IMG/VR virus record: IMGVR_UViG_3300025913_000036
Span: 1-64,000 of that record
Reading direction: 5' to 3' (one strand)
Length of the DNA stretch: 64,000 nt
From: a virus
Shown: positions 1 to 64,000 of the stretch, piece after piece
How the letters are laid out: the number at the start of each line of letters is the position of its first letter
Position numbering within the stretch: position 1 is the first letter of the stretch
The notes under the pieces: generated by a model
Seen by the model: the letters and a program-made list of their open reading frames with translations, nothing else
The model's database searches: none
What the model was told of the DNA's origin: nothing
Program-made: the position numbers and the translations under genes

Positions 1-9
1 GCAATTTGT

Positions 10-282
10 ATGAAAACCATCATTAAAATTGCTATCGGAGTTGCCGCAGGCCTGACAATATTTGCGATTGCTACTTTCATGGTTTTGTTTGGTGGGTTGC
101 TCGCCATGAAGAACGGACTTAGCAATAAGCAGCCAGCATCGAGCACGACTACGGAAAGTCATTATGTGATGGAGCCTGGGTCTGCCCACGACGCTGCCGA
201 GGCAAGGACGGTATCTGCTCCTAGCAACACACGAATGGGTGCTCCCATCACTCCGCCAACCGATAGCCAGCCGAACAAGTAA
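10..282 (+). CDS. small membrane protein, unknown function
   Basis: This 90-aa protein has one strong hydrophobic segment at about residues 5-33, preceded by lysines, and a Ser/Thr/Pro-rich hydrophilic tail. That predicts a single-pass inner-membrane protein. It lies 12 bases upstream of the Imm-like gene and is probably cotranscribed with it, so a role in superinfection exclusion is an inference from context. Only nine bases precede the start in the window and they show no ribosome binding site, so the true start may differ. Confidence 0.6.
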   Translation: MKTIIKIAIGVAAGLTIFAIATFMVLFGGLLAMKNGLSNKQPASSTTTESHYVMEPGSAHDAAEARTVSAPSNTRMGAPITPPTDSQPNK

Positions 283-294
283 AGAGACACAGTC

Positions 295-510
295 ATGAAC
301 CCGCAGGACCAATCACAACTAACGGCGGGTCTTGGATGGATCATTCTATGTGTGTTTATTTACTTTTTGCCTGCCTTCGTAGGTGCCATCCGTGGTAAAA
401 GAAATGCCATCGCCATATTGATGCTGACCGTGTTCCTCGGCTGGACCTTCGTGGGATGGGTTATTGCACTAGTGTGGTCATGTATGGCAGAGCCAGACCA
501 TCGACACTAG
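295..510 (+). CDS. superinfection immunity (Imm-like) membrane protein
   Basis: This 71-aa protein has two hydrophobic helices (about residues 13-32 and 40-62) joined by a short loop with the sequence RGKRNA. It ends with the GWTFVGWVIALVWS pattern typical of the Superinfection immunity family (T4 Imm-like, Pfam Imm_superinfect). Members sit in the inner membrane and block DNA injection by related phages. It is transcribed opposite to the neighbouring tail genes, as expected of a moron expressed separately from the late block. Confidence 0.85.
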   Translation: MNPQDQSQLTAGLGWIILCVFIYFLPAFVGAIRGKRNAIAILMLTVFLGWTFVGWVIALVWSCMAEPDHRH

Positions 511-533
511 TGCCACACGATGAAGACCTTCCG

Positions 534-842
534 CTACTTCAGCCCTGACCGCTCATTGAACTCCTGTATGCGGCCCCACTCCATATCGACCATGCGATTA
601 TGCTGGCTGCGGTCTGGAGTTAGTTTCAAGTATCCGTACTTGCCCATCAGGTACAGATAGACTTCCGCGACTGCTAGAGGCATATTGCCAGGAGAGCCAT
701 GAACCAGCGGCTCTCCACGACGTGCTCTAAGCCACTCCAACATCCCAGGATGCTTCGGAGCCTGAACCTTCGACCCTGACACAATTTGCATTACGGCAGC
801 GTCAAGGTCTTCAGGGCCAAAGGGTTTAGGCTGTCCTTCCAT
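534..842 (-). CDS. tail assembly chaperone, frameshift-encoded C-terminal part (T-like)
   Basis: This open frame of up to 102 aa overlaps the 3' end of the gene at 791-1273 in the -1 frame. The overlap contains the heptamers AAACCCT and CCCTTTG, read as A AAC CCT TTG in the upstream frame. This fits the lambda G/GT arrangement, in which a fraction of ribosomes shift to make a longer chaperone, here about 246 aa. It is therefore probably translated mainly as the tail of that fusion, although an ATG is present at 842. Its place between tail tube and (across the window edge) tape measure agrees. Confidence 0.75.
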   Translation of the reverse strand: MEGQPKPFGPEDLDAAVMQIVSGSKVQAPKHPGMLEWLRARRGEPLVHGSPGNMPLAVAEVYLYLMGKYGYLKLTPDRSQHNRMVDMEWGRIQEFNERSGLK

Positions 843-1273
843 TCGATCAGGCGGTTCTCCAGAATGTAGACCGCTTCGTCGGGCAGCTTCGATAGACCAC
901 GTGCATCCAAAGAGTAGTCATCCTTATCGTAGGTCCAATCTTCTAAAAGCGTAAGTACCCATGACTTCGGATACATCGAGGGATGCTCAACCATGTTGCC
1001 GGTTCCATCGTTCTTCCATTGCAGGGATCGGGCCTTGTCGATGTCAGCGCCCGTAACATTCTCGCGGAACTTGACTTTGATCCACTCGCCGCCAGGCATC
1101 GCCTGCTCGATCTTATCGTCCGTATCTAGCGTGGTCTGCACCAGTTCTTCGCGCTCTGATCCGTCTTCTTCCCTAATGATCTTCCGCGCGTTCACGCGAA
1201 ACGATGCGAGAGTGTCACGATGAAAAGCCCGCCGCCTGCCTTCAACCTTGACCTGATAGTATTCGATGTCCAC
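791..1273 (-). CDS. tail assembly chaperone (G-like)
   Basis: This 160-aa acidic protein lies directly after the tail tube gene. It starts with GTG, preceded by AAGGAGAGAAC. No motif is diagnostic, but the position, the size and the slippery site in its last 15 codons match the lambda gpG type, which coats the tape measure protein before tail tube polymerisation. A promoter and hairpin precede the gene (1293-1362), suggesting that expression can be adjusted separately from the tube. Confidence 0.75.
   Translation of the reverse strand: MDIEYYQVKVEGRRRAFHRDTLASFRVNARKIIREEDGSEREELVQTTLDTDDKIEQAMPGGEWIKVKFRENVTGADIDKARSLQWKNDGTGNMVEHPSMYPKSWVLTLLEDWTYDKDDYSLDARGLSKLPDEAVYILENRLIEWKDSLNPLALKTLTLP
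818..827 (-). promoter_or_regulatory. -1 ribosomal frameshift site
   Basis: On the minus strand the sequence reads AAACCCTTTG. In the frame of the upstream chaperone this is A AAC CCT TTG, so both AAACCCT and CCCTTTG satisfy the X XXY YYZ rule. The -1 frame then runs open to 534, giving the fused chaperone. Confidence 0.8.
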
Positions 1274-1292
1274 GTTCTCTCCTTATAAAGAA

Positions 1293-1319
1293 GCCGATGG
1301 GATGTGGGTTCCCATCGGC
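1293..1319 (-). terminator. hairpin in leader of tail chaperone gene
   Basis: A perfect 9-bp stem (GCCGATGGG / CCCATCGGC) with a 9-nt loop is followed on the minus strand by TTCTTTAT and then the ribosome binding site. It could terminate transcription from the tail tube, act as an attenuator, or stabilise the 5' end of mRNA starting at about 1327. Confidence 0.55.
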
Positions 1320-1333
1320 AAAAGCCTGTTCCT

Positions 1334-1362
1334 ATTATGACACTGTTATACCAAAGTGTCCA
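1334..1362 (-). promoter_or_regulatory. sigma70-type promoter for tail chaperone
   Basis: On the minus strand a -35 TGGACA (1357-1362) and a -10 CATAAT (1334-1339) are separated by 17 bp. The -35 lies in GTGGACACTT, related to the GTAGACACTT boxes of the switch at 43.8 kb. A dyad GACACT-N10-AGTGTC overlaps the promoter and may be an operator. Confidence 0.55.
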
Positions 1363-1372
1363 CATGTGTATC

Positions 1373-2296
1373 CTAATAGGCAACCACGACTGCCGGGTTC
1401 CCGCCAGCGGAAGTATCGATAATCGAAAACGTCGTGCTTACATTGCCAAGGGCGGTCGTGATTGGCTTGAAGCGGTTATCACGCTTTAGCGCCAGCGTGA
1501 ACTTGAAGCGGCCCGTGCCGATAGCCATGTCGGTGCTGATCTTGACGATGACCGATCCGGTATCCGCGATCTGCGTGGGCGCTCCAGGCTCCTGATCGAA
1601 GGTAGCCACGCCGGAGAACATCGTGCTTGCGATGTCGGCGGGATGGTTATCTCCATTGTAGTAGTAACGAGCGCCCTGGCCGCGCAGGAAGGTAAGCTGG
1701 AAGCCCTTGACGCCATCCAGCCCTGTCACTTCGATTGCGGCTGCTGGCGTAAGCTGGCCCGCATCGGGAACCTGCGCCGTATAGGTGAAGGCAGGCGCGG
1801 CTTCGATGACTTCCCCGGAGAGAAGCGTAGTGCCATATCCCGCGAAGTCTTCCGCCCAACGGCTCTTAAAGCCCATCATGACGGCGCACGGACCACCCTC
1901 GGCATGGGATGCCAGATCGATACGCTCGCACCGGCACCAGTCGTATACCCGCGTCTCGAAGTCATCGAGAAAGGCGAACGCGAAGCGGTCCGTGTTATTG
2001 GTCGTATCGACGCCCAGGAGCGAATTGAACAGGTCGGCGTTACTCCATCCCGCCGCGCCGTTGCGAGGCTTGATACAGGTATGCAGGGAGAAGCGGGGCG
2101 CTTTCTTGCCCGCGACCACGATGGACGGGTACGTACTGGAGTTGATTGTCGGTAAGTACTGGTTATTGTCCGGGTTCTCAGGCGCTCCATCGGTAAGGAG
2201 CAGGTTCCTTTGAACCGACACCGTGTACGGTCCCGCGCCGCCGCGCTTCATGAACGGCACGGGATACGCATAAGGATGGCTGACTAGGGAAGTCAT
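1373..2296 (-). CDS. probable major tail (tube) protein
   Basis: This 307-aa protein has no signal peptide or membrane segment and is rich in beta-prone stretches, as in tube subunits. It lies between the connector genes and the tail assembly chaperone pair, the classical position of the tail tube gene. The ATG follows an AAGGA ribosome binding site. Its leader holds a terminator-like hairpin, a copy of the 18-bp dyad, and an 11-nt complement to the start codon region. The assignment rests on gene order rather than on a recognised motif. Confidence 0.65.
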   Translation of the reverse strand: MTSLVSHPYAYPVPFMKRGGAGPYTVSVQRNLLLTDGAPENPDNNQYLPTINSSTYPSIVVAGKKAPRFSLHTCIKPRNGAAGWSNADLFNSLLGVDTTNNTDRFAFAFLDDFETRVYDWCRCERIDLASHAEGGPCAVMMGFKSRWAEDFAGYGTTLLSGEVIEAAPAFTYTAQVPDAGQLTPAAAIEVTGLDGVKGFQLTFLRGQGARYYYNGDNHPADIASTMFSGVATFDQEPGAPTQIADTGSVIVKISTDMAIGTGRFKFTLALKRDNRFKPITTALGNVSTTFSIIDTSAGGNPAVVVAY

Positions 2297-2310
2297 CGGT
2301 TGGTTATCCT

Positions 2311-2372
2311 TCCAAAAAGAAAAGCGGTTTCGCTAAAATGCGACCCGTGGGTCACACTCTGCGAAACCGCTT
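2311..2372 (-). terminator. intrinsic terminator with an 18-bp dyad in its loop
   Basis: A 12-bp stem (AAGCGGTTTCGC / GCGAAACCGCTT, 2322-2333 with 2361-2372) is followed on the minus strand by TTTTCTTTTT. The loop is the 18-bp dyad at 2339-2356. About 34 bp are nearly identical to the element at 17413-17464. Confidence 0.7.
2339..2356. repeat. dispersed 18-bp dyad, copy 1
   Basis: Plus strand TGCGACCCGTGGGTCACA, inside the terminator loop upstream of the tail tube gene. Confidence 0.8.
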
Positions 2373-2433
2373 CACGATTTAGCATCATCCAGCAGGATTG
2401 GAGTACCAACCGATGCCGGGAGTATTCGATTAT

Positions 2434-2757
2434 CTAGCTCAGGCTGTTGCGGGCATCCCTGGCTTCCGAGAGCCACACGCTAAAGTGATTTCGTACCTGG
2501 GAAGCGGGAACCGTTCTGCTGTCCCTGCCTACGGTCGCAAGCCCTTCCTCCAGCTTCGCGATGATCCCGTCCCATAGGGTAGCCGCTAGTTTGGCGTCGG
2601 TGTTGCTGTCCACAATGGCGCGGACCGGGGGAACTACCGGATGGATGGGCTGCCCGCCTAGCGGTACATTCTGAGCCGACTGCTCGACTTTTGGGGCCTG
2701 CGCCGCCGATGACTGATCCTTAACTTCTTCTGCCACGATGCTTCTCCTTATTTTCAA
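2434..2757 (-). CDS. small structural-module protein, unknown
   Basis: This 107-aa protein has an Ala/Gln/Pro-rich N-terminal half that looks disordered and a helical C-terminal half (about residues 55-107). It starts one base after the end of the upstream connector gene and is followed by the terminator-dyad element. No family is recognised; a minor tail or completion role is only inferred from position. Confidence 0.6.
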   Translation of the reverse strand: MKIRRSIVAEEVKDQSSAAQAPKVEQSAQNVPLGGQPIHPVVPPVRAIVDSNTDAKLAATLWDGIIAKLEEGLATVGRDSRTVPASQVRNHFSVWLSEARDARNSLS

Positions 2758-2758
2758 G

Positions 2759-3427
2759 TTAGCCTTGAAGCAGGCCGCTATGCACGAACATGATGCCGTA
2801 GGCTACTTCGTCTCCGAAGTCCTTGGTGAAGTAGCCCTTATTGCCGAAGATGGCCTTGCAGTCGGAGAGTTGATCCCACTGCGGATTTCCATTGCCATCC
2901 AGGTCTGCCACGCGCTCCCTGGATGGCAATGTCAGGGTTCGATAATCCACGAAGCCGCTGTTATCGGGCAGGACGCCGACGAAGTTCAGCACCCTGGCCC
3001 TGAGCCAATCGCTGATGATTTCCTGCGCGATCAGGCGCGTCGTCTGCTGGTAGTCTTCCGCATCGGACAGGAACGCATCGGGATGCAGGTACGCATAGAC
3101 GGCTGTGAAGAACTCATCCCGAGTGTTTCCCTGGATATAGACGCGGCTGCTCTGTACGTCCATGCCTTCGCGCTGCGCCATGCCGGTAACGATCCTAATA
3201 TGCAGCCATCCATACTTACCCATATCGGGAAGTTTCTCCAGATCGCCTTTCTTCACGCAGGTATCGGGAACGATGGCTCCGTACTCCTGGCTCAGATAGA
3301 ATACTTCGGGAGCATAGAGCGGCGCGTTCTGAAAGGCAAGGTTCAGATCAGGTATCGCCTGCTTTATAATGCTCTCCAGGGCGTATATCCTGCCAAGGCC
3401 GGCGTTAGGTTTATCAGGCCGCCACAT
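2759..3427 (-). CDS. probable tail completion or tail terminator protein
   Basis: This 222-aa protein starts at an ATG that overlaps the end of the 542-aa gene by 14 bp; a longer open frame to 3532 would lie wholly inside that gene and is rejected. There are no transmembrane segments. The context, just before the tail tube, is where neck and tail terminator proteins are encoded. I do not recognise a specific family. Confidence 0.6.
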   Translation of the reverse strand: MWRPDKPNAGLGRIYALESIIKQAIPDLNLAFQNAPLYAPEVFYLSQEYGAIVPDTCVKKGDLEKLPDMGKYGWLHIRIVTGMAQREGMDVQSSRVYIQGNTRDEFFTAVYAYLHPDAFLSDAEDYQQTTRLIAQEIISDWLRARVLNFVGVLPDNSGFVDYRTLTLPSRERVADLDGNGNPQWDQLSDCKAIFGNKGYFTKDFGDEVAYGIMFVHSGLLQG

Positions 3428-5042
3428 TCGCTTCTCCCGATCCCTGCAAGATGGCCGCGATGACCTGCCTCGCAAACGCCTTCCCGATGATGGACGCGAA
3501 GCGGCTGTCGCTGGCGATGGTTCCCGACCCAAATACCTTCGGTCCTATCGGCTGAGACGCGTTAATGTGATGCGTGCTTACCCACTTGCCGTTGACCTTA
3601 AAGCGCATGGCCCGTTCGCTCACGACCGATGCCCTGCCGCCGAATACCAAGGGACCGTATCGGGCTGGCGTTGTGGTACGGGTGTAGGTCGTCTCGCCTT
3701 TGCCCTGCAAGATACCAGCTTCGCCGCCAGCTTCCCAATCGGGTGCGAACCGTAGAGTTACATCGCTCCTGTTACCCTGCGATGCACCGTATTGGGCTTT
3801 CATCGTGCCGTGCTCTAAGCACATGCGTAGCCTTCTTGTGGGCTGGCTATGGACCGCATTGTCGTAAGCCGTGAGAATATCTTCCCGCATCGCATCCGAT
3901 AGCTGTTTCAGGTTTTCATCGGACAGCACCATACCGAACCGCTGCTCGATACCCTTGCCGCTAATGAAAAGCTGATGCTGCCCATCGCTTCTCTGAAAGG
4001 CCGTAAGACCTGACCACTCGAATTGCTCTGGAGACTGATACTCGTTCTGCGGCCCATACTGGCTTCTACGATTAAACTGTTCGGTAAGCCACGCAATGCG
4101 CTTGCCTTCATCGATGGTATAGAAGCTATCCTTCGTGGCCTGATACACGGCATCGATGGCGACTTCCCGATTGAATTCAGCGGTATCGCCAGGGAACCGT
4201 TTGTAGTAGGCGTCTTCGCCCGTGTCTTCATCGACATCATCGGGATGCAGGGCAAGACCTTCGAGCCTGGAGCCTTTTGTGTACACGTCATCGATATTGC
4301 CGTCGCCACCGATGCCCACGGTATTGAAGAGGCGTTCCTGGTTCATGGCGATCAGGTAGCCTTCGAGCGTGCTCCTTCCGCCAGCAGCTTCGATGCGCTT
4401 TTCCCGCTCCTTGCGGCTCTCCCGATCTTCGCTGTTGCGCTGGTCTATCCCGTATCCGCTTTCCGCATCGAGCACCTGACCGACTTCTTCGTCCGATAGC
4501 TTCCTAGCGAAGTTGGAAGTCAGCTTGTCAGGCAGGATCGCCTTGATGTCCCTGGCTTCCTTGATCGCTTCCGCCGCCTTCGTCATGGAAATCGTAATCA
4601 GCTTCTTCGCATCTTCCATGTGCCTCTCAGGGAGTTTTCCCTGCTGCATCATGATAAGAAGCTGCTTGCTGTCTTTGTCGAGCATCAGGCGCGGATCGAT
4701 GTCGCTTAGGCTGACGCCGTTGATGGAAATGCCTGATTTCGGCCTTGCGCTTTTCTCGACTACACTGGATACAGAATGATTATCCCGCGCTTCTTCATCG
4801 CCATATTTGACCGGATTTGACTTGGCCCACTGTACCGCGAACGGCTCTATCGCGGCCCTGGTCTTGGCGGTAGGCCACTTCTGCATCTTATGCAGTTCCA
4901 GACCTTGCGCCGCCAGCGACTTATGAAATTCATCGCGCTGCATCGTATGGAGGAAGAAGTCCTGGTAGCGGTCCTGGTAGTCTTCCGCCGTCAGCTTCCC
5001 GCGTGGATCGAGCGTTTGCCGTATGATGTCTTCGATGTCCAT
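3414..5042 (-). CDS. large structural-module protein, unknown
   Basis: This 542-aa soluble protein has a charged helical N-terminal half (Lys/Glu/Arg-rich around residues 190-230) and a C-terminal part rich in Gly, Arg and Thr. It lies between two connector-like genes and the tail completion candidate. It is too large for a usual head-tail connector, so it may be a minor head protein of the Mu gpF kind or a multidomain neck protein. No catalytic motif is evident. Confidence 0.55.
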   Translation of the reverse strand: MDIEDIIRQTLDPRGKLTAEDYQDRYQDFFLHTMQRDEFHKSLAAQGLELHKMQKWPTAKTRAAIEPFAVQWAKSNPVKYGDEEARDNHSVSSVVEKSARPKSGISINGVSLSDIDPRLMLDKDSKQLLIMMQQGKLPERHMEDAKKLITISMTKAAEAIKEARDIKAILPDKLTSNFARKLSDEEVGQVLDAESGYGIDQRNSEDRESRKEREKRIEAAGGRSTLEGYLIAMNQERLFNTVGIGGDGNIDDVYTKGSRLEGLALHPDDVDEDTGEDAYYKRFPGDTAEFNREVAIDAVYQATKDSFYTIDEGKRIAWLTEQFNRRSQYGPQNEYQSPEQFEWSGLTAFQRSDGQHQLFISGKGIEQRFGMVLSDENLKQLSDAMREDILTAYDNAVHSQPTRRLRMCLEHGTMKAQYGASQGNRSDVTLRFAPDWEAGGEAGILQGKGETTYTRTTTPARYGPLVFGGRASVVSERAMRFKVNGKWVSTHHINASQPIGPKVFGSGTIASDSRFASIIGKAFARQVIAAILQGSGEANVAA

Positions 5043-5438
5043 TTACGTATCGGCCTCGATGTCTTCGGTGCGAACCATCGTTGCAAACCAATACACCACG
5101 ATGTCATTCACCGGCAGGAAGTCGAGATCGGAGAGGCCGTACCGAAACAGTCCGCGCTCGATAACGTCCTGCTCCGATGGCTCTCCATCATCGGGAGACA
5201 TATAGATGATGTTCATCCCGCTGTTGGCGGCGTTGCTTGCTCCCTGGTCCGATATGGTCGTGGCGGATTGCAGCCTGACCGTATCTATCAAGACCCGCTG
5301 CGGGATGCGCTCTTCTGGATGACGGTTGCCCTTACTATCGGTTCGGCCACGGCGCACGCGCACGATAGTCTGACCATCTTCGGCCAGGGCCGCATTAAAG
5401 TCTTTCCTGGCCTCCGCGCCATCGTTGCTCTTCGCCAT
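5043..5438 (-). CDS. head-tail connector-like protein, unknown
   Basis: This 131-aa protein shares its start with the stop of the preceding connector gene (1-bp overlap at 5438), indicating translational coupling. It has an Arg-rich stretch at about residues 24-40 and an acidic C-terminal half. Its size and place among the neck genes fit a head-tail joining protein, but no motif fixes the family. Confidence 0.55.
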   Translation of the reverse strand: MAKSNDGAEARKDFNAALAEDGQTIVRVRRGRTDSKGNRHPEERIPQRVLIDTVRLQSATTISDQGASNAANSGMNIIYMSPDDGEPSEQDVIERGLFRYGLSDLDFLPVNDIVVYWFATMVRTEDIEADT

Positions 5439-5884
5439 CAGAAGATTTCTTCCAGAAGGTCACGATGTCGAATAAACGGGTTGCAGTCGGTATCGAGCCT
5501 TGGCGTATGCGTATCGAGCGTGGGTACGGCCACGCCGATACCGCCATCCAGACTGCTTGCGGATGCTCTCTTGGACAGCATCAAGTATTGGTGCGCCTGG
5601 GCCACGGCATCGAGATAGGTGACGTGCGTGTCCTTCATCAGAACGACGATCTTCTGCTTCTTGCTTTCATCGGCACGAAGTCCCGCCTTGATAAGCCATC
5701 CGATGTGCGCCGCGTAGTAAAGCGCGGCGGCTGGAAGATCGGTAAGTGGAACTACAAAAGAGTTCGCTTCAAAGCGAAGCCCTTCCAGATCGGGATCGGA
5801 GAAGAAAGGAGCTTCGCTATCCCGGTCGTTTAAGAACCAGCGGAGTTTTCCACCGTCCGTCGAGAGATCATCGAACGTGCTCAT
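5438..5884 (-). CDS. probable head-tail adaptor (connector) protein
   Basis: This 148-aa, mostly helical protein contains the pattern LTDLPAAALYYAAHIGWLIKAGLRA, met in gp6-like connector proteins that extend the portal ring. It is the first gene of the connector group. The ATG has a GGAG ribosome binding site, and an 18-bp dyad lies just upstream at 5903-5920. Confidence 0.6.
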   Translation of the reverse strand: MSTFDDLSTDGGKLRWFLNDRDSEAPFFSDPDLEGLRFEANSFVVPLTDLPAAALYYAAHIGWLIKAGLRADESKKQKIVVLMKDTHVTYLDAVAQAHQYLMLSKRASASSLDGGIGVAVPTLDTHTPRLDTDCNPFIRHRDLLEEIF

Positions 5885-5902
5885 TGCTTCTCCGATAAAA
5901 AG

Positions 5903-5920
5903 TGTGACCCTTGGGTCGCA
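5903..5920. repeat. dispersed 18-bp dyad, copy 2
   Basis: Plus strand TGTGACCCTTGGGTCGCA, in the 45-bp gap between the fibre-like gene and the connector gene. On the sense (minus) strand the third base pair would be C.A, so a pure RNA hairpin would be imperfect here. Confidence 0.75.
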
Positions 5921-5929
5921 TTCCGCCGA

Positions 5930-7219
5930 TTAGTTGTGGATCACGACAGTCAGGCTGTTCGTGTTCGGATAGGTCACGATATTTCCTGACCCATCGGTTA
6001 CTTTCCACCGGCGATAGTAGGTTCCCACTGTCGCCAAATCCGTACCTGTCAGTGTATAGTATGCCACGCCGCCCGTCGCAAATGCAATGGTGGCTGCGGA
6101 GTTCACTACCGGAGAGCCGCCTGTTATCGGCACAAGCTGGAAGTTTACGGTCTTGCCTGTCAGGTCGATGGGAGTGCCATTCGGATAGCGAAGCGTCTCC
6201 TGAACTACCACGCCCACATCGTTTGCCTGGAACGTCAGGCTGGCCTTGACCGCAGGCTGGTTATCGATGTAGACCATGTAAGGCCGGATGCCGGTAATGC
6301 CCGATGCCGTTACCGCGCCACCACTGGTGATCGCCAGGGCAGAGAAGTTGGTGGGAAGAGTAAATGTCGCCATGCGGCTGCTGATGGTCGCGTTCAGATT
6401 ATCGTTAAGCAGCTTGCCGAAGGTTCCCGCCGTGGTGTAGCTGGATGTCAGGCTGGACCACGGCGCTGCAACGCCGGAAAGCAGGGTGAAGATGCTGCCT
6501 ATCGAGGGAGAGAGGGTGTTCGTGGCATTCAGCGCATCCATCACATCGGCGGCGTTCTCGGTATGCTCTTGCACCAGGAAGGCCATCTGCGGCCTGATCT
6601 GATAGACCGTTGTGCTGTCGGGCGTGCCATTGGGCCACGCGGCTACGGTAGCGGTCTTCGTGGTGGTATTGTAGGCCGTTATCAGAGTGGCGACGCTGGC
6701 CTTGGCTCCCGTTCCCGATTGCAGGAAGATGTACTGGCCTGAGAGGTCGTAGGAAGGAGCGCCCGCGCGAAGCTGGAGGGTCGTGGATGTCCCTGCCTGG
6801 GCCGTGCCGTACTCGACGGCCAGGGACGCAAGCAGCGCGTCTCCATTGCCGTTGAGAAGCACCGTCGCGCTATCGGGATCGGGCGCGACGACGTTGTATT
6901 CGTGGTCGGAGACATCGGCTCCCGTCGCGGTGGCATGGAGCACCAGGCTTCCAAGCGTCCCGGTATCCGCCGAGGTAGCGGTCAGGGCGTACCAGCCGCT
7001 CCCGATTTCAGATACGGTTCCCGCCGGGGAGGCAAAGGCCGCGCCATTCTTGGAAAGCGTTACCGTGACGGTAAGTCCGGTCTTCCCACTGATGTGATCG
7101 GCGCTGTCGATCATCAGGAAGACCAGCTTTCGAGCGGTTGCGCTCTGCTTTAGAGTAACCTGCGCCTGGGATGTGACCGCCATCGCCAGAAGCGCGAAAA
7201 ATATCAAAAGTCTTTTCAT
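5930..7219 (-). CDS. exported fibre-like protein (BppU-type folds)
   Basis: This 429-aa protein begins with a clear signal peptide (KR, hydrophobic core FFALLAMAV, then SQAQ). Two Ig-like or BppU-N-like beta modules follow: residues about 30-110 (KLVFLMIDSADHISGKTGLT region) and about 335-429, where NGTPIDLTGKTVNFQL resembles the baseplate upper protein N-terminal fold. Such modules occur in receptor-binding or fibre proteins. A secretory signal is unusual for a virion protein. Confidence 0.65.
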   Translation of the reverse strand: MKRLLIFFALLAMAVTSQAQVTLKQSATARKLVFLMIDSADHISGKTGLTVTVTLSKNGAAFASPAGTVSEIGSGWYALTATSADTGTLGSLVLHATATGADVSDHEYNVVAPDPDSATVLLNGNGDALLASLAVEYGTAQAGTSTTLQLRAGAPSYDLSGQYIFLQSGTGAKASVATLITAYNTTTKTATVAAWPNGTPDSTTVYQIRPQMAFLVQEHTENAADVMDALNATNTLSPSIGSIFTLLSGVAAPWSSLTSSYTTAGTFGKLLNDNLNATISSRMATFTLPTNFSALAITSGGAVTASGITGIRPYMVYIDNQPAVKASLTFQANDVGVVVQETLRYPNGTPIDLTGKTVNFQLVPITGGSPVVNSAATIAFATGGVAYYTLTGTDLATVGTYYRRWKVTDGSGNIVTYPNTNSLTVVIHN

Positions 7220-7234
7220 CGTGGGGGTGTGCTC

Positions 7235-9760
7235 CTAGTTAGACGTGCGCGTTCCGGTGCGGGGGCTTCTCGTATGCCTGCGCTGCACGGTGGTGATATA
7301 AAGGCTTACTGCCGCCTGTAGCTGCTGCGCCATCACGAACCGCGCCCAGTCATCCGCGCCCGTGGAAATGGAGGGATGCAGGAACAGGTCGGAGAGTTCC
7401 GCGTGCGCCATGAAGAACAGGCGCGTGAGCCTGCTGCCAGGGATCAGTTTATCGCTGGAGGAGGCATCCACGATGCCATGGTAGTGCGTCTCATGCTGGA
7501 ACTGGTTTAGCTGATTGCTGTTTACCGTCTGCCAGCGATATATCTGATCGTGGATGACTATCGGCGGCGAGCCTGTGCCCACTCCGTTGTAGTCGGCGTA
7601 ATCGCTTTGCAGCGCGGCGATGAGTGTGTCGAAGTCCGCCATTTCCGCCGTGCTGTTGCCGCCATTGTTGGTGCCAAGCATGATCGAGATCACGATCTTA
7701 TCGCCCGTGGATTTATTTGCATCGATGTAGTGCTTCAGGCCGTTATAGTTGTTGCGAGTGCTCTCTCCCGAAAGGATGCTCTGCCCTGTCCCTGTCGCTG
7801 CCGCAGTCGGGAGCCAGTCGGCGATAAAGCTGCTGCTATGGCCCGCATCGATTGCCAGATGCTTGCTAGCGCCATCGAGCGCGGCAAAGTCGGAAGTGAA
7901 GGCCGATGCCGAATTAAAGGTGATACTGTCGCCAATCTGCGCGAAGATCACCTTCTTGCCTGATGGCACCTTGCTCCAGTCGAAGAGCGCCCCCAGGGCG
8001 GTATTGTCAGGCACGGCAGGCACGGGCGCGGCGGCGGGAATGTAGCTTCCGGTATCGCCGATTGCAAAGTGCGTGGTATCCCACGGGCCTATCGCATCGT
8101 AGGTGGTCGTTCCATCGGAGAGCGTGCAGTAGAGCCAGAGCGGGATGTTCTGCTGCCCACTGGGGACATCCCAGGCCAGGTCTGGAACCGCCGTCGCCGC
8201 GTTGGTGATCGTCCCGCTCTGGCCGCTGATCGCCGTTCCAGTGCCGTTGTAGGTGGTCGTATAGTACCAGGCATAGGATACGCTCGCGCCCACGCCTCCG
8301 GTCTTCGTGGGTCCAGCCACGGCGATATGCGTGCCGGTCACGGTGGGGTAGCCCGCAGCCGCCGTTAATCGAAGCGTCGTGTCTATGTAGTCATCATAGG
8401 ATATTTTCAGCCGGGTTATCACCAGATGGCTAAGCGACGCCCCCGATGATCCCGTAATCAAGATAGCGCCATGGCCCGTAGTCGGCACCAGGCCATCCGA
8501 GATGGTATCGGCGTGGGGATTGCCATTGAAGGTGGTGGTCATCCCAAACGCGCCGCTGTTATTGATCTGGAAATCAGTCTGCGCGGAGGCGTTTAAGGTA
8601 TAGCTTTCGGCTCCGCTGCCCGTGGTCCCGGCAGCCGTATCGGCAAAAGCGCCCCACTCCGCCTGCGATAGAGGGCCTGTGGACGATGCGACATAGCCGC
8701 CCTGATACATATGACCGGAGCCAAAAGCGCCGCTATTGGATATGCCCCAAACCGCCGTCCAGTTGGGAAGAGTGGCCGTGGATGAGAGCGCGGATGCCTT
8801 CCAGGTAATTTCGATCTTGGCCTGCCGGTGCGCCGTTCCGCCCACATCGAGCACCAGGCGGTTCGCCTCCATCTGCCCGCCATCGGCAGTGCGCCGCAAG
8901 CCCACGCCAAGACCGTCCCCCGCATCGTTGATGACGTACTGTTTGGTAGGAGCCAGTGTATTGAGCGTTTCGGTGAGAGAAAGTCCGCCATAGGTAGGAA
9001 GCGGATCGCCGCTGGTTAGCAGCGACATATCGCCGCTATCGTAAGCGAGCACCCATCCTGTAGTGGCGGCCTTAAACACCGCCACGTTCGCGGCCAAGTT
9101 CCCGCCCGTGGTAAGGGACCATTGCAGATTAACCGCGGAGGCAGTCGTCTGGATCAGGTAGGCCATCGATGCGCCCATGCTTACACCGCTGACGCCATCG
9201 CTCTGATCGGAGATAGACCAACCCAGGCTATTAGCCGCTGTCTGGCCCGATGTATCCCAACATAAACCGGAGACAATTAAGGAGCCATTGGCTGCGGGAG
9301 TGACGCTGCCAGTATTGAGAGTTGCGCCTGATGCCGATGTACCCGCGCCATTCTGAGTATCGAGCGGGGAACTGGCTGCGCCGCTATAGCAGGTCATGCA
9401 GAGAGCGGGCGCGCTCCCGGTTCCCGTTGCGGTAAAGGTGTGCCCAGTCCCTACCGTGCCTCCGACGCAGTAGTACATGCGGACCGACGATATAATGTTG
9501 GCATCGTGCTCAGTAAGGGCCGTCCAGGTGTTCGATTTATTATCGGTAAGAACAGGGGCCGTGCCGCCGATATACCAGGAAATGCTTATTACAATCAGGT
9601 TAGCGCCCGTGGTATTGGCCGATGCGCTGGTGACTGTATTTATATTTCCGGTAGCATTGGCGTGCGTTACGAGCGTAATGGCGGCAAGGCCGGGGGCGCT
9701 GCCCAGGCTCATCACGATGGAAGCTACAACCAGCAGCCACAATCTTAAAAATCGCTTCAT
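7235..9760 (-). CDS. fibre-like protein with C-terminal SGNH/GDSL hydrolase
   Basis: This 841-aa protein starts at the ATG after GAGGAACC and has a signal peptide (residues about 1-27, ending GLAA). The first 560 residues are Ser/Thr/Gly-rich beta modules with lectin-like jelly-roll character (about 260-440). The C-terminal domain has SGNH hydrolase blocks: GDSIT near residue 608, GTNNGG near 698 and DLFLH near 793. This implies an O-acetyl esterase acting on surface polysaccharide. It may be a virion depolymerase or an exported enzyme. Confidence 0.75.
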   Translation of the reverse strand: MKRFLRLWLLVVASIVMSLGSAPGLAAITLVTHANATGNINTVTSASANTTGANLIVISISWYIGGTAPVLTDNKSNTWTALTEHDANIISSVRMYYCVGGTVGTGHTFTATGTGSAPALCMTCYSGAASSPLDTQNGAGTSASGATLNTGSVTPAANGSLIVSGLCWDTSGQTAANSLGWSISDQSDGVSGVSMGASMAYLIQTTASAVNLQWSLTTGGNLAANVAVFKAATTGWVLAYDSGDMSLLTSGDPLPTYGGLSLTETLNTLAPTKQYVINDAGDGLGVGLRRTADGGQMEANRLVLDVGGTAHRQAKIEITWKASALSSTATLPNWTAVWGISNSGAFGSGHMYQGGYVASSTGPLSQAEWGAFADTAAGTTGSGAESYTLNASAQTDFQINNSGAFGMTTTFNGNPHADTISDGLVPTTGHGAILITGSSGASLSHLVITRLKISYDDYIDTTLRLTAAAGYPTVTGTHIAVAGPTKTGGVGASVSYAWYYTTTYNGTGTAISGQSGTITNAATAVPDLAWDVPSGQQNIPLWLYCTLSDGTTTYDAIGPWDTTHFAIGDTGSYIPAAAPVPAVPDNTALGALFDWSKVPSGKKVIFAQIGDSITFNSASAFTSDFAALDGASKHLAIDAGHSSSFIADWLPTAAATGTGQSILSGESTRNNYNGLKHYIDANKSTGDKIVISIMLGTNNGGNSTAEMADFDTLIAALQSDYADYNGVGTGSPPIVIHDQIYRWQTVNSNQLNQFQHETHYHGIVDASSSDKLIPGSRLTRLFFMAHAELSDLFLHPSISTGADDWARFVMAQQLQAAVSLYITTVQRRHTRSPRTGTRTSN

Positions 9761-9770
9761 CGATGGTTCC

Positions 9771-11468
9771 TCAGTACGGGCTTCCGTTGCCAAGATAATT
9801 CCAGATGTAGTAGGTCAGAGGGTTCGATGCATGGGCCGCGATACTTGCGGAAGAGGCAAAGCCTCGATTGCCAGTAATCGTTCCCTCCGTACCCGTGTAG
9901 CTGTAGGTGTTCATCCAATAGGCGGCTTTAGCCTCGGATGGCAGCGGCCAGAGCAGGGAGGCCGTCTGCGTGTTATATCCCGCATCGCCCCAAACCGTTC
10001 CGGAAGTACCGAACTGGTTGATAATATTCGCGCCGATGTCGCTGCCGCTGCTGCCAGCGGCGTGAAGCGTGGCATTGCCTGCCTCGATCCTGGCGATATA
10101 GGTGAGCGATGGATTTGTGGATATGGTGTGCGCTCCGGTCGGCGTGCCGGATCGGACTGTCGCGTTGTTAAATAGATCGTTGTAGTCTTCCGTCAGGAAG
10201 TTCGAAAGCGCGATACCTGGGCTTGGAATATCGCGCACGATGGAATTTGTAATCGTCGGCGGGATATTGTTCGTGCCGGTTTCATACTCCAGCCCTTCAT
10301 CGACGGTTTGCAGCGCGGGGCCACGGAACGCCCCGAAGGTGCATTTATCGATGGAGCAGTTGGTCCTGATCCACATGCCTTCCAGGATGTCCCATCCTAC
10401 GCAGTTCCGAATATTGATGTCTGGCGTGGGATTGCCTTGATCGTTGCCAAGGCTGCAAAACTGCATCGTGGAGTGCAGGGAAATACAGCTATCCATATAG
10501 AAGCTGCTGACCCATCCCGAGGGAGTGGGGGCATAAAATTCGCCGGAGTATTCATTCGCTCCATTGAAGAAAACGACCGGCGACATATCGACGCCAATGC
10601 AATTCTGAAACCAGACATGATCGCTGGAATAGCAGGTAAACGATGCAGTGGGATTGCCGCCCACGCCGATAAAAGCACGGTCGTGACGTACGATGCAGCG
10701 CCTTAGAATATCATGATCGGAATGATAGATCAGGAATTTGTAGCGATCCGCGCCCCAGGCATAGCAATCCTCAAAAAGACAGTAGGTGCATCCGGTGGAT
10801 AGCGAGAAAGATGCCGTGTTTCCCGACCCATTACCTTCAATGCCGCACTTCAAGAACTTGATATGGTCGCAGGCATAGAGGCCCACGCCGCCTGTCTGGT
10901 GCAGAAAGACGATGCCGCGAAAAGTAATGTAGTTTAGAGCCGACGCGGGAGTGTTATCGACGGACAGGTCGGAAGTGGTGTTGTCTCCATCGAAGATGAC
11001 GCTGCCATCGGTTTCCGCCTGCACGGTGGTATAGGCGACAGACGTTCCCGCTGGAGGCCGCTGCCCATCGAAGCGCGTACACAGGTTGGTCTGATGGTAC
11101 GTTCCATTTTTGATAATCAGGGTATCGCCAGCAGCCATGGAGGCGTAAGCATGGTTAGGCGTGGCCCAGGGACTTACGGACGACCCGGTTCCCGTGCTGT
11201 CATTTCCCGTCGTGGCGATATAGTAAGTTGCGCCCGAGGGAATGGCGGCGGTCATGCTGCGGATATGCACGGAGCCATCCGGAAGGCCAGGGCGCAGGTG
11301 AGTAGCGCCCGCGATGCCGGTCCTGGCGTGCTGCGCCGTTCCTGACGAGCCAAGAAGCACGATGGCGGCTATAAGGCCAAACCATCGAAGCATCAGTCTG
11401 ATCGCCCATAGGGGCTTATCCTGCTTCGGGAAGCCAAACTTGCTGCGATAGAACTGTGTGATATTCAC
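9771..11468 (-). CDS. right-handed beta-helix (pectate lyase-like) surface protein
   Basis: This 565-aa protein has a cytoplasmic-looking 23-residue N-terminus, one hydrophobic helix at about 24-44 (signal anchor or signal peptide), then a YYIATTGNDSTGTG module and short beta rungs (NYITFRGIVFLH, HIKFLKCGIEG, DINIRNCVGW). That is the pattern of DUF1565/parallel beta-helix proteins of tailspikes and polysaccharide lyases. It probably binds or cleaves a host polysaccharide. It neighbours the SGNH fibre gene. Confidence 0.65.
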   Translation of the reverse strand: MNITQFYRSKFGFPKQDKPLWAIRLMLRWFGLIAAIVLLGSSGTAQHARTGIAGATHLRPGLPDGSVHIRSMTAAIPSGATYYIATTGNDSTGTGSSVSPWATPNHAYASMAAGDTLIIKNGTYHQTNLCTRFDGQRPPAGTSVAYTTVQAETDGSVIFDGDNTTSDLSVDNTPASALNYITFRGIVFLHQTGGVGLYACDHIKFLKCGIEGNGSGNTASFSLSTGCTYCLFEDCYAWGADRYKFLIYHSDHDILRRCIVRHDRAFIGVGGNPTASFTCYSSDHVWFQNCIGVDMSPVVFFNGANEYSGEFYAPTPSGWVSSFYMDSCISLHSTMQFCSLGNDQGNPTPDINIRNCVGWDILEGMWIRTNCSIDKCTFGAFRGPALQTVDEGLEYETGTNNIPPTITNSIVRDIPSPGIALSNFLTEDYNDLFNNATVRSGTPTGAHTISTNPSLTYIARIEAGNATLHAAGSSGSDIGANIINQFGTSGTVWGDAGYNTQTASLLWPLPSEAKAAYWMNTYSYTGTEGTITGNRGFASSASIAAHASNPLTYYIWNYLGNGSPY

Positions 11469-11469
11469 G

Positions 11470-11913
11470 CTAAATCCTTATCACGCGCTCGGGCGGCGAG
11501 ACGCCTGCCTTCATATATCGCTGAATGCACCATGCGGGCATGTGAATGGAATGGATGCCAAGAAGGCCGCGATGGTGCATTTCACAGAGAGCCAGAAGAT
11601 TGCCCTCGCCTTCGATCCAGTCCTGAAATTCCTGATCGTCGTCGATGCCGAATTCAGGGAATAATTTCCTGAAGTGATCCACATCCACGATGTTAGCCAG
11701 GGAGAACTCCACCTTATCGTGATGGAGTTCGACATTGCCGCAGCAGTCGGCATTGCCTATCCAGCACTTCAGCAGGCCAGATTTCTCCATCCTGCGCCGC
11801 GTCTCGTTGAAAACATGGTAATGCGGGTCTTCTTCCCGTGGCTCATGCGCTGGGTAGCTGTATTGCAGCCGCAGGGTTTCAATTTGCGCGTGGGCGGGCG
11901 TTATCCGTGACAT
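11470..11913 (-). CDS. HNH-like endonuclease or zinc protein
   Basis: This protein of about 147 aa contains CWIGNADCCGNVELHHDK and later GNLLALCEMHHRGLLGIHS. Paired Cys and His-His motifs arranged in this way are typical of HNH nucleases found beside phage packaging or structural genes. The chosen ATG has AAGG nine bases upstream and overlaps the holin candidate; in-frame starts at 11922 and 11937 are possible. Its location between lysis and fibre genes hints at a homing-type insertion. Confidence 0.6.
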   Translation of the reverse strand: MSRITPAHAQIETLRLQYSYPAHEPREEDPHYHVFNETRRRMEKSGLLKCWIGNADCCGNVELHHDKVEFSLANIVDVDHFRKLFPEFGIDDDQEFQDWIEGEGNLLALCEMHHRGLLGIHSIHMPAWCIQRYMKAGVSPPERVIRI

Positions 11914-12190
11914 CGGGTACATCCTTGTCTGCTGCATCCACGATGGCGATTGCTGGCGCTACAGCAGCCTTCTCAGCATCTTTAGGCTTATCGATTGGCT
12001 GGAATGGGCTTGTGCTCAGGTAGGCGTGAATATCCTTCAGGGACGTAATCGCCGCCACCGTCAAGGCCGCGTGGATATTCGCGCCGCCATCCTGGGCTAT
12101 GAAGCCCGCCAAGGCTCCCGCCACTATCGAGGATAGCAGCATGCGTATGGCGCGGCTGGCGAATATCTGAGCGATGGTGTTCTGGCTCAT
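11879..12190 (-). CDS. holin candidate
   Basis: This 103-aa protein has a hydrophobic N-terminal half with one or two membrane segments (about residues 14-32 and 38-52) and a charged Lys/Asp-rich tail. It starts within the end of the amidase gene (4-bp overlap), so it is coupled to the endolysin. Membrane topology and context support a holin or phage-holin-like protein that permeabilises the inner membrane, but no family motif is certain. Confidence 0.6.
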   Translation of the reverse strand: MSQNTIAQIFASRAIRMLLSSIVAGALAGFIAQDGGANIHAALTVAAITSLKDIHAYLSTSPFQPIDKPKDAEKAAVAPAIAIVDAADKDVPDVTDNARPRAN

Positions 12191-12762
12191 GCGACTACTG
12201 GCTTCCGTTTCAAGAGTTCGTTATGAACCGCCTGGATGAATGCTGTCTTGTCAACCTGGTGTCCTGGGCAGTCGTGGGTCGTCTTTGGGTCTTCGCGATG
12301 CAGCTTTAACGATGCGCTGTCAAGATGGAAGACTTCGCAGAGCGTGGCGACCGCGCTGATCGCATTCAGATGCACGATGCCGCCTTTGCCGTTCTGGAAG
12401 TCATCGGAGGCTTTAGGCAGGACGTAGTTGCCGACCATTTCCACGCCAAGATGCGTGTTATTAAACGATGGGCTGTGAACGCCGGGAGTGGCTATCGGAG
12501 TGAAGCAGCAGATGCCTTCCGGGGCCACGAACAGATGCGGTCCCGCGTGCCATTTCATCGTGTCGCGATAGTACTCCACCAGAATTTCCAGATTGTCCTG
12601 CCAGGAGTGCTTCGCCCAGGCCGCAAGATCGGGATCGGCGGTATTATGCAGCACGATGCCCTTTGGCTTCCAGGCGCTTTTCTCCACGCTCAGAGACTTC
12701 GCGTATGCCCTGAAGGCCAAAGGATCGAACTTCAGATTGACGATCTGTATCCAGCGTGCCAT
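12187..12762 (-). CDS. N-acetylmuramoyl-L-alanine amidase endolysin (Amidase_2)
   Basis: This 191-aa protein has Amidase_2/PGRP features: GIVLHNTAD near residue 37 (first zinc histidine), WHAGPHLFV near 72-80, GVEMVGNY near 107 and THDCPG near 163 (last zinc ligands). It cleaves the amide between N-acetylmuramic acid and L-alanine at the end of infection. No signal peptide is visible, so it needs a holin for export; the holin candidate follows it directly. Confidence 0.9.
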   Translation of the reverse strand: MARWIQIVNLKFDPLAFRAYAKSLSVEKSAWKPKGIVLHNTADPDLAAWAKHSWQDNLEILVEYYRDTMKWHAGPHLFVAPEGICCFTPIATPGVHSPSFNNTHLGVEMVGNYVLPKASDDFQNGKGGIVHLNAISAVATLCEVFHLDSASLKLHREDPKTTHDCPGHQVDKTAFIQAVHNELLKRKPVVA

Positions 12763-12771
12763 CAGGCTCTC

Positions 12772-12990
12772 CTAGACAGTCACGGCGGCGGTAGGATCAT
12801 CGGTAAGCGATACGGATACGATCACGCCATGGTCGTTATAGCTATAAGCCATATGCGCGTTGGTAAGCGCGGACGCAACCTGGAATATGGCTGGAAGCGC
12901 AACGACTTTGTGATCGCTATAGCTTCCAAAGGTAAATCCAAAAGCGCGAAATTTAACAGCCCATGCAATAAGCACGAAGAGTGGCTTCAT
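12772..12990 (-). CDS. small lysis-cassette membrane protein, unknown
   Basis: This 72-aa protein starts at the ATG after GTGGAGAAATTGAA; an earlier in-frame ATG lies inside the dyad at 13005-13022 and is rejected. The N-terminus (MKPLFVLIAWAV) is a short membrane or signal segment. Placed between spanin-like and endolysin genes, it may be an antiholin or o-spanin analogue, but no lipobox is present and the role is open. Confidence 0.5.
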   Translation of the reverse strand: MKPLFVLIAWAVKFRAFGFTFGSYSDHKVVALPAIFQVASALTNAHMAYSYNDHGVIVSVSLTDDPTAAVTV

Positions 12991-13004
12991 TTCAATTTCT
13001 CCAC

Positions 13005-13022
13005 TGTGACCCATGGGTCACA
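13005..13022. repeat. dispersed 18-bp dyad, copy 3 (perfect palindrome)
   Basis: TGTGACCCATGGGTCACA is fully self-complementary. It lies upstream of the small lysis gene and overlaps the stop codon of the spanin-like gene. Confidence 0.8.
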
Positions 13023-13479
13023 CGATCAGCCCGTTTTTGTCGATTCCATCGACCGACTGAAGGCGGCTCATGGCCGTTTTCATTTCCGTGTGCTCCGAAG
13101 AGAGCCGCCTATTCTCTTTCTTCAGGGCTTCGATTTCATCGGCCTGGATGCCATTCTGCAAGCGAAGCTGTGCGTTTTCGGCTTCCACGATGGTCAGCTT
13201 ATTCTTTGTGTCGATAAGCTGTATCTGCGTCTCCACCAGCTTAACGTTAACCGCATTGAGTTCTGTCTGAAGCGTGTGCTGGACCGCTTCTATGCCGATG
13301 ACCTTATCGCGAAGGTAGTGCGCGTCCGATGCCTGGGTATCCGCGAAGCCCTTCATGGTTTCCATCAGCTTCGAGAGCAGGGAGTACCGGGCGGTTATCC
13401 AGGCTCCCACCCCCGCGCCGATAGCCCCACAAACACACACAATAACGGCGACGATCTGGGCAGGAGCGAGATTGAACAT
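13018..13479 (-). CDS. spanin-like inner-membrane coiled-coil protein
   Basis: From the ATG at 13479 the product is 153 aa, with a transmembrane helix at about residues 8-28 and then a long heptad-rich segment (residues about 60-140). This is the layout of an inner-membrane spanin (Rz-like), which links inner and outer membranes in the last lysis step. It opens the lysis cassette. No separate outer-membrane spanin lipoprotein was found, so the assignment is tentative. Confidence 0.55.
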   Translation of the reverse strand: MFNLAPAQIVAVIVCVCGAIGAGVGAWITARYSLLSKLMETMKGFADTQASDAHYLRDKVIGIEAVQHTLQTELNAVNVKLVETQIQLIDTKNKLTIVEAENAQLRLQNGIQADEIEALKKENRRLSSEHTEMKTAMSRLQSVDGIDKNGLIV

Positions 13480-13547
13480 AGGTATCGTCCTGTCTGAGCG
13501 ACGAACAGCACATCCGGATGCAGTCATCGTTCATTGCCTTTCAGCGT

Positions 13548-14000
13548 TTAGGCGATTACCTTTTGGCCCATGTCTTTCTGCTGCTTCAGGTATGCCTTCA
13601 GATCGATGCGGGAGGGATGGCCTCCCTGGTTATAGCCCTTTTCCACGGCCAGCGATTTAAGAACCTGGTACTTCTTGGGATCGCCGTCTTCGTCCAGGTC
13701 GATGCTGCCATCGCCATCCGCGTCCGCCTGGCCTCCTTCGGTATCGGAGTTATCCTCGGCGCTTTCCTCTGCTTCCGCATCGCCGCTAATATCGGTGATC
13801 CGCTTTATAAGGGCATCGTGCTCCGCCAGCAGTTCCGCCTTTACCCGCGCGCGTTCCACTTTGCTATCCGTCATGCTCTCCGGCAGCGGAAGTTCGTGGT
13901 GATGGCGAAGGATATTGCCTTCGTGCATCACCACGCCACCGCCATCGATGACGGCCTTCATGCCTTCGCGCGTTAGTTTTCCGTTTTTGTACTGTCCCAT
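13548..14000 (-). CDS. structural-module protein with acidic linker, unknown
   Basis: This 150-aa protein has three parts: a small N-terminal domain (KNGKLTREGMKAVIDGGG region, about 1-50), a highly acidic Asp/Glu/Ser linker (about 72-108, calcium-loop-like DADGDGSIDLDEDGD), and a basic C-terminal helix region. It follows the major capsid gene after a strong hairpin, the usual place for a head completion protein. Confidence 0.6.
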   Translation of the reverse strand: MGQYKNGKLTREGMKAVIDGGGVVMHEGNILRHHHELPLPESMTDSKVERARVKAELLAEHDALIKRITDISGDAEAEESAEDNSDTEGGQADADGDGSIDLDEDGDPKKYQVLKSLAVEKGYNQGGHPSRIDLKAYLKQQKDMGQKVIA

Positions 14001-14021
14001 TCCAAGTGCTCCTTATCTGGA

Positions 14022-14049
14022 GCTAAGGGTACATTTCCGTACCCTTAGC
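14022..14049 (-). terminator. hairpin after the major capsid gene
   Basis: A perfect 11-bp stem (GCTAAGGGTAC / GTACCCTTAGC) with a 6-nt loop lies three bases past the capsid stop codon. There is no U-tract. It may stabilise the 3' end of capsid mRNA or partially terminate. Confidence 0.6.
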
Positions 14050-14052
14050 GAT

Positions 14053-15252
14053 TTACCATACGGTCATCGAGGCGGCGCAGAGCAGATCGACCTTGCGGGG
14101 CAGGCTCTCCTCGACGGAGAACAGCACGGTGCCGACCGGATCGCCCGATAACGAGAGCGCGGAGGCATACTGGAACGGACCGCGCGAGCCGCCTGCCGTG
14201 GGCTGTCCGCCGATCATGCCGGGTACGCGGCCCGGATAGCTCTCCGCGACCGGGAGATTGGCGACATCCCATGCCATTGCGCTGCCGTCATCCTGGCTGT
14301 TCGTGAAGATGACTACATTGGCGGGCTGGTACCGGATGTACTGTCCAGCGGCGGGCGCATTCGGAGGCGCGTTCCACAGGCTCATATCGATCTGCTCCTG
14401 CTGAACCTGCCGGTCATCGATTTCGATGGACAGTCCCAGGATTTTCTCCAGGATGGGAACCATCGCGGAGAAGTTATTGAAAGGAAGTTGCGTGACCGTG
14501 GGAGCAAGTCCCGCCTGGCTCCAGAAGATCGGGGCCATGGCGCGGAACTGATCGGTGCCGATCATGTAGAGCGCGGTCTGCCGAGACATCGATGCGCGGT
14601 CATAGTCCTTGCCGTAAGTCACCGAAAGGTTGGTCAGGAACGTCTGGATGTCATCGATGACTTTCGCCCCGGTTGCCGCGTGCGACATTCCGATGGTTCC
14701 ATCGCCCCAGGCCGTGCCTACCGTCAGCTTGCTGTCCGAGGGCGCTCCCCAGGTCATCGAGAACTGCATCCCGTGCTCATTGGCATAGGTATAGGTATCG
14801 AGCAGCATCCCGATGGTCATATGCTCGCGCCGAGCGGTACATCCCAGGGCCAGTTCCTTCAGCTTGCTGCTTTCGTAGTTCACGAAGTTCTGGACGAGTT
14901 CGTTGTCCATCGAGGGAACGCCGCCAAAAGCATCGGAGACGGCTTCCAGATCGCGAAGCGTCGTTTCATCGAGCAGCACGCCATGCTTGATCTTGGGGAT
15001 CGTGCTCTGCTCCAGGCGCAGAACATCATTGGGCGTCTTGATCGGCGCGCTCTGGCCGCGACCGATGATAGGCGCTATCTGGATGCGGCTATTGCCACGG
15101 GCCTGAATTTCGCCCCAAGACGCCGGTACGGTCGGGATGCGACCGCCCTGCGGGTTCGACCATCGAAAATCCATCTTCTGAAGAAGTGGAAAATACAGGT
15201 CGGGCCAAATCCTTTTCAGGTGTACATTGCTGAGAAGCTGTAGCTGTCCCAC
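14053..15252 (-). CDS. major capsid protein (phage capsid E family-like)
   Basis: This 399-aa protein starts with GTG after GGAGAAAATGAAAC. Its order after the S49 protease and the decoration protein, its length, and segments such as GTDQFRAMAPIFWSQ and YQPANVVIFTN fit the lambda gpE-like HK97-fold capsid family. It assembles the icosahedral shell. The alternative, an HK97 gp5-type protein with N-terminal delta domain, fits less well because no scaffold-like N-terminus is seen. Confidence 0.75.
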   Translation of the reverse strand: MGQLQLLSNVHLKRIWPDLYFPLLQKMDFRWSNPQGGRIPTVPASWGEIQARGNSRIQIAPIIGRGQSAPIKTPNDVLRLEQSTIPKIKHGVLLDETTLRDLEAVSDAFGGVPSMDNELVQNFVNYESSKLKELALGCTARREHMTIGMLLDTYTYANEHGMQFSMTWGAPSDSKLTVGTAWGDGTIGMSHAATGAKVIDDIQTFLTNLSVTYGKDYDRASMSRQTALYMIGTDQFRAMAPIFWSQAGLAPTVTQLPFNNFSAMVPILEKILGLSIEIDDRQVQQEQIDMSLWNAPPNAPAAGQYIRYQPANVVIFTNSQDDGSAMAWDVANLPVAESYPGRVPGMIGGQPTAGGSRGPFQYASALSLSGDPVGTVLFSVEESLPRKVDLLCAASMTVW

Positions 15253-15270
15253 GTTTCATTTTCTCCTAAA

Positions 15271-15288
15271 CTGTCGCATAAGCGACAG
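15271..15288 (-). terminator. small hairpin upstream of the capsid gene
   Basis: A 7-bp stem (CTGTCGC / GCGACAG) with an ATAA loop lies between decoration and capsid genes. It is a weak terminator or an mRNA processing/stability element. Confidence 0.4.
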
Positions 15289-15297
15289 ATATGTCGC

Positions 15298-16023
15298 CTA
15301 GTCAGTCTCGAAGATGATCGACGGGAAAGCCGTCTTAAGCTGCGCCAGCGTCGGATTACCCGGCACGCCGCCCGCAATATCGGAGGCAATGCGCGGGGCA
15401 TAGACACTGCAAACGCCGCCATCGAAGGCATTGGAAGCATAGTCGCTGCCCAGGTCTTGTCCCTTCACGATGGTATGGCTCACGATGATACAGCCGCCCG
15501 GAGAGAGCGTCTGTCTGCCATCGTTGGCCTTCGTAACCGCCGTGACATCGCCGTGCAGGAAAGCAAATGCGGTCCCTGCAAGCAGGGTGACGCGCTTAGT
15601 GCCGCTGTTGTAGCTGCCCACCACGATGTCTTCCGCCGTGCCGCCGCCCGCAGCGATGTGGAGCACGTCGCCTGGGTTGATGAAAAGCGATCCCGTGGTC
15701 AGTAGGAAGCTGACGGCACCAGCCGCGATAGCGCCGTTATTGGTATCGGCGGGCATGGCGTCGGTGAAGGGTCCGAACTTCTTGCTCGCCGTGATGCGGC
15801 AGAGCACCGTTCCGTACCGGATATATTTCTGTCCCGCGAGGATGGTGCGGCCTTCCTGCGCGATAGTCGTATCCGCAAGCTGCTGGCCCACCGTGGACCA
15901 ATCGATTGTAACCGCGCCCATCTTATAGTGCGGCACGCCCGATGCGATGACGCCTACCGTACGGCCTAGATTGCCTGGAAATCCCAGGATCGGGCTGTTC
16001 TGCCCATATCCGCCCTGGCTCAT
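15298..16023 (-). CDS. head decoration protein (lambda gpD-like)
   Basis: This 241-aa protein has the features of bacteriophage lambda head decoration protein D family members: KYIRYGTVLCRITASKKFGPF near residues 66-87 and a small beta-rich fold between Ala/Gly loops. It is longer than lambda gpD (110 aa), so extra domains are present. It starts inside the stop codon of the protease (TAATG), showing translational coupling. It stabilises the expanded capsid. Confidence 0.75.
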   Translation of the reverse strand: MSQGGYGQNSPILGFPGNLGRTVGVIASGVPHYKMGAVTIDWSTVGQQLADTTIAQEGRTILAGQKYIRYGTVLCRITASKKFGPFTDAMPADTNNGAIAAGAVSFLLTTGSLFINPGDVLHIAAGGGTAEDIVVGSYNSGTKRVTLLAGTAFAFLHGDVTAVTKANDGRQTLSPGGCIIVSHTIVKGQDLGSDYASNAFDGGVCSVYAPRIASDIAGGVPGNPTLAQLKTAFPSIIFETD

Positions 16024-17387
16024 TATTTCGTCTCCTGTAGGCCATAGGTGGCCTTGACGTGCGCGGCAGCGGCATCGAGGAACTTCTGCTCGGCGGTAGC
16101 ATTTGCAGCGGCTGCCTTATCGCTGGCTTCTTCGCCGCTGATCTTATCGGTAGTAGGCGTGAGAACACTGGCGACCGCTCGGCTCATGGTCGCATCGTAG
16201 ACTTCTGGAGACTTGGCGCGAAGAGCGCACTCCGCATCGACTTCGCCAGGCTTGACCTTGCCAGCAGTGACAAGCGCCATGACCGCGTTGCGGTTCTCCG
16301 TGGCGCGTGCAGACTGGAGGGCGGCATCGTGGGCAGCGACAGACGCCATCGCTTCGTCCCGCTCCTTCGTGATGCGCTGAAGGTTGGCTTCTAGCTGTGC
16401 TTTCTCAGGATCGCTGGTAACACTGGAGCCGCCTGATGGAGCGGTTCTGGTATCGGTTGCAGCCTGAGCGCCGCCGAGGAATCCCTTCATCGATGCCGAC
16501 AATTCGTCCCAAATTTCATTTGGCTTTCGCATGGATGTTCCTTCCGGGTCTTGCCGTGCTTCAACCCGTATCTTGTTCTTCGATCCTGGGACATGGTTCT
16601 GAAGGGCGCACATGACGGCATCGTGTCCCGCGACGCCATCGAGAAGCCCTTCCGAAACTGCTTGTGCGCCAAGAAAGGAGCGGCCATCGCTGACTGCTGA
16701 CACTTTCTCAGGCTTCATCCTACGGCCCGATGCCACGGCTGCGCGAAAAAGATCGGCAATCCCATCGATGCGCTTCTGGATTTCGGTGCGCTGTGCATCG
16801 GTGATTTTAGTACCGGCTATTCCTACGGCTTTGTGGTCGCCGCTGCGGAAGACTTCAACCTTGATCCCGATGCGCTTATACATTTCGCTGGTATCGGTCA
16901 GGTAGGTGTAGCATCCGATGTTTCCCGACTGGCTTTCGGGCCTGCCGTAGATGCCATCGGCCTGCGAGCATATCCAGTACGCGCCTGAGCAGCACATCCC
17001 GGATACGTAGGCCAGGACAGGCTTCTGACATCGAGCCACGGCTTCGGCGGCTGCGGGAGTTCCGAGCACTTCCCCGCCAGGGCAGTCACAGTCTATCAGG
17101 ATGGCCTTGACCGATGGATCGCTGCTGGCTGCATCGATGGCTTCCGCGAAGGATGTGCTCGATGTGCCTCCCATGTAGCGCGTCCACCAGCCGCCGTCCT
17201 TGGTAAGCGGGCCTTTGAGAGCGATGGTCGCCACGCCAGCATCGACAGCGTAGTCAGGCTCTTTGTCGTCATCGAGCCAGGACGCCTGTATCGCCAGTAT
17301 TTCCGTTGCGGAGAGCAGGGAGATACTAGCGGTTAGTATGTCGGTGCGCTGTTGATCGCAGGCCCATGCTCCCAGGAATGGGATCAT
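16023..17387 (-). CDS. S49/SppA-type capsid maturation protease with scaffold-like tail
   Basis: From the ATG at 17387 this is a 454-aa protein. The N-terminal 270 residues match S49 peptidases (lambda gpC type): AILIDCDCPGGEVLG, the VLAYVSGMCCSGAYWICSQAD catalytic region around the expected Ser, and RSGDHKAVG with the expected Lys. The C-terminal 180 residues are helical and Ala/Glu-rich, as in lambda Nu3 scaffolds fused to gpC. It processes the portal or capsid during prohead maturation. An upstream start at 17438 would lie in the terminator hairpin and is rejected. Confidence 0.85.
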   Translation of the reverse strand: MIPFLGAWACDQQRTDILTASISLLSATEILAIQASWLDDDKEPDYAVDAGVATIALKGPLTKDGGWWTRYMGGTSSTSFAEAIDAASSDPSVKAILIDCDCPGGEVLGTPAAAEAVARCQKPVLAYVSGMCCSGAYWICSQADGIYGRPESQSGNIGCYTYLTDTSEMYKRIGIKVEVFRSGDHKAVGIAGTKITDAQRTEIQKRIDGIADLFRAAVASGRRMKPEKVSAVSDGRSFLGAQAVSEGLLDGVAGHDAVMCALQNHVPGSKNKIRVEARQDPEGTSMRKPNEIWDELSASMKGFLGGAQAATDTRTAPSGGSSVTSDPEKAQLEANLQRITKERDEAMASVAAHDAALQSARATENRNAVMALVTAGKVKPGEVDAECALRAKSPEVYDATMSRAVASVLTPTTDKISGEEASDKAAAANATAEQKFLDAAAAHVKATYGLQETK

Positions 17388-17401
17388 CGATGGCTCCAGG
17401 T

Positions 17402-17464
17402 CAAAAGAAAAAGCCGGTTTCGCTAAAATGCGACCCACGGGTCACACTTTCAAACGAAACCGGC
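17402..17464 (-). terminator. intrinsic terminator with an 18-bp dyad in its loop
   Basis: The stem GCCGGTTTCG / CGAAACCGGC is followed on the minus strand by TTTTTCTTTT. The loop carries dyad copy 4. The arrangement is the same as at 2311-2372, with a shared stretch of about 34 bp. Confidence 0.75.
17429..17446. repeat. dispersed 18-bp dyad, copy 4
   Basis: Plus strand TGCGACCCACGGGTCACA, in the loop of the terminator before the protease gene. Confidence 0.8.
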
Positions 17465-17632
17465 ATGATGCTCGATTTGGCTTCTTAGTCGATGGATTTT
17501 CCGACAGACCAGCCGCGTATCCGCGACATATGGGAAAACCCATCGACAGCTATGAAATTATGATTTATCGCGGCGTCTGCCGGAAGAGAAACAGCAGACG
17601 CCGCGAAAGGGCTTGGAGGTAGTGCCGAATTC

Positions 17633-17662
17633 AGTATAATCGCATAATTATACGTTTGTCAA
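17633..17662 (-). promoter_or_regulatory. strong sigma70-type promoter of the candidate RNA
   Basis: On the minus strand a perfect -35 TTGACA (17657-17662) and a -10 TATACT (17633-17638) are separated by 18 bp in an AT-rich spacer. Nothing downstream before 17387 is an open frame on this strand, so the first product is non-coding. Confidence 0.7.
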
Positions 17663-17869
17663 CTATCGGGATGATTTTGATCGACTTGCGGCTACATCCG
17701 TGTACCGCTTCAGGCACGACTGATGCTCGATGGATGCGGTCTGGGCCTTGGCCTGAGCCACGATTTGGGCATGGTGGTATCGCTGTATGTCGGAAAGTAA
17801 GTTCTCGATACTGGAAAGCCTCTGCTCTAGAATATCTAATGCTTCATTGATCTGCGCGGCGCTTTTCAT
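17663..17869 (-). CDS. small coiled-coil protein, unknown
   Basis: This 68-aa protein is almost wholly helical, with Leu/Ile heptads at residues about 5-35, and ends in a Ser/Arg/Lys-rich tail. Its ATG overlaps the stop of the zinc-binding gene upstream by 4 bp, so the two form a small coupled unit inserted between portal and protease. The function is not recognisable. Confidence 0.5.
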   Translation of the reverse strand: MKSAAQINEALDILEQRLSSIENLLSDIQRYHHAQIVAQAKAQTASIEHQSCLKRYTDVAASRSKSSR

Positions 17870-18114
17870 GTTGGCTTGGCTTTCATCCCAAGGTCATCTA
17901 CTAACTCTAGTAGGAAGTTTTCGGCACACTTTCGACAGAGATCGAAGTGATTTACTGTACCATCGTTATTCACGCTTTCGCGGCGAATTGTAAAGTTATT
18001 TCCGTGTATTGTTATATTATGAATTGCTGGCATAGGTTGGGAGGATCGCTTATTGGAGCGCCTGTCGGGGGCAGCGCCGCCACATTTATCACAAGTTCTG
18101 CCCTCTCTATCCAT
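17866..18114 (-). CDS. small zinc-binding protein, unknown
   Basis: This 82-aa protein has a CDKC motif near residues 8-11 and CRKC near 59-62, enough for one treble-clef or ribbon zinc site. A basic stretch (RRSNKRSSQ) and a beta-rich middle lie between. It is separated from the portal gene by 45 bp. Small zinc proteins are common accessory insertions in late operons; its target is unknown. Confidence 0.55.
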   Translation of the reverse strand: MDREGRTCDKCGGAAPDRRSNKRSSQPMPAIHNITIHGNNFTIRRESVNNDGTVNHFDLCRKCAENFLLELVDDLGMKAKPT

Positions 18115-18159
18115 GGTACCCCCGATGATATAAAAATGTAGAATGATTTCTACTAGTTT

Positions 18160-19722
18160 TTAGGCGTCGAGCATATCGGGGTCGGAAATGACCAGGATGC
18201 GATCATCCGGGTGTACGTCCGATAGCTTCATCGGGCGGGCCGCTGACGTGCCTGGGCGCTGCTTCGATGGACCCGTGCTGCCTGGATCGCTTTTGTCGAT
18301 GGTAACGCGCTCGCGATCAGGCTCAATGGTCAGATCTCCTTCCACGTCCTTATCGTAGGCCGGGAAGCCTGGCAGTTCGCGCACGAAGGGAGCCTTCGCG
18401 CCCACCGCGCCCATATCGACAAACTTCTTAACGGCGTCTCCGATCAGGTTGATCTCCTGCCAGTTCCAGACGCCAAGGGATAGGCGCGGGATGACGGCAT
18501 CGTACTTGTCGCCATAGTTGAAGTTCAGGAAGCGCCTGAATATCTGCTGCTCCCACTGGAACTCGATGTCGCGGCGCACGTAGGCCAGGAAGAACTCCTG
18601 GGTGTCCTGATGGACATGCGCGTGGGCGTAGCTGCCACGGTCGCCCTGCGATGTGGTAAGGCTCTGGCCCAGAAGCAGTTCCGCCAGTTGCAGCTTGTTG
18701 TAGGTGATACAGGTGGAGACGCTTTCGATGCCATTGCCCGATAACTGTTCAAGGGTGATATCCAGTCCCTCTGGAAGCGCCACGGCTGCCCCGCGCCGCA
18801 GCTTGTCCATCGCGTCGAGAAGTAGTCTGGCGTCAGCGGGATTGCTGTAAAAGCCCTTCAGGAAGCCTCCCGCGAATTTCTCCACCAGGATGACCCATAG
18901 CTTCATTAGAAGGTCTAGGACGACCGTATGCGGATGCGCGGGCCTGAAATCTCCCCAGCCATAGGGCAGGCCGTCTTTCTTACGGTAGCAGTAGTATAGA
19001 AACTTCTCCAGAGGCAAGTCCCAATCCCACGGTCCATCGGCCACCTGACCATTTTCTGCCACATCGTCCTGGCTCTCGAATTTGCCGCCGTTAAAGATAT
19101 TCACCGATAGGATGCGGTTGGTTTTACGATGCAGCCAGTATCCGACGTTTTTGGCCTGCTTGAAGGCGAGATCGCTGATGCCGCATAGACCATCGTACTT
19201 GCCGCCCTTGAACCATTTGGTATTTATTTCCTGCATGGACGCGCCGTAGTGCATGGCCTTTATCATGCCCATGATGATCTCGCGCGGGTCCGTGGCCTGC
19301 TTCGTGTCGGCTACCGCGATATTCTCCATCAGGTGGCGGCAGAAGTCCGCCGCTTCGATGGCAAGCTGATATAGCCCTTCGGTATCCTTCTCCTTGCTCT
19401 GGATGCGGCTATTGACCGCCCACGGCTTGTAGATGATCGAATTCTCCTTGACGCTGGAGAGAGCCTGGTATGCCGAATTGATGAACATATTATCGGCCAC
19501 TTCCCACCCGCGATGAGAGATTAAAGCATCGTGCGAGAACCCTGGCATGGCGTGCGCCCATTGCAGCAGCCCGAATGGATCGCCCGACAGAATGCGATCC
19601 CTGTTGGGCGTATCGAGGAGCGTGCCGGTTTCATCCGATCCACGGTCGTACGGCCTCCCATTCCTATCCAGGATCGGGATGATATTCGAGGGATTGGCGG
19701 GGCTAAGTGGAAAGGAAGTCAT
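18160..19722 (-). CDS. portal protein (Mu gp29-like, DUF935)
   Basis: This 520-aa protein has the hallmarks of DUF935 portals: RGWEVADNMF near the N-terminus, EIIMGMIKAMHYGASMQEINTKW in the middle, and GNGIESVSTCITYNKLQLAELLLGQSLTTSQGDRGSYAHAHVHQDTQ-like wing segments near 340-390. The portal ring is the entry and exit channel for DNA. It overlaps the terminase large subunit by 20 bp. A Mu-type portal with a lambda-type capsid module shows mosaic origin. Confidence 0.85.
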   Translation of the reverse strand: MTSFPLSPANPSNIIPILDRNGRPYDRGSDETGTLLDTPNRDRILSGDPFGLLQWAHAMPGFSHDALISHRGWEVADNMFINSAYQALSSVKENSIIYKPWAVNSRIQSKEKDTEGLYQLAIEAADFCRHLMENIAVADTKQATDPREIIMGMIKAMHYGASMQEINTKWFKGGKYDGLCGISDLAFKQAKNVGYWLHRKTNRILSVNIFNGGKFESQDDVAENGQVADGPWDWDLPLEKFLYYCYRKKDGLPYGWGDFRPAHPHTVVLDLLMKLWVILVEKFAGGFLKGFYSNPADARLLLDAMDKLRRGAAVALPEGLDITLEQLSGNGIESVSTCITYNKLQLAELLLGQSLTTSQGDRGSYAHAHVHQDTQEFFLAYVRRDIEFQWEQQIFRRFLNFNYGDKYDAVIPRLSLGVWNWQEINLIGDAVKKFVDMGAVGAKAPFVRELPGFPAYDKDVEGDLTIEPDRERVTIDKSDPGSTGPSKQRPGTSAARPMKLSDVHPDDRILVISDPDMLDA

Positions 19723-21292
19723 GCCAGCTATTGCTTTCCGACGCTACGTCAGGGTGAGAATTGATAACCGATATGATGCTTTCGGCCACCATGCTTTCCG
19801 ATGTATACCGAGGCACGCGGAAGTCGCCGTCTTCACCGTCGTCCATCACGGATGGGAAGACTTCGTGCAGCATCAAGGCAATTGCCATGGGCGCGTCGTC
19901 CCTGGCGTCCTTGCCGAAGGCTCTGATGTCGAAGCCGGTTCCGCCTGGACGCGCGCGGCGCTGCACGGCATTCAGCTCGTCCTTGATGAACTGCAAATTG
20001 AGCAGCCACACATTCGCCTTCTCGATCATCGAGGAGGCATGATTTAGGATAGGCTCCTTGTTCTTACCGGAAAATTTCAGACCTTCCATCCGGATACCGT
20101 AGGTCCGCCGCATGGTTTCCGTGATGGACAGCCCGATGCCGTTATCGTCCACGATAATACGAGCGCCTGGGTACATCCTGGCGACCAGGGCGATGGCTTC
20201 GTAGATCATAAACCATTTATCGCGACCGGACGGCAGGAAGTGATGACAGTAGACATGCCGCATCTTCATGCGGTCCAGGACGTGTATCGAAACCTTGTCG
20301 TTATTGACGCCAAGGTCGATGCCTATCTGTACCCAAGCAGTTTCGGCAGGCTTATGGCCTCTCAAACGATACGATAGGAATTTCTGCCCCGCCAGCTTCG
20401 GGTCCATCGGAAGCGGCCTGAAGGATGTATCCTTTATCGGCGTCTCGATCTGCTCCCACGGCAGCGAGCATTGCGCTTCCACGGCGTCTCTATCGAACTG
20501 CGAGCCTTCATCGGATATGAAGTAGCAGAGCCATTCGATCAGTACGGAAGCCTTGCGGTCGGCTGTCTCGTAGTCATCGATCAAGTCTTGTAGAAGGTAG
20601 CCATTATTGGCGTAGGGATTGTGATGGCCCACAATCGTATCCGTCATCGGGTCAAGCTGCGCGGAGAACGGGATGAGCCATCCCATCATGTCCAGTTTCT
20701 TGCGGCTCTTGCCGAACATCAGGTTCTTGTAGAAGTGGTTCTTCGGGTTACCTTTTGCGTTTGGGGTTCCAACGAACCATCCTTCGGCTTTCCCACCATA
20801 AGCTAATTTGGCTTTCCGAAGTATAGGTCTAACAATAGACTGATGTACGCCATCAGGAAGAGCGCCCCACTCATCGCCCACCATGAACGGAAAGGTTGGC
20901 CCACGGCCTGCGTCATCTTCCAGCAGACTGTAGAAGTGCAGAGGGCCGCAATCAGGTAAGCGAAGGATTTTCTTAGTCTCATTGTAAAATAAGTCCCAGT
21001 TCTCATTCCCGATGGCCTTCTTGAACAGGTTCTCGATGGTATCCACGATGGGTTTCATCGTAGGCGCATACCACGCCGCAGGCATTCCGGTCCGTAGATG
21101 CAGCAGCAGACGCCGCAGCACGAAGCTGGACTTCCACCATCCACGATGAGCGCACACATAGGCTTCCAGCGAGCCTCCCGTGGCCTTCAGTATAGCTTCC
21201 GCTTCGTTGTGAACAAGCTGCTGCCCCGGATGCATCGAGGGGATGCCGACAACAAACTCTTCGCCGCCTTTTGGCTTATACTTAGTCGCCAC
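19703..21292 (-). CDS. terminase large subunit
   Basis: This 529-aa protein starts with GTG. The ATPase domain has an unusual Walker A, HRGWWKSS at residues 49-56, and a Walker B with GDE at 139-141. The nuclease domain shows the acidic triad regions IGIDLGVNND (about 335), RIIVDDNGIG (about 385) and DARDDAPMAIALMLHE (about 480). It pumps DNA into the prohead and cuts it. The unit is coupled to the small upstream gene (stop/start overlap). Confidence 0.85.
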   Translation of the reverse strand: MATKYKPKGGEEFVVGIPSMHPGQQLVHNEAEAILKATGGSLEAYVCAHRGWWKSSFVLRRLLLHLRTGMPAAWYAPTMKPIVDTIENLFKKAIGNENWDLFYNETKKILRLPDCGPLHFYSLLEDDAGRGPTFPFMVGDEWGALPDGVHQSIVRPILRKAKLAYGGKAEGWFVGTPNAKGNPKNHFYKNLMFGKSRKKLDMMGWLIPFSAQLDPMTDTIVGHHNPYANNGYLLQDLIDDYETADRKASVLIEWLCYFISDEGSQFDRDAVEAQCSLPWEQIETPIKDTSFRPLPMDPKLAGQKFLSYRLRGHKPAETAWVQIGIDLGVNNDKVSIHVLDRMKMRHVYCHHFLPSGRDKWFMIYEAIALVARMYPGARIIVDDNGIGLSITETMRRTYGIRMEGLKFSGKNKEPILNHASSMIEKANVWLLNLQFIKDELNAVQRRARPGGTGFDIRAFGKDARDDAPMAIALMLHEVFPSVMDDGEDGDFRVPRYTSESMVAESIISVINSHPDVASESNSWHDFLST

Positions 21293-21654
21293 TAGCGCAC
21301 CATGATTATCCGACCTTTACAGTTATAGGTCTTCTCCCACTTAGCGACTATCGGTCGCACGACTGCGTTAATGAAGTCATCAGTGACAGCATCAAGAAGG
21401 ATAACTACCTTGCTGGCAATGCCGTGACAGTGATCTTCGTCCATCGGTCGAAACATAACACGCGGGAAGCCTGGAAGCATATTTCTGCCATCGCCAGGGA
21501 ATATCCCAACGGGTACGTCAAAGCAGCTTTTGATGGCATCTTCAAACTTGCCGATGGCTTCGTGGCTCCCTATGATGGTCGCGGCATCGTTTTCCGAAAG
21601 ATGATCCACGATGTATAGCGCGGCATCATTCAGTGTTTTTCTAACCATCTTCAT
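21292..21654 (-). CDS. packaging-module protein, unknown
   Basis: From the ATG at 21654 this is a 120-aa protein overlapping the end of the small terminase gene; the longer open frame to 21864 lies inside that gene and is rejected. A second ATG at 21648 is also plausible. The sequence is a mixed alpha/beta domain (residues 20-118) without recognisable motif. Its position between the two terminase genes suggests a packaging accessory. Confidence 0.55.
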   Translation of the reverse strand: MKMVRKTLNDAALYIVDHLSENDAATIIGSHEAIGKFEDAIKSCFDVPVGIFPGDGRNMLPGFPRVMFRPMDEDHCHGIASKVVILLDAVTDDFINAVVRPIVAKWEKTYNCKGRIIMVR

Positions 21655-22201
21655 CAGAGAGTTCCGTTTCGATGATGTCACCCGATTGCAGAAATCCGAT
21701 AGTGGCCTGCTCCTTGACGCCCTGCCACGCATTGCCACCGCGCTCCTCAAAGACGACCTTGACGGCGGTTTCCTGCTGTACCGATACAGTGCTCCTGCGG
21801 CCATAGTCCATCGGCTTCTGACGCTCTCGCTCTGCAAACTCAGCCGTCCATTGGCGCGGATCATCGGTAGCGATCTTGGATAGCTTGGCCCGGTACTTCT
21901 TCCTATCCAGGGCTTCGGCGTAGTGAATATCCTGAACGAACTGAGCCTGCGCCGTCATCGGGCAGCCGTAGAGTTCAAAGTCTTCCAGGTCGCGTTCGCC
22001 TACTTCAATGGAGCGTGACAGCGTGCCTACCCTGATGCGTGCCAGAGCACAGGCAGTAGCGCGTGTCTCGCCTTCCTGAAGGTGCCAGAGTATCAGCTTG
22101 CGCTTCTCTTCCGTGAGCACGCGGAACGTGTCAGGGATGGCATCGTAGTCTCTGGCTTTTGGCAGTTCAGCTATCGCGGTCGATTGTGTCATCGGTTGCA
22201 T
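21641..22201 (-). CDS. terminase small subunit
   Basis: This 186-aa protein has an N-terminal helix-turn-helix (residues about 35-75: RKLILWHLQEGETRATACAL then RVGTLSRSIEVGERD), a helical middle (QFVQDIHYAEALDRKKYRAKL) and a flexible C-terminus. This is the layout of small terminases, which recognise the packaging site and load the large subunit. It directly precedes the large subunit module. Its start overlaps the ParB-methyltransferase gene by 35 bp. Confidence 0.8.
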   Translation of the reverse strand: MQPMTQSTAIAELPKARDYDAIPDTFRVLTEEKRKLILWHLQEGETRATACALARIRVGTLSRSIEVGERDLEDFELYGCPMTAQAQFVQDIHYAEALDRKKYRAKLSKIATDDPRQWTAEFAERERQKPMDYGRRSTVSVQQETAVKVVFEERGGNAWQGVKEQATIGFLQSGDIIETELSDEDG

Positions 22202-23561
22202 CCAGCGAGTAAATCAGTTCGGCCTTATGGCCCGTCATCAGTTCCCACCACATTAAGGCAGCGTCGGCCCACTTCTGATCGCGGTCGATGTAGAGGCACC
22301 TGCGGTTCAGCTTTTCACAGGCGATCAGCACGGCCCCGCTGCCGCCGAAAGGGTCCGCGATGACATCAAGCGGCATCGTGGTCAGCAGCAGTTGATTGGC
22401 GATCAGTTCCAAGGGCTTTGGTGTCGGATGTCCGCTTTCGCGCTGCGTGTCGGATACATCGGACTTATCCCACGGCAGCGCCTTGCCTCGCCTGGCATCC
22501 GGAGCCGCTTCCTTGTCGTTCCAATGCGCCTGGCGCTTCATCCACAGCAGGTACTCGCAATCGGGCCAGTGATGGCTGCTGACGGGCATGACCTGATAGG
22601 TCTTGTAACAGGTGAGCGTTGCCCAGGTTCCGCCGCGCTGCCTGCACCACTGCATATAATCGAGCAGCAGGCTATCGTTGCAGAAGCAGAACAGCGAGAA
22701 CGGCCCGGCCCCGCGATCCGACCATCCGAACCAGATGCGCATCGAGGGAAGAAACCAGTCATTAGGACTGAAGTGTCCTATTCCCGCGTCTTCGATGCCA
22801 TCCCAACCAGGACGGCGCTCTCCTCCGAACGTCGATGCATTGATGCCATCGTAAGGCGGATCGGTGAAGACCTGCGCTACTTTTTGAACCCGCATCGCCG
22901 CCATTGCCTGCCGTACGGTCGATGTCTTGCTGCTATCGCCGACCACGATGATGTGCTCTCCGGCCTGCCACACATCGCCAAAAGCGGCGCGAGAAGGTAC
23001 TTCATCAGTGTCCGGTGCATCCGGCGTCTCCATCTGCGGCTTCTCATCGATCTGCTTCTCCATGGGGCCAAGGCTCTCGATTTCGTCCAGGGTCCACCCT
23101 GGCGGCGGTCCGAAGTCATCGTTCTTGTGCGTATCGAACAGTGCGATCAGCTTCGCATCGTCCTGGCCTGCCATCTTGCCGATCTTGTCGCACGCCAGCA
23201 GGAAGCGTTCTTCCTTGTGGGCATCCCAATCGACTACGCGACAGAAAAGAGCGTCCTGACCGCGCTCGATGGCAATATCAAGCCGTAGATGACCATCGAG
23301 CAGGTGCCCTGTCTGCCGGTTGAACGTGCAGGGCTGGACCACTCCGAATTCATCGAGCGATTGGCGCAGCGCATCGCCCTGCTGCGCGGGATGTATCTGC
23401 CAATTGCCGGGATGAGCAGAAATATCGCTGATCGGCACCATTTCAACGCCGCCATCGCGAAATTCGGCTGGCAGGCCATCGAAAGAAGGGATAGCCGCAG
23501 GAAAACCCTTCTGTCGATGACCAATGACATCGGCAAGCTGTTCTTTTTCGCCTCTACCCAA
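22167..23561 (-). CDS. ParB-like domain fused to DNA methyltransferase
   Basis: This 464-aa protein has an N-terminal ParB/Srx-like domain (about 38-125: PISDISAHPGNW, HLLDGHLRLDIAIERG) and a C-terminal beta-class methyltransferase: motif IV TDPPYD near 231-236, then SAM motif I DPFGGSGAVLIACE near 398-411. DPPY indicates adenine-N6 or cytosine-N4 methylation. It starts with TTG after GGAGGGAA. Such fusions are common just upstream of terminase genes and may protect phage DNA or mark packaging sites. Confidence 0.85.
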   Translation of the reverse strand: MGRGEKEQLADVIGHRQKGFPAAIPSFDGLPAEFRDGGVEMVPISDISAHPGNWQIHPAQQGDALRQSLDEFGVVQPCTFNRQTGHLLDGHLRLDIAIERGQDALFCRVVDWDAHKEERFLLACDKIGKMAGQDDAKLIALFDTHKNDDFGPPPGWTLDEIESLGPMEKQIDEKPQMETPDAPDTDEVPSRAAFGDVWQAGEHIIVVGDSSKTSTVRQAMAAMRVQKVAQVFTDPPYDGINASTFGGERRPGWDGIEDAGIGHFSPNDWFLPSMRIWFGWSDRGAGPFSLFCFCNDSLLLDYMQWCRQRGGTWATLTCYKTYQVMPVSSHHWPDCEYLLWMKRQAHWNDKEAAPDARRGKALPWDKSDVSDTQRESGHPTPKPLELIANQLLLTTMPLDVIADPFGGSGAVLIACEKLNRRCLYIDRDQKWADAALMWWELMTGHKAELIYSLDATDDTIDRDS

Positions 23562-23949
23562 TGTCGATATTCCCTCCGCGATAAGTCCCGTGAATGGTGA
23601 CAGTTGGAGTTTTTAGGCCGCGAATAACGCGCGTAGGATACTTATTACCTTCGGTAAGCACACATAAATTATGGAATTCGTCTTCCGTCACCACGATGGT
23701 CCAGTCTCCGTTATCGTCTTCCTTGCGAATTTCGATCTCGCCCTTCAAAACTAGCCGTATATTGCGCCCCGAAATCTCAAAGGGCTTACTGAAGACAAAT
23801 TCCTTAAGTCGCGCATCGATTTCGATAACTTCAGGGTCAACAATAGCGATCCCGGCATCCGTATCGACTTCAAAGCATAGCGGTATCCGTATGCAGTTGA
23901 CGAAAGGCATGAACATATGTGCGCCAGGGTCTTTTGCGTTAATTCTCAA
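23554..23949 (-). CDS. unknown protein of late operon head
   Basis: This 131-aa beta-rich protein starts with TTG after a GGGA ribosome binding site and ends in the start of the methyltransferase gene (8-bp overlap). It has alternating hydrophobic strands and many Asp/Glu/Ile residues, but no recognised motif. Its place between a nuclease-like protein and a methyltransferase suggests an accessory role in DNA modification or packaging. Confidence 0.55.
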   Translation of the reverse strand: MRINAKDPGAHMFMPFVNCIRIPLCFEVDTDAGIAIVDPEVIEIDARLKEFVFSKPFEISGRNIRLVLKGEIEIRKEDDNGDWTIVVTEDEFHNLCVLTEGNKYPTRVIRGLKTPTVTIHGTYRGGNIDIG

Positions 23950-23954
23950 GGTTT

Positions 23955-24755
23955 TTATCCCTTTTTTGTCATAATGGAGGCGAAATCGTCATTGTTTTTG
24001 CGCTTATTGCGCCTGGCTTCGGTCTTCTCGCTGATAGCATCGTACTTAGCACTGCTTGCCGCCGATGCCGCAGCTTCCAATTGCAGCCTTCGATGCTTCA
24101 TCAGATCGCTTTCGCGCCAATCACGCAGCTTTTCGTAGTGCTGTCCGCAGTAAGCAGCTTCATCGCAGGGATAGAAGGCGCTCTGGCAGCAGTCGGGAAC
24201 TCTGCAAAAGGCCGCATCTTCGTAAAGCTGGATGCCGCCGCGCATTTGCAGGTAGGGAGCCATCGCGGTTTCCAGCACATCGATGGGAACTGCGACCCAT
24301 TGGGTCACATATTGGCTTCCTGCGTTACGGTTGACCTGCTCCTTGATACCGAACCTGCGCGACCATTCATTAGCATAAGCGATAAAAGTGTCCCGTAATG
24401 GCGCGTAAAGGGCGCTGTAGGCCCTTCCAGTGTCCATCCATGCCCAAACTACCACTTCCGTCTTCTTGGATGGGTCCAGCGTCCATCCTGGGCCGTTTCC
24501 ACCATCCAGTTCGAGGCACGCATCATCGAGGCCGAAATTACGACAATCGCGCTCCCGGTACTTCACATCGATGGAAAACCGGCCAAGACGCCAATCCACC
24601 CAAAAGTCGATCCCATCGCGGTCTTCATCGAGCGTTCCCTGCGTCAGCCGCGCCCCTGGGTACAGACTGGATAGATGCCGCTCGATAACTTCCGGGCTGC
24701 GGCGGCGGGCGATATTGGCATCGGTCTGAAAATCGTGAATGACGGCGGCTTGCAT
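23955..24755 (-). CDS. PD-(D/E)XK-like nuclease with Cys/His cluster
   Basis: This 266-aa protein has DGIDFWVDWRLGRFSIDVKYRERD near residues 46-70, which fits the D-Xn-(D/E)XK core, here as DVK. Later CRVPDC ... C ... YCGQH near 185-205 can bind zinc, and a basic helical tail follows. It is the first gene behind the late promoter and two genes upstream of the methyltransferase, so a restriction-modification or packaging nuclease role is possible. The catalytic assignment comes from one motif only. Confidence 0.55.
   Translation of the reverse strand: MQAAVIHDFQTDANIARRRSPEVIERHLSSLYPGARLTQGTLDEDRDGIDFWVDWRLGRFSIDVKYRERDCRNFGLDDACLELDGGNGPGWTLDPSKKTEVVVWAWMDTGRAYSALYAPLRDTFIAYANEWSRRFGIKEQVNRNAGSQYVTQWVAVPIDVLETAMAPYLQMRGGIQLYEDAAFCRVPDCCQSAFYPCDEAAYCGQHYEKLRDWRESDLMKHRRLQLEAAASAASSAKYDAISEKTEARRNKRKNNDDFASIMTKKG
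24291..24309. repeat. degenerate 18-bp dyad with 3-bp centre, inside a gene
   Basis: TGCGACCC-ATT-GGGTCACA has the same arms as the dispersed dyad but three central bases, within the nuclease-like gene. A similar relic with one arm mismatch is at 60833-60851 in the tape measure gene. Confidence 0.4.
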
Positions 24756-24790
24756 CGGGATGGCTCCGGACAGTTTGATGGTCTGGTATC

Positions 24791-24820
24791 AGTATCCGAT
24801 GCTTTTTGGCATTTTGTCAA
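24791..24820 (-). promoter_or_regulatory. probable late-operon promoter
   Basis: On the minus strand a perfect -35 TTGACA (24815-24820) and a -10 GATACT (24791-24796) are 18 bp apart. Transcription would start about 28 bp before the ATG of the nuclease-like gene and run through the packaging and head genes. Confidence 0.65.
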
Positions 24821-24902
24821 CAGAATTGTACCCTATGCGCCAAAGTTGTCGCTAGTCGATAGGTTCCCATCGTGCTCTCGGTGATTATGGGCGGTCTGCT
24901 CT

Positions 24903-24991
24903 CGCGCGCACGCGCGTATATAGGTACGCACGCACACGCGATATACGCGTGTAGACGCGCAGGTACACATGTACGCGCGCACGCAGGCGCG
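24903..24991. other. alternating purine-pyrimidine tract (potential Z-DNA)
   Basis: About 89 bp consist almost wholly of CG, CA, TG and TA steps, such as CGCGCGCACGCGCGTATATA, with few phase breaks. Such tracts can flip to left-handed DNA under negative supercoiling. It lies between the late promoter and the AT-richer inverted-repeat block. Confidence 0.65.
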
Positions 24992-25066
24992 TTATCGAGA
25001 GATACTTACTATAGAATACAGTCTTGTGCTTACTCTAGGCTTATCGGGGTAAGTGCAGCGCCCATA

Positions 25067-25291
25067 GACAGCACCTCCACGATGAAAATCCATGAGTTTG
25101 TACAAACTGGTGATAGAGCGTCAGTATATCGCAGGATCATCGAGACTTTGATGCGGTCTACTACTGGGCTTGCTAGTAGACACGTTGTATCCAATCCATG
25201 AAAAGCAAATTTGTTTCGATGTTTCCATCAAGGCTTTTCCACTATTCGATAATTTGTACTAACTGCTCAGATGCATCGTGGAGGTGCTGTC
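25067..25291. repeat. 18-bp inverted repeat enclosing a 189-bp AT-richer segment; origin or control candidate
   Basis: GACAGCACCTCCACGATG (25067-25084) is perfectly inverted at 25274-25291. Inside are a perfect 14-bp palindrome AGTTTGTACAAACT (25095-25108), a near copy AATTTGTACTAACT (25251-25264) and a dyad GTCTACTA-N10-TAGTAGAC (25156-25181). There is no convincing open frame. The layout suits a replication origin or early/late operator complex, but either role is inference. Confidence 0.5.
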
Positions 25292-25391
25292 GTCCGATGT
25301 TCTTCTTTATTCTCCGGTATCGCTCTCCGTCAGGATCAGGGCTGTGCTTATAGCTATACGCGCGCGTGCGCGAGGCTGCATCGGGTAATAA

Positions 25392-25409
25392 TGCGACCCA
25401 CGGGTCACA
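25392..25409. repeat. dispersed 18-bp dyad, copy 5
   Basis: Plus strand TGCGACCCACGGGTCACA, in the leader region of the early plus-strand operon, followed by a T-rich stretch. Confidence 0.8.
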
Positions 25410-25566
25410 TTATTCTTTTTCAATTTCGGATTATCGGGAAAGCCTTTTTTCATTTTTGGCTATCGGCGATAGGGACATGACTCCGGTAGATGGGCGTCGT
25501 CGGAGAATGCTGCAAGACGACGCTCGGCATACCCGGACGGGCCGAAACCGACGGATAGCCGCAGAA

Positions 25567-25617
25567 TTCGGCAGGCTCACCTGATGCCATTGCACAGGTT
25601 GCAAGCAGCCTGCCGAA
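25567..25617 (+). promoter_or_regulatory. structured leader of the first early gene
   Basis: TTCGGCAGGCT (25567-25577) pairs with AGCCTGCCGAA (25607-25617), and inner ACCTG/CAGGT arms (25579-25583, 25595-25599) extend the stem. It ends 27 bases before the first early ATG. Confidence 0.45.
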
Positions 25618-25644
25618 CCAGTCACAACCGAAAGGGACCGACCA

Positions 25645-26145
25645 ATGCTACGCACTGAAAACCGCATCGATCAATTCGCCGCATTTTGCGATAACCTACA
25701 TGCTATCGCTCACGATGCGCTCATCGCAGAAACCGCTATCTGCGATGTACTTAACCGCACTGGATGCGGAACGGAGAAGTGGGCGAAGATCGCTGCTCCG
25801 ATGGGCACGTTTGAGCTAGATTTTGAGACGGATAGCGGTGAAGAAAAGACCGAACGGTACAACGCTGCACGCATCCAATCGATCATCGATAATGCCATGA
25901 TCGCTCACATGCGGTTCAGCCTGCTCGTCACCCAGGGTTACATCGCTGAGGACGGCGGCAAGCGAGAGTTTACCGCCGTCGAACGAGACACTATTGCCGG
26001 ATGCCTCGATACCGTCAACGAGTGTGTGCCACACCTGAGGGTATTCGTTGAAACCGCCTTGCTGCTGGCAAGCTACCTGGCGGATGCCAAGACCTCCAAA
26101 CTTCGCCGTAAGGGTTTCAACAAAATTCCGTCCTTCTGCCGCTAA
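25645..26145 (+). CDS. early protein, unknown
   Basis: This 166-aa mostly helical protein is the first gene of the plus-strand early region, with AAAGGGA upstream of the ATG. It is acidic in the middle (DFETDSGEEKTE) and basic at the end. No motif is recognised. First-position early phage genes often encode host-takeover or regulatory proteins. Confidence 0.6.
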   Translation: MLRTENRIDQFAAFCDNLHAIAHDALIAETAICDVLNRTGCGTEKWAKIAAPMGTFELDFETDSGEEKTERYNAARIQSIIDNAMIAHMRFSLLVTQGYIAEDGGKREFTAVERDTIAGCLDTVNECVPHLRVFVETALLLASYLADAKTSKLRRKGFNKIPSFCR

Positions 26146-26167
26146 CCACCCACTACGCACGCCTAAT

Positions 26168-26191
26168 GCCTGCTACCAATTGGTAGCAGGC
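26168..26191 (+). promoter_or_regulatory. perfect 24-bp palindrome before a gene
   Basis: The 12-bp arm GCCTGCTACCAA is followed directly by its complement. It ends against the ribosome binding site AGGAG of the next gene. There is no U-tract, so operator or mRNA hairpin is likelier than terminator. Confidence 0.65.
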
Positions 26192-26204
26192 AGGAGCATT
26201 TCCT

Positions 26205-26666
26205 ATGCCCACGCTAAACTCTGCCCCTTCCGCTCTATATGAGCTTGTGCTCACGTTCTTATCTGATGCCGATGCGGCGCGTCTGCGCCGGGAAGTCAAG
26301 ACGCTCCGCAACAATCTAGCAGGCTCCATGAAGCGCAAGGATGCGGATGCGGAACGTGCCAGCCTCGATACCTACAGGCTGGCATTCCCGCAGGAATTCA
26401 CCGTGGTGACTTGCGCGGATTACGCGATGCCTAAGCATTACGCCGTGCAGGCTCGCAACGAAACGCAAGCGAGGCGAATTGCCGATGCGATGCGTTCTAA
26501 TGCTCACCTATCGCCCACGCCGACCCACGCGCTAAACGCGTATGCTTGCGCGGAGATGCTCACGCGGCGATACGAGAAGGAACGCGATGCCGCAGCCGAG
26601 CGTCACGCTGCTCGCATCAGGACTAAAATACTTGCCGATGCGGAACGGCGCGTCAGCGGCGCGTAG
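26205..26666 (+). CDS. early helical protein, unknown
   Basis: This 153-aa basic, Ala/Arg-rich helical protein has coiled-coil potential at residues about 20-55 and 110-150. The ATG follows AGGAG after the 24-bp palindrome. No catalytic or nucleic-acid binding motif is certain, though the charge pattern would allow DNA or RNA binding. Confidence 0.6.
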   Translation: MPTLNSAPSALYELVLTFLSDADAARLRREVKTLRNNLAGSMKRKDADAERASLDTYRLAFPQEFTVVTCADYAMPKHYAVQARNETQARRIADAMRSNAHLSPTPTHALNAYACAEMLTRRYEKERDAAAERHAARIRTKILADAERRVSGA

Positions 26667-26687
26667 GGACGGGCAGGATCACCTTTG

Positions 26688-26711
26688 ACCGGGTATCGTG
26701 TGATACCCGGT
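26688..26711 (+). terminator. hairpin between early genes
   Basis: A perfect 10-bp stem (ACCGGGTATC / GATACCCGGT) with a GTGT loop, 22 bases past a stop codon. There is no T-run after it. Confidence 0.55.
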
Positions 26712-26744
26712 GCTTCATCACGTCTGCCCGGAATTGGGCGGCGA

Positions 26745-26776
26745 CGGGCGGCAGCGCGACATCGCGCTGCCGCCCG
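26745..26776 (+). promoter_or_regulatory. GC-rich 15-bp inverted repeat before a ribosome binding site
   Basis: Arms of 15 bp (CGGGCGGCAGCGCGA and its complement) are separated by two bases and end just before AGGAG of the next gene. It could act as an operator or a translation-modulating hairpin. Confidence 0.55.
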
Positions 26777-26790
26777 CAGGAGTATCGAGC

Positions 26791-27495
26791 ATGGGTACGT
26801 TCGGCAAATGGATTTATCGGGAAGGCGTCGGATACGTCAAGGCGTCATCGCAGGAGTTGGCAGGGCTGCATATCGTGGGAAGGCCCGATAAGCCGGAGCC
26901 TATCAAGGCGTCTGCCCGTCAAGGCGTCAAGGAGTCCATGGTATCGCAGGGCAAGCTGGATGGCGCGCGCACATCGAGCAGCAGCCGGAAGTATACATCG
27001 CGCATTCAGGCGTCTCTGCCGCGCGCTGCGATACTTGCGCCGCAGCGTAATAAGCACGGCAAGCTGCCTAAAGGCGCGGAGCGGTTCCCGCAGCAGCTAT
27101 CGATGATGGACCCATCCATCGCGGAGGCATACAAGGCGGGTATCAGGCGCACCTCCAAGATGGTTCCGATCATGCCCGTAGACCCTTCCACGCCTGCGGA
27201 AGTGTATCGGTTTGCCGCCAATACCGATAGCGGCAGCATGAAGTGCCGTGGCAATGATGCCCCGCGATGCATCAGGGCGTTTCGGGATAGCGACGATTAT
27301 CAGGCGTATGATCTTACGCCTGAAGAAGAAGCAAGGATCGATGCAGAGGCCGTCGCAGCCGATGTCAGGGCCAAAGCGACTAAGCAGCGCAACAAAGCCC
27401 GTGATAGCGAGACCGATGCCTACGATCTGGTCTATGATGCCGCGCAGGGCAAGGCCGTAGAGCGCCGATACCTTACTGCCATGCGGAGAAGTTAG
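26791..27495 (+). CDS. early basic protein, unknown
   Basis: This 234-aa protein starts at the ATG with AGGAG nine bases upstream; a longer open frame from 26710 would pass through the GC-rich inverted repeat. The N-terminal half is Lys/Arg/Ser-rich and looks flexible. The C-terminal part (about 165-225) is charged and helical. No family is recognised. Confidence 0.6.
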   Translation: MGTFGKWIYREGVGYVKASSQELAGLHIVGRPDKPEPIKASARQGVKESMVSQGKLDGARTSSSSRKYTSRIQASLPRAAILAPQRNKHGKLPKGAERFPQQLSMMDPSIAEAYKAGIRRTSKMVPIMPVDPSTPAEVYRFAANTDSGSMKCRGNDAPRCIRAFRDSDDYQAYDLTPEEEARIDAEAVAADVRAKATKQRNKARDSETDAYDLVYDAAQGKAVERRYLTAMRRS

Positions 27496-27557
27496 GTTAG
27501 TCAATACCCGATAACGCGCCCGCGTGTACGCACGTAAGGGCAGAGGAGAAAAATCAA

Positions 27558-27776
27558 ATGGGAGAAATCAGAATGTGCATCGATGGCCTTCTGGTGCGTG
27601 CGGCCATATGGGAGGCTATGGCGATACGGAACCATTGCGCCCATCGTACAGACGCAGGGCCGATGCGGCTGGCTCTCAGTATGCTCGATCTGGCGTGTCG
27701 GCTTGACAGCGGTGATAAGACCGCTGTCGATGAAGCTATCGACCTTGGCTACATGCCGTGGATCAGCGGTCGATAG
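27558..27776 (+). CDS. small early protein, unknown
   Basis: This 72-aa helical protein has a good ribosome binding site (GAGGAGAAAAATCAA before the ATG). It has alternating hydrophobic helices and one Cys near each third of the chain, without recognisable motif. Confidence 0.55.
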   Translation: MGEIRMCIDGLLVRAAIWEAMAIRNHCAHRTDAGPMRLALSMLDLACRLDSGDKTAVDEAIDLGYMPWISGR

Positions 27777-27983
27777 CCCTGCGCCTGTACGGCTAACGTC
27801 GTGCCACTGTGGGCCATTTCCGGTTTTAGGCGTCTGTCAGCCACGGCAGACGCCTAAAGTGTCACAGAACCGCCTTAGCGCGTCAAAGCGCAATGGTTCC
27901 GCTTAACGTCTGCGGTACACAGTTATCACACATGGGCCAATTGGCTCGCTTTCCTGGTCCGCAAGGGCAGAAAGGTTGATGAA
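27777..27983 (+). other. structured intergenic segment
   Basis: No gene is seen in these 207 bases. A 12-bp stem (TTTAGGCGTCTG at 27825-27836 with its complement at 27847-27858) is followed by a GAACC ... GGTTC stem enclosing GCGC ... GCGC (27868-27900). It may be a 3' terminator region or a small RNA. Confidence 0.45.
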
Positions 27984-28313
27984 ATGACACTCGGAGCATT
28001 ACTTGGGCGCGATGGCGTCCAGCGCATCAAAGATGAAGTCACGCAGCGCATCGAGCGTGCCGATCCGGTTAGGGTTATGAGCGATGCGGAGCGGCTGGCG
28101 GCGTCAAAGCGTCGATGCCGTGGCATAGGCCCACAGATACCCGGCATGAAGTGTTGGGATGGTGGGTTGTGTCGGTACTACATCGTGGAAGCTGTCGAGC
28201 GTCAGGCTCACGGCGGCTGGCTTATTCAGCGCAGGTATCCGGCCTGTGGCCTTGTCAAAGTCACTGATAAGCCGTGGAATTGGCAAAGCGATAAGGTCAT
28301 CCGTCGGCCATAG
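27984..28313 (+). CDS. early protein with Cys residues, unknown
   Basis: This 109-aa basic protein has an N-terminal helical half and a C-terminal half with scattered Cys (CRGIG, MKCWDGGLCRYY, PACG) and aromatic residues that could form a small zinc or beta domain. AGAAAGG precedes the ATG. No family is recognised. Confidence 0.55.
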   Translation: MTLGALLGRDGVQRIKDEVTQRIERADPVRVMSDAERLAASKRRCRGIGPQIPGMKCWDGGLCRYYIVEAVERQAHGGWLIQRRYPACGLVKVTDKPWNWQSDKVIRRP

Positions 28314-28322
28314 GGAGGCAAA

Positions 28323-28619
28323 TTGGAACTAAAGCACGAGAAGAAAACAGTGTTCATCGTAGATTATTACGACCTGGACACATTTGTATCCAAGGTTTAC
28401 AATCAGGATTTTGAATTCGTAGCAGATCACGAAGCCGATAACTACAGCAGTTACGAATTCAAAATCAAGCCTGAAAGCATCGATGAATACCACCAGAAGA
28501 AGATCGATGCTTTCGTCGCTACTGGCAAAGGCGCAAGGCTGGCACGATGGCTCATGACCGACATGTGCAATGCCGGTTTGATCGAAGCAGGCTCGTATCT
28601 GATTAAGGTTTCGTGGTAG
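28323..28619 (+). CDS. small acidic early protein, unknown
   Basis: This 98-aa protein starts with TTG, preceded by AGGGAGGCAAA nine bases after the upstream stop. It is rich in Asp, Tyr and Glu in the first 60 residues, a composition seen in DNA-mimic or anti-restriction proteins; that comparison is compositional only. Confidence 0.55.
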   Translation: MELKHEKKTVFIVDYYDLDTFVSKVYNQDFEFVADHEADNYSSYEFKIKPESIDEYHQKKIDAFVATGKGARLARWLMTDMCNAGLIEAGSYLIKVSW

Positions 28620-28650
28620 CAAGGCGCTTGATAATCTGTTCGGACAATAA

Positions 28651-28675
28651 GGCCCATCGTGGATAGCGATGGGCC
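28651..28675 (+). terminator. hairpin between early genes
   Basis: A 9-bp stem (GGCCCATCG / CGATGGGCC) with a 7-nt loop precedes the ribosome binding site AAGGAGAA of the next gene. It has no U-tract. Confidence 0.5.
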
Positions 28676-28700
28676 ATGACATAGAAGGAGAACCGCATCA

Positions 28701-28967
28701 ATGAGCACTCGCATTTCAAGGCGTGCAGTAAGGCGTTTGATTACAGAGCATCTGCCCGCCGACTATCGGCCCGATCCTAAGCTGCCGCCCACGGAGAAGG
28801 CCATCAACCAGGCCATGAGCGATCTGTGTGGCATGGCGCATAGCGACATTTACAGGCCGATACTCCTGGCGGACGGTTCTTACATAGATGCCGTCCGCGT
28901 GCCTGTTACCATCAAGTTTCGCGGCCACGATAAGACCATTGTGGAGACGCACTTCCACATCGATTAA
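28701..28967 (+). CDS. small early protein, unknown
   Basis: This 88-aa protein has a basic N-terminus (RISRRAVRRL) and a beta-rich C-terminal half. AAGGAGAA precedes the ATG by ten bases. The function is not recognised. Confidence 0.55.
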   Translation: MSTRISRRAVRRLITEHLPADYRPDPKLPPTEKAINQAMSDLCGMAHSDIYRPILLADGSYIDAVRVPVTIKFRGHDKTIVETHFHID

Positions 28968-29012
28968 CTTCCATCTCAACTCTCTATCCCGTAAGGGACG
29001 AAAGGCAAAGTA

Positions 29013-29798
29013 ATGAGCAACGATACCATCGAGCGCAACGGCACGTCACGCGATAGCCTGACCGGAGCAAATCCGCATCTATCCTACCCGCAGGATCGTA
29101 TCATCGATCAGGTGACGCAGCAACCTGTCGATGCTCCACTTCACGATGCAAGCCCTGCGCCAAGCGAGGCCAGTCTGATACGGACATCCGATAGGCTACT
29201 GCGCCTACGCAATGCGCTGTCGGACTGCCAGAAGTCGGCGCAATGGGCGCGTGAGGGAAAGCTGCTGACCGGCAGCCAACCGTTCTATACGCTGAACTCC
29301 GATGGGATTATCTACGGGTCTAACCAGGCCCGGCATACGGAATTCCAGAATGCTGCCAAGGCGCGTGGAGGGCGCGTATCCAATCCGATCAGCCATACCC
29401 TGATAGACGCGACCCATCAGGCCATCCTGGACCTGTGCGTGGACCGTGACGAGCAGGAGCGCATCGCCAGGGAGCAGGACGCACTCAACGCGCAGCGTTT
29501 GGAAGGCGTGGACAAGTGGGCCAAGGCGGCCGATGCGGCCCTGAAGAACTGGCGCAAGTATCCGCATACGGCCCTGGTCATCGAGAGCCTGGAAATCGAG
29601 CCTGTTGAGGCGCCATCGGACATCAAGCTCAACGAGCATCTGGACGCTTTCCTTCTTAGCCTGAAGGGAAAGAGCCTGAAGTCGCTGCTTGATAACGTCA
29701 AGACTATCGTGGACGACCTCCACGCCTATCGAACCTGGCATGACGGCGGAGGCGCACAGGCAGAAACTCCCGTGGAGGATAATGCCGATCGATGGTAG
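29013..29798 (+). CDS. early protein, unknown
   Basis: This 261-aa protein has a flexible Ser/Asp/Pro-rich first 60 residues, then a helical body with coiled-coil potential around 150-185. The middle (HTEFQNAAKARGGRVSNPISHTLIDA) is the best folded-looking part. It has an AAGG ribosome binding site. No conserved family motif is recognised. Confidence 0.6.
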   Translation: MSNDTIERNGTSRDSLTGANPHLSYPQDRIIDQVTQQPVDAPLHDASPAPSEASLIRTSDRLLRLRNALSDCQKSAQWAREGKLLTGSQPFYTLNSDGIIYGSNQARHTEFQNAAKARGGRVSNPISHTLIDATHQAILDLCVDRDEQERIAREQDALNAQRLEGVDKWAKAADAALKNWRKYPHTALVIESLEIEPVEAPSDIKLNEHLDAFLLSLKGKSLKSLLDNVKTIVDDLHAYRTWHDGGGAQAETPVEDNADRW

Positions 29799-29831
29799 AA
29801 CATCGATGCTTGACTATGGAGGGATAAGCCA

Positions 29832-30191
29832 ATGCCGGATATGCGTCAGGTAAAGATGGGAGATGACGCGCCGAAGTGGATGGACCTGGATAAGCCCGCC
29901 ATCTGCCGGTGCGTCAGGAAGCGCCCTGCCTTCGATGCGGAGTATGCATCCATCCAGAAAGGTGCTTCACCCGATGTCTGGAAAGCGCACTTCATGGCGA
30001 GGGCTGGAGATACGCTGACCTGCCCCGCCTGCAACTCCACGGCGGTGATACTGCCCAAGCCCCCGACGCCAAAGCCCGCCTTCGTGCATCATAAGTGCAT
30101 CGTGTGCGGCGCGAGGGCGTCCAGGCATCTTCGTATCTACCGATCTGGTGAGTGCCGAGACTGTTACGAAGAGAGGAAGATGGGCTACTGA
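29832..30191 (+). CDS. zinc-ribbon protein
   Basis: This 119-aa protein carries paired cysteines: CRC near residue 21, CPAC at about 60-63, CIVC at 83-86 and CRDC at 107-110. The CPAC ... CIVC pairs suggest a zinc ribbon, with basic residues between that could contact nucleic acid. It may be a small transcription or replication accessory. Confidence 0.6.
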   Translation: MPDMRQVKMGDDAPKWMDLDKPAICRCVRKRPAFDAEYASIQKGASPDVWKAHFMARAGDTLTCPACNSTAVILPKPPTPKPAFVHHKCIVCGARASRHLRIYRSGECRDCYEERKMGY

Positions 30192-30211
30192 TACCATCGG
30201 AGAGGAGCGCC

Positions 30212-30751
30212 ATGCTGTACGAGAACGAAGTGGGGAAGCTGTACCATCGCGATGTTACCCGGTGGCCCGAGGCGGTAGATTACAACTATCGCGGGGGTGG
30301 ACACGAACTGCGTATGTTCCTGAATAGGCCGTCTATACAGGAAGTTTCCGACATTCGGCATGGAGAGGCAGAGTTCGGGCTGCTTGTGGAAGGCACTATC
30401 ATCTTCCTGCTCTATCGGTTCGGTAAGTCTATCCAGTGGAGCGATGCGCCGTTTACGTGGTGGGTGGTGCCGGAATCCGAGCGTGCCATGCCCAATCCGG
30501 AGCCGACATTATCGGAGCGAGCGCTGGTTCAGATTATTCTGACCGATGCGGCCACCGGCATCATCAAAGCCATGCGCGCGCTTACGTGGTCGCCTGAGTT
30601 CACGGCAGCCATCCACGATGCAATCCGCAGCCAGGCATCGAATGGCTTCGATAAGAAGGCTTACGATGAACATCTGGCTACGGTCTACACCATGTTCACT
30701 TCCGAGCAGCTTCTTGCTCGATGCGGCATCCGCACGGTAGGCGGATCGTGA
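30212..30751 (+). CDS. early protein, unknown
   Basis: From the ATG after GAGAGGAGCGCC this is a 179-aa protein with a beta-rich N-terminal half (residues 10-95, including LLVEGTIIFLLYRFG) and a helical C-terminal half. The earlier in-frame ATG at 30152 lies in the zinc-ribbon gene and has no ribosome binding site. No motif is recognised. Confidence 0.6.
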   Translation: MLYENEVGKLYHRDVTRWPEAVDYNYRGGGHELRMFLNRPSIQEVSDIRHGEAEFGLLVEGTIIFLLYRFGKSIQWSDAPFTWWVVPESERAMPNPEPTLSERALVQIILTDAATGIIKAMRALTWSPEFTAAIHDAIRSQASNGFDKKAYDEHLATVYTMFTSEQLLARCGIRTVGGS

Positions 30752-30849
30752 TACATGGCGCGGAATGGATGGCGGTCATCGGACTGTTTGGCGTGCTGCT
30801 GTTCGCCTGGTTTCTCGGATACGAGCAAGGCAGGCAGTCGCGTAAGTAG
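30748..30849 (+). CDS. 33-aa single-pass membrane protein
   Basis: A GTG start overlaps the stop codon of the preceding gene (GTGA). The product has one hydrophobic helix (AVIGLFGVLLFAWFLGY) followed by a short basic tail (EQGRQSRK), predicting an inner-membrane protein with cytoplasmic C-terminus. It precedes a strong terminator and so closes this transcription unit. Confidence 0.55.
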   Translation: MIHGAEWMAVIGLFGVLLFAWFLGYEQGRQSRK

Positions 30850-30873
30850 AAAAATCAAATGTGAGTGTAACCA

Positions 30874-30905
30874 GGCCCGGTGATTATCACCGGGCCATTC
30901 TTTCG
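30874..30905 (+). terminator. intrinsic terminator of the first early block
   Basis: A GC-rich 11-bp inverted repeat (GGCCCGGTGAT / ATCACCGGGCC, one central base) is followed by ATTCTTTC. Confidence 0.7.
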
Positions 30906-30935
30906 CCCGACCGATAGGCGGCAAGGAGTATTGCA

Positions 30936-31241
30936 ATGGAATTGATAGGCAAAAACAATGAGTACGACCTGGAAGATTACGCTCCAGGCGACGAAATCAC
31001 CGTGCTGAAAATGTACGATGGAGTGTATACTAGTGGACACTTCTGTACCGTGTGGGACTTAGCAAGCTCACTCCTCGATACCATCAAGGAGAACCCGCAG
31101 GGAATCAGGATCGAAGTCACTCGCATCTATCCCGGCACCAAAGAAGTCGATGGCTTCGACATTCCGGCAAGGCGGCGCGTGATGAGCCGGGAACTGACCA
31201 TCCGTGATGTTCGGCATCTGTGCCAGATGATCGCGGCATAA
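30936..31241 (+). CDS. early protein, unknown
   Basis: This 101-aa protein is acidic at the N-terminus (EYDLEDYAPGDE) with mixed alpha/beta character. AAGGAG lies eight bases before the ATG. It is the first gene after the terminator, so an unseen promoter may lie at 30897-30935. Confidence 0.6.
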   Translation: MELIGKNNEYDLEDYAPGDEITVLKMYDGVYTSGHFCTVWDLASSLLDTIKENPQGIRIEVTRIYPGTKEVDGFDIPARRRVMSRELTIRDVRHLCQMIAA

Positions 31242-31252
31242 GGACAAAGCCA

Positions 31253-31546
31253 GTGATAATGCAGCATTCGGAAGATGGTTGCTTCCACGGAAAGCACGGC
31301 GCTTGCCATCAAGGATGGCCTGTGTTCAACCCGCAGGCCATACTGCGGAGAATAGTTAGGTACACGTATCATCAAGGCCCCGTGGCCCAAAGGCAGTATC
31401 ATCTTGGCATGGTTAAGGAGTTTGCCCGATGCGTTCGTGAGTGGAAGAAGGACTACGCAATATCTGGAAGATCGTCATCCCTATCGGAAGCCTGCCGGTA
31501 CGAAGCCAAAAGAGTTCTTCACGCAAGACTGGCGGCGATGCTATGA
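31253..31546 (+). CDS. small basic protein, unknown
   Basis: From GTG (31253) or ATG (31259), with AAGGA upstream, this is a 95-97-aa basic protein with Cys/His near the N-terminus (CFHGKHGACHQGW) that could hold a zinc ion, then a helical Arg/Lys-rich part. No family is recognised. Confidence 0.5.
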   Translation: MIMQHSEDGCFHGKHGACHQGWPVFNPQAILRRIVRYTYHQGPVAQRQYHLGMVKEFARCVREWKKDYAISGRSSSLSEACRYEAKRVLHARLAAML

Positions 31547-31557
31547 AGGATAGAAGC

Positions 31558-32013
31558 ATGAGACAGCATAGACTAACCGTGCAGGACGCCGAGGCTACAG
31601 GCTGCTGCTCGAAGGGCATCGAGCGTTTTTCACAGGGTCAGAAGTCGATGAGTGTCGCCAGGGCGCTGCGTCTCTCACGTCACAGGAAGTATACATACTA
31701 CCGAGATTGTGTACTATCCGTGATATGCCATAAATTCGGACTTTCCGTCTCCTTTGCTCTGTCCTGCCTGGAGGCGGTGACATGTGAAAACGTTGAGATT
31801 TATGTGGACGGTACACGGCGCGCGCAAGCAAGGTCAGAAGAACCGGATGTTAGCCCTGCGGTTATTAGATGTAACCGCCAGGATGCGGCGACAGATGCAG
31901 CCTGGGCCGCATCATCTGCGGCCCAGGCTGCCCTATATACAAAGTCCGAACTAGACCGGCAGGATCAGTGGATACTCGATCATCTTCCCGCACTGGATAA
32001 GGAATGCCGATGA
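31558..32013 (+). CDS. early protein, unknown
   Basis: The ATG at 31558 follows GAAGGA; an ATG at 31543 overlapping the previous stop is an alternative. The product is about 151 aa with a basic Cys-containing N-terminal half and an Ala/Gln/Asp-rich helical C-terminal half (TDAAWAASSAAQAA). No motif is recognised. Confidence 0.5.
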   Translation: MRQHRLTVQDAEATGCCSKGIERFSQGQKSMSVARALRLSRHRKYTYYRDCVLSVICHKFGLSVSFALSCLEAVTCENVEIYVDGTRRAQARSEEPDVSPAVIRCNRQDAATDAAWAASSAAQAALYTKSELDRQDQWILDHLPALDKECR

Positions 32014-32273
32014 GACATATCACATACGCGGTCCATGGTCGCGACGGCCTTGTTATCAGCAGGGTGGGCAGCGAACTGGCCTGGCCCATTCTCGATTATG
32101 ACGCCATCGGGAAGGATGGCGATTTCACATCGCCGCTTCAGTACAAGCTGAAAACCATCCCGGTCCATGAGGCCATTCGCGAATGGGCCATGCTTAAATG
32201 GACCAGGAAAATCCCGATAGAGATCAAGAACCTTCATCGGGCGTATTGGGGCATGAAGCCCCTAAAGGCGTAG
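32010..32273 (+). CDS. small early protein, unknown
   Basis: This 87-aa protein starts at an ATG overlapping the previous stop (ATGA). It has several beta strands and a basic C-terminal helix. The 16-bp repeat GGTACACATCTATCGC follows its stop codon directly. Confidence 0.55.
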   Translation: MRHITYAVHGRDGLVISRVGSELAWPILDYDAIGKDGDFTSPLQYKLKTIPVHEAIREWAMLKWTRKIPIEIKNLHRAYWGMKPLKA

Positions 32274-32274
32274 C

Positions 32275-32290
32275 GGTACACATCTATCGC
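32275..32290. repeat. 16-bp exact repeat, copy 1
   Basis: GGTACACATCTATCGC occurs identically at 34019-34034, both times in an intergenic gap. Confidence 0.5.
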
Positions 32291-32311
32291 ACTATCAACA
32301 ACAGTGGCCCA

Positions 32312-32329
32312 TGCGACCCGTGGGTCACA
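32312..32329. repeat. dispersed 18-bp dyad, copy 6
   Basis: TGCGACCCGTGGGTCACA, six bases before the ribosome binding site of the DUF932 gene. On the sense strand the third pair is C.A. Confidence 0.8.
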
Positions 32330-32346
32330 CTTAGAAGGAGAGAAAC

Positions 32347-33405
32347 ATGGCACATGAATTGGAAATGGATGAGACTGGCGGCGCATCGATGATCTCGGTA
32401 CGGGAGACGCCCTGGCATCAGAAGGGTATCGTGCTCCCGATGGCTCCGGGCTACGAGCAGGCGCTGACCCTGGCGAAGCTAGATTACACTGTGGAGAAGC
32501 GGCAGACGCATCTGGTCGTGCCGTCGCTGGCAAACTTCGGCGAGACGAAGCACATCCCTACCGGAGCCTACGTGACCTACAGGCCCGATACGCAGAAGGA
32601 ACTGGGCGTAGTCGAGCATCGATACCACGTCGTTCAGAACACCGATGCTTTCCGCATCCTGGTCCCGCTGCTCGACGCGGAGACGGCGGCTATCGAAACG
32701 GCGGGCGTTCTGCGCGATGGAGCCGATGCCTGGATGCTGCTTAAGCTGGAAATCGCCAAGTTCCCCTCGGCTGTGCAGGAAGCCTTTGAAGGCCACTCCG
32801 ACCGCATCAGCCCGTATATTCTCGTCGCCAACAATCACAACGGCAGGCGCGGCATCTTAGTCGCCCTGACAGCGGTTCGTGTCGTGTGCGCCAACACATT
32901 AGGCGCGGCTGAGAACGCTGGCGTATCCGATCAGATCATGGTCCGTCACACGGAGAGTGCGGAGCAGGCATTACTCGATGCGGCTCAGACGCTTTGGGGC
33001 GATGTCATCCAGCGGTATACGCTGCTGGCGGAAGCGTACGAGCGGCTGCGGCAGACCTACCTTACTCCCGACCTGTTCCAGCGCCTTGTCGTCGATGCGG
33101 TCGCGCCCGATCCCACGAAGCACGATAGCTGGACGCCGGAGGCGAAGATGGCCGATAGCGTCGTAGCGCGGTACCTGAAGCGCAAGGAAGCCCTGGAGGA
33201 ACTCTGGATAAGCGGCTCGGGGCATACCGGCGATCATTCATCGTGGGAAGCGTACAATAGCGCGGTCGAAGCCGTGGATCACAGGCCCGACCTGTTCCCA
33301 GTTCGCGGCGGCGTCTATCGCACAGCATCCCTGCTCGATGGAGCCTTGCGGAAGAAGAAGACCGACGTCTTCGGGAACCTGATGGCACACGCAAAGCGAA
33401 ACTAA
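32347..33405 (+). CDS. DUF932 / phage-plasmid-like protein
   Basis: This 352-aa protein begins MAHELEMDETGGASM and has RETPWHQKG near residue 18, VVEHRYHVVQNTDAF near 85 and a helical C-terminal half. These are marks of the DUF932 (phage/plasmid-like TIGR03299) family, widespread in phages and plasmids near recombination and SSB genes. The biochemical role is not established. AAGGAGAG precedes the ATG. Confidence 0.85.
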   Translation: MAHELEMDETGGASMISVRETPWHQKGIVLPMAPGYEQALTLAKLDYTVEKRQTHLVVPSLANFGETKHIPTGAYVTYRPDTQKELGVVEHRYHVVQNTDAFRILVPLLDAETAAIETAGVLRDGADAWMLLKLEIAKFPSAVQEAFEGHSDRISPYILVANNHNGRRGILVALTAVRVVCANTLGAAENAGVSDQIMVRHTESAEQALLDAAQTLWGDVIQRYTLLAEAYERLRQTYLTPDLFQRLVVDAVAPDPTKHDSWTPEAKMADSVVARYLKRKEALEELWISGSGHTGDHSSWEAYNSAVEAVDHRPDLFPVRGGVYRTASLLDGALRKKKTDVFGNLMAHAKRN

Positions 33406-33460
33406 TGAGCGCAGAGTTTCCCGATGCCTACTGGATGGTATATGCTGGCTGTTCAGGATC

Positions 33461-33482
33461 TGACACCCGTTTGACACCCGTT
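33461..33482. repeat. tandem 11-bp repeat before ssb
   Basis: TGACACCCGTT occurs twice head to tail, immediately upstream of the ribosome binding site of the SSB gene. It may be an autoregulatory operator. Confidence 0.55.
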
Positions 33483-33496
33483 TGAAGGAGAGAAAA

Positions 33497-33967
33497 ATGT
33501 CACTCAATAGAATAACATTGATCGGTAGGCTGACCCGCGACCCAGAAGGAAAGTTTACACCACAGGGCATCGCCGTCGCACAGCTTGGTATCGCGGTCAA
33601 TCGCTTTAGCAAGAACGACCAGGGCGAGTACGAAGTCGATTTCTTCAACATCGTGGCATGGCGCAAAACCGCTGAGTTCGCCACGAACTATCTGAAGAAG
33701 GGCCGTCTCGTATCTATCGATGGCCGCCTGCAATCACGGTCCTGGGTCGATCAGGCGACAGGCCAGAAGCGCACTGTCTATGAAATCGTGGCCGATGACA
33801 TCCAGGGGCTGGATAAGAAGCCCGATGACGCAGGCCAGGAGGCGGCGGCAACGGATACGGAAACTCCCGTAAGTGGCACGCGCCCTAATCCCGCGCCAGC
33901 GCGACGCGCACAGGCTCCCGCTCCATCGGATGACATCGATGAAAGCGATCCTTTCGCGGACGACTGA
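33497..33967 (+). CDS. ssb: single-stranded DNA-binding protein
   Basis: This 156-aa protein begins MSLNRITLIGRLTRDPE, the classical bacterial SSB start, has an OB fold to residue about 105 (VDFFNIVAWRKTAEFATNYLKKG, VSIDGRLQSRSW), a Pro/Ala-rich linker, and an acidic tip ending DPFADD. It coats single strands during replication and recombination; the tip recruits partner proteins. AAGGAGAGAAAA precedes the ATG. Confidence 0.95.
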   Translation: MSLNRITLIGRLTRDPEGKFTPQGIAVAQLGIAVNRFSKNDQGEYEVDFFNIVAWRKTAEFATNYLKKGRLVSIDGRLQSRSWVDQATGQKRTVYEIVADDIQGLDKKPDDAGQEAAATDTETPVSGTRPNPAPARRAQAPAPSDDIDESDPFADD

Positions 33968-34008
33968 GCAGTAACAGCCTCCCACGAAGCCGATAAAGTA
34001 ACACTCGG

Positions 34009-34045
34009 CAGGCGCAAGGGTACACATCTATCGCTCTTGCGCCTG
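34009..34045 (+). terminator. hairpin after ssb
   Basis: A 10-bp stem (CAGGCGCAAG / CTTGCGCCTG) has a 17-nt loop, which contains most of the second copy of the 16-bp repeat (34019-34034). It lacks a T-run. Confidence 0.45.
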
Positions 34046-34064
34046 AACTATCCAATGGAAACCC

Positions 34065-34259
34065 ATGATGCAAAAACGGAGATATAGTCGTCAGGAAATC
34101 GCGAATAAGGCATAGGATCATGTAGCCTACGGATGGGCGAAAAACCCCGGCACCTGGAGAGACGACATCGAGTGGACGGAGCAAGATACGGCCATCTATG
34201 GCGAAGAATACGATAAGGCTCTTGCGGTAAAGCGAGACAGGGAGAATTCAGGACGATGA
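34065..34259 (+). pseudogene. short gene interrupted by an in-frame amber codon
   Basis: From ATG at 34065 the frame reads MMQKRRYSRQEIANKA, then TAG at 34113-34115, then continues 47 codons without a stop as a protein-like acidic sequence (YGWAKNPGTWRDDIEW) to TGA, overlapping the ATG of the next gene. Most of the second part has no start codon of its own. Either the gene is broken, the base call is wrong, or the amber is read through. TAG is a normal stop elsewhere in this genome. Confidence 0.4.
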
Positions 34260-34774
34260 TTAAGTCACCCATTTTCACCAAAGAACAATTTATCGATACG
34301 GAACACGATCCCGCCAGCGAGAAGGCCGCGTTCATAAACGCGCTCTGCTGGTTCTTAATTCGGGGATGTCAGCGCAACTGCTTCACTAAGCGCATGTATC
34401 ACCACCTGAGCCTGTACATGGGTCACATCGCCCACTACAATATCGATGGCTTTTACGCTGAATGGTTCTCCACCATCAGCCGCCAGATTGAATTCATCCG
34501 GGACCATTCCAGCCCGTTTCGTCAGGTCTATGGCGATTGGCAGGATGTCTATGATGTGTTCCGCGAGTGGCTGCTGAACAGCGGTGTTATCCTCGAATAC
34601 GAAACGCGGCACGCGGAATATCGTCGCCAGCTTAACATCCAGACTGCCAAGTCCGCTCTCATGGCGCTGCCCGATAAAGACAGGCGCGACATACTGAAGG
34701 AGTACAGCGAGCTTCAGGCCGACCGCGATGCCGATGCAGCCATCGAGTTCGAGCAGATGAAAGGTAGGGCATGA
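34256..34774 (+). CDS. early protein, unknown
   Basis: This 172-aa helical protein is rich in aromatic and His residues in the middle (FTKRMYHHLSLYMGHIAHY) with a charged C-terminal third. Its ATG overlaps the stop of the interrupted gene. No family is recognised. Confidence 0.6.
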   Translation: MIKSPIFTKEQFIDTEHDPASEKAAFINALCWFLIRGCQRNCFTKRMYHHLSLYMGHIAHYNIDGFYAEWFSTISRQIEFIRDHSSPFRQVYGDWQDVYDVFREWLLNSGVILEYETRHAEYRRQLNIQTAKSALMALPDKDRRDILKEYSELQADRDADAAIEFEQMKGRA

Positions 34775-34775
34775 A

Positions 34776-35288
34776 ATGACAATTCGTAATCGCGTGCAGC
34801 GGGTCGCAATACTGACGCACGCCAGGAAGGACATAGAAGCCAGGGCTATGCAGGTAGATTGGGGCATTGGGCTGCTTCATATTCAGGAACTGTACGATAC
34901 CGCCTTCTCAAAAATTGATCCAATCCATCTTGCGGATTATATCCGTGATAACGTGCCTGTTTGCCAGGGATGTATGCAGGGAGTGATGTTCGTGGCTGGC
35001 ATTTTTCATAGCAAGGCATATAGAGGCGACTTCCGCTTCCTTAGCGGTTTCGCGGAAGTCGATGCCATCAGGAAGTTCAATACAAAAGTCTTCGGAGTCG
35101 ATGCTACGTATGCCGAATGCGCCTTTGAAGGGAACTCTGTATACGCCAAGGATAAGGACGGGCAGATTACGGATGAAGGCTGTGAAGCCGCACACGCATT
35201 CAGGCATGTAGCAAGCCCTACTAAGCGTGCTCTTAGCATCATCGACCGCATGATAGAGAACGGCGGCACGTTCTTTCCACAGGAGTAG
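34776..35288 (+). CDS. early protein, unknown
   Basis: This 170-aa protein starts one base after the upstream stop codon. It has a mixed fold with CQGC near residue 64 and further Cys/His residues, but no clear zinc motif. The function is not recognised. Confidence 0.55.
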   Translation: MTIRNRVQRVAILTHARKDIEARAMQVDWGIGLLHIQELYDTAFSKIDPIHLADYIRDNVPVCQGCMQGVMFVAGIFHSKAYRGDFRFLSGFAEVDAIRKFNTKVFGVDATYAECAFEGNSVYAKDKDGQITDEGCEAAHAFRHVASPTKRALSIIDRMIENGGTFFPQE

Positions 35289-35290
35289 CG

Positions 35291-35812
35291 ATGGAACTAA
35301 CAACCAATCCTTCCTTCTTCGCCCTGGAAAGCGAGAACGGAGGCGACACATCTATCGCGCATCGGCTGCAACGGTCGCTGCCGCCCATCGATGCCGAAGT
35401 CTACCGACATACCAGGGCCATGCAGGTTACGCCCTTCACTAATAGCGATTACGCACAAATAAGGGCGCATACCCTCGCGGCAAATCGCGCCAATTGTTTA
35501 CGCGCCATCGTGATCACGGCGGTCGAAGGCTGGTCGCACGGAACCTTGCCTGGGTGTCTTCACGGCCTGAAGGATAAGGCCGCGTGCGAACGCCTATGCG
35601 GTATCGCCGCCAGGGCTAAGGAAGGCCCTGTGTGGACCTGGGAAGCCATCCAGCGCACGAAAGCCTTTATCGACATCGGGATAAGGACGGAAGCCGATCT
35701 GGAGACGGCACGCGCCTGGATAGCTGCGGCCAGGGCGGAACACACCCATCCCGAAATCCTGAAGATCAGGGAAGCCATCGCCGCCAGGCGAGAAAGGTTC
35801 GGATGGAAATGA
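35291..35812 (+). CDS. early helical protein, unknown
   Basis: This 173-aa Ala/Arg-rich helical protein has a middle segment with CLHGLKDKAACERLCG, and a basic C-terminal helix. GGAG lies just before the ATG, and the next gene begins inside its end. No family is recognised. Confidence 0.6.
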   Translation: MELTTNPSFFALESENGGDTSIAHRLQRSLPPIDAEVYRHTRAMQVTPFTNSDYAQIRAHTLAANRANCLRAIVITAVEGWSHGTLPGCLHGLKDKAACERLCGIAARAKEGPVWTWEAIQRTKAFIDIGIRTEADLETARAWIAAARAEHTHPEILKIREAIAARRERFGWK

Positions 35813-36045
35813 ACCGTGAACAACTTAAAGCCGCATTCGATGAAGCGGTAGCAGATAGCCTTGCTCAGAACATGGTATGCGCTGAAATAGCACAGCGATG
35901 GAAGGCCATCGATCAGGAGAGTCAGAAGGTACGCAAGCTGGCCCAGGCTCTTAACGAGCGCGCCCTGTACTTGCAGAAAGCCCTGGAAGTACAGGGCAAA
36001 ATCGATAAGATGAAGGAGCGGCCCGATGCGAACGACATCATTTAA
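35803..36045 (+). CDS. small coiled-coil protein
   Basis: This 80-aa protein is almost entirely one helix with heptads (residues about 8-72). ATGs at 35803 and 35809 are both possible; AAAGG lies upstream. It overlaps the next small DNA-binding gene by 20 bp. Confidence 0.55.
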   Translation: MEMNREQLKAAFDEAVADSLAQNMVCAEIAQRWKAIDQESQKVRKLAQALNERALYLQKALEVQGKIDKMKERPDANDII

Positions 36046-36202
36046 GAAGATATGCTCGATGATTGCAGCCCGCGACTTATACGTGGCAGGAGTATCTGTG
36101 AAGAAAATCTCTAAACAGTCAGGTAAGTCTCAGTCTACAATCCGAAGATGGCTTGCTAATTTCGATAAGCATATCATTGCATACCAAGGGAGTAAGTGGT
36201 AA
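36026..36202 (+). CDS. 58-aa helix-turn-helix protein
   Basis: AAGGAGCGGCCCG precedes the ATG. The 58-aa product has ARDLYVAGVSVKKISKQSGK followed by SQSTIRRWLANF, a textbook helix-turn-helix of the kind in transposase N-termini and phage Com/Gp-like regulators. It probably binds DNA as a small transcription regulator. The next gene starts on its last base. Confidence 0.65.
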   Translation: MRTTSFKKICSMIAARDLYVAGVSVKKISKQSGKSQSTIRRWLANFDKHIIAYQGSKW

Positions 36203-36306
36203 TGACACGCAAGGACATCGCCGATCTGATCCTGATATTCCTCTGCGGCATCGCAATCTTCGGGACGATCTACTGGTTCTGCACGCTCGATGTGCTAAGT
36301 CGATGA
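36202..36306 (+). CDS. 34-aa single-pass membrane protein
   Basis: The ATG overlaps the TAA of the preceding gene (TAATG). The product MTRKDIADLILIF... has one hydrophobic helix from about residue 8 to 29 with a charged N-terminus. The role is unknown; a dyad copy follows its stop codon. Confidence 0.5.
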   Translation: MTRKDIADLILIFLCGIAIFGTIYWFCTLDVLSR

Positions 36307-36307
36307 A

Positions 36308-36325
36308 TGCGACCCGTGGGTCGCA
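36308..36325. repeat. dispersed 18-bp dyad, copy 7
   Basis: TGCGACCCGTGGGTCGCA, with fully matched arms, directly before GGAGG of the next gene. Confidence 0.8.
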
Positions 36326-36339
36326 TTCTGGAGGGAAAC

Positions 36340-36711
36340 ATGAAAGTATGCCTGATCGATGCGCTTACCGCCATCGAGAAATCGGACACTCAGAAAGCCG
36401 TCGCCTGGCTGCGCGTAGATAACTGCTACTGCATCGAAGGCGCTTTGTGCGAACAGTACCGCCAACAAACCGGAAATGGCGAATGGTACAGGCTAACCAA
36501 CGAGACAGACCCGGTATATGCCTTTGGGATGGGAGGCTTTAATAGCGAATATTCCATCATGCCTCCGGAAGTTCGCGCCTACTTCGGCATACCGTTCACC
36601 GGCCCTTCGCTCATCAGTATCAATGATCAAAATGACGGGCTGACGCTTCAGCAGGTAGCCGCCGAAGCGCGTAAGGCGCTGGAAGAAGCGGAGAAGATCG
36701 ATGGAAAGTGA
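36340..36711 (+). CDS. early protein, unknown
   Basis: This 123-aa protein starts at the ATG after CTGGAGGGAAAC. It contains DALTAIEKSDTQKAVAWLR, a Cys pair (CYCIEGALC), and an acidic helical C-terminus. This pattern resembles short phage proteins of unknown role. It overlaps the next gene by 11 bp. Confidence 0.6.
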   Translation: MKVCLIDALTAIEKSDTQKAVAWLRVDNCYCIEGALCEQYRQQTGNGEWYRLTNETDPVYAFGMGGFNSEYSIMPPEVRAYFGIPFTGPSLISINDQNDGLTLQQVAAEARKALEEAEKIDGK

Positions 36712-37345
36712 AACACTCAAAGAGCGCATCGTGCATGGCTTCTGCGATTTGTCTTCCCTGCTCGCCTTGCTTGCGGCAGAGAGCGCGGCGGGCATCCAGC
36801 AGCACTTCCGCGATGATGACCTGGAAGGCGCGCAGGCGGCGTTTCGCAGCGCGGAATATTCCGCTTCGGCATCCAAGCAGATCGAGCAGATACTGAAGGA
36901 CTGGCGAAAGCAGGTACATCCGGTACAGGGCCAGCCGCAGGCCGTGCTGGACAAGACCGTGAAGCAGCTTGTGCGGGAGGCATATTCCGCAGCCAGTATC
37001 ACTGTCAGGCCACCTAAGGAGTTGTCAAAGCCTGGGAAGTGTTCCAGCACGGTATCGGTGCGAGAGGCCGAGGAATTTATCCTGGAACTGCTTTACAACA
37101 GCAAGTCAGGAGAGATGACTTCCGAGGCCGTGAACCGTGAATACAAGGCGAGGTTTAGAGGCAGCTTTAACGAGTTTGAGCTATCGCTGAATTCCCGAGG
37201 CGACTGCATGAATTGGTCGCGATGGCTAACTTCCAGGCTCTGCCAAATGAAAGACACGGGAGACATCGAGAAGCCGGGCCGCTACATTATCGCGATTACC
37301 GACAAGGGCAGAGAAAGGATAGAGCGCGATGTCATCGGAGAATAG
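36701..37345 (+). CDS. protein with C-terminal winged-helix-like domain
   Basis: This 214-aa protein has a helical N-terminal half (residues 1-100). Its C-terminal domain (about 118-214: EAEEFILELLYNSKSGEMTSEAVNREYKARF ... GRYIIAITDKGRERIER) resembles the winged-helix repeats of Mrr-N-like regulators. DNA binding is likely; no nuclease motif follows it. Confidence 0.55.
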   Translation: MESETLKERIVHGFCDLSSLLALLAAESAAGIQQHFRDDDLEGAQAAFRSAEYSASASKQIEQILKDWRKQVHPVQGQPQAVLDKTVKQLVREAYSAASITVRPPKELSKPGKCSSTVSVREAEEFILELLYNSKSGEMTSEAVNREYKARFRGSFNEFELSLNSRGDCMNWSRWLTSRLCQMKDTGDIEKPGRYIIAITDKGRERIERDVIGE

Positions 37346-37901
37346 CAACACGAAGCCCACGCATCAGAGCATCGTGGATGATAACTACAAAGGCTACCTG
37401 CTGGAGCGGCAGCCGCCTTCCTATGGCATGAGAAGGAACGGCACGCCAGGCTGCCTGTATCTATCGCCGGAAGGCCATCGATGCGGTATCGGGCGTAACA
37501 TGCCTCTGGCTATGGTCGAGAAGATTAAGGCACTTGGTATCAGTGACAGAAATATCAATGCAATTATGGATACGTCCGAGCATACTTACTGCCTGGAGGC
37601 AATCGAGTGGTTTTCTCAATGCAATGGCGAGTTTTTGATGCAGGCGCAGAACGCGCACGATGTCGCGGCCATTAAGGCGGATCAGGCTTTCCCCTCCGAT
37701 AATCTTGCTCCTGAAAAACTGGAAATGTTTCGCAGGCTTTATCGGGATAACCTTGCCGCGCTGTGTCGTAATTGGCACCTGGAATGGCCCGAAGATCGGC
37801 CAGGAGTGCGCGAACTTGCCCAGGCCGAAGCGCAGGCCCGCGAACTGGCGGCTGCTGCGAGAGACACATCCGTCGATGTGGGTACAGGAAAAGGCCAATG
37901 A
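37329..37901 (+). CDS. early protein, unknown
   Basis: This 190-aa protein has an N-terminal module with CLYLSPEGHRCGIG (possible zinc or structural Cys), a middle helical part and an Ala/Glu-rich tail. It starts inside the upstream gene and ends in the start of the Toprim gene (ATGA). No family is recognised. Confidence 0.55.
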   Translation: MSSENSNTKPTHQSIVDDNYKGYLLERQPPSYGMRRNGTPGCLYLSPEGHRCGIGRNMPLAMVEKIKALGISDRNINAIMDTSEHTYCLEAIEWFSQCNGEFLMQAQNAHDVAAIKADQAFPSDNLAPEKLEMFRRLYRDNLAALCRNWHLEWPEDRPGVRELAQAEAQARELAAAARDTSVDVGTGKGQ

Positions 37902-38807
37902 AGCGATGCTACGTGCCAAAGAAGTTCGGCGCTGGCTCCGTATCAATCATCCATAAAGCCAACGCGATCATCAGCGAATATTCGCGGCAGGGATACGACC
38001 TGACGCTCAGGCAGCTTTACTATCAGTTCGTGAGCCGTGACCTGATAGCCAACAAGCAAAGCGAGTACAAGCGCCTTGGCTCCATTATCAACGATGCACG
38101 GCTGGCTGGCCTGATCGATTGGGATGCCATCACCGACCGTACCCGTAACCTGCGGCAGAACAGTCACTGGAGAAGTCCTGAAGCGATCATCGACGCCTGC
38201 GCTGCGTCCTTCCAGTTCGATAAGTGGATAGACCAGCCGCGCCGTGTGGAAGTGTGGATCGAAAAGGACGCCTTGGCCGGGGTGTTCGAGCGCATCTGTT
38301 CTGAGTTGGATGTTCCCTGGTTCGCCTGCCGTGGCTATACCAGCCAATCGGAAATGTGGGCGGCAGCGCAGCGTCATATCAGGTACGAAAAGTCTCACCA
38401 AAGCGTGACGGTACTGCACTTTGGCGACCATGATCCATCCGGGATCGATATGACCCGCGATATTCAGGATCGCCTGAGCACTTTCTATACCTCCACGATA
38501 GTCGAGCGTCTGGCGCTCACGATGGATCATGGTCAACGAGTACGGCCCGCCTCCCAACCCTGCCAAGGATACCGACTGCCGCTTCACCGGATACTCCGCG
38601 CTTTACGGCGATGAGAGTTGGGAACTAGATGCCCTGGAGCCTTCGGTTCTCTCCGATATGGTGCGAGAGCACGTCGAAACCATTCGGATGCAAAGGCTGT
38701 GGGATGAAGCTGTCGAGCGAGAGAAGGAAGCCAAGGCTACCCTGAAGGCCATATCGATGAACTACGAAGACATAGTTGGCCTTGTCGAAGAGTGGGACAG
38801 CGAATGA
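37898..38807 (+). pseudogene. Toprim-domain protein split by a frameshift
   Basis: Frame one (37898-38614) encodes RQLYYQFVSRDLI, then Toprim signatures IEKDALAGVFE and FGDHDPSGIDM. From residue about 210 it turns into nonsense, while the +1 frame (38529-38807) supplies the expected continuation NEYGPPPNPAKDTD ... DESWELDALEP. One extra base at about 38530 (CATGG where CAGG would keep frame) explains this. The intact product would be 302 aa, a topoisomerase/primase-type nucleotidyl-transfer fold common in phages. Programmed +1 shifting or a sequencing error is possible. Confidence 0.75.
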
Positions 38808-38989
38808 AGCTGATGGAAATGGGCAAGACACCAACGACAGACGAAGAAGCGATGCAGTACCTACCAGATGGCACACCGCTGGTCAAGCGGTGCTGTGTCG
38901 GGCTTTACCATGTCTATCGTGAACAGGGATGCACAATCATCGATGCTCTCCAAAAAGTGTTGGAGACTTACCTGGAGAACGCAAAATGA
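38804..38989 (+). CDS. small protein, unknown
   Basis: This 61-aa helical protein starts at an ATG overlapping the previous stop (ATGA) and ends in the next start in the same way. It contains CC and later C residues, without clear motif. Confidence 0.5.
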   Translation: MKLMEMGKTPTTDEEAMQYLPDGTPLVKRCCVGLYHVYREQGCTIIDALQKVLETYLENAK

Positions 38990-39138
38990 GCCACCACCAC
39001 AAGCTTCCATCTCTGCCTGAGCTAAAGAAGCGGTACGCCTTCGTGATGATGCTCAACCGAAAGGAGCATTACCCTAGAGAGTTTATCCGGCCCAGGCACA
39101 GAAAGAAGGTCAAGAAGCATGACCATCACAAGGTTTGA
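38986..39138 (+). CDS. small His/Lys-rich basic protein
   Basis: This 50-aa protein begins MSHHHKLPSLPELKKRY and ends RHRKKVKKHDHHKV. It is strongly basic and could bind nucleic acid or metal. It is coupled to its neighbours by overlaps on both sides. Confidence 0.5.
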   Translation: MSHHHKLPSLPELKKRYAFVMMLNRKEHYPREFIRPRHRKKVKKHDHHKV

Positions 39139-39355
39139 GCGTATTGTGCTTCGCCTTGCAAACCAGATGCCCACTAGATACTACCTGCACGATGGCCCAA
39201 CGGATGCCCCCGAGAGTGTGATGAAGGTGCAGTTCCAGGTTCGTATCTTCGATAACGTCGAGCGTCTGCACGTAGAACTGGCTCAGTTGGGCTTTACACG
39301 ATGCCTACCAGAACTGAAGCATCATGAAACATGGTCTATCGAAAGGACGGAATAA
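39119..39355 (+). CDS. small protein, unknown
   Basis: This 78-aa mixed alpha/beta protein starts inside the preceding gene and ends on the start base of the next. No motif is recognised. Confidence 0.55.
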   Translation: MTITRFERIVLRLANQMPTRYYLHDGPTDAPESVMKVQFQVRIFDNVERLHVELAQLGFTRCLPELKHHETWSIERTE

Positions 39356-39633
39356 TGACAGATATTGAGAAAGCCGAAGTATTGGCGCATATCGACAAGC
39401 TGGTCGAAGAAGGCGTCTCGATGGTCCTGAAGGGCGAAGCGGCCCTGGAAACCATCGGCACGAACCTGATTATCGATATGTCGATGAAGGCCGTGGACCA
39501 GGGCAAGAACGTCGATACCGCCGTTGAACTGGCGACACTAATAACCTGTAAGATGAAGCTGCGTGTCGATCAGGAACAGCGCAAGGCATCGAAAGAAGGA
39601 GAGAAACCCGATGACAAAAACCAGGCTGGATGA
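39355..39633 (+). CDS. small helical protein, unknown
   Basis: This 92-aa helical protein has the ribosome binding site AAAGGACGG and a Lys/Glu-rich C-terminus. Its sequence overlaps the next gene by 23 bp. The function is unknown. Confidence 0.55.
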   Translation: MTDIEKAEVLAHIDKLVEEGVSMVLKGEAALETIGTNLIIDMSMKAVDQGKNVDTAVELATLITCKMKLRVDQEQRKASKEGEKPDDKNQAG

Positions 39634-40099
39634 CTATAAAGGCCAGCAGATATTCCTGCTGGAGAATGGCAAGTTTGAGGCCCATGTATCGGGACAAGTT
39701 CTTACGGCCACAAGCCTTGCCGCCATCAGAAAGAAGGTCGATGCCGCCGTAGTCGTGCCTGTCATCGAAGCAGTTGATCGTTACCATGGATGGGTCGTCA
39801 AGATCGTCGGTAAGAGGCAGAGTAAGTCCAGATGGAAAAGCTATCAGGCCGTTCTGGAAACCGGCGATACCGCTGACTTCCATGCACTCGGTATCTCTGA
39901 CAAAGCTACTCACTCCGAACTGATCGAAGTGCAGGCCATGCAAAAGGAAGAGTACGACCGTCATAAGGAAGCCGCCGCGGAATTCTTACGGCAGGAAGAA
40001 GCGATACGAAAGCGAATGATCACGCTTTCCGAAGCACTCTACGATAAGATGGTAGCCGAGAAGGGAGCCGCCACGGATGTCGATGATACTAACGGGTGA
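39611..40099 (+). CDS. early protein with coiled-coil tail, unknown
   Basis: From the ATG after AAGGAGAGAAACCC this is a 162-aa protein: a beta-rich N-terminal domain (residues 5-85) and a charged helical C-terminal half (about 105-155). It sits directly before the helicase gene, with a 23-bp overlap, and may be a helicase partner. Confidence 0.55.
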   Translation: MTKTRLDDYKGQQIFLLENGKFEAHVSGQVLTATSLAAIRKKVDAAVVVPVIEAVDRYHGWVVKIVGKRQSKSRWKSYQAVLETGDTADFHALGISDKATHSELIEVQAMQKEEYDRHKEAAAEFLRQEEAIRKRMITLSEALYDKMVAEKGAATDVDDTNG

Positions 40100-41696
40100 G
40101 CAGGAAGCCGCGCTCGATGCTTCTCTCGTCGGCAATGGCAACACCGTCGCCTGGGTCGGGTATCCAGGGAGCGGCAAGACCACGATGATGAAGGAACTCT
40201 ACGGTCGCCTTGGCTCCAACGCAAAAGAGTATCGGATGCTCTGCTTCTCCAAGTACAACTCCAACAGCATGAAGGCCACGATAGGAGACTACGAAGGTAT
40301 CAGCACGACGCATAGCTTGTGCTGGAAACTTCTCGCTCGTAAGTGGCATCGTAACGCCGGGAATTGGCAGCATCAGGACGGGAGGCGTCACAGGCGCTTT
40401 GTGACCTGGGCGGCGCGGGAGTTCTATGGCGTCGATGACGTGAAGCTGTTCACGCAGGAGCAGAACGCAGGCATCGATGACTTCCTGAAGGTAGTCGATC
40501 TGGTGCAGTCCCACTCTCTGCCCTGGCGCGACATCGGGAAGGTGCTGGTTACGGCGCGGAGGTTCGTCAGAGAGCCATCGGACGCAGCGTTCTTGGAGGG
40601 GCAGCTTGCCAAGGTCATGCGATGGTGCGCCAAGGGCTTCAACGAGAGCGAAGCCAGAGCCTATCACGATGGCGAAGAAGGGTGCCGGTATCGGATCGCC
40701 GACGGGTACGAGTTCTCCGATCTGGCCTGGGCCGTCGCCAACTTCGACGGCTTGCAGACCTATGCCTACAAGAACACGGGCATCGCCATCGATGAAGTCC
40801 AGGACAGTACGCCGACCGAAAGGATGGTATGGGAGCGATGCCTTGGGCCAGATGCTTCCCTGCTGTTGGTAGGCGACCCCGCACAGGCCATTATGTTCTT
40901 CAGGGGAGCCTATCCCGATATGTTTGGAAGGCTGGTAAAGCACTTCGATGCCGACCTATGCCCGATGCGCGTATCCTTCCGGCTGCCGAAAGCCGTGCTC
41001 TCTCTGGCGCGGCAGTGGGTTCCAGATCTTCAGATAGCACCTTCCGCTATTCAGGGCTGCAACGAAGTAGTGGATATGATGGACATTCTGGAGAGCGTTG
41101 GTCCAGGATCGGCCATCATATGCAGAACAAACGTACAGGCAATTCGTTGGGCGCTTTTCCTGCTGCGACACGGCATCCCGGCCATCGTCAAAGGCACCGA
41201 CATCAGCCGCGATATGCTGGCCCTGGTCGGGCAGCTTGCCGCCATCGATGGGTTCCGGTTCGATGAACTGCCGCTGCACCTTCAGGCGTGGGTCCAGCAG
41301 CAGGAAGTCATCCTGCGGCGCGTTCACACGCACAACCCGGAAGAGTACGTCAAGGAAGCGCGTGAGCGTGCCAGCAGCCTGCTCTGCTTCTATCAGGGAG
41401 CCGTCGAGAAGGGATGCAGGACCACTCACGCCTTCGGGCGCGTCATTCTAGATACTTTCAAGGATGATGGCGATGCTCACGGCAAGGCCGTCCAGTGTAT
41501 GACGGGCCATAAGGCAAAAGGATCGGAGTTCCCGCACGTCATCGTGGAGGAAGCGGATATAATAGGGGTACGCGGGTCCACTCCCGATGAGATCGCTCAA
41601 CACCGCGCATTGCAATATGTCATGTGTACCCGCACGCTGGATCGGTTCCAGCAGATACGGGAAGGAGCAAGCCTCCGAAATGAAGATCGCTGGTAA
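40077..41696 (+). CDS. UvrD/PcrA-like superfamily 1 DNA helicase
   Basis: This 539-aa protein has Walker A GYPGSGKTT at residues 28-36, Walker B IDEVQDS near 238, motif III GDPAQAIMFFRGA near 262, a Q-type arginine region SFRLP near 302, motif V GHKAKGSEFPHVIV near 475, and VMCTRTLDRF as motif VI near 517. It unwinds DNA with 3'-5' polarity in the UvrD family. It is shorter than UvrD (about 720 aa), with reduced 1B/2B domains. It lies between SSB/Toprim and annealing/primase genes. Confidence 0.85.
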   Translation: MSMILTGEQEAALDASLVGNGNTVAWVGYPGSGKTTMMKELYGRLGSNAKEYRMLCFSKYNSNSMKATIGDYEGISTTHSLCWKLLARKWHRNAGNWQHQDGRRHRRFVTWAAREFYGVDDVKLFTQEQNAGIDDFLKVVDLVQSHSLPWRDIGKVLVTARRFVREPSDAAFLEGQLAKVMRWCAKGFNESEARAYHDGEEGCRYRIADGYEFSDLAWAVANFDGLQTYAYKNTGIAIDEVQDSTPTERMVWERCLGPDASLLLVGDPAQAIMFFRGAYPDMFGRLVKHFDADLCPMRVSFRLPKAVLSLARQWVPDLQIAPSAIQGCNEVVDMMDILESVGPGSAIICRTNVQAIRWALFLLRHGIPAIVKGTDISRDMLALVGQLAAIDGFRFDELPLHLQAWVQQQEVILRRVHTHNPEEYVKEARERASSLLCFYQGAVEKGCRTTHAFGRVILDTFKDDGDAHGKAVQCMTGHKAKGSEFPHVIVEEADIIGVRGSTPDEIAQHRALQYVMCTRTLDRFQQIREGASLRNEDRW

Positions 41697-41713
41697 GCTG
41701 GACACATCTGTCG

Positions 41714-42136
41714 ATGTTGGTATGGAACAGGAGAATGAATTTGAGGCGCGACCATGTGGAAGGAACTCCGCAGGAGATATTCGGCGGCATCGACCCGCAG
41801 ATGCTGTCCAACTGGCAATCCCTATCGATAGTGGCTGCAACGATGCTGCATCTTACACTCAACCTTGGATTACCAGGGTCGCTGGTGACGGGATCGGTTC
41901 TGCAAATACTGGAGATGGCGCAGTCCCCGCTATCGCGGGATCGGGCAAGCCGAAGCCTGAAAATCATCGAGGACGAAGGCGTACCCGAACTGATGCTTCG
42001 CATGATGGAAATCGTCGGGGTGATGGCGGCGGCAAAGGGAGCGGACTTCGAGCAGATGACGGAGAGCGAGCGCCAGATGCTTCTCAGGGACGGGCTGGCG
42101 TACATGGGCGGGGCTACGGATACGAACGACCCGTAG
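41714..42136 (+). CDS. early helical protein, unknown
   Basis: This 140-aa protein has hydrophobic and amphipathic helices in the middle (SLSIVAATMLHLTLNLGLPG) that may be buried rather than membrane-spanning. The start is unclear: ATG 41714, ATG 41735 or TTG 41741, the last with the best spacing from AGGAG. No family is recognised. Confidence 0.5.
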   Translation: MLVWNRRMNLRRDHVEGTPQEIFGGIDPQMLSNWQSLSIVAATMLHLTLNLGLPGSLVTGSVLQILEMAQSPLSRDRASRSLKIIEDEGVPELMLRMMEIVGVMAAAKGADFEQMTESERQMLLRDGLAYMGGATDTNDP

Positions 42137-42189
42137 CAGTAGCCCGGTGGCGGCATCCGCTGCTCAGGGATCGACAGGGATTTGCGCAT

Positions 42190-42378
42190 ATGGATGGCAG
42201 TGGCATCAGTCTGAAGCTGAGTACCCGCTGCCATGCCTGCGGGAAGCTACAGGGGCGCTACGACACGATGTTTAATCTGCCGCTCTGTACACCCTGTTCA
42301 AGACTGCTGAGGATAATTGAGCAAGAAGATAATGTGACCCGTGGGTCGCATTCTGGAGGAGAAGACATCGATGGCTGA
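42190..42378 (+). CDS. small zinc-ribbon protein
   Basis: This 62-aa protein has CHACGK near residues 14-19 and CTPCSR near 33-38, a standard two-knuckle zinc ribbon. Its C-terminal part is encoded by the dyad at 42333-42350, and its end overlaps the next gene by 8 bp. The ribosome binding site is weak. Confidence 0.5.
   Translation: MDGSGISLKLSTRCHACGKLQGRYDTMFNLPLCTPCSRLLRIIEQEDNVTRGSHSGGEDIDG
42333..42350. repeat. dispersed 18-bp dyad, copy 8
   Basis: TGTGACCCGTGGGTCGCA, followed by TTCTGGAGGAG before the annealing-protein gene; the same downstream context occurs at copy 7. Confidence 0.8.
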
Positions 42379-43093
42379 AGGTAAGATCGAACCGATTGAC
42401 ATTGAAAAGATCAAACGGCTGCAAATGCTTCGAGAGCCGTTCCGGCAGAACGAGATCAGCAAGCTGCCCAAGCCCTTCTCTGCGAACGCCGAGAAGGGAA
42501 AGTGTAAAGAGTGCGGCGGCTATCACGGGCTGCCCGCGATGCATCTAGATTATGTCGGCCACGCGGCCTTGACAGACAGGCTGCTCCAGGTCGATCCCTT
42601 CTGGTTTTGGGAGCCGCTGGCGCTTACCGCCGATGGTCTGCCGCTGCTCGATAAGGATGGCGGGCTATGGATTAAGCTAACCGTGTGCGGTATCACGCGC
42701 CTTGGCTATGGCGATGCGCAGGGCAAGACCGGGCCGAACGCCACGAAGGAGCGCATCGGCGATGCCCTGCGTAATGCGGGGATGCGGTTCGGGATGGCGC
42801 TCGATCTGTGGCATAAAGGCGATCTGTGGCAGGATCGGGAAGACGCTGGTATCCCGCATACAGACGCAGCGACAGCGCAGCCTACCGCGGAACAATACCT
42901 GACCATCGCGAAATACCAGAGAAGCCTGAATGTGAAGCCGGTATTCCCTGCAACGCAGCCAGATGCCGATGCCTGGATAGCCGATTATAAGCAGCAGTAT
43001 GCAGCGGCTCAGGACGCCAAGGCCAAGGCCGCTGCCGAGAAGACATCGGATAAGGAACCCGATGCTACTCCCGCTGCACAAGCTGGCGGATAG
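42371..43093 (+). CDS. putative Rad52/Erf-like single-strand annealing protein
   Basis: This 240-aa protein contains HLDYVGHAALTDRLLQVDPFWFWEP, then TRLGYGDAQGK near 113 and ERIGDALRNAGMRFG near 128-142. The GYG-xAxGK ... AIGDALRNAxMRFG pattern is shared by phage Erf and Rad52-like annealing proteins. CKECGG near residue 40 may bind zinc. The last 60 residues are an Ala/Lys-rich flexible tail. It would anneal single strands in phage recombination, with SSB. Confidence 0.7.
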   Translation: MAEGKIEPIDIEKIKRLQMLREPFRQNEISKLPKPFSANAEKGKCKECGGYHGLPAMHLDYVGHAALTDRLLQVDPFWFWEPLALTADGLPLLDKDGGLWIKLTVCGITRLGYGDAQGKTGPNATKERIGDALRNAGMRFGMALDLWHKGDLWQDREDAGIPHTDAATAQPTAEQYLTIAKYQRSLNVKPVFPATQPDADAWIADYKQQYAAAQDAKAKAAAEKTSDKEPDATPAAQAGG

Positions 43094-43646
43094 CGGAGAG
43101 TTCCGATCTAAGCTGCGCGAGTTCATCCTTCAGAGTGGGCCGCATACGCACGACGGCCTGCTCCGTGGCATCGGTTACAAAGCTGTCGATAGAGCATCCA
43201 TAAAGCCTGCTCATGGCAAACGCCTGATAAAGATCGGGGATAGACGATCCCGTCTCCCACGCGGCCACCAGTGTCACGCCCACGCCGATAATGTCGGCGA
43301 CATCCTCGATGCTCATATCTGCCTGCTTGCGGCACCGCTTCAGTTGATCGCCAAGCATGGCATTAAACGATGGCAAGTCCACCGACGATGGGCCATATCC
43401 TGCCGCCTGCTCAACCACATGCAGCGGCAGGTTCAGCCCGATGCTTACATGAAGTACCCTATCGCGCCTAGGCTGCCTGCCATCCGGGGAGAGTTCGATC
43501 TTGCTCCATCCGCCGCGCGTAAAGGTTGCATCGGGGTTCTTGTTACGTAGGTACTCCTGCACCCTATCGGCGCAGTCCGTCTGCGACCAATCATGATCGG
43601 TTCGATATTGCTGGACCCATGCTCCAAAACGCTGTGCTCTTACCAA
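43065..43646 (-). CDS. XRE-family repressor candidate with two HTH domains
   Basis: This 193-aa protein starts with TTG after GGAAGGGATCA. It has two helix-turn-helix regions: residues about 8-62 and about 96-150 (QLKRCRKQADMSIEDVADIIGVGVTLVAAWETG). It is transcribed divergently from a Cro-like gene, the standard lysogeny switch. No S24 peptidase (LexA/CI cleavage) domain is present, so induction must differ from lambda CI. It overlaps the annealing-protein gene by 29 bp tail to tail. Confidence 0.75.
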   Translation of the reverse strand: MVRAQRFGAWVQQYRTDHDWSQTDCADRVQEYLRNKNPDATFTRGGWSKIELSPDGRQPRRDRVLHVSIGLNLPLHVVEQAAGYGPSSVDLPSFNAMLGDQLKRCRKQADMSIEDVADIIGVGVTLVAAWETGSSIPDLYQAFAMSRLYGCSIDSFVTDATEQAVVRMRPTLKDELAQLRSELSAIRQLVQRE

Positions 43647-43718
43647 TGATCCCTTCCTTCTCTATCCAGGGACAGATCGCTGTCTACACTCGTTGACCGT
43701 CTGCTACAATTCTATATC

Positions 43719-43747
43719 ACTATAGCCGCTCACACCCGCTATCGCAA
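43719..43747 (-). promoter_or_regulatory. repressor promoter
   Basis: On the minus strand a -35 TTGCGA (43742-43747) and a -10 TATAGT (43719-43724) are 17 bp apart, leading to the two-HTH repressor gene. Confidence 0.6.
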
Positions 43748-43801
43748 GTGAAATTCCGTCTACCTGTGCAATATCATTTTGTAGACACTTCTGTATACAA
43801 A

Positions 43802-43832
43802 TAGACACTTTCATCGCATCTTCCGGTATAAT
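43802..43832 (+). promoter_or_regulatory. promoter of the Cro-like gene
   Basis: A perfect -10 TATAAT (43827-43832) has TAGACA 19 bp upstream, or GACACT with 17 bp; both lie in the second GTAGACACTT-like box, so a bound repressor would block it. Confidence 0.6.
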
Positions 43833-43871
43833 GAGGCGGTATGCATCCGCAGACGCCAAGGAGACGCACGA

Positions 43872-44102
43872 ATGCCCCAAAAGGTCCGCAACAATATCTT
43901 CCTGCTCAGACTGGAGGCCGGTCTTACGCAGGAGCAGCTTGCCCATCGGGTAGGCGTGACAAAATGCCTGATCAGCAAGCTAGAATTAGGCCATCGAAAA
44001 TCGCATCGAACCGTCAGGGCTATCTCGGCGCTATTCAATACCGATACCAAGTGGCTCACTTCTCCGATCCAGTATCGCGGAAGGAGACGGATAGCCGTAT
44101 GA
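43872..44102 (+). CDS. Cro-like XRE transcription regulator
   Basis: This 76-aa protein consists of one HTH_3 domain: IFLLRLEAGLTQEQLAHRVGVTKCLISKLELG at residues about 9-41. Single-domain XRE proteins opposite a repressor are usually Cro-like. Its stop overlaps the start of the following gene, which may be coregulated. Confidence 0.8.
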   Translation: MPQKVRNNIFLLRLEAGLTQEQLAHRVGVTKCLISKLELGHRKSHRTVRAISALFNTDTKWLTSPIQYRGRRRIAV

Positions 44103-44800
44103 CAGCCTCCCGCCCCCGCCGCGTAGACTACTCCCAGGAGCCTTCCAATGACTTAGTTCTTGTCGATGACAAGCATCTATTCCCAGCCGAAGGCTCCGTC
44201 CCGGCATCCACCGAAGATGTACGCAGGAAGGTTGACTTTGCCAGGCAGCACCTGTCCGTCGCGTACCATGTTATTTCCGAAGTCCACGATAGAAAGGAAT
44301 ATCAGGCGCTAGGCTACTCCACCTGGGCCGCTTTCTGCCAGAAGGAGTTCAACTGGTCGCCACGGCAGGGCTATCGCATGGTCAAGGCCGATGAAGTCAA
44401 TCGCGTGCTGGATAAAAACAGCCTTCCACCCGTGACGGAGCGCATCGCCCGCGTAGTGGCGGACTTATCGGAAGATGCCATCGTGGTGTGCGCGTTGGAG
44501 GCCAGCAAGATCGCCTCCGAAAAGGTCTATGTCGGTAAGGCAATGGCCCATGCTGGCAAAGTCACCGCCCCAATCATGGCGGAGGCCAGGGCGAAGCACT
44601 TCCCCGATAGCAGGCCATCCGATTATACGAAGCCTGCGTCGAAGGCTAGAGAGCCTGCAAAGCCATCGGGCCTGGTGCTTAGAAAGGTGGCGATGTCCGC
44701 CGATATGTCGGCAATGATCGTGATGTGGGATGAAGGTGGCAAGGAGAGACACCTGAATATCCCTATAAGTGAAGTTCTCCGTTGCTTACCGAAAGGTTAG
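44099..44800 (+). CDS. ParB-like/HTH-associated regulatory protein, unknown
   Basis: This 233-aa protein starts at the ATG overlapping the Cro-like stop. Residues about 45-110 contain EYQALGYSTWAAFCQKEFNWSPRQGYRMVKADEV, a pattern met in plasmid and phage replication/partition-type DNA-binding proteins. The C-terminal part is basic. It is likely a DNA-binding protein acting with the switch or replication module. Confidence 0.6.
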   Translation: MTASRPRRVDYSQEPSNDLVLVDDKHLFPAEGSVPASTEDVRRKVDFARQHLSVAYHVISEVHDRKEYQALGYSTWAAFCQKEFNWSPRQGYRMVKADEVNRVLDKNSLPPVTERIARVVADLSEDAIVVCALEASKIASEKVYVGKAMAHAGKVTAPIMAEARAKHFPDSRPSDYTKPASKAREPAKPSGLVLRKVAMSADMSAMIVMWDEGGKERHLNIPISEVLRCLPKG

Positions 44801-44803
44801 CCC

Positions 44804-45751
44804 GTGGATACCGCATCCTTCTTCAGCAGCATCTTCTCGGGATACTCCAATCCCGAGAAACGATGGATCGAACTTAGAATGATGACGCCCGGAAAGAAAG
44901 GAATGGATATTCGCTGGTTCCCGATCACGGATACTGGGATCATGTACGCCACGCGCTGCGCCCAGGACAGGTCGGGCACGATGGACGTGTACTATGGCGT
45001 CCTGCCCAGGACAAAGACGCACGGCGTCAAGGATAGCGTGGCCGTATCGAGAGTGCTGTTCGCGGAAATCGATGGAGCGTCGGGCGGCATGGATGGAGCC
45101 TTGCGATTGCTCTGTACCGCCATCGCGGAGCAGCGCATCAAAAGCCCTTCCCTGATGGTTACGAGCGGCGGAGGCGTTCACACCTACTGGCGCTTAAGCG
45201 ATACTTGCGTCACGGAGCAGATAGATATGTCGATGCTCCTGAAGCGCCTGTGCGTGGCGATTGGCGGCGTCGAGTGGCACGGACGAACACTAAAGCCCAT
45301 CAAGGATGGTTCTCCGTTTGCCGATCCCGTATCGACCGATCTTCCGCGCATCCTGCGCGTGCCCGGAACCTGGAACCATAAGCCATCGAGAAACTGCCCG
45401 GTACGGATGGTCGATTGGTTCGATGGAGACGCGCCGATAAGTGTGGCCCAGTGGGACGCGCTTTTACCGCCTGGACCATCACTGCCGCCCATGCAGGAGT
45501 ATGCTCCAGAGCGCGATACCATGACAGGACTGCCACCTAAGACAGAGCAAGAGCTATATACGGGATGGCCCATCGGCCAGCGATGGCAGGCTATCCGAAA
45601 GATACTCTACGTAGGCAGGAAGCGCAACCTTAACCTTGATGACCTGGTACGCACCTTTTGTACCAATAATCCCGGTGCAGAGTATCGAGACTTCGATCAG
45701 CTAGTTCGCTCCACACTCACCAATGTTTATCCCGATCCCAACTACCTTTAA
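44804..45751 (+). CDS. AEP-type primase (RepB/PrimPol-like)
   Basis: This 315-aa protein starts with GTG after GAAAGG. The archaeo-eukaryotic primase core is suggested by the acidic motif FAEIDGASGG near residues 86-95, SGGGVHTYWRL near 121-131 (conserved His 126) and LPRILRVPGTWNHK near 180. The C-terminal part (about 240-315) could be a PriCT-like helical domain. It would prime phage DNA replication; no DNA polymerase gene is visible, so host polymerase is probably used. Confidence 0.8.
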   Translation: MDTASFFSSIFSGYSNPEKRWIELRMMTPGKKGMDIRWFPITDTGIMYATRCAQDRSGTMDVYYGVLPRTKTHGVKDSVAVSRVLFAEIDGASGGMDGALRLLCTAIAEQRIKSPSLMVTSGGGVHTYWRLSDTCVTEQIDMSMLLKRLCVAIGGVEWHGRTLKPIKDGSPFADPVSTDLPRILRVPGTWNHKPSRNCPVRMVDWFDGDAPISVAQWDALLPPGPSLPPMQEYAPERDTMTGLPPKTEQELYTGWPIGQRWQAIRKILYVGRKRNLNLDDLVRTFCTNNPGAEYRDFDQLVRSTLTNVYPDPNYL

Positions 45752-45774
45752 CTTCGCACCGATAGGAGAGAAGC

Positions 45775-46071
45775 ATGTTTATTCGTACCCGCACATCCAT
45801 CGTGACTTTTGCTGGAGGAACCTTGCTCGTAATCAACGAGCAGCCCGGTTCAGGATGGATGGTCGTTCACTCGGCGGATGGCTCTACCAATATCACGGCC
45901 ATGGAATTGTTTACATCCCGCGATGGCGCGGATAAGTTCCTGGAAGAAGTGTGGGAAGCCTTCTGCTCAGGCGTGGAGTATCTGGATTTCACACATAGGC
46001 CCGACGATCGTGAAATTGCAGCCATCGATCCCACAGCCGCCCAGGTTATCCAGAAAGGCTTCGATAACTGA
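45775..46071 (+). CDS. early protein, unknown
   Basis: This 98-aa mixed alpha/beta protein has GGAGAGAAGC before the ATG and ends in the start of the next gene (TGATG type overlap). No motif is recognised. Confidence 0.55.
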   Translation: MFIRTRTSIVTFAGGTLLVINEQPGSGWMVVHSADGSTNITAMELFTSRDGADKFLEEVWEAFCSGVEYLDFTHRPDDREIAAIDPTAAQVIQKGFDN

Positions 46072-46481
46072 TGATCCCTGTAGAGCAGACCATTCTGAAG
46101 CCGCCGCTTGGCAACTGTTATGCAGCTTGTATCGCCAGCATCTTTGAAGTCGATCTTGATGATGTCCCACATTGCACGGAAGAAGAAGGCACGGCTGGCG
46201 ATAGCTGGATTGAATATGAAGCAAGGCTCAATCGAGAGTTCTTCAATCCACGCGGATTCATGAGCGTCATCATTGACGCGAATGCAGGATGGGTTCCATC
46301 CACTTATGCCGTGCTCTCTGCCAAGTCTCCGCGCGGCGATTGGGAACACGCCGTAGTCTGGAACGGAAAGGAAATTGAGTACGACCCACATCCGAAGCGT
46401 GATATGGGTGTAGGTGAATGGAAGTGTTGGGTAGTCTTTCTCGCCATTAACCCATCAAGGATGTGGCAGGGCAATGGCTAA
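46071..46481 (+). CDS. C39-like/papain-fold cysteine peptidase candidate
   Basis: This 136-aa protein starts MIPVEQTILKPPLGNCYAACIASIF; GNC at residues 14-16 with a following helix, HAVVW at 93-97 and an Asp near 105 give the Cys-His-Asp order of C39-like papain-fold peptidases. Short proteins of this type are common in phages, with unknown targets. Catalysis is inferred from motif order only. Confidence 0.6.
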   Translation: MIPVEQTILKPPLGNCYAACIASIFEVDLDDVPHCTEEEGTAGDSWIEYEARLNREFFNPRGFMSVIIDANAGWVPSTYAVLSAKSPRGDWEHAVVWNGKEIEYDPHPKRDMGVGEWKCWVVFLAINPSRMWQGNG

Positions 46482-47025
46482 GATAGCGACAAAGCCTGAA
46501 ATGTATGACCTGCTGCGGCGTGGCAGGTTGGGCAATCACTGGCCGCTGATAACGCCATGTGAGGCCGCACAGCTTCATCCGATGACGCATGTGGGTATTA
46601 GGTGGACTCACGGCGCAGGAGGCCCGTGCGTGCCCTTAATCTATGCGATGGACCTGGAGGCACAGCTATCGCGGCTGGAAGCAGAAGGCTGGCCCAGAGA
46701 TGGGTTCTGTATCGGTCAGATCGTAAACGTCGAGCATCACATCACGCTACAGGGCGAAGTGATGCGCTCCATCAGGCACTATGAGATGACCTACAGCCAC
46801 GTTCAGAAGCCAATGCGGCAGGCATTCCGTGAGCAGACTTTATCTGCTCACGGAATGATGGCTTTGGCCCTGCTGCAAACCTACTGTGATCCCGGCACGC
46901 TCGATGACTTCCAGGAATTGTGGGACGAATATCCCGATGCGATTATCGAATTCACGGCCTACCAGATCACGCACGGCAGCACGAAGAAGCGCAATACCGT
47001 GATCTGGGAAATGAGAGACTACTGA
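46474..47025 (+). CDS. early protein, unknown
   Basis: This 183-aa mixed-fold protein has no recognised family. A perfect 15-bp hairpin is embedded in its coding sequence at 46823-46857. Its start overlaps the preceding gene by 8 bp. Confidence 0.6.
   Translation: MAKIATKPEMYDLLRRGRLGNHWPLITPCEAAQLHPMTHVGIRWTHGAGGPCVPLIYAMDLEAQLSRLEAEGWPRDGFCIGQIVNVEHHITLQGEVMRSIRHYEMTYSHVQKPMRQAFREQTLSAHGMMALALLQTYCDPGTLDDFQELWDEYPDAIIEFTAYQITHGSTKKRNTVIWEMRDY
46823..46857 (+). other. perfect 15-bp hairpin inside a gene
   Basis: CATTCCGTGAGCAGA is followed by the loop CTTTA and the exact complement. Such a long perfect stem is unusual in coding sequence. Confidence 0.55.
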
Positions 47026-47037
47026 GAAAGGAAGACG

Positions 47038-47223
47038 ATGGGCGAAGACACTCTTAAGCTGGTATGGCGGCGTGGGCGATGGGTTCCTGATATGCTGGCG
47101 GACCGTGCGCTGCTGGTCTACTTTACCGGGAAGTCTTCCGTCACGATGGAAGAATATGATAGCGTGCTTCTCCCTGCCATTGCAGGACGCTATGCGGTAC
47201 AGACTATAGGGTATCCATCATGA
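47038..47223 (+). CDS. small protein, unknown
   Basis: This 61-aa protein starts after AAAGGAAGACG and ends in the start codon of the nuclease-like gene. It has a basic, Trp-containing N-terminus (LVWRRGRWVPD). The function is unknown. Confidence 0.55.
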   Translation: MGEDTLKLVWRRGRWVPDMLADRALLVYFTGKSSVTMEEYDSVLLPAIAGRYAVQTIGYPS

Positions 47224-47675
47224 CACGGATGACCGTGAAGGCGCTGCAAGACTACCTGAAGAGGCAGGGCTTCGAGCAGCCGCGCGACATTGTGCGGCAG
47301 GAGACACGCACACAGCCCAATGCCGCCGAAGCCGAACTTATCACCCGACTGAAGCAGGTCGCTCCACAGGTGCCGCTGCCGCGCTGCCAGGAGCATCCTG
47401 AAGGCCAGTGGCACGTTCGGGAAGACGAACGCCTTCGTAACTATCCGAACTGGCGCTGCGATGCCGCGTGGCCCGAAGCAAGGCTTGTCGTGGAAATCGA
47501 TGGCGATAACCATAGCCACATCAATATGCGCAATCGGGACTGCCTGAAGCGCAACGCCCTGCTGCTGCACGGTTATCTTGTGCTTACCTACACCATCGAA
47601 CTGCTGCAATCCGACCCTGCCAAGGTTGTATCGGATATTGTGGCCGCGCTCCACTACGAAGGAGTATCGATATGA
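47220..47675 (+). CDS. PD-(D/E)XK-type endonuclease (DUF559/Vsr-like)
   Basis: This 151-aa protein carries WRCDAAWPEARLVVEIDGDNHSH near residues 79-101 and RDCLKRNALLLHGYLVLTYT near 106-125. This is the core of the Vsr/DUF559 fold (D ... E-x-D, then a basic helix and LxxxGYxVLRxT-like strand). It may resolve or nick DNA in recombination. The N-terminal 60 residues are basic. Confidence 0.7.
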   Translation: MTRMTVKALQDYLKRQGFEQPRDIVRQETRTQPNAAEAELITRLKQVAPQVPLPRCQEHPEGQWHVREDERLRNYPNWRCDAAWPEARLVVEIDGDNHSHINMRNRDCLKRNALLLHGYLVLTYTIELLQSDPAKVVSDIVAALHYEGVSI

Positions 47676-47884
47676 TCTGTGCCGAATGTGGGCAGGATAG
47701 ACCCGATCCAGAATTCGTAACCAAACACGGCCCTATCGCTAAACGATGCGAAGGGTGCAGGCGCACCATCCAGGCCCGCCAGTCCCAAAGCAATTCCATC
47801 AGGGCCGTCTTTCATACTCCTGCCGTTCCCGTGAAGTCGTGCATTCATAACCGGCACGGCTATTGTCGATACTGTGGAGTGTAG
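47672..47884 (+). CDS. zinc-ribbon protein
   Basis: This 70-aa protein has CAECGQ near residue 3 with CEGC near 26, and CIHNRHGYCRYCGV at the end, enough for two small zinc sites. It is coupled to the nuclease-like gene by a 4-bp overlap and may be an accessory to it. Confidence 0.6.
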   Translation: MICAECGQDRPDPEFVTKHGPIAKRCEGCRRTIQARQSQSNSIRAVFHTPAVPVKSCIHNRHGYCRYCGV

Positions 47885-47939
47885 CTTCCGGTTTTTCTCA
47901 GTAGTTGGAGTAAGTCAGAAGCGATGCTTGTGTCCCGAA

Positions 47940-47957
47940 TGCGACCCGTGGGTCGCA
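47940..47957. repeat. dispersed 18-bp dyad, copy 9
   Basis: TGCGACCCGTGGGTCGCA; matching arms extend to 47938-47959. It lies 39 bp upstream of the ParB-like gene start. Confidence 0.8.
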
Positions 47958-47995
47958 TTATCAATGCAGCCGTCAGAGACGGAGAAAGTAATAGC

Positions 47996-53994: not shown

Positions 53995-56872
53995 GCACTA
54001 AGGTCATGGCCGATGCCATCTGCCGCCAGGTCTTCCCACGGTCGCCGCTCCAGGCCAGCCGGGAAGTTCTGGCGGTCGTATCGTAGAGCAGCATGATAAG
54101 GCTTCCCGCGCCTCCGCGCACCATTCCCACGCACTTACCCGATAGAGTCGTCACGCTCGTCAGCACCGTATTATTGACCACAAGGCCAGCCGTGACGGTA
54201 GATGCCGGATAACCTGTAGTGAAGGCCGTATGCACTTCACTGCCGAAGTTCCAGGCCATCGCCCATCCCGACTTCAGGAACGCGATTCCCGCAAAGAGTT
54301 CCGTAGGCTCCCCACCACTGCCGATGACCGTCTCCGTGACCCATGACGCGCCCTTGTTATCCCGAAGCTGCGCGAAGAAGGGAGCGCTATCGCCTCCGCT
54401 TGCATTCACATAGCAGGCTGCGGTCAAGCCCTGCCCAAAGTCGCTGCTCTCGAAAGCTGCTCCCTCCGTCGTGGGCGTCCAGGTATCGCCATTGTCATCC
54501 GATACCCACAGCTTTCCCGATCCCGTGGACGTGTCCAGGGCCGCGATGTAGCATCGGGATGTGTGGATAAATGTCACGGCGACGTGCGCGGCGTTCGCCG
54601 TCATCAGGGTTTGCGTGGCAAGCCAGCCATCGGTCGGATGCCCGATATGGCCTTTTATGCTGCGATGGCGGGCTACCTTTAGCGCGCCCGCATCGTTGAT
54701 CCAGGCGAAGACCACGGTATCCTTGAAGCTGCTTACGCTTCGGTTACGAAGCGCGGGATCGACAGCCATGCCGGTTAAGGCATAAAACTCTCCCGGTCCC
54801 ATGATACGGTTCCCGATCTGGCTTCTGGTATCGGAAAAGTTAGTATCGGGAGGATTGACCTTCACTCCATAGTCGAGAAAATAATCGGATTGCGGCCCGT
54901 CAGGCCGATGGCTCTTGATGGGCGATGCCATGATTTCCGCGAAGGTAGGCGTATAATCGAGGAGTTCGACCTTCGTGACATACCACCACTCCACGCCATC
55001 GGAAATGGCAAGCGCCATCAGCCCCAGGTTGCCCGTGGGATAGATCGGATAGCAGATACCGCTCCTGCCGTAGCCGTCCGTGATGCGCACCCTGCCCTGC
55101 CCTGCGTTGGCATAATAGGGAGTGACATCGTGGATAGCGCCATTGGCAAAGCCGTAGATAGATAGCGGTCTGTTATTATCGACCCAGGCGTCCACGATCC
55201 AGGACGTGCTATCGCCAGGCCGGTTACTGCTGGTGCCATAGAATACTTCTCCAGGACTGTCAGGTCCGAGAAGAAGCACGGCGTAGGTCGGCATCAGGGC
55301 GTTAAAGGCAGAGAGCGAGGAGGCGTTGGGCGTAAAGCGCTGCTTGATGGACAGTCCTGCATACCAGCGCCACTCAAAGTCGGACCTATCAAGAATGTAC
55401 TCCTGTAGAGAACTATTGCCCCACGCATCGAACGTTCCGCAGTTGATGGGATCGTAGATCGGGTTTTTGATATAGGTGCCTATCAGTATTTGGCAGGCAT
55501 CCATGTTCATGCCTGTATTTGTGAATGAGAAGGCTCCATTCTTATCGGTGGTGGCGTGCGATAGGGATGTAGTCTGATAGACGCACTCATCGACGCCTCC
55601 GGGAACTCCCGCGCCGCCGCATATCTTGACGACAAAAGGGTCGGAGTAGGAGAACCAGAAAGCGGTTAGCGGAATGCCGGTCAGATTATTGTGAAAGAAG
55701 TCTGGACCGCTCGGTGCCATGTGCGTAATGTTACGCAGCTTGCCCGATATACTCCAGTTCTGCGCGATGCCGCTATGGTACTTGGAGGCTGCGCAGGCGG
55801 AAGCATCGTACTTTGCGGCCATGGCAAGATCGCCCGCCACGGGATCAGGCTCATTCAGGATATAGTAAGGCGCGACGGCAAACCCATCGACGGCAGCCGA
55901 TCCCTGATCCTCTATCGAGAGGTGGTAGTTCGTGATGGCGATAGTATCGCTCGATGCATCGGCAGGGCCATCGGGATCGAAGGAGAAGGCTCCGCCTGCT
56001 ACCCCGATGTAATCCACGCCGATGCGGGCGTCATCGAAGAGAGAGAAGAAGGGCTGCATCGACAGGGCTTCCACGGAAGGCAGGAAGCTGTCGGGTATCT
56101 CTGCTCTCGATAGGATCAGGCTGCCATCAGCCGCCGTGGAGGGATCGGCGACTTCCGCCCTGGAAAGATAGAGCGGGCCGTCCGAGGGCGAGCCATCGAT
56201 GAATATCTGGATGGGCGCGACGACGGTATCCAGGGACAGGTCATCGACCCACAGCACGTTCGACATGCTTGAGATAGCGATGGCAAATCCCGCGTAGCCC
56301 GCGCCGGTGACGGTATAGTCTGTCGCCACGATGCAGTCCTGGATACTGCTCTGCCACGCGCCTGAATTGTCGAGCCAATGCCCATCGGACTGTCTCTGAA
56401 CGCGGCCCGTTATCAGGTGAAGATTGGTTTCCAGTTCCAGGATGTAGTGTTCGGGAACGGTAAAGAAATCCGTGCTATCGACATGACCCAGGCCCAGGCC
56501 AGCCCCCAGGCTTATCTCGTCCATCTGGAGACGGCCAAGAACGAAGTCGATATAGAGACGATAACCTACCAGCGTGCCATTGCTGATGGTGGGCGTGGTC
56601 ATGCGGTTGTAGGCCATTGCCGCCGCAACGCCGCCTACCAGCGCCTCCGCGCCCACGTAGAGCCGCGCCACGCTGTTTCCGCCATTGCCATCGTCCGCGC
56701 CATTGAAGTAGCAGACGGCGGCATTCAGGCCACCCGTGACAGCAGCCACGACGCTGTTGGGACTTGTCTGAGCGTGCGTGGCCGATGTCTGGTAGGTTCC
56801 CGCCGCCGTGATGGTGGAAGGGAGCGTGGGCGCGGTTACGCCATCAAAATCTTCCGTGAAGACGTTAGACAT
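53873..56872 (-). CDS. tail fibre/tip protein with BNR-like repeats
   Basis: This 999-aa protein has a beta-rich lectin-like N-terminal domain (residues 1-210, with LYIDFVLGRLQMDEI), a long middle region, and a C-terminal third with sialidase-type Asp-box sequences: SDDNGDTWTP and SGDRGKTWRQ near residues 800 and 965. Asp boxes mark beta-propellers that bind or cleave glycans. It is the last gene of the tail module, so it is probably the receptor-binding fibre. Confidence 0.7.
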   Translation of the reverse strand: MSNVFTEDFDGVTAPTLPSTITAAGTYQTSATHAQTSPNSVVAAVTGGLNAAVCYFNGADDGNGGNSVARLYVGAEALVGGVAAAMAYNRMTTPTISNGTLVGYRLYIDFVLGRLQMDEISLGAGLGLGHVDSTDFFTVPEHYILELETNLHLITGRVQRQSDGHWLDNSGAWQSSIQDCIVATDYTVTGAGYAGFAIAISSMSNVLWVDDLSLDTVVAPIQIFIDGSPSDGPLYLSRAEVADPSTAADGSLILSRAEIPDSFLPSVEALSMQPFFSLFDDARIGVDYIGVAGGAFSFDPDGPADASSDTIAITNYHLSIEDQGSAAVDGFAVAPYYILNEPDPVAGDLAMAAKYDASACAASKYHSGIAQNWSISGKLRNITHMAPSGPDFFHNNLTGIPLTAFWFSYSDPFVVKICGGAGVPGGVDECVYQTTSLSHATTDKNGAFSFTNTGMNMDACQILIGTYIKNPIYDPINCGTFDAWGNSSLQEYILDRSDFEWRWYAGLSIKQRFTPNASSLSAFNALMPTYAVLLLGPDSPGEVFYGTSSNRPGDSTSWIVDAWVDNNRPLSIYGFANGAIHDVTPYYANAGQGRVRITDGYGRSGICYPIYPTGNLGLMALAISDGVEWWYVTKVELLDYTPTFAEIMASPIKSHRPDGPQSDYFLDYGVKVNPPDTNFSDTRSQIGNRIMGPGEFYALTGMAVDPALRNRSVSSFKDTVVFAWINDAGALKVARHRSIKGHIGHPTDGWLATQTLMTANAAHVAVTFIHTSRCYIAALDTSTGSGKLWVSDDNGDTWTPTTEGAAFESSDFGQGLTAACYVNASGGDSAPFFAQLRDNKGASWVTETVIGSGGEPTELFAGIAFLKSGWAMAWNFGSEVHTAFTTGYPASTVTAGLVVNNTVLTSVTTLSGKCVGMVRGGAGSLIMLLYDTTARTSRLAWSGDRGKTWRQMASAMTLVPTMMQAPAIVALEGGYAAVCWQESDVPKFRLTLDTGRTVQ

Positions 56873-56875
56873 CGA

Positions 56876-57634
56876 TTATGGGCAATGCACGCTATAGTCG
56901 AGGGTGATGGACGTACCCGGCGCTTTTACTCCCAGGTTCTGTATGGTACGGGCAAGCATCGTGCTTGCGCTCGCCACGAAACCGTTGAACACCGCGCCTT
57001 CCTTGATGCCCGTGGCCCACTCCGCCTGCCCAGGACCGAAGACCGCCTCCCACTTGCAGACCTGCCCTGTGATGGAGGGGAAGGTGGCCGAAACCGGCAC
57101 GCGGAAGCGGTTGCCCTTGGCGGTCGTTCCGGTTCCTGCCCCCACGCCAACGCCCACCGATCCGACAAGTCCGATGGTCGTTCCGGTTGGCACGGTTATC
57201 ACCCAGGTTCCATTCGCCGATGTATTTACCAGGTGGCCGTCAACGGTGATGGTATCGCCTGCGGTATAGCCATGCGCCGCCGATGTGGTCAGCACTATCG
57301 GGCTGGCGTTGGTACTCGATGCGATATTCACCGTGGCGGCGAGCGCGCCTTGCAGGTCGGTCATCGTGGCGGCGGTGGCCGTGTTGTCGTCTCCCACTCC
57401 GAAGTAGCTGTGGGTGTTATCGAAGGGCGTGCCTCCCGCGCCTATCAGCAGGTTCAGCCAGGCAAGTCCGCCGCCATTGACGATGCTGTTCTCGCCCGTG
57501 AAAACCTTGTAAGGCTTTGCCTCCCGCTCTCCCGTCACGGGATCGTGCCGGTAGTGCTTCGCCGTGAAGACGCCGTGCAGCATCTTACGGCTTTTAAGAA
57601 AGGCGTTCATTTCTCTTTGTGTATAGGTTCGCAC
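56876..57634 (-). CDS. distal tail protein, unknown
   Basis: The start is GTG at 57634, with GGAGC just upstream inside the previous gene; a longer frame to 57694 overlaps that gene and is rejected. The 252-aa product has an N-terminal alpha/beta part (AKHYRHDPVTGEREAKPYKVF) and a Ser/Thr/Gly-rich beta part with an Ig-like module (SPIVLTTSAAHGYTAGDTITVDGH). It probably connects tip and fibre. Confidence 0.6.
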   Translation of the reverse strand: MRTYTQREMNAFLKSRKMLHGVFTAKHYRHDPVTGEREAKPYKVFTGENSIVNGGGLAWLNLLIGAGGTPFDNTHSYFGVGDDNTATAATMTDLQGALAATVNIASSTNASPIVLTTSAAHGYTAGDTITVDGHLVNTSANGTWVITVPTGTTIGLVGSVGVGVGAGTGTTAKGNRFRVPVSATFPSITGQVCKWEAVFGPGQAEWATGIKEGAVFNGFVASASTMLARTIQNLGVKAPGTSITLDYSVHCP

Positions 57635-57635
57635 T

Positions 57636-59945
57636 TTATGCTCCTGTCTGTCGTCGGGCCACGAAGTAGGTATCGAGAATAGGGCTGGCTCCATCGTATG
57701 CGCGATGCCGCGCCCTGGTGATGTAGAATTTAGCGGGTATGAGGCCGGTATAGGCGTGCCATATCAGCACGGACTGGCCCATCCGAAGCTGAGGCAGATG
57801 CGGCAGCGTCGCGCTTGCGATCTGCGTGGGAAGGGAAGTCAAGACCTGGATGCCGTCGGCCACGCCGGACAGGTATCCCTGATCGCCCCACCGCTCCGAC
57901 TGGATGTAGCAGGAGCGATTATATCCGATGGCTTCCTTGACGGACGGCCCGTTATCCCGATGCTCGATCAGCAGTTCGTTGGTGATCCAGTCCTGTCCAG
58001 CGGCGGTCAATTCTCCGCGCAGGTTGGTGATGGAGTTGGTCACGCGCAGGTTCGAGGGGATCGTGATCCAGGCGACTTCCGGGTAAGCATCCTGCGCGTC
58101 AAAGCTGTTGCGGTCGGTGAAGCCGTAGACGGGCTGTTGGCTATCGGGATCGAAGGGTTCAATGATAAGGTTGCTGTCCGCATCGAAGCCCATATAGTAG
58201 GGCGCGAGACGGACCGGAGTTCCGAAGTCGTAGACCACTTCGGCCAAGTCCTGCACGATGGATTGCAGGGCGCTTATCGGGCTGGTGGTGGCGGGCCACA
58301 CGGTTATCGGCTGATCGCCGGTTCCTTCGGGCAGGATGGGCCAGTGGCCCGCATAGTCGTCTCCCGCCTTGCCGTAGGGAGCGTTCGTGCCGGGAGCGCC
58401 GGGAGGCACGTAGATGCCATCGGTGGATTGGGCATCGGGCAGAAGCCCCAGGTATCGGTCGTGGATGCCGCCGCGATGCGCCCAGTACCGGATGCCGGAG
58501 AACGCGGCCCACCCATCCTGAACGACTTCGATGCCGCTGATGACGGGTTCTTCCGAGGAGCCGCCCAGGAAGACCATCCTATCGACTCCCATGGCCTTTA
58601 GATCGTTGATGCCGGCGGAGGGGTTCTCATAGCAGAAGCCATCTTCTCCTATGCCCACGATGTATTCGCCATGCTTTATCAGGGTTGCGCCACCATCGTT
58701 GCTGGTACTTACGACGCAGGCCAGGTTCCCCGCCGCTCCGATGTACTGGTTGCCGTCGTTGTTTGCCACGATGTCCGTTAAGACGCTGCCGAACATGCGC
58801 CGATTATCGTCAAGCTGATGCTCTACCGTGACGCCCGAGAGCCGCAGGAAGACGGTCGTGATGGAGTTCAGGCCATCGGTAACGCCATCGGTAAAGTCGG
58901 GGGGAACGATAAGCTGAGACGCGGCCCATCGGAAAGGCTCGAAGCTGCCAAGCCCTTCCCCCGCGTCATCGAGCGATCCCTGGGAAGTCCAGCCGATATT
59001 ACCATCGGCGGGCGTTACGGTATGGGAGTAGGTCTGACCATCCTGATGACTCATAAGGCCGGGGCTAACCCACGCGGCTGCGGCCTGCGGATGGTCGTAT
59101 CCGATCTTATGGACGCGCTCGACTTCGATGCTACCGCCTCGCGTGGGCATGTAGGCGAAGCTGGCCCATCCATTCTGCCCATGCAGCCGTATGCGGCCCG
59201 TGGAGGGCAGCCAGGTACCCTGCGGGTTATTCTGTGTCCAGGTATCGGAAGGCTGCACCCGAAACTGATGGCCTTCACTCGTCTCGATGATACAGAGGCC
59301 CTTCGTCTTAATCGGCTTGATGTAGACCGCCACGACATCGGACTTGGCGAAGTGCAGGTCTGCGGGCGTTGCGCCCTTCTCCTGCTCGACGTTTTTCCAG
59401 GTTGCGCCGCTATCTTCGGTAAAGCGCACGCGCACGGGCTGCGCGAAGGCAAAGAGTATCTCGATATTGCGTGCCTGCCCCGCCGCCAGTTCGATGCGCT
59501 TGTAACAGTTGTCGGATGTCGCGATGACAGCCGGAGGGCAGGGGCCTGCCATGAGCGCGATAGTGGCCGTCTCGATGCCGGTATCGAAGCTGTCATCGGC
59601 CAGAAGATCGTAGCCGCCGCCCGCCGAGCCATCGTTGCAGAAGATAGCGGGTACATCGTAGATAGGCATCCGATAGTTGTCGTCTGCCGTGCCCGATGAT
59701 TTTGTGAAGTGCCTCCCAGAAGCCGGATTATCATGCAGGTAAGTTCCCGTTCCAAGGAACTGCTCCGGCGCAAAGATCATGCCTGCTGTCGGGCTATAGC
59801 GTCCTGAGCCAAGCGTCGGTCCGCTCTTGTACTGCACGTCCTGGGCAAGCGTGGTGAGCACTAGCGGTGGCTTATTTAGATAGCTATAGCGTATCGCCGG
59901 TCCCTGGAGAGCGGCTGTGGCGTGTCCTACGAGTTCTCCTGGCAT
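57636..59945 (-). CDS. tail tip/baseplate protein
   Basis: This 769-aa protein follows the tape measure with a 1-bp overlap, the usual position of distal tail and tail-associated proteins. It is beta-rich. Residues about 520-690 (SPISALQSIVQDLAEVVYDFG ... VYGFTDRNSFDAQDAYPEVAW) look like a gp27/Dit-hub type domain that forms the tube end. No peptidase motif is clear. Confidence 0.6.
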   Translation of the reverse strand: MPGELVGHATAALQGPAIRYSYLNKPPLVLTTLAQDVQYKSGPTLGSGRYSPTAGMIFAPEQFLGTGTYLHDNPASGRHFTKSSGTADDNYRMPIYDVPAIFCNDGSAGGGYDLLADDSFDTGIETATIALMAGPCPPAVIATSDNCYKRIELAAGQARNIEILFAFAQPVRVRFTEDSGATWKNVEQEKGATPADLHFAKSDVVAVYIKPIKTKGLCIIETSEGHQFRVQPSDTWTQNNPQGTWLPSTGRIRLHGQNGWASFAYMPTRGGSIEVERVHKIGYDHPQAAAAWVSPGLMSHQDGQTYSHTVTPADGNIGWTSQGSLDDAGEGLGSFEPFRWAASQLIVPPDFTDGVTDGLNSITTVFLRLSGVTVEHQLDDNRRMFGSVLTDIVANNDGNQYIGAAGNLACVVSTSNDGGATLIKHGEYIVGIGEDGFCYENPSAGINDLKAMGVDRMVFLGGSSEEPVISGIEVVQDGWAAFSGIRYWAHRGGIHDRYLGLLPDAQSTDGIYVPPGAPGTNAPYGKAGDDYAGHWPILPEGTGDQPITVWPATTSPISALQSIVQDLAEVVYDFGTPVRLAPYYMGFDADSNLIIEPFDPDSQQPVYGFTDRNSFDAQDAYPEVAWITIPSNLRVTNSITNLRGELTAAGQDWITNELLIEHRDNGPSVKEAIGYNRSCYIQSERWGDQGYLSGVADGIQVLTSLPTQIASATLPHLPQLRMGQSVLIWHAYTGLIPAKFYITRARHRAYDGASPILDTYFVARRQTGA

Positions 59946-62900
59946 CAGCCCGTTACTCCATGCCCCGCGCGATTATCGAGCCGGTTGTACTGCAAGCCTG
60001 CATCGAGCCTTCCGCGCTGCTCATGGATAAGCGGCCCTGAGCCTGGGTTCCCTCCGCCATTCGCAGATAGAGCGCGGGTAAGCGCATTGAGAGCCTGCAC
60101 TAATCCAGCGTTAGCATCGCTATGGCCCGATAAGGCATTACCCATCGCGGAGCCATGACCATAGGCGTTCATCGCCGTGCCTGGATCGAAGCCTGGACCC
60201 GCAAACTGATCGAACCAGTTGTGCGCGGAGTTGCGATGCGCGCCCGAAGCGTAGCCAAGGTCCATCCGTGGATTACCTGACCTGGATAGGAATAGCCTTG
60301 TCATCGCCATGCTGTCATATCTGCCACGGAAAGAAGGCATCCCGGCGCTGCTGCCCACGATGCGATTGACGCCGCCCCGCGCAAACTGCCCCAGGTCGCT
60401 TGCCTGCTGCTCTTCCAGCCCGTATATCTGCGCGACTTGCTGCTGCTGCTCTTCTTCCGATAGATCGCCCGCCGCCATGAGCGATCGATAGCGCCCGATG
60501 CGCTCCTGCAAATAGCCGCCGCGCATCGAGAGCCTGCCAGCCGCCCGCGCCATGCCGGAGCCGGGAGAGAAGGGAAGGCTCTGCGCCATCTTCTCCGCGT
60601 GCTCCAGACCCATCATCGGGATGTTATAGCGCGTGATGTCGTACTGCGAATAGGCGGCTGCCTGCGCCGCTCTGCGCTTCGTATTCAGATCACCCCAAAT
60701 TGGGCTGTCGGCTTCCACGCCCGCATCGGCATATTCCCGCGCCGCCTGCCCTACCGCGCCAAGCATCGCCATGCCGGAGCCACGCACCTGATTACCGGCG
60801 TTCTTGTAGCGCATGTTAATGCCGGTTTCAAGTGCGTCCCATTGGGTCGCATCCGTCTCGCTCTCGATAGCAATCCTACGACGCTTGATACGCTGCTCCT
60901 GATCGTAGGTTAGCCCACCTTTCGCCTGCTCTGCGGCCAAGCCAGAGTCTTCATCGTGGAGAGAAGATGTGAGAGCCTGTGACGCTGCGCGATAGCTGGA
61001 AATGCCGCCACGACGCGCCGCCCTGCTAAGGCCAAGGCCAGCCGCGCCTTCGGCCAGACCCGCCGTATCGGAAGCGCGGCCAAGGCCGATGTCGCGCAGG
61101 CTAATCTGCTCTGCAATGTCCTGACGGTTTATCGTATTGATCGCGTCATCGATGCCTAGCTTCTGCTCGTAGGAGACGCCGCCACGCTGCGCTATCAGGC
61201 CAGCCGCCGTTCCCATCCTGGCGCTTCTCATGGCAGAGAACGCAGACGATATATCTCCCATCGATCCGTACTGCGTGGCGCGATAGGCTCCGGTTTCTAG
61301 CGCGCCCATTCCTGTAGCGCGTTCGTGCTGATAGCGCCCAAGCGCCTGATCCGCGATCTGGTAGGGCATCTGCATACGCTTTGTTTCCGCATCGACCTGA
61401 GAGTTCTCAGCCGCCCTGATTTCTGCCTGTGAGTAGCCACCTTCCCGCATCCTGCGAATGTTTTCCGCCTGGGCGCTGATGTCTGCATCCATGGCCGACA
61501 CGACCGTGGATGTAATGCCACGCAGTGCCGCGCTATTTCCGGTGAGCATTACTCCTGCCATACGCCTGCCGCTGGTAGCATACCCGTATCCCACTTCCGC
61601 ACGGGCATCGGCATTGTAGGCTTCTGTTTTATAGCGACGGGCCTGAAGCTGGCCGGTATAGACGCTCTCCTTCTCCGCGAGAAGATCGGCATACTGCTGC
61701 GAAGTCGTGCCACCTGGCATGTTGGCGATCGCTCTCATTTCATCGGATATGTCGCCAACGCGGGTCATCATCGTGCTGTCAAGATCGCTCAAGGCGCTCT
61801 CTGCATCCGATGCCCTGCCGCCATTTAGCAGCGCTCGATTAGCGCGAGACTGATAGACCGTGGACATCGTAGACCGCTGCTTCGACCGATGACCGCCTTG
61901 CATCAGCATCTTGTAGTTATCGAGCCATGCCTGCTGCTGGCTGTCGCTGATTTCTCCAGGCGCAAAGGACTGAAGGTAGTCGCCCGGTCCCATCGTCAGG
62001 AACTTTTCGGCTTCATTGTAATCAGTCGATGGGCCAAGGGCGGCTCGGCGATACGATCCCATCGTGCGCTCGATGTCGATGGAAGTTCTCCCTGGCGCGA
62101 AGGTCCGGCTCAGTTCACCCATCGTCGGTTTGTCACCAGCCTGCATCGATAGACTAACCAACTGATTGCGGTACTTCTCGATAGCCGCCTGGTCGGGCAT
62201 CAGGGAGCCTGTGGGATCGCCCTGCTGAAGCCACGCCTTGACCATAGGGCCAAGCATCGGGATAGCCTGGGTCACGTTGTAGAGTGATCCACCTACCTGA
62301 CCGCCGAAATTGTTCTGATACTCAGGATGCCATGCATTGCCCGCCGTGGCAGACTGCCGCTCCAGTTCGGCTCCGCTGTATCCAAGCGCAGTCAGCCCTG
62401 CATTTCCCATCAATCGCTGAGAGCGCCCGTACTGCCCTGCCAAACTGGCTTCTACCGCCATCGAACCTACCTGAGAGCCTACCGATGCTCCGATCAGACC
62501 AGAAAACGGACCAAATAGACCGCCAATCGAGGCTCCTAACACGCCTCCTACTAGCTGACCGCCGACGCCAGCCATCGCCATATCATCCCGACGGCCTGTA
62601 ATCTGTTCCTGAGCCTGTACGTGTAGATACTCAGCAGCTGATTGCCCGATTGCATACATGGCACCACGGCCTGCTGAGTAAGCGTATCTGCCGCCAGGCG
62701 TCTTTGAAAATCTTCTAAGGCGGCGCATAGGCTGATTGGCGAAGCTGTCAATATCACCAGGGTCGATCCCATCGTCCATTGCCTGCTGCCAGTCGTTATA
62801 ATCGTCGGCCATGCCATCGGGAGCATTTTCGATCTTGCCGGTATTCAGGTTGTACGATGGCGCGTGGGATCGCTTGGCATCCTGACGCGCCCTTCTGCCA

Positions 62901-63976
62901 AGACGGTTGATACGGATAGAGTTATCGCGCACATCTGCTTCGGCCTGTAGCAAGTCGCTTTCATCTACTTCGGAAGGAAGTGTCGAGGCTGTGGCGTTGT
63001 TGACATTAGCCACACGCCGCGCCGTGCGATAGCCAGCGCGCATCGTAGAGCGGCCTACCTGCATCGTCTGATAAGACTGCTCCGCAGTAGCAAGAGCAAT
63101 AGGGTCATCGGGATCGACGGCATTACCTGTACGGATGTTCAGGCGGTCAGCACGGGCGCTGTTCCTGACATTTCTGATGGCTTCCGACTGCGATGCCTTG
63201 CCGACTACGTAATCGGTTTCCGTGGAATAGACGGCCTTGCGGCCCATGCCTTCGTCTACATCAACATTATGCGCCTGAAGCGTCCTGACCTTGCGCGTAT
63301 GCCGAAGCGATGCCCAGGAGCCTCTTCGCATCTTGCGCTCTTTAAAAGGCTGGCCTTCTCCATCATCGTCTTCGTCATCGCCGCTGTCGCTTCCGCCGCC
63401 GCCTCCTCCTCCGCCAGATGATCCGCCGCCGCCTATTCCTCTGAAAACTCTTGAACCCGCTCCAGCAGAGGGAGGCACGAATGATGGAAAATCGGTCCTA
63501 TCTGTACGAATACGATAGCGAGGTATCGAAGAAGGAGTTTCAGGAAGTGTGCTGTAGGCCATTCCTTCTGATCCTACCATAGTTTCCGCTGCACCGGATA
63601 CGCGCTGCGATGTACTAGGAGAGCCTGCCGTGGCATTGCTGACGGGAGGCGTGGGAATACGAACATCGGAGGCGGAAGACACGCCTGCGACCGCCGCGCC
63701 CGTGGCCCGGTGGGTGATCTGCGGCATAACGCCGGGATTTGTGGGAGCGCCGCCACGACGCGCAGGAGACGATGTGGAAAGCGATGCCACGCCTGCGGCA
63801 GAAGGAGAGCCAGTTCCAGGACCGGTAGACCCCGCGCTATGGTTTGTCTCTAGCCCGACATTGATATTTGATAGGCTGCGCCGAAGATCATCAGAGCGTT
63901 TCTGAAGCGATGATAAAATACCGAAAGCTGCTTCGGCCTTTAGATCAATTTCAGAGGTTATTACTGCATCGGGCAT
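59945..63976 (-). CDS. tape measure protein
   Basis: This 1343-aa protein is by far the longest gene. It has a low-complexity Gly/Ser and Asp/Glu stretch at about residues 185-215, long helical segments, and a hydrophobic Gly-rich region at about 465-500 (GGQLVGGVLGASIGGLFGPFSGLIGASVG) typical of tape measure proteins. By the usual rule of about 1.5 angstrom per residue the tail would be near 200 nm. GGGAG lies upstream of the ATG. The chaperone genes that should precede it lie at the other window edge. Confidence 0.85.
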   Translation of the reverse strand: MPDAVITSEIDLKAEAAFGILSSLQKRSDDLRRSLSNINVGLETNHSAGSTGPGTGSPSAAGVASLSTSSPARRGGAPTNPGVMPQITHRATGAAVAGVSSASDVRIPTPPVSNATAGSPSTSQRVSGAAETMVGSEGMAYSTLPETPSSIPRYRIRTDRTDFPSFVPPSAGAGSRVFRGIGGGGSSGGGGGGGGSDSGDDEDDDGEGQPFKERKMRRGSWASLRHTRKVRTLQAHNVDVDEGMGRKAVYSTETDYVVGKASQSEAIRNVRNSARADRLNIRTGNAVDPDDPIALATAEQSYQTMQVGRSTMRAGYRTARRVANVNNATASTLPSEVDESDLLQAEADVRDNSIRINRLGRRARQDAKRSHAPSYNLNTGKIENAPDGMADDYNDWQQAMDDGIDPGDIDSFANQPMRRLRRFSKTPGGRYAYSAGRGAMYAIGQSAAEYLHVQAQEQITGRRDDMAMAGVGGQLVGGVLGASIGGLFGPFSGLIGASVGSQVGSMAVEASLAGQYGRSQRLMGNAGLTALGYSGAELERQSATAGNAWHPEYQNNFGGQVGGSLYNVTQAIPMLGPMVKAWLQQGDPTGSLMPDQAAIEKYRNQLVSLSMQAGDKPTMGELSRTFAPGRTSIDIERTMGSYRRAALGPSTDYNEAEKFLTMGPGDYLQSFAPGEISDSQQQAWLDNYKMLMQGGHRSKQRSTMSTVYQSRANRALLNGGRASDAESALSDLDSTMMTRVGDISDEMRAIANMPGGTTSQQYADLLAEKESVYTGQLQARRYKTEAYNADARAEVGYGYATSGRRMAGVMLTGNSAALRGITSTVVSAMDADISAQAENIRRMREGGYSQAEIRAAENSQVDAETKRMQMPYQIADQALGRYQHERATGMGALETGAYRATQYGSMGDISSAFSAMRSARMGTAAGLIAQRGGVSYEQKLGIDDAINTINRQDIAEQISLRDIGLGRASDTAGLAEGAAGLGLSRAARRGGISSYRAASQALTSSLHDEDSGLAAEQAKGGLTYDQEQRIKRRRIAIESETDATQWDALETGINMRYKNAGNQVRGSGMAMLGAVGQAAREYADAGVEADSPIWGDLNTKRRAAQAAAYSQYDITRYNIPMMGLEHAEKMAQSLPFSPGSGMARAAGRLSMRGGYLQERIGRYRSLMAAGDLSEEEQQQQVAQIYGLEEQQASDLGQFARGGVNRIVGSSAGMPSFRGRYDSMAMTRLFLSRSGNPRMDLGYASGAHRNSAHNWFDQFAGPGFDPGTAMNAYGHGSAMGNALSGHSDANAGLVQALNALTRALSANGGGNPGSGPLIHEQRGRLDAGLQYNRLDNRAGHGVTG
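60833..60851. repeat. degenerate dyad relic in the tape measure gene
   Basis: TGCGTCCC-ATT-GGGTCGCA differs from the dyad family by one arm base and a 3-bp centre, as at 24291-24309. Confidence 0.3.
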
Positions 63977-64000
63977 AGTAGTCTCCCGTCTACTTGTATC

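Follow-up and report, generated by a model that had tools for sequence, protein, structure and literature searches.

A predicted promoter-RNA-terminator unit without a protein gene ahead of the capsid genes of an unclassified phage

Why should the late genes of a phage be interrupted, directly before those for the capsid, by a segment that has its own predicted promoter and terminator and no protein gene? The window, i.e. the whole stretch of 64,000 nucleotides that was analysed, comes from an unclassified phage of ~64 kb (the virus record totals 64,152 bases). On its 24-kb late strand the largest gap between genes, of 275 nt, holds this segment; the next largest is 137 nt. Upstream lie the genes for a terminase-like protein, the portal protein and two small frames with no assigned family, while downstream come an S49-type head maturation protease and then the major head protein. 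The original prediction of a small RNA between the portal region and the protease gene was therefore correct in its placement, except that the two small frames (17663-17869 and 17866-18114) intervene after the portal gene. The GC content of the unit is 0.48, against 0.565 in the late region, which puts it in the lowest 3% of windows. As a prediction from sequence, the succession of promoter, RNA and terminator, with no protein gene among them, has good support, and the unit is probably a regulated leader or a small RNA of a known kind. The features discussed are listed in Table 1.

Table 1. Positions in the window of the unit and of the features compared with it
Feature	Position	Strand	Remarks
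-35 element TTGACA	17657-17662	-	adjoins stop codon of upstream small frame (ends 17663)
-10 element TATACT	17633-17638	-	18-nt spacer to -35
AT-rich dyad GTATAAT-N6-ATTATAC	17634-17653		perfect 7+7; across spacer and -10
Late-strand promoter TTGACA-18-GATACT	24791-24820	-	comparison site, near-consensus
Predicted non-coding RNA	17402-17626	-	~225 nt; from fold and promoter/terminator positions
Stem-loop 1	17568-17606	-	15 bp, 9-nt loop UUUCUCUUC, one U.G pair
Stem-loop 2	17488-17547	-	15 bp, one G.U, apical 6-bp hairpin
Intrinsic terminator stem	17413-17464	-	23 bp, 2-nt bulge, -34.8 kcal/mol
T-tract TTTTTCTTTT	17403-17412	-	3' of terminator stem
Dispersed dyad TGTGACCCGTGGGTCGCA	17429-17446	-	tip of terminator
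Paralogous terminator	2311-2370	-	contains dyad 2339-2356; directly upstream of gene 1373-2296
Dyad copies	2339, 5903, 13005, 17429, 25392, 32312, 36308, 42333, 47940, 52926		
ParB-like protein gene (HTH_ParB)	47996-48958	+	dyad (47940) 38 nt upstream of start codon
S49-type head maturation protease gene	16023-17387	-	directly downstream of unit; start chosen from sequence
Strong hairpins	26688-26776, 27825-27858, 31897-31931, 35962-35997, 46823-46857		

The minus-strand promoter on which the original prediction rested, TTGACA-18-TATACT (17662-17633), is present, and a scan of the 64-kb window found it to be the best sigma70 site and the sole one to match the consensus at 11 of 12 positions. 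From its spacing, the RNA would be expected to start at about 17626. The AT-rich dyad that overlaps it is the sole example of its type in the window, and may serve as an operator or, being symmetric, as a -10 region able to fire both ways. It had been argued that such a promoter is out of place in a late operon unless the RNA is made early or in the lysogen, but the late strand itself opens with the similar site TTGACA-18-GATACT (24820-24791), directly upstream of its first gene, on the same strand and with the same perfect -35 and 18-nt spacer. Because of this, and because a family scan of the frames in the window recognised no integrase or repressor, the lysogenic or early reading is unsupported.

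The fold of the predicted RNA has an energy of -103 kcal/mol, whereas shuffling the sequence 200 times with dinucleotides preserved gives -63.8 ± 4.4 kcal/mol (z = -8.9). When the 225-nt windows of both strands, 4,254 in all, are ranked by GC-corrected fold energy, this stretch comes first and its opposite strand 46th. All three of the stems originally described are found, although the first has 15 bp and not 12; the 15-bp stem with one G.U is the second (17547-17488), and the third is indeed a terminator stem, of 23 bp (17464-17413), followed by TTTTTCTTTT. Stems 1 and 2 contribute about -68 kcal/mol. The segment had also been described as lacking an open frame, and the frames inside it are all short (33 aa on the minus strand), none of them with a good start. 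The parts left unpaired are the 5' tail (ACUACCUCCAA, single-stranded as ACUACCUCC), the loop of stem 1 and the linkers, and these resemble the anti-Shine-Dalgarno sequence. A search of the RNA for a competing fold of the antiterminator or attenuator type found none, the terminator dominating the fold. No Rfam family matched above its gathering score, with only chance-level matches at permissive thresholds, and no DNA match to the promoter-RNA-terminator unit was found in the phages and plasmids searched. A reading as tRNA or tmRNA was rejected. The genome as a whole contains 22 strong perfect or near-perfect hairpins, compared with 5-6 in shuffles, several of them at gene junctions, and the hairpin at 27825 has the arm GGCGTCTG/CAGACGCC in common with stem 1.

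The terminator (17464-17403) is the strongest intrinsic terminator that a simple T-tract search detects in the window, and ends ~20 nt upstream of the start codon of the protease gene. This start is most likely the ATG at 17387, judged by the GGAG Shine-Dalgarno at 17397-17394, the frame being formally open from a GTG at 17438 that falls within the terminator. A consensus scan of the minus strand from 17450 down to 11000 found no other sigma70-like site. A terminator before the capsid genes and no other such site together imply that, for the capsid genes to be expressed, polymerase must either read through or start at a promoter that went unrecognised. A similarly built terminator (2311-2370) has 85% identity to the first over 48 nt and occupies the 137-nt gap, the late strand's second largest. 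When the copies are compared, two outer pairs differ on both sides (GC...GC to AG...CU) such that the stem is kept, and these compensatory changes support the terminator as an RNA structure. The support extends to the terminator only, and the changes have no bearing on stems 1 and 2.

The reading that we prefer, with a probability of roughly 45%, is that the unit is a terminated late leader like lambda pR'-6S-tR' and StxS, the short product of which may act as a small RNA. The host-type sigma70 promoter (17662-17633) would make a highly structured non-coding RNA of ~225 nt, and transcripts would normally stop at the terminator (17464-17403), immediately short of the capsid protease gene and its Shine-Dalgarno. 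A late antitermination signal would let the polymerase carry on through the genes for the protease and the major capsid protein, and the stable short product might double as a small RNA, like StxS. Favouring this is the conjunction of the best sigma70 site, the most structured window, the strongest T-tract terminator and the largest late-strand gap, and the paralogous terminator also directly precedes a gene (1373-2296). What can be observed directly is the promoter match, the strength of the fold, the terminator, the gap, the gene order and the terminator paralogue with its compensatory changes; transcription, termination, antitermination and any action in trans we infer. Against the terminated leader, the two strong upstream stems exceed the needs of a plain leader, and termination could be just partial. 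Among the frames scanned, most of which are without any family, none was recognised as coding for an antiterminator, Q-like or otherwise.

Ranking close behind is a more tentative proposal, that the unit specifies a small RNA that stands alone and acts in trans, coming from an autonomous 'moron'-like cassette of promoter, RNA and terminator inserted between the late genes, and that the 5' tail ACUACCUCC and loop UUUCUCUUC of this RNA pair with ribosome-binding sites. Its own promoter and terminator, the lack of a protein frame, the strong fold and a GC content below that of the late region are what such a cassette would lead one to expect, and the pyrimidine-rich unpaired segments do pair with some phage start regions. 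However, this pairing does not exceed what shuffled segments achieve: against 68 start regions, all of them phage targets, the z-scores were -0.7 for the tail, +0.2 for the loop and -1.5 for linker 2, none above chance. Nor were lysogeny genes found in the frames scanned, and a strong terminator at this position would cut capsid expression without read-through. The terminated late leader is preferred to the stand-alone RNA mainly because the terminator lies so close to the protease start and there is no other sigma70-like site from which the capsid genes might be transcribed. A small RNA, as originally predicted, is hence a reasonable reading, but one inseparable from the terminated late leader, which fits at least as well.

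It is improbable that the unit is simply an internal promoter with a structured 5' leader that boosts the capsid genes, in which a leaky terminator only adjusts how much capsid protein is made relative to packaging proteins and the RNA has no separate function. The unit does lie directly upstream of the protease and capsid genes, with the leader adjoining their ribosome-binding site, but the strongest terminator found would waste most transcripts, and two extra 15-bp stems are left unexplained.

Of what is new here, the dispersed dyad at the tip of the terminator holds the greatest interest, and through it this RNA shares part of its terminator with other loci. The 18-bp dyad, TGYGACCC-NN-GGGTCRCA, has ten copies in the window where 0.04 would be expected by chance. 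Counted from the sequences, nine of the ten precede a start codon by 14-42 nt, and the tenth (25392) is within the large non-coding stretch that separates the two gene directions. The copies are unusually evenly spaced, about 5.6 kb apart (about every 5-6 kb); over the first 53 kb the spacing has a CV of 0.25, with p about 0.0003 relative to random picks of gene starts and about 0.005 on a circle, in a test devised after the sites had been seen. The non-coding stretch between the divergent gene blocks (24791-25645) also contains alternating CG/CA runs and an inverted pair of ACAGCACCTCCACGATG at about 25069 and 25279, and resembles an origin or control region.

Among the copies the variable base of the half-site takes all four possible combinations, and two copies (5903 and 32312) would show C.A mismatches if read as mRNA hairpins, which makes a DNA-binding protein the likelier use of the dyad. 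One candidate would be the ParB-like protein, which reads LGFTRCAAA where chromosomal ParB proteins have GERRWRA, and for which no ParA partner was recognised in the window. A speculative and rather unlikely extension is that this protein binds the roughly ten evenly spaced junction dyads and that its binding at 17429-17446 couples genome organisation or partition to the stopping or releasing of transcription into the capsid genes. That the locus is nothing but a cluster of regulatory palindromes in DNA, the dispersed dyad and the promoter dyad, with the RNA fold as a by-product, would suit the recurrence of the dyad so far above chance and the mismatches at 5903 and 32312, but is very improbable given that stems 1 and 2 lie outside the dyad and that the terminator arms vary compensatorily between the paralogues.

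A search for the exact dyad through 84,980 genomes of bacteria and archaea gave 40 loci, which are scattered over unrelated phyla with one site each and were taken as chance. One viral contig of no clear kinship (L008) has a single extended perfect dyad, AAAAGTGTGACCCATGGGTCACACTTTT, at 12405-12436 along with a DUF932-like gene, which is too little to build on. In IMG/VR, a method that finds close relatives only gave none for the portal, major head protein or terminase, and in sequenced phages these have only matches of 20-27% or none; the helicase and ParB-like protein gave no usable relatives in viral contigs. Relatives of the topoisomerase are numerous, yet otherwise they have next to nothing in common with this phage, while those of the protease, at 28-34% identity, include none with the dyad or a comparably strong fold. 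This is a phage without close relatives in the collections searched, which may omit records very near the window. The locus matters because it puts a predicted non-coding transcription unit, clearly enough defined to be tested, at the point where the phage would turn to expressing its capsid genes, and this in a lineage for which no close sequenced relatives were found. The link between terminator and dispersed dyad provides a handle on late-gene control or DNA organisation in such unstudied phages.

Several known systems resemble parts of this arrangement. Short repeats at gene junctions are found as the SAS and ESAS of cluster K mycobacteriophages, SAS lying just upstream of start codons, and as the stoperators of cluster A (PMC3203893, PMC3029335). 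The dyad is similar in being a short repeat present about ten or more times at gene junctions, but differs from SAS in being an 18-bp near-perfect dyad and not an asymmetric 13-mer, in its even ~5.6-kb spacing, and in that no repressor was identified. The centromere sites IR1-4 of phage N15, bound by SopB, have the half-site TGCGACC (PMC7205306). The dyad has this same half-site and a similarly dispersed placement, although its half-sites are 4 bp apart as opposed to 2 in N15, making it 2 bp wider, and comparison of the ParB-like protein with N15 SopB gave no significant similarity; the half-site match may be regarded as a lead and not an identification. In N15, too, a centromere repeat (45562-45577) lies inside an annotated putative terminator stem-loop (45560-45584), as here.

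Phage morons are autonomous transcription units between late genes (PMC7067206). The unit is moron-like in having its own promoter and intrinsic terminator, a lower GC content and a position between co-oriented late genes, and unlike a moron in having no protein frame and no support for lysogenic expression. In lambda, pR'-6S-tR' consists of a strong sigma70 promoter, a ~200-nt non-coding transcript and a terminator directly before the late genes. The StxS RNA of Stx phages is a by-product of termination at the late promoter, showing that such a short RNA can be a real small RNA (PMC7873438). The present unit differs from these in lying inside the late strand before a protease gene, and not upstream of lysis genes, and in the lack of a recognised Q-like protein or an Rfam match. 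At the level of sequence it agrees with both in its strong sigma70 promoter, an intrinsic terminator within ~200 nt and its position before late genes, and a precedent for a terminated leader exists in phage N15, which has a Q-like antiterminator as well as a putative intrinsic terminator 13 bases before the gene for its major capsid protein.
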